From contig JASHYW010000423.1 in assembly GCA_030042885.1 (NCBI GenBank), positions 1-8,427 on the forward strand: DNA of 8,427 nucleotides. Direction: 5' to 3'. This document shows positions 1 to 8,427 of the stretch, piece after piece. Every line of letters starts with the position of its first letter. Within the stretch, counting starts at the first letter, position 1. The position numbers and the translations under genes were made by a program. This DNA is from Streptosporangiaceae bacterium (GTDB taxonomy: Bacteria; Actinomycetota; Actinomycetes; Streptosporangiales; Streptosporangiaceae). Below the pieces are notes generated by a model, which worked only from the letters and a program-made list of their open reading frames with translations, was not told where the DNA came from and searched no databases.

Positions 1-93
1 CGCGTCGGCGGCGATCTGCCCGGCAAGCAGGCTGCTCGCGATGTTGTGAGTCACCGTGTCCGCGATGCCGTCGACGTAAGGCGGTGCCATCAT
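1..93 (-). CDS. 5' end of an unidentified small helical protein (partial)
   Basis: Only the first 31 codons lie in the window; the gene continues past base 1. Reading leftward from 93, the protein starts MMAPPYVDGIADTVTHN and continues as an alanine-rich, amphipathic-looking stretch. A GGGAGA ribosome-binding site (about 101-106) sits 7 bases before the first of two adjacent ATG codons (93 and 90), which supports the start; the choice between the two ATGs is open. It lies 3 bases after the stop of a 24-codon frame, so the two could be co-translated. I do not recognise the family. The short helical N-terminus is loosely reminiscent of small RebB/killing-trait type proteins, but that is only an impression. 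Confidence 0.5.
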   Translation of the reverse strand, partial: MMAPPYVDGIADTVTHNIASSLLAGQIAADA

Positions 94-96
94 GGC

Positions 97-171
97 TCAT
101 TCTCCCTTTTGCGCGGTTTGCTGAGTGAATGCAGCTGCCTGCTGTGCAAGAGAAACTTCCGCTGGCGCCAT
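97..171 (-). CDS. Possible 24-residue peptide upstream of the partial gene
   Basis: A short frame beginning MAPAEVSLAQQAAAFTQQ and ending at a TGA that overlaps the ribosome-binding region of the next gene. A purine-rich GGGAAAG lies about 6 bases before the ATG. An in-frame TAG sits 15 codons upstream of the ATG and no other start codon lies between, so it is either a genuine tiny gene or the 3' remnant of a decayed one. The Gln/Ala-rich sequence would be helical. Its tight packing against the following gene (3-base gap) suggests a leader peptide or a first small cistron. Function unknown. Confidence 0.33.
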   Translation of the reverse strand: MAPAEVSLAQQAAAFTQQTAQKGE

Positions 172-493
172 TTTGATCTTTCCCGGGACCGGTGCGCCGA
201 GCAGTTGCCAAGCCTACGCACAAGACGGCCGAAGACAAGGCCAGGGGCAGCCCCGCAGGCTCTACCGCCGCTCAGATCGAGTTCTCTGACCTGCGGGAAC
301 GCCCCCGGGAAATTTTTTATTTTCTGTCGTTATCTGCCCGGATAGGCGTGCAGGCATGGCATCCGCCGGGATACCGCTGCTGTGATCTGGGACTGATGTT
401 CTCCCCCGGTCCAGGCGATGAGCACGGCAGAATTGTGCCACTCGGGACAGATGGTGATGACCAGGCCGTATAGTCATGCCTGCCGGTTTCTAA
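172..493. other. Region without a convincing gene
   Basis: Open frames here are short, lack ribosome-binding sites and have no recognisable protein character. The only notable local feature is a T-rich run at about 311-324 after a GC-rich stretch with a weak GGG/CCC stem. It could be a poor terminator on the + strand or an AT-rich promoter element for the leftward genes; neither is well supported. Confidence 0.4.
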
Positions 494-525
494 TTGACAA
501 TTCATCAATTGATGATTCATCAATT
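494..525. promoter_or_regulatory. Overlapping palindromes: probable operator with a -35-like TTGACA
   Basis: An AT-rich island in GC-rich DNA. Bases 502-515 form a perfect 14-base palindrome (TCATCAATTGATGA). Bases 507-525 form a second inverted repeat with 9-base arms (AATTGATGA / TCATCAATT) around one base. ATTCATCAATT also occurs twice as a direct repeat (500-510 and 515-525). A TTGACA at 494-499 could be a -35 box for rightward transcription, with the palindromes lying where RNA polymerase would bind; no good -10 is visible. Such nested dyads are typical of sites bound by dimeric winged-helix repressors (ArsR or MarR type), but no regulator gene is seen in this window. The likely target is the small rightward gene pair that follows. 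Confidence 0.5.
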
Positions 526-580
526 CGGCTATGGGTGAGCGATGCGGCGCACGACCTCCAGTGCCTGCGGCAGCGGTCGT

Positions 581-751
581 ATGAGACCAAAGAAGGTTAA
601 AGAAGGAAAGAAGGTAAAGAGGAAGGCGGGAAGCGCCGTCTACGAGGTCGAGGCCGACGACGTCGGACCCTCGCTAGGGAGCGCCCCGGCCAAGGTGAAC
701 CGGGTCAGCCCGAGATGCCTGGCTGCTCTCCTGCCTGCCAGAATGTTGTGA
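581..751 (+). CDS. Small basic/acidic protein, translationally coupled to the next gene
   Basis: A 56-residue protein starting MRPKKVKEGKKVKRKAG, with a lysine-rich N-terminus followed by a more acidic middle (YEVEADDVGP) and a neutral tail ending LAALLPARML. An ATG at 542 in the same frame is an alternative start; neither has a strong ribosome-binding site. The stop TGA (749-751) shares its A with the ATG of the next gene (TGATG), the usual arrangement for translational coupling, and this is the main evidence that the frame is real. A palindromic operator-like block lies about 55 bases upstream. I do not recognise the family and assign no function. Confidence 0.42.
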   Translation: MRPKKVKEGKKVKRKAGSAVYEVEADDVGPSLGSAPAKVNRVSPRCLAALLPARML

Positions 752-1032
752 TGCGGATCTCCGCCAGCTCATCGCGCTCACCCGGGTCCTCAGGCTCCAT
801 CCTGAGCATCGGGTCGAGCGGATCAATCCTGTCGATCGGCTCATCTGGCTCGATCCTGTCCATCGGCTCGGCGGGCTCGATCCTGTCGGTAGGATCAGTC
901 GGCTCACTGGCCTCGGCGTTCTCGATCGGCTCAGCTGCCAGCGTCGGCTCGATCTTGTCAGCTCTTTCCCGCTGGTCCATCCTGGCCTGGCGGTCCCGCG
1001 GGCATGCCCCGCTCCCACGCCGCCAGCGGTAA
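751..1032 (+). CDS. Tripeptide-repeat protein with Ser at every third residue
   Basis: A 93-residue protein. From residue 2 to 82 it is 27 consecutive triplets of the form x-x-Ser, with Ser in 26 of them (the exception is ILA near the end). The core is four nonapeptides of the type SGSILSIGS (residues 14-49), followed by looser triplets such as LAS, AFS, IGS, RWS, and a short basic tail (PRRQR). The register begins immediately after the Met at 751, supporting that start over the in-frame ATG at 715. The repeated serines use both TCN and AGC codons, suggesting selection on the protein rather than only DNA slippage. Similar Gly/Ser/Ile/Leu triplet-repeat hypothetical proteins occur in streptomycetes as far as I recall. 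A three-residue period would put all serines on one face of a PPII or 3-10-like helix; role unknown. An antisense frame rich in DRIEP repeats covers the same DNA and is the main alternative. Confidence 0.55.
   Translation: MRISASSSRSPGSSGSILSIGSSGSILSIGSSGSILSIGSAGSILSVGSVGSLASAFSIGSAASVGSILSALSRWSILAWRSRGHAPLPRRQR
790..897 (+). repeat. Four 27-base tandem units encoding SGSILSIGS-type nonapeptides
   Basis: Four successive 27-base units encode SGSILSIGS three times and then AGSILSVGS. The copies differ mainly at synonymous positions, and Ser appears as TCN or AGC. The repeat decays into looser triplets on both sides within the same gene. Confidence 0.8.
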
Positions 1033-1282
1033 ACGCGGGAGTCGCGCGCCTCACACCAATGACAGTTGCCAAGGCCTTATGGGTGCCGCTGGTCGACTCA
1101 TTGGAAATCTGGGCGGGCAGGCGCTGGTGCTGGGGGCAGCCATGCAGGGTGCAGAGGATAGTGTGCGCGTGCGCGTCGCTTGCCTACGGTGCCAGGTGGC
1201 GCTTGGGGTACGAAACCTCCAGCTGCGCGCAACCTGCTTGAGCTGCTGACCGGCGAGGCGGACCGGAGCACCCTAGTTCGCG
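1033..1282. other. Gap between convergent genes, nothing recognised
   Basis: This 250-base stretch separates the rightward triplet-repeat gene from the leftward phasin-like gene. Short frames cross it on the + strand, but none has a ribosome-binding site or recognisable protein character. I see no clear terminator hairpin with a T run. Confidence 0.4.
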
Positions 1283-1657
1283 CTAGCCCTCAGGCGCCCC
1301 GTCACGGCGCGGGTTCATCACGAGCCGCTCGAACTCTGCCCATGTCTTGCTCCACTCGGTGAGCGGGCCGGCCATCTGCTCCAGCGCCGCAAGCTGCTCG
1401 TCGAACATGGCCAGCTGAGCCTGCAGCGCCGCGATGCTGCTTCGCTGCGCGGCGACGCCGCGGGCGAAGGAGTCCAGCTGCGCCGCGGAAACAGCGCCGG
1501 GCAGCGGCAGGCCGCGCAGTGAACGCAGGGGCTGCGACAGGACAGACTCGCCGAGCCTGGTCATGCCCGCCAGCCCCTCGGTAATCACGCGCAGCTGAGC
1601 GATCCAGGGCTGCATGAGGCTGGCGAAGAGGTCAGATGTGTTCTGGTTATCGGTCAC
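1283..1657 (-). CDS. Phasin-like / PHA-synthase-subunit-like helical protein
   Basis: A 124-residue protein starting at a GTG (VTDNQNTSDLFASLMQPW), preceded by AAGGA 8 bases upstream; an upstream ATG in the same frame (1861) lacks such support. The sequence is almost wholly helical. An N-terminal amphipathic segment with Trp (MQPWIAQL) leads to a Leu/Pro turn around residues 50-55 (LPLPGAVSA), then a long heptad-like stretch (residues 58-95, AAQRSSIAALQAQLAMFDEQ) and a Trp-containing end (LTEWSKTWAEFERL, 99-112). Small helical actinobacterial proteins with an LPGAxSAAQL motif, a central AAQRxSIxALQ segment and a terminal EWSxTWAxLE motif resemble phasins or PHA-synthase-associated proteins, which coat polyester granules or assist the synthase. 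That link is my recollection of the pattern, and no PHA gene lies in this window. It lies 210 bases downstream of the coiled-coil gene on the same strand, too far to claim an operon. Confidence 0.68.
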   Translation of the reverse strand: MTDNQNTSDLFASLMQPWIAQLRVITEGLAGMTRLGESVLSQPLRSLRGLPLPGAVSAAQLDSFARGVAAQRSSIAALQAQLAMFDEQLAALEQMAGPLTEWSKTWAEFERLVMNPRRDGAPEG

Positions 1658-1867
1658 CGGGTTCGTCCTTCCCAGGCCGCTGCGGGCCGCAAGCGCCTTT
1701 GTCGCCACGCGATCATTCCCCGCCGCCGTCTCCGGCAGCGCTCCCCTGTGGCCGGTATCTGCCGCTGGGTGGAGCCAGACGAAGCCAGGTGGGGCAAGGC
1801 CCGGCAAGAGATATTCCCGCCATCCGCGTGCGGCCCGGGGTGCTCCCGTCGCGGCCAGCACGTGGTC

Positions 1868-2956
1868 TCAGCTTCCCGGCGGGCGCCGCCGACGGCGTGT
1901 GCCGCCTGCGGGTTGTCCGGGGGCGGCCTGCCCGGCCGCAGTGCCGGGACCAGTACGGGCCCGCTGCAGCTCAGCCTCAGCCTGCTCGGCGCGGGCCTGA
2001 AGCCCGGCCCGGGCCTCCTCCAGCGCCGCGATCTGGGCTTCCAGGCCCGCCCGCAGCTCGGCCTGGTCCCGCGCGGCGTCCTGCCGGGCCTGCGCCACCT
2101 GCTGGTCCGCGGCCTGGCGAGCCCGGTCCAGTTCCGCGCTGACCGCCTCGGCAGCTTCCCGCGCCCGGGCCGCCTCCTGCTCAGCGTCCCTGGCTCGGGA
2201 CTCGGCCGCGGCCACGCGCTCCTGCGCAGCCCGCTCAGCCTCGGCGGCCCGTGCCTGCGCCGCCTCCCGCACCCGCCCGGCCTCGGCCTCGGCCTGCTCG
2301 GCGCGGGCCTGAAGCCCGGTCCGGGCCTCCTCCAGCGCCGCAATCTGGGCTCCCAGGCCCGCCCGCAGCTCGGCCTGGTCTCGTGCGGCGTCCTTACGGG
2401 CCTGCGCCAGCTGCCGGTCCGCCGACACACGGGCCCGGTCCAGTTCCGCGCTGACCGCCTCGGCAGCTTCCCGCGCCCGGGCCGCCTCCTGCTCAGCGTC
2501 CCTGGCTCGGGACTCGGCCGCGGCCACGCGCTCCTGCGCAGCCTGCTCAGCCTCGGCGGCCCGTGCCTGCGCCGCCTCCCGCGCGCCCACGGCGTCCTGG
2601 TCGGCGGCTGCTTTCGCCGCCAGCGCCTCGGCCAGATGCGCATCTGCCTGCAGCGCCGCCAAGCGCGCCTCCCCCGCATCGGCCTCGGCACGCTGGCGGC
2701 GCTGCGCGCCAGCGCGCCACCAGGACGCAAACCCCGAGCGGCCCGCATCCTGCGGCCCGGGCATCCCGCCACCACCCTCCCGGGCCAGCACCTGGCGCCG
2801 CCGGAACGCGGTCAGCGCCGTATGCGGCTCCCCGGTCACCGGGTCCGGCAGCCCGCAGTACCCCGGCTCCGCTGCCTCCCCTGCCTCCCCCGGCCGCCGC
2901 TCATTCTCGCAGCCCGGGTACGCGCATCTGGGGACTTCCTGTCTCGTCTTCGCCAT
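1868..2956 (-). CDS. Cys/His-motif coiled-coil protein with a duplicated 104-residue unit
   Basis: A 362-residue protein. I start it at the ATG at 2956 (MAKTRQEVPRCAYPGC) because GGAG lies 7 bases upstream; an in-frame ATG at 3097 would add 47 Arg/Pro-rich residues with no ribosome-binding site. Residues 11-45 carry Cys11, Cys16, Cys34 and His45 (C-x4-C-x17-C-x10-H), a possible small zinc-binding module followed by basic FRRRQ. Residues about 75-331 are an Ala/Glu/Arg/Gln-rich long helix, almost certainly coiled coil. Within it a 104-residue unit occurs twice in tandem (residues 126-229 and 230-331) with few differences. The C-terminus is Gly/Pro-rich and ends RRRRRPPGS, a basic tail that could bind DNA. 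The architecture resembles KfrA-like or plasmid-borne actinobacterial coiled-coil proteins, so a DNA-binding or partition-accessory role is possible but inferred. Confidence 0.75.
   Translation of the reverse strand: MAKTRQEVPRCAYPGCENERRPGEAGEAAEPGYCGLPDPVTGEPHTALTAFRRRQVLAREGGGGMPGPQDAGRSGFASWWRAGAQRRQRAEADAGEARLAALQADAHLAEALAAKAAADQDAVGAREAAQARAAEAEQAAQERVAAAESRARDAEQEAARAREAAEAVSAELDRARVSADRQLAQARKDAARDQAELRAGLGAQIAALEEARTGLQARAEQAEAEAGRVREAAQARAAEAERAAQERVAAAESRARDAEQEAARAREAAEAVSAELDRARQAADQQVAQARQDAARDQAELRAGLEAQIAALEEARAGLQARAEQAEAELQRARTGPGTAAGQAAPGQPAGGTRRRRRPPGS
1964..2581 (-). repeat. Two tandem 312-base repeats inside the coiled-coil gene
   Basis: Units at 2270-2581 and 1964-2269 have a 312-base period (104 codons). 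For example, the stretch starting CCTGCTCGGCGCGGGCCTGA at 1981 recurs at 2293. Long stretches are identical at the DNA level including third positions, pointing to a recent in-frame duplication rather than ancient repeats. The second unit is slightly truncated at its end. Confidence 0.88.
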
Positions 2957-3097
2957 CGGCAGGCTCCGTTCAACTAACCAGCACAGCGTAACCGGGCGGC
3001 GCCGGACAGCCGGAACCGGCGACCTACGGCCGCCGGGAATCATCCGGGGCGAACCCCAAGCTGCCACCCGCCATACCACCGGGTCCTGAAGGGTCAC

Positions 3098-3598
3098 AGC
3101 CTGGCCCGCCGGTGCCTGAAACCGTCTGCTGCGGTCAGGACGACGTGATAGAAATCACGGACAGCTCAGCCACGCCCGGTGTCCCACCAATGAAACGCCT
3201 TCTTCCAGCAGATGGCCAGCGGCCGGCCGCCGATGGCGACGTACGGCCTGCAGCTGCCCGCCCGGCGCGGCCCTGATCCCGAGTTCAAGCAGTGCGTGGC
3301 ACCGGCGAGCCTGGACACGCCACTACCAGGGCTGGGCGCCGAAGACGCCGACCAGCATGCTGCTCAGCATGCGCAACACCGACGGCGCAGAGCCTTGGTC
3401 GAGGACCTGCAGGCGACCCGGCTGCTGCTGGCCCGCCACCTGCTGGCTGCCCCCGGCTAGGTCAGCCCTTGGCGTCGGCACCGGCCCGGCCCTCCGCACG
3501 GTCCAGCAGGCGATCGCCGCCGGTCCCCGCTCATGCGCCGTTCACCGGGCACTGACGGACCGCTTCCCGGCCCGTTCTGCAGCCGGAAGCGGGAACTC
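3098..3598. other. Degenerate region without an intact gene
   Basis: Several rightward frames overlap here, with protein-like runs in different frames (for example GWAPKTPTSMLLSMRNTDG around 3330-3385), but none has a good start or continuous family-like sequence. It may hold further decayed coding sequence belonging to the remnants downstream. I cannot name it. Confidence 0.45.
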
Positions 3599-4102
3599 AG
3601 GGATTTGCGGCTTTGCCTTCTGCGCGCCGCCGACTTGGCCGCAGACATCGGCGGCGCGACAGCCACCAGCGACGGCCGCCGCTGGGCGGCCGCCGCGCTG
3701 GCCGCTGCGATCACGGCCACGTTCGGCCGGAACGGTTACCAGCGCGCGCCGGACGCCGGATCGGGCGCCGATGCGGCCTCACGTTCCTCGGGCCGCCATT
3801 CGCAGAGCTGGGCCTGAGGTGCTGCAGGCGGCCAGGTCAGCACAGCGGGCTCTCACCCTCCCAGACGGCGGCCCGCGGCCCGGCACCCGCTGGCCCGGCA
3901 CTCCCGGCGTGGCCTGGACCGCGGAGACCGCGTTCTTCGCGCTGTTCGATGCCGCGACCAGGCAGCACGGCCAGGCAGCGACGCTGCTGGACTGGCTCGC
4001 CGCGCACCGGACGAAGCTGGGCTCGCTGCCCGAGCAGGTCAATTCCGCCGGCAAGCCGGCCAGCCTAGCCCCGCTCTCTGGACCGATGCGGTGACCCTCT
4101 GA
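3599..4102 (+). pseudogene. GH15 (glucoamylase-type) C-terminal remnant with three frameshifts
   Basis: Protein similarity runs continuously but changes frame three times. Segment one, from 3599, reads RDLRLCLLRAADLAADIGG and runs to GSGADAA at about 3778. One base appears lost there, and segment two reads LTFLGPPFAEL. A second shift near 3810 leads to PEVLQAARSAQRALTLPDGG, then TAETAFFALFDAATRQHG and GSLPEQVNSAGKPASLAPLS. A third lost base near 4077 puts WTDAVTL in another frame, ending at TGA 4100-4102. The LPEQV...G.PAS.APL(S)WTDA pattern matches the catalytic-base region of GH15 glucoamylases (Glu in the LPEQ motif), enzymes that release glucose from alpha-glucans. The N-terminal majority of such an enzyme, including the general acid region, is not recognisable upstream. 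As written it cannot encode an active enzyme. Indels in the assembly are an alternative to true decay. Confidence 0.62.
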
Positions 4103-4166
4103 ACGCTACGACCTCGACCGTAACGCCTTGCAGCGATTCTTCAATAAGGCGAATTTGCGAGCTTGA

Positions 4167-4253
4167 CGAGTCGGACAACCCGACGGCCCGCTGTTCCCGG
4201 CCCGGACCGGACGGCGGCTCAGCCGCGACGCCGTCGCGCTGCGGGTCAGCTCC
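4167..4253 (+). pseudogene. Tyrosine recombinase (phage-type integrase) fragment
   Basis: About 29 codons after an in-frame TGA read RVGQPDGPLFPARTGRRLSR and then DAVALRVS. A phrase of the type GxLFPxRxGRRLSRDAVxxR occurs in actinobacterial XerC/D-like recombinases between the catalytic Lys hairpin and the HxxR box. The following HxxR and Tyr boxes are absent, so this is a scrap. It sits between the glucoamylase remnant and the VOC gene and supports past mobile-element activity here. The match is short, hence modest confidence. Confidence 0.42.
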
Positions 4254-4340
4254 AGGCGCTCCGCTGACGTTGAAATCCGCGAGCATACGACGCCACCCCT
4301 CACCGGCATGGCCAGACATCCGGCTCCTATGCTCGGGAAT

Positions 4341-4781
4341 ATGGCGATTCAGCGGATGGACCATGTCGGCGTCGTTGTCGACGACCTTGAGGCTGCTACT
4401 GCGTTCTTTGCCGAACTTGGCATGGAGCTGGAGGGCCAGGCGCCAGTCGAGGGGCGCTGGGTGGACCGTGTCGTCGGGCTTGACGACGTCCAGGTCGACG
4501 TCGCGATGTTGCGGACCCCGGACGGCCACGGCCGGCTTGAGCTGACGAAGTTCCGCACGCCGGCGGCGGTCAGCGCCGAGCCGGCAAACGCGCCAGCGAA
4601 CACGCTGGGCATACGTCGCATCATGTTCGCCGTCGAAGACATCAAGGACGTCCTTGCCCGCCTGCACGCCCACGGCGCCGAACTCGTCGGCGAGCTGGAG
4701 CAATACGAGGACAGCTATCGGCTCTGTTACGTCCGCGGCCCCGAGGGCATCATCGCCGCACTGGCCGAGCAGCTCAGCTGA
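4341..4781 (+). CDS. VOC-fold (glyoxalase/bleomycin-resistance type) protein
   Basis: A 146-residue protein starting MAIQRMDHVGVVVDDLE, two paired beta-alpha-beta-beta-beta modules of the vicinal oxygen chelate superfamily. The first module spans residues 4-70 and the second about 88-145 (GIRRIMFAVEDIKDVLARL ... YVRGPEGIIAALAEQ). The usual metal ligands would be His8 and Glu67 (LELTKF) from the first module; the matching positions in the second are Arg93 and Ala140 instead of His and Glu, so a classic four-ligand metal site is not complete within one chain. I recall close homologues with the same RRIMFAV motif, so this is probably a family trait. Family members include lyases, dioxygenases and resistance proteins; substrate unknown. 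An upstream in-frame ATG at 4308 exists, but family N-termini begin at MAIQRMDH. The ribosome-binding site is weak (GGGA very close to the ATG). Confidence 0.85.
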   Translation: MAIQRMDHVGVVVDDLEAATAFFAELGMELEGQAPVEGRWVDRVVGLDDVQVDVAMLRTPDGHGRLELTKFRTPAAVSAEPANAPANTLGIRRIMFAVEDIKDVLARLHAHGAELVGELEQYEDSYRLCYVRGPEGIIAALAEQLS

Positions 4782-5110
4782 AGGCTGCCGAAGGGGCCGT
4801 TCGCTTCATATGAGGCATATCAACCATGAGCGGCCGGTATATCCATTGCCCGGCGAGCGTACGAGCATGGTCTTTCCGGCCCAAGATCATGTTTGTTCAG
4901 TGGCTTCCTGGGAGCTGAGAGGGTAGGCGAGAACGCCGAGGACACGGCGGTTGTCGTTTTGTGAGGGCGGCAGGTCAAGCTTGGCCTCTGCCGGGTGGGT
5001 CAAGACGGGCAGCTTAACGCGAGCGGGTTAAAGGTGCATGCTGGTCTGGTGTAGAGGCGGCTGGGCGCAGGCGGCAGCTTGGTCAGGAGCCGCACAGCCG
5101 ACGTTCACGC
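4782..5110. other. Intergenic stretch upstream of the acyl-CoA synthetase
   Basis: About 330 bases with no convincing gene. A short dyad ATATG-AGG-CATAT lies at 4808-4820 just after the VOC gene. There is no strong terminator hairpin with a T run, and no promoter matching a -35/-10 pair that I would defend. It presumably carries the promoter of the acyl-CoA synthetase. Confidence 0.4.
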
Positions 5111-5122
5111 ATGGGAGGCGTC

Positions 5123-8080
5123 GTGAGTGACATATACGAGATGGGGCTGGAGGCGAACGCGGCGAACTACGCGCCGCTGACTCCGCTGGTGTTCTTGGAC
5201 TGGAGCGCGGACGTCTATCCTGACCGGCTGGCGGTCGTGCATGGCAGGCGGCGGTTCACCTGGGCGCAGACTCGCGAGCGGTGCCAGCGGCTTGCCTCGG
5301 CGTTGTCGGCGCGGGGCGTGGCCCGTGGTGACACGGTGTCGGTGGTCGCGGCGAACACCCCGGAGATGGTGGAGGCGCATTTCGGGGTCCCGATGACCGG
5401 CGCGGTGCTGAACACAGTCAACACCAGGCTGGACGCGGCGACGATCGGCTACATCCTCGATCACGCCCAGGCCCGGGTCCTGATCACCGACCGGGAGTTC
5501 TCCCCGGTGGTGGCCGAGGCGCTGCGGCTGTGCGAGGCGAGCCCGCTGGTGGTCGACATCGACGATCCCGAGTACGACGGGCCCGGGGACCGGCTGGGAC
5601 AAGAGGACTACGAGACCCTGCTTTCTGGTGCGGCGCCGCGGTATGAGCGGGCCGAGCCGGCGGATGAGTGGCAGGCGATCTCGCTGAACTACACCTCGGG
5701 CACGACGGGCAGGCCCAAAGGCGTCGTCTACCACCACCGGGGCGCGCACCTGAACGCCGTGGGGAACATCCTGACCTGGGGCATGCCCCGGCACAGCGTT
5801 TACCTGTGGACGCTGCCGATGTTCCACTGCAACGGCTGGTGCTTCCCGTGGACGATCGCGGCGAACTCGGGCACGAACGTGTGCCTGCGCAAGGTGGACG
5901 CCGCAGAGATCTTCCGGCTGATGCGGGCCGAGGGCATCACCCACTACTGCGGGGCCCCTACCGTGCACAACCTGCTGATCAACGCGCCCGAGGAGCTGCG
6001 CGAGGGCATCGGCCGGGTCTGTGCCATGGTGGCCGCCGCCGCCCCGCCGGCCGCGATGATCGAGGGCATGGAGCGGCTGGGGTTCGACTTGACCCACGTC
6101 TACGGGCTGACCGAAACCTACGGGCCCGCCGCGGTATGTGCCAAGCACGAGGACTGGGACGATCTGGACGTCGCGGGGCGGGCGCAGCGCAACGGCCGGC
6201 AGGGGGTGCGGTATCAGCTCCAAGACGCGATGACGGTCATCAGCCAAGAGGACGGCACCCGCGTGCCCGCCGACGGCCAGACCCTCGGCGAAATCGTGTT
6301 CCGGGGCAACATCACCATGAAGGGATACCTGAAAGACCCAGACGCCACCCAGGAGGCCTTCGCCGGCGGCTGGTTCCACTCCGGAGACCTGGCAGTACTT
6401 GAGCCTGATGGGTACGTGAAGATCAAGGACCGGGCCAAGGATGTGATCATCTCCGGCGGAGAGAACATCTCCTCGATCGAGGTCGAGGACGTGCTCTGCC
6501 GCCACCCCGCCGTCGCCATGGCCGGCGTGGTCGCCCAGCCCGACCCCAAATGGGGTGAGACCCCGCTGGCGTACGTGGAACTCAAACCAGGCGCACAAGC
6601 CACCGAGGCGGAGCTTATCGAGTACTGCCGGGCACGCCTGCCTCACTTTAAAGCCCCCAGAACGGTGGTGTTCACACAGCTGCCCAAGACCTCCACCGGC
6701 AAGATCCAAAAGCAGGTCCTGCGCGATCAGGCCCGATCCGCCTCCGCCATCGACAGCACAGCTGATTTAGACAGCTCACCCCTCGGTAGCAGGTCACGCT
6801 CTGTCATCTGTCTCCACGACTGGTTGCGCGCACAATGCCGCCTGGACGGCAGCGCAGTCACGACAGCCCGGGTGAGACTTACGGCGCGACCAGATCGCCC
6901 GGACGACCTCCGGGTCAGGAGGTCCAAAACGCACCGTTATGAGCCCGGACTTCCGCAGACAGTAGGCAAGCGATCAAGCGAAAATGGCGTGCGACCTGCG
7001 CAAAGGGTGGGCAGGCTTGATCGATGCGTGTTACTACAGGATCGGGCTGATCGGCGTCAGCTGCTGGCGTCCGTCTCGGTGGTGAAGTCGAAGAACCGTC
7101 GTGGCTCGGGGAGCTTGAGTGCGCTGAGGATGGTGCTGGCCAGCGGTGGTGACCGAGCGCTGGGCGACTTGGCCGTCGGTGGTGGCGAGGGTGACCAGGT
7201 GCATCCGCTCGAGCTCGTGCCGGATTTTGCGCCAGGTGCCGCAGGCCGTGTTCTCGATGACGCGGATGAGCAGCAGGGCGAGCCAGCACAGCTGGACGTG
7301 GGCGCGGATCCGGTCCTCGCGGTAGTGGTAGACGGGCCGCAGCTTGAGGGCGCCCTTCATGTCCCGCCAGCCGCTTTCCACCGCGATCAGCTGCTTGCAG
7401 GCGGCGGCCAGGTCGCCGGGGGTGAGGGTCTCGTCGTTGGTGCGCAGCAGCCACTTGCCGTCCAGGCCGGCTTCCCGCTTGATGGCGCCGCGGTCGATAC
7501 GCAGCAGCCCGCTGGGGGTGCGGCGCAGGAACCGGCGCAGCTCCGGCTTGTCCTTCAAGGACCCGGCCAGCTCATCCCGCTTGCGCTGGTCCACGTGCCG
7601 GAGCCGTCGATGAGGCCTTCCAGGTGTTTCACGAGCCGGTCGCGGACTAGCCGGTCCCGCAACGCCTGCTCAGGGTTGTGGCAGATCACGAACCGCTCTG
7701 CCCGCTCCCCGGCGTCCCGTGCAGGCACCCACACCTCCTTGACCCGCAGGTTCCCGGCGACGGCGTGCCGGTCACGTGGCTGGGGCCGCGGCGCCATCGT
7801 GGTGATCGGCCCCGCTGCCGATAACGAGTTTCACCTGGCCCAGTTCGACCTGGGCCAGGCGACGATGGCGATGATCCTGGCCGCCGCCGACCTGGGCATC
7901 GGCAGCTGCCACGCGGGGTCGCAGACATGCCGCTCGCCCGCCAGATGCTCGGCTTTCCCCAGGACCGCAGCTGGGCGCCGCTCATTTCCCTCGGCTACCC
8001 GGCGGACCGGCCGCTGGCACCGGTCAAGAACCCCCCGGCGGCGGCCCTTCGGCGAGGTTGTGCACCGCGGCCGCTGGTAG
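5123..8080 (+). CDS. AMP-forming acyl-CoA synthetase (FadD/DmdB-like) with an aberrant 440-residue read-through tail
   Basis: The enzyme activates carboxylic acids to acyl-CoA through an acyl-adenylate. I choose the GTG at 5123 (VSDIYEMGLEANAANYAPL) because GGAGG lies 4 bases upstream; an ATG at 5111 lacks such a site. In GTG numbering: P-loop YTSGTTGRPKG at 190-200, YGLTETYGP at 327-335, HSGDL at 419-423, DRAKDVIISGGENIS at 436-450, and the C-terminal PKTSTGKIQK with catalytic Lys527. The family-like part ends near residue 541 (about base 6745), the usual length for this subfamily. No stop follows: the frame stays open another 444 codons, crossing a leftward transposase remnant in antisense (about 7057-7768) and then reading the sense strand of a nitroreductase fragment from 7790 (residue 890). 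The tail is therefore an artefact of rearrangement, not a domain. The adenylating part looks intact; whether the 985-residue product is stable is unknown. The substrate is probably medium- or long-chain or a related carboxylate. Confidence 0.85.
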   Translation: MSDIYEMGLEANAANYAPLTPLVFLDWSADVYPDRLAVVHGRRRFTWAQTRERCQRLASALSARGVARGDTVSVVAANTPEMVEAHFGVPMTGAVLNTVNTRLDAATIGYILDHAQARVLITDREFSPVVAEALRLCEASPLVVDIDDPEYDGPGDRLGQEDYETLLSGAAPRYERAEPADEWQAISLNYTSGTTGRPKGVVYHHRGAHLNAVGNILTWGMPRHSVYLWTLPMFHCNGWCFPWTIAANSGTNVCLRKVDAAEIFRLMRAEGITHYCGAPTVHNLLINAPEELREGIGRVCAMVAAAAPPAAMIEGMERLGFDLTHVYGLTETYGPAAVCAKHEDWDDLDVAGRAQRNGRQGVRYQLQDAMTVISQEDGTRVPADGQTLGEIVFRGNITMKGYLKDPDATQEAFAGGWFHSGDLAVLEPDGYVKIKDRAKDVIISGGENISSIEVEDVLCRHPAVAMAGVVAQPDPKWGETPLAYVELKPGAQATEAELIEYCRARLPHFKAPRTVVFTQLPKTSTGKIQKQVLRDQARSASAIDSTADLDSSPLGSRSRSVICLHDWLRAQCRLDGSAVTTARVRLTARPDRPDDLRVRRSKTHRYEPGLPQTVGKRSSENGVRPAQRVGRLDRCVLLQDRADRRQLLASVSVVKSKNRRGSGSLSALRMVLASGGDRALGDLAVGGGEGDQVHPLELVPDFAPGAAGRVLDDADEQQGEPAQLDVGADPVLAVVVDGPQLEGALHVPPAAFHRDQLLAGGGQVAGGEGLVVGAQQPLAVQAGFPLDGAAVDTQQPAGGAAQEPAQLRLVLQGPGQLIPLALVHVPEPSMRPSRCFTSRSRTSRSRNACSGLWQITNRSARSPASRAGTHTSLTRRFPATACRSRGWGRGAIVVIGPAADNEFHLAQFDLGQATMAMILAAADLGIGSCHAGSQTCRSPARCSAFPRTAAGRRSFPSATRRTGRWHRSRTPRRRPFGEVVHRGRW
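6905..6924 (+). other. Stem-loop GACCTCC-N6-GGAGGTC
   Basis: A perfect 7-base-pair stem with a 6-base loop, lying after the acyl-CoA synthetase catalytic domain and before the transposase remnant. It has no following T run, so it is a weak terminator candidate at best; it may be the original transcript end or part of an insertion boundary. Confidence 0.3.
6936..7789 (-). mobile_element. Truncated IS1634-type insertion sequence
   Basis: Contains the C-terminal part of an IS1634-type transposase reading leftward plus about 120 bases of downstream sequence. The left limit is a guess: CCGTTATGAGCCCGGACTTC near 6935-6955 resembles a terminal sequence I associate with these elements, but the matching right end is missing. 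On the right the element stops abruptly between about 7768 and 7789, where nitroreductase coding sequence begins, so the transposase 5' half and one terminal repeat were deleted. An inverted repeat CGATCAAGC (6971-6979) / GCTTGATCG (7015-7023) lies downstream of the transposase stop. Confidence 0.5.
7057..7768 (-). pseudogene. IS1634-family DDE transposase, C-terminal part, frameshifted
   Basis: Three frames join to give about 237 residues. The first (7768 to about 7591) reads HAVAGNLRVKEVWVPARD and FVICHNPEQALRDRLVRDRL. The second (about 7594 to 7141) reads DQRKRDELAGSLKDKPELRR and continues with LLRIDRGAIKREAGLDGKWL, KQLIAVESGWRDMK, HYREDRIRAHVQLCWLALLL and LERMHLVTLATTDGQVAQR. The third (about 7140 to TGA 7057) reads TILSALKLPEPRRFFDFTTE and ends DASS. 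The pattern x-KQLIAVESGWRDMK is the C-terminal YREK-like region of IS4/IS1634 transposases with the third catalytic acidic residue (Glu) and the conserved Lys kept, but the usual Tyr is Cys here. The N-terminal half carrying the first two catalytic Asp residues is missing, so the product cannot transpose. Confidence 0.8.
7790..8080 (+). pseudogene. Nitroreductase-family C-terminal remnant with two frameshifts
   Basis: The + strand reads GAIVVIGPAADNEFHLAQFD, then LGQATMAMILAAADLGIGS, then after a one-base loss in a G run (7915-7918) VADMPLARQMLGFPQDRSW and APLISLGYPADRPLAPVKNP, then after a one-base gain in a C run (8031-8036) RRRPFGEVVHRGRW and TAG. This is the C-terminal part of an FMN-dependent nitroreductase-like protein, with the helix LGQATMAMILAAADLGIGS and the closing ISLGYP.....PVKNPRRRPF phrase typical of the family. 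The FMN-binding N-terminal half is absent; the truncated transposase abuts it. The first segment shares its frame with the acyl-CoA synthetase read-through. It cannot encode a functional enzyme. Confidence 0.72.
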
Positions 8081-8427
8081 CCCGCCGACGGTGAACGGGG
8101 CCCTTGTGCCACCAGCCCGCATGGTAACCGGCCGGGTGGCCAGCCTGAGCGGCCGTCGCGGTCGGCCATCTTCTGACGCTCTGTAATTGACCCTTGCCTG
8201 GGCGCAGTGCGAGTAGCCGCCTGATTGGCGCGGATCTGGCATCGCCGCCGGGCGCGGAACTGGCCGTCCAGAACGGGATATCCGGTGCGGCCGGGCCGTG
8301 CTGGTGCTGCGTCGCCCTGGCGAGGCCGATGCCCGGCCGCAGCGGACTTGGCCCGGATACGATCGCGAAACTGTCCGGCGGTAAGGCCGCCGTCCCGCCG
8401 CCTCGGCCGAGAAGAGTTCTTACTGTG
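8081..8427. other. Right end of the window, no recognised gene
   Basis: One leftward frame stays open from the right edge at 8427 down past 8169 (through LTAGQFRDRIRAKSAAAGHR), but it lacks a recognised motif, continues antisense into the nitroreductase remnant, and long open frames are expected in such GC-rich DNA. It could be the end of a gene beginning outside the window; I would not call it. Confidence 0.35.

Follow-up and report, generated by a model that had tools for sequence, protein, structure and literature searches.

An apparently undescribed actinobacterial protein family with serine at every third residue: coding strand, probable leaderless start, and structural readings

Genes and features of the locus

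The window, that is, the whole stretch of 8,427 nucleotides that was analysed, carries on its forward strand a short gene whose product bears a stripe of serines at every third position (Table 1). Ser closes 26 of the 27 triplets across residues 2 to 82, the exception being ILA at residues 77 to 79; the longest such run with one exception allowed is 27 triplets, whereas shuffling the residues 20,000 times never gave more than 13. The first-pass annotation, which had read this register from the letters, was right on this point and also on the nested nonapeptide SGSILSIGS, which is present in three consecutive copies with AGSILSVGS next. As it had also stated, both kinds of serine codon are used, with 27 TCN and 4 AGC among the 31. 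The DNA copies that encode the nonapeptides match one another at 71 to 78% (Tandem Repeats Finder), and the encoded peptides are nearly identical; across the window and 80 loci of relatives, identical octapeptides inside single genes differ at 102 of 264 codons, 95 of them by a third-base change. TCA accounts for 9 of the 31 Ser codons in 751 to 1029, whereas the window's AMP-binding gene uses it for 1 of 24, and it is far rarer in the stripe genes of the 80 other loci (72 of 1,927 Ser codons) than in the window; this high TCA use perhaps keeps the repeat copies unlike at the DNA level.

Table 1. Features of the window
Feature	Position	Strand	Remarks
Mirror open reading frame, DRIEPxEP-rich	705–980	-	opposes the sense wobble positions; not considered a gene
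-10-like hexamer CAGAAT	739–744	+	6 nt before the ATG; TG at 736–737 makes it an extended -10
xxS-stripe gene	751–1032	+	93 aa plus stop; ATG start, probably leaderless
Four nonapeptides (SGSILSIGS three times, then AGSILSVGS)	790–897	+	residues 14–49
Second half of stripe, less regular, ending SRWSILAWRS	898–996	+	residues 50–82; helix 48–84 in a low-confidence model
Open frame, Ala/Glu/Arg-rich	1868–3097	-	409 aa; coiled-coil-like by eye
Glyoxalase-family protein	4308–4781	+	
AMP-binding enzyme	5111–6790	+	acyl-CoA synthetase-like
Pieces resembling a broken transposase	7034–7797	-	piece 7037–7594, DDE_Tnp_1 at E 0.011, below cut-off

The Ala/Glu/Arg-rich frame contains a 312-base tandem duplication (94% matches) and has no Pfam family at E 0.001.

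Coding strand and selection on the stripe

The mirror frame opposes the sense wobble positions, so that wobble changes alone hardly discriminate between the strands; nor does an open sense frame count as evidence for strand, the sense protein having been used to choose the loci. We therefore compared the two translations residue by residue across an alignment of 78 genes, from 77 loci and the window. Mean entropy over 78 columns was 1.11 for the sense and 1.64 for the antisense translation, with the sense value lower in 61 columns and the antisense value in 2; over the 23 Ser columns the means were 0.20 and 1.21, and opposite the near-invariant Ser the antisense residue varies between Asp and Glu, with Leu at some positions. 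Substitutions, for which the first-pass annotation had proposed a comparison on both strands, leave the sense frame far more constrained, with pN/pS of 0.146 against 0.404 in 56 pairs at 1 to 15% difference (uncorrected proportions; the pairs are not independent). Homologues with a broken serine register and a conserved antisense frame were looked for, and the opposite was found: at 27 of 80 loci the mirror frame has a stop inside the match, and it has none in 53, as expected for GC-rich DNA. The gene at 751 to 1032 is almost certainly real and coded on the sense strand.

The choice of serine codon is not free. TCN outnumbers AGY by 1,685 to 192, the AGY share of Ser codons is 11% in the stripe genes against 28% in neighbouring genes, and a single Ser column is AGY in 73 of 78 genes, which fits common descent. 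Nevertheless, 9 of the 24 Ser columns contain TCN and AGY four or more times each. The near-invariant Ser columns in 77 relatives and the window, their mixed codons, and the better conserved sense frame together support, as far as aligned sequences can, the earlier proposal that the period-3 serine stripe itself is under selection.

Start site and promoter

A longer frame is possible from the ATG at 715, but the start at 751 is favoured by the -10-like hexamer directly before it. The hexamer weight matrix was built manually with the sequences already known, which makes exact bits soft although the contrast is still large. With it, 75 of 78 family starts have a -10-like hexamer scoring 3 bits or higher 5 to 8 nt upstream of the ATG, as do 4 of 78 random ATGs drawn from all loci. 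A threshold of 4 bits leaves 42 and 1 of 78, respectively, and many Nocardia and Rhodococcus genes score barely above 3 bits. Only in-frame ATGs were considered, and three of the 80 loci without a suitable one (L009, L010, and L038) were dropped. An extended TG precedes the hexamer in 52 of 78 genes; in 29 of the best 120 listed relatives, the same element is translated within an N-terminal extension (CEN..M type). A simple scan of 450 to 1400 found neither a consensus -35 plus -10 promoter nor a terminator. Because the hexamer sits 5 to 8 nt ahead of the ATG across the family, the mRNA is probably leaderless, and its placement strongly suggests that an extended -10 promoter of its own drives the window gene.

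A widespread actinobacterial family

A protein search with the window protein, in which the 7,990 candidates sharing most words were scored and the best 120 listed, gave at least 709 relatives at E ≤ 0.001, and a search from a distant member (7,986 scored; best 120 listed) gave at least 673. A genome scan yielded at least 595 pattern stretches and at least 553 encoding a relative, from which 80 loci were kept. All 80 are titled as actinobacterial and they include Streptomyces, Kitasatospora, Rhodococcus, Nocardia, Frankia, Nocardioides, Kribbella, Cellulomonas, and others, among them genera that are easily handled in the laboratory; Acidimicrobiales and Iamia are among the named distant members. 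The stripe has 14 to 32 serines in the 220 sense-frame proteins examined (listed relatives from both searches plus the window). We define the family by a Ser in each third position across some 14 triplets or more, together with GSxLSxGS units, and the window protein conforms to this definition.

The family was found in at least 23 of 346 genomes across the phylum, a lower bound because up to 14 candidates were scored per genome. Surveys of single families, with 40 to 49 candidates scored per genome, found it to be common: at least 64 of 121 sampled genomes were positive in the family of a Streptomyces, at least 41 of 121 in that of Prescottella, and at least 13 of 100 in that of L002, a Streptosporangiaceae relative with the top identity among the 80 loci. 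Of 12 genomes, 11 have the stripe at a single place, and the two overlapping pieces in the twelfth represent a single gene. A few surveyed genomes have two or three places, some of them pieces of one gene and others separate, and one genome in the Streptomyces-family survey has three stripe places far apart. Judged by these matches, the window gene belongs to a widespread family of actinobacterial proteins whose Ser-every-third stripe is strict and which normally have one copy per genome. The literature search found nothing on these stripe peptides, and the family is apparently undescribed.

Architecture and lineage-specific tails

The proteins share one order, in which a variable N terminus of about 6 to 46 residues (L009 excepted) is followed by S-x-G-S-I-L-S-I-G units and then by the less regular stripe, usually ending in SxWSxxxWR. 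Near-perfect nonapeptide units number 1 to 5 per protein, with a mode of 3 in the locus proteins (33/77) and of 4 in alignment A1 (29/50). Of the 77 locus proteins, 62 have the pattern S.WS..W, as have 36 of the 50 A1 rows; among these 50 rows W80 is kept in 49 and R81 in 45, and the window protein has the SxWSxxxWR end. The Ser register spans about 60 to 90 residues across the family, and its strictness probably points to a structural purpose; a period of three kept over up to about 30 serines in distant genera calls for a structural reason.

What follows the stripe differs among lineages. Judged by hydropathy alone, 24 of the 77 locus proteins have a membrane-like C-terminal segment, 23 of them among the 29 Streptomycetaceae and the other from Kribbella, and so do 51 of 99 further proteins from the distant-member search; an IGAxGG-like motif is carried by 23 of these 99 (13 in its strict form). 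All 35 Mycobacteriales members have an acidic C-terminal end, which closes with H-x-Q-S/T in 31, and none of them has a membrane-like tail; the tail is also lacking in the window protein, which has a short one, as do the Frankia, Nocardioides, and Cellulomonas members. New here are the probable leaderless start with its -10-like hexamer, the nonapeptide units with a Trp/Arg end, and the lineage tails.

Genomic context

Neighbouring genes were called by a home-made procedure (open frames of at least 90 aa with GC-biased third positions). In Mycobacteriales, the stripe gene has its place near four genes (clusters 0 to 3) that are kept at 30 to 34 of 36 loci. A Pfam scan of one such locus placed a GT87 family protein and an Rv2525c-like protein among the neighbours; the immediate upstream protein there is without a Pfam family and presumably resembles Rv1157c, and cluster 1 we take to be a TypA/BipA-like GTPase. 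These neighbours are syntenic and are read as bystanders. At the 44 non-Mycobacteriales loci, just three neighbour clusters occurred at three or more loci within 2.5 kb. An operon partner was rejected because no neighbour recurs widely outside Mycobacteriales.

Relation to known repeat proteins

No member reached a curated cut-off in Pfam or NCBIfam, and the window protein has no Pfam match at E ≤ 1. The NCBIfam matches were HxsA4, at 14.1 bits for the window protein and 28.4 bits for the best relative against a cut-off of 55 (one distant member at E 2.3e-6), and a few chance matches. In PHROGs, which sets no cut-offs, one model of unknown function matched at E 0.026 for the window and 0.0005 for a distant relative, and this is taken for a composition effect; a sequence search of the PDB gave eight weak matches, the best three being GS-rich stretches. 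BLAST against plasmids and phages gave no match, which says little, since the low-complexity filter evidently masks the stripe (at E ≤ 1 just the tail of another member was matched). Among viral contigs, 70 stretches matched the pattern, and none was confirmed as a relative.

Among known kinds, Gly-rich polyproline II bundles and His-Xaa-Ser precursors come closest, and membership fails in both where tested. Polyproline II bundles carry a GXX pattern, whereas here the constant residue is Ser, with Gly in part of the triplets. Examples of such polyglycine II bundles are the snow flea antifreeze protein, the Obg domain, and acetophenone carboxylase (PMC8409303). A left-handed helix turning every three residues (proposed here for the stripe), richness in Gly, and close packing of small residues are shared; in the bundles, however, the small residue is Gly and the helices are short, with turns between them, whereas here Ser is constant over about 27 unbroken triplets. 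HxsA proteins, whose maturation is thought to be due to the radical SAM proteins HxsB/HxsC (NF038313; PMC9062424), likewise have a repeat carrying Ser at every third residue. Unlike them, the window family has no His repeat and scores far under the cut-off. No HxsC scored above its cut-off in the genomes of 13 relatives; weaker matches, seen in 12 of these, were equally present in 14 of 14 control genomes. No maturation gene recurs nearby outside Mycobacteriales. Membership in HxsA was rejected on these scores and on the HxsC count.

Two further kinds are more distant. RTX repeats, with the motif GGxGxDxUx, resemble the window protein in having a nonapeptide, a Gly-rich turn, and an aliphatic strand position, but the window protein has a strict Ser register, no Pfam match, and no Asp/calcium motif (no Asp at all). 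Silk-like and other low-complexity Gly/Ser repeat proteins share Gly, Ser, Ala, few charges, and perhaps assembly; unlike them, the stripe proteins are small, normally of one copy, probably leaderless, and invariant at particular positions across genera, with a specific Trp/Arg end.

Structural models and possible roles of the stripe

The AlphaFold2 model of the window protein (50 sequences) has a mean pLDDT of 54.1 and a single helix with block means of 55 to 75, and that of a Kitasatospora member (74 sequences) has a mean of 51.3 with helices at residues 39 to 82 and 88 to 101. Neither contains a strand, the nonapeptides have no supported fold in either protein, and neither model accounts for the conserved period three. 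When residues 13 to 76 are projected at different angular steps, it is the 120-degree step, among those tried, at which Ser and Gly each fall on one side (resultants of 0.83 and 1.00), in contrast to 0.03 and 0.09 at 100 degrees; the family mean for Ser at 120 degrees is 0.87 (77 proteins). This clustering follows from the period and thus is no evidence that a threefold conformation exists. About 60 residues of the window stripe are without charge, and the mean hydropathy of 19-residue windows starting at residues 13 to 61 is 0.9 to 1.4, always below 1.6. Of the three-residue helix with a serine face envisaged by the first-pass annotation, the geometry is consistent, whereas the structure prediction it had called for gave low confidence (mean pLDDT of 54 and 51) and an alpha-helix for the second half.

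Our preferred reading, to which we give a probability of about one in three, combines a real gene of the striped family with a threefold, self-associating, membrane-linked product, for which we infer the following mechanism. The stripe would be extended and turn about once every three residues, or stack as nine-residue units. Ser would then occupy one face and Gly, allowing close packing, another, leaving the third largely to Ile/Leu/Val. Copies of the protein could associate laterally, and the hydrophobic second half may anchor the assembly at the cytoplasmic membrane, with the C-terminal membrane-like segment adding anchorage in most Streptomycetaceae; the protein would act as a small scaffold that associates with itself, or as a surface element. 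The 120-degree clustering of Ser and Gly, the membrane-like tails, and the solitary setting of the gene at the non-Mycobacteriales loci are in line with this reading. Against it stand the alpha-helix modelled in the second half, round which residues spaced by three do not keep to one face, the lack of such a tail in Mycobacteriales and in the window protein, and the scarcity of perfect nonapeptide units in many members (1 to 5, mostly 3). The broader proposal of a new architecture, in which a threefold Ser-striped helix encoded by a single-copy leaderless gene with interchangeable tails self-assembles at the membrane of a large share of soil actinobacteria and has gone undescribed, is tentative and more likely wrong than right.

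A solenoid of 9 or 18 residues per coil would fit the period equally well, and the nonapeptides might form a beta-roll, as RTX nonapeptides do, or another beta-solenoid in which Ser ladders replace the calcium sites. The nine-residue unit with strand-like SILSI and turn-like GSxGS, and the regular central units flanked by degenerate ones, as in capped solenoids, speak for such a fold; yet AlphaFold2, which usually recognises beta-solenoids of this kind, placed no strand in either model, and the period of three persists through the second half, where the unit of nine is lost. We therefore consider it possible but rather unlikely.

The uncharged stretch and its hydropathy, the Arg/Trp-rich end, the modelled helix, and the separate membrane-like tail common among relatives are also what would be expected of a small membrane protein, holin-like or pore-like, with the stripe as one or two alpha-helices packed via small residues. 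Alpha-helical packing, however, needs no residue at an exact spacing of three, Ser and aliphatic residues are scattered round an alpha-helix (resultants of 0.03 and 0.19), and the hydropathy of the window protein stays under 1.6 throughout, making this explanation unlikely.

Serine, as the invariant residue, could instead form a ladder of modification sites for a kinase, glycosylation, or RiPP-like maturation, and the weak HxsA4 likeness (14 to 28 bits in six proteins) points the same way. The home-made gene calls show no recurrent adjacent enzyme gene outside Mycobacteriales, and HxsC is missing above cut-off from the relatives' genomes; even allowing for an enzyme encoded elsewhere, such a role seems improbable.

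That the acidic antisense frame is the true gene and the Ser stripe its shadow is scarcely conceivable, despite the mirror frame being open in the window (92 codons without a stop) and having 224 database proteins that resemble it at E ≤ 0.001, and was rejected as far as sequence evidence reaches, since stops, entropy, the Asp/Glu/Leu mixtures facing invariant Ser, and pN/pS all favour the sense strand, to which the promoter-like hexamer and the conserved tails also belong. Apparently because the mirror frame is open, antisense proteins have entered the databases as well, a caution for the annotation of GC-rich repeat genes; the many proteins predicted from the mirror strand of the family are probably spurious.
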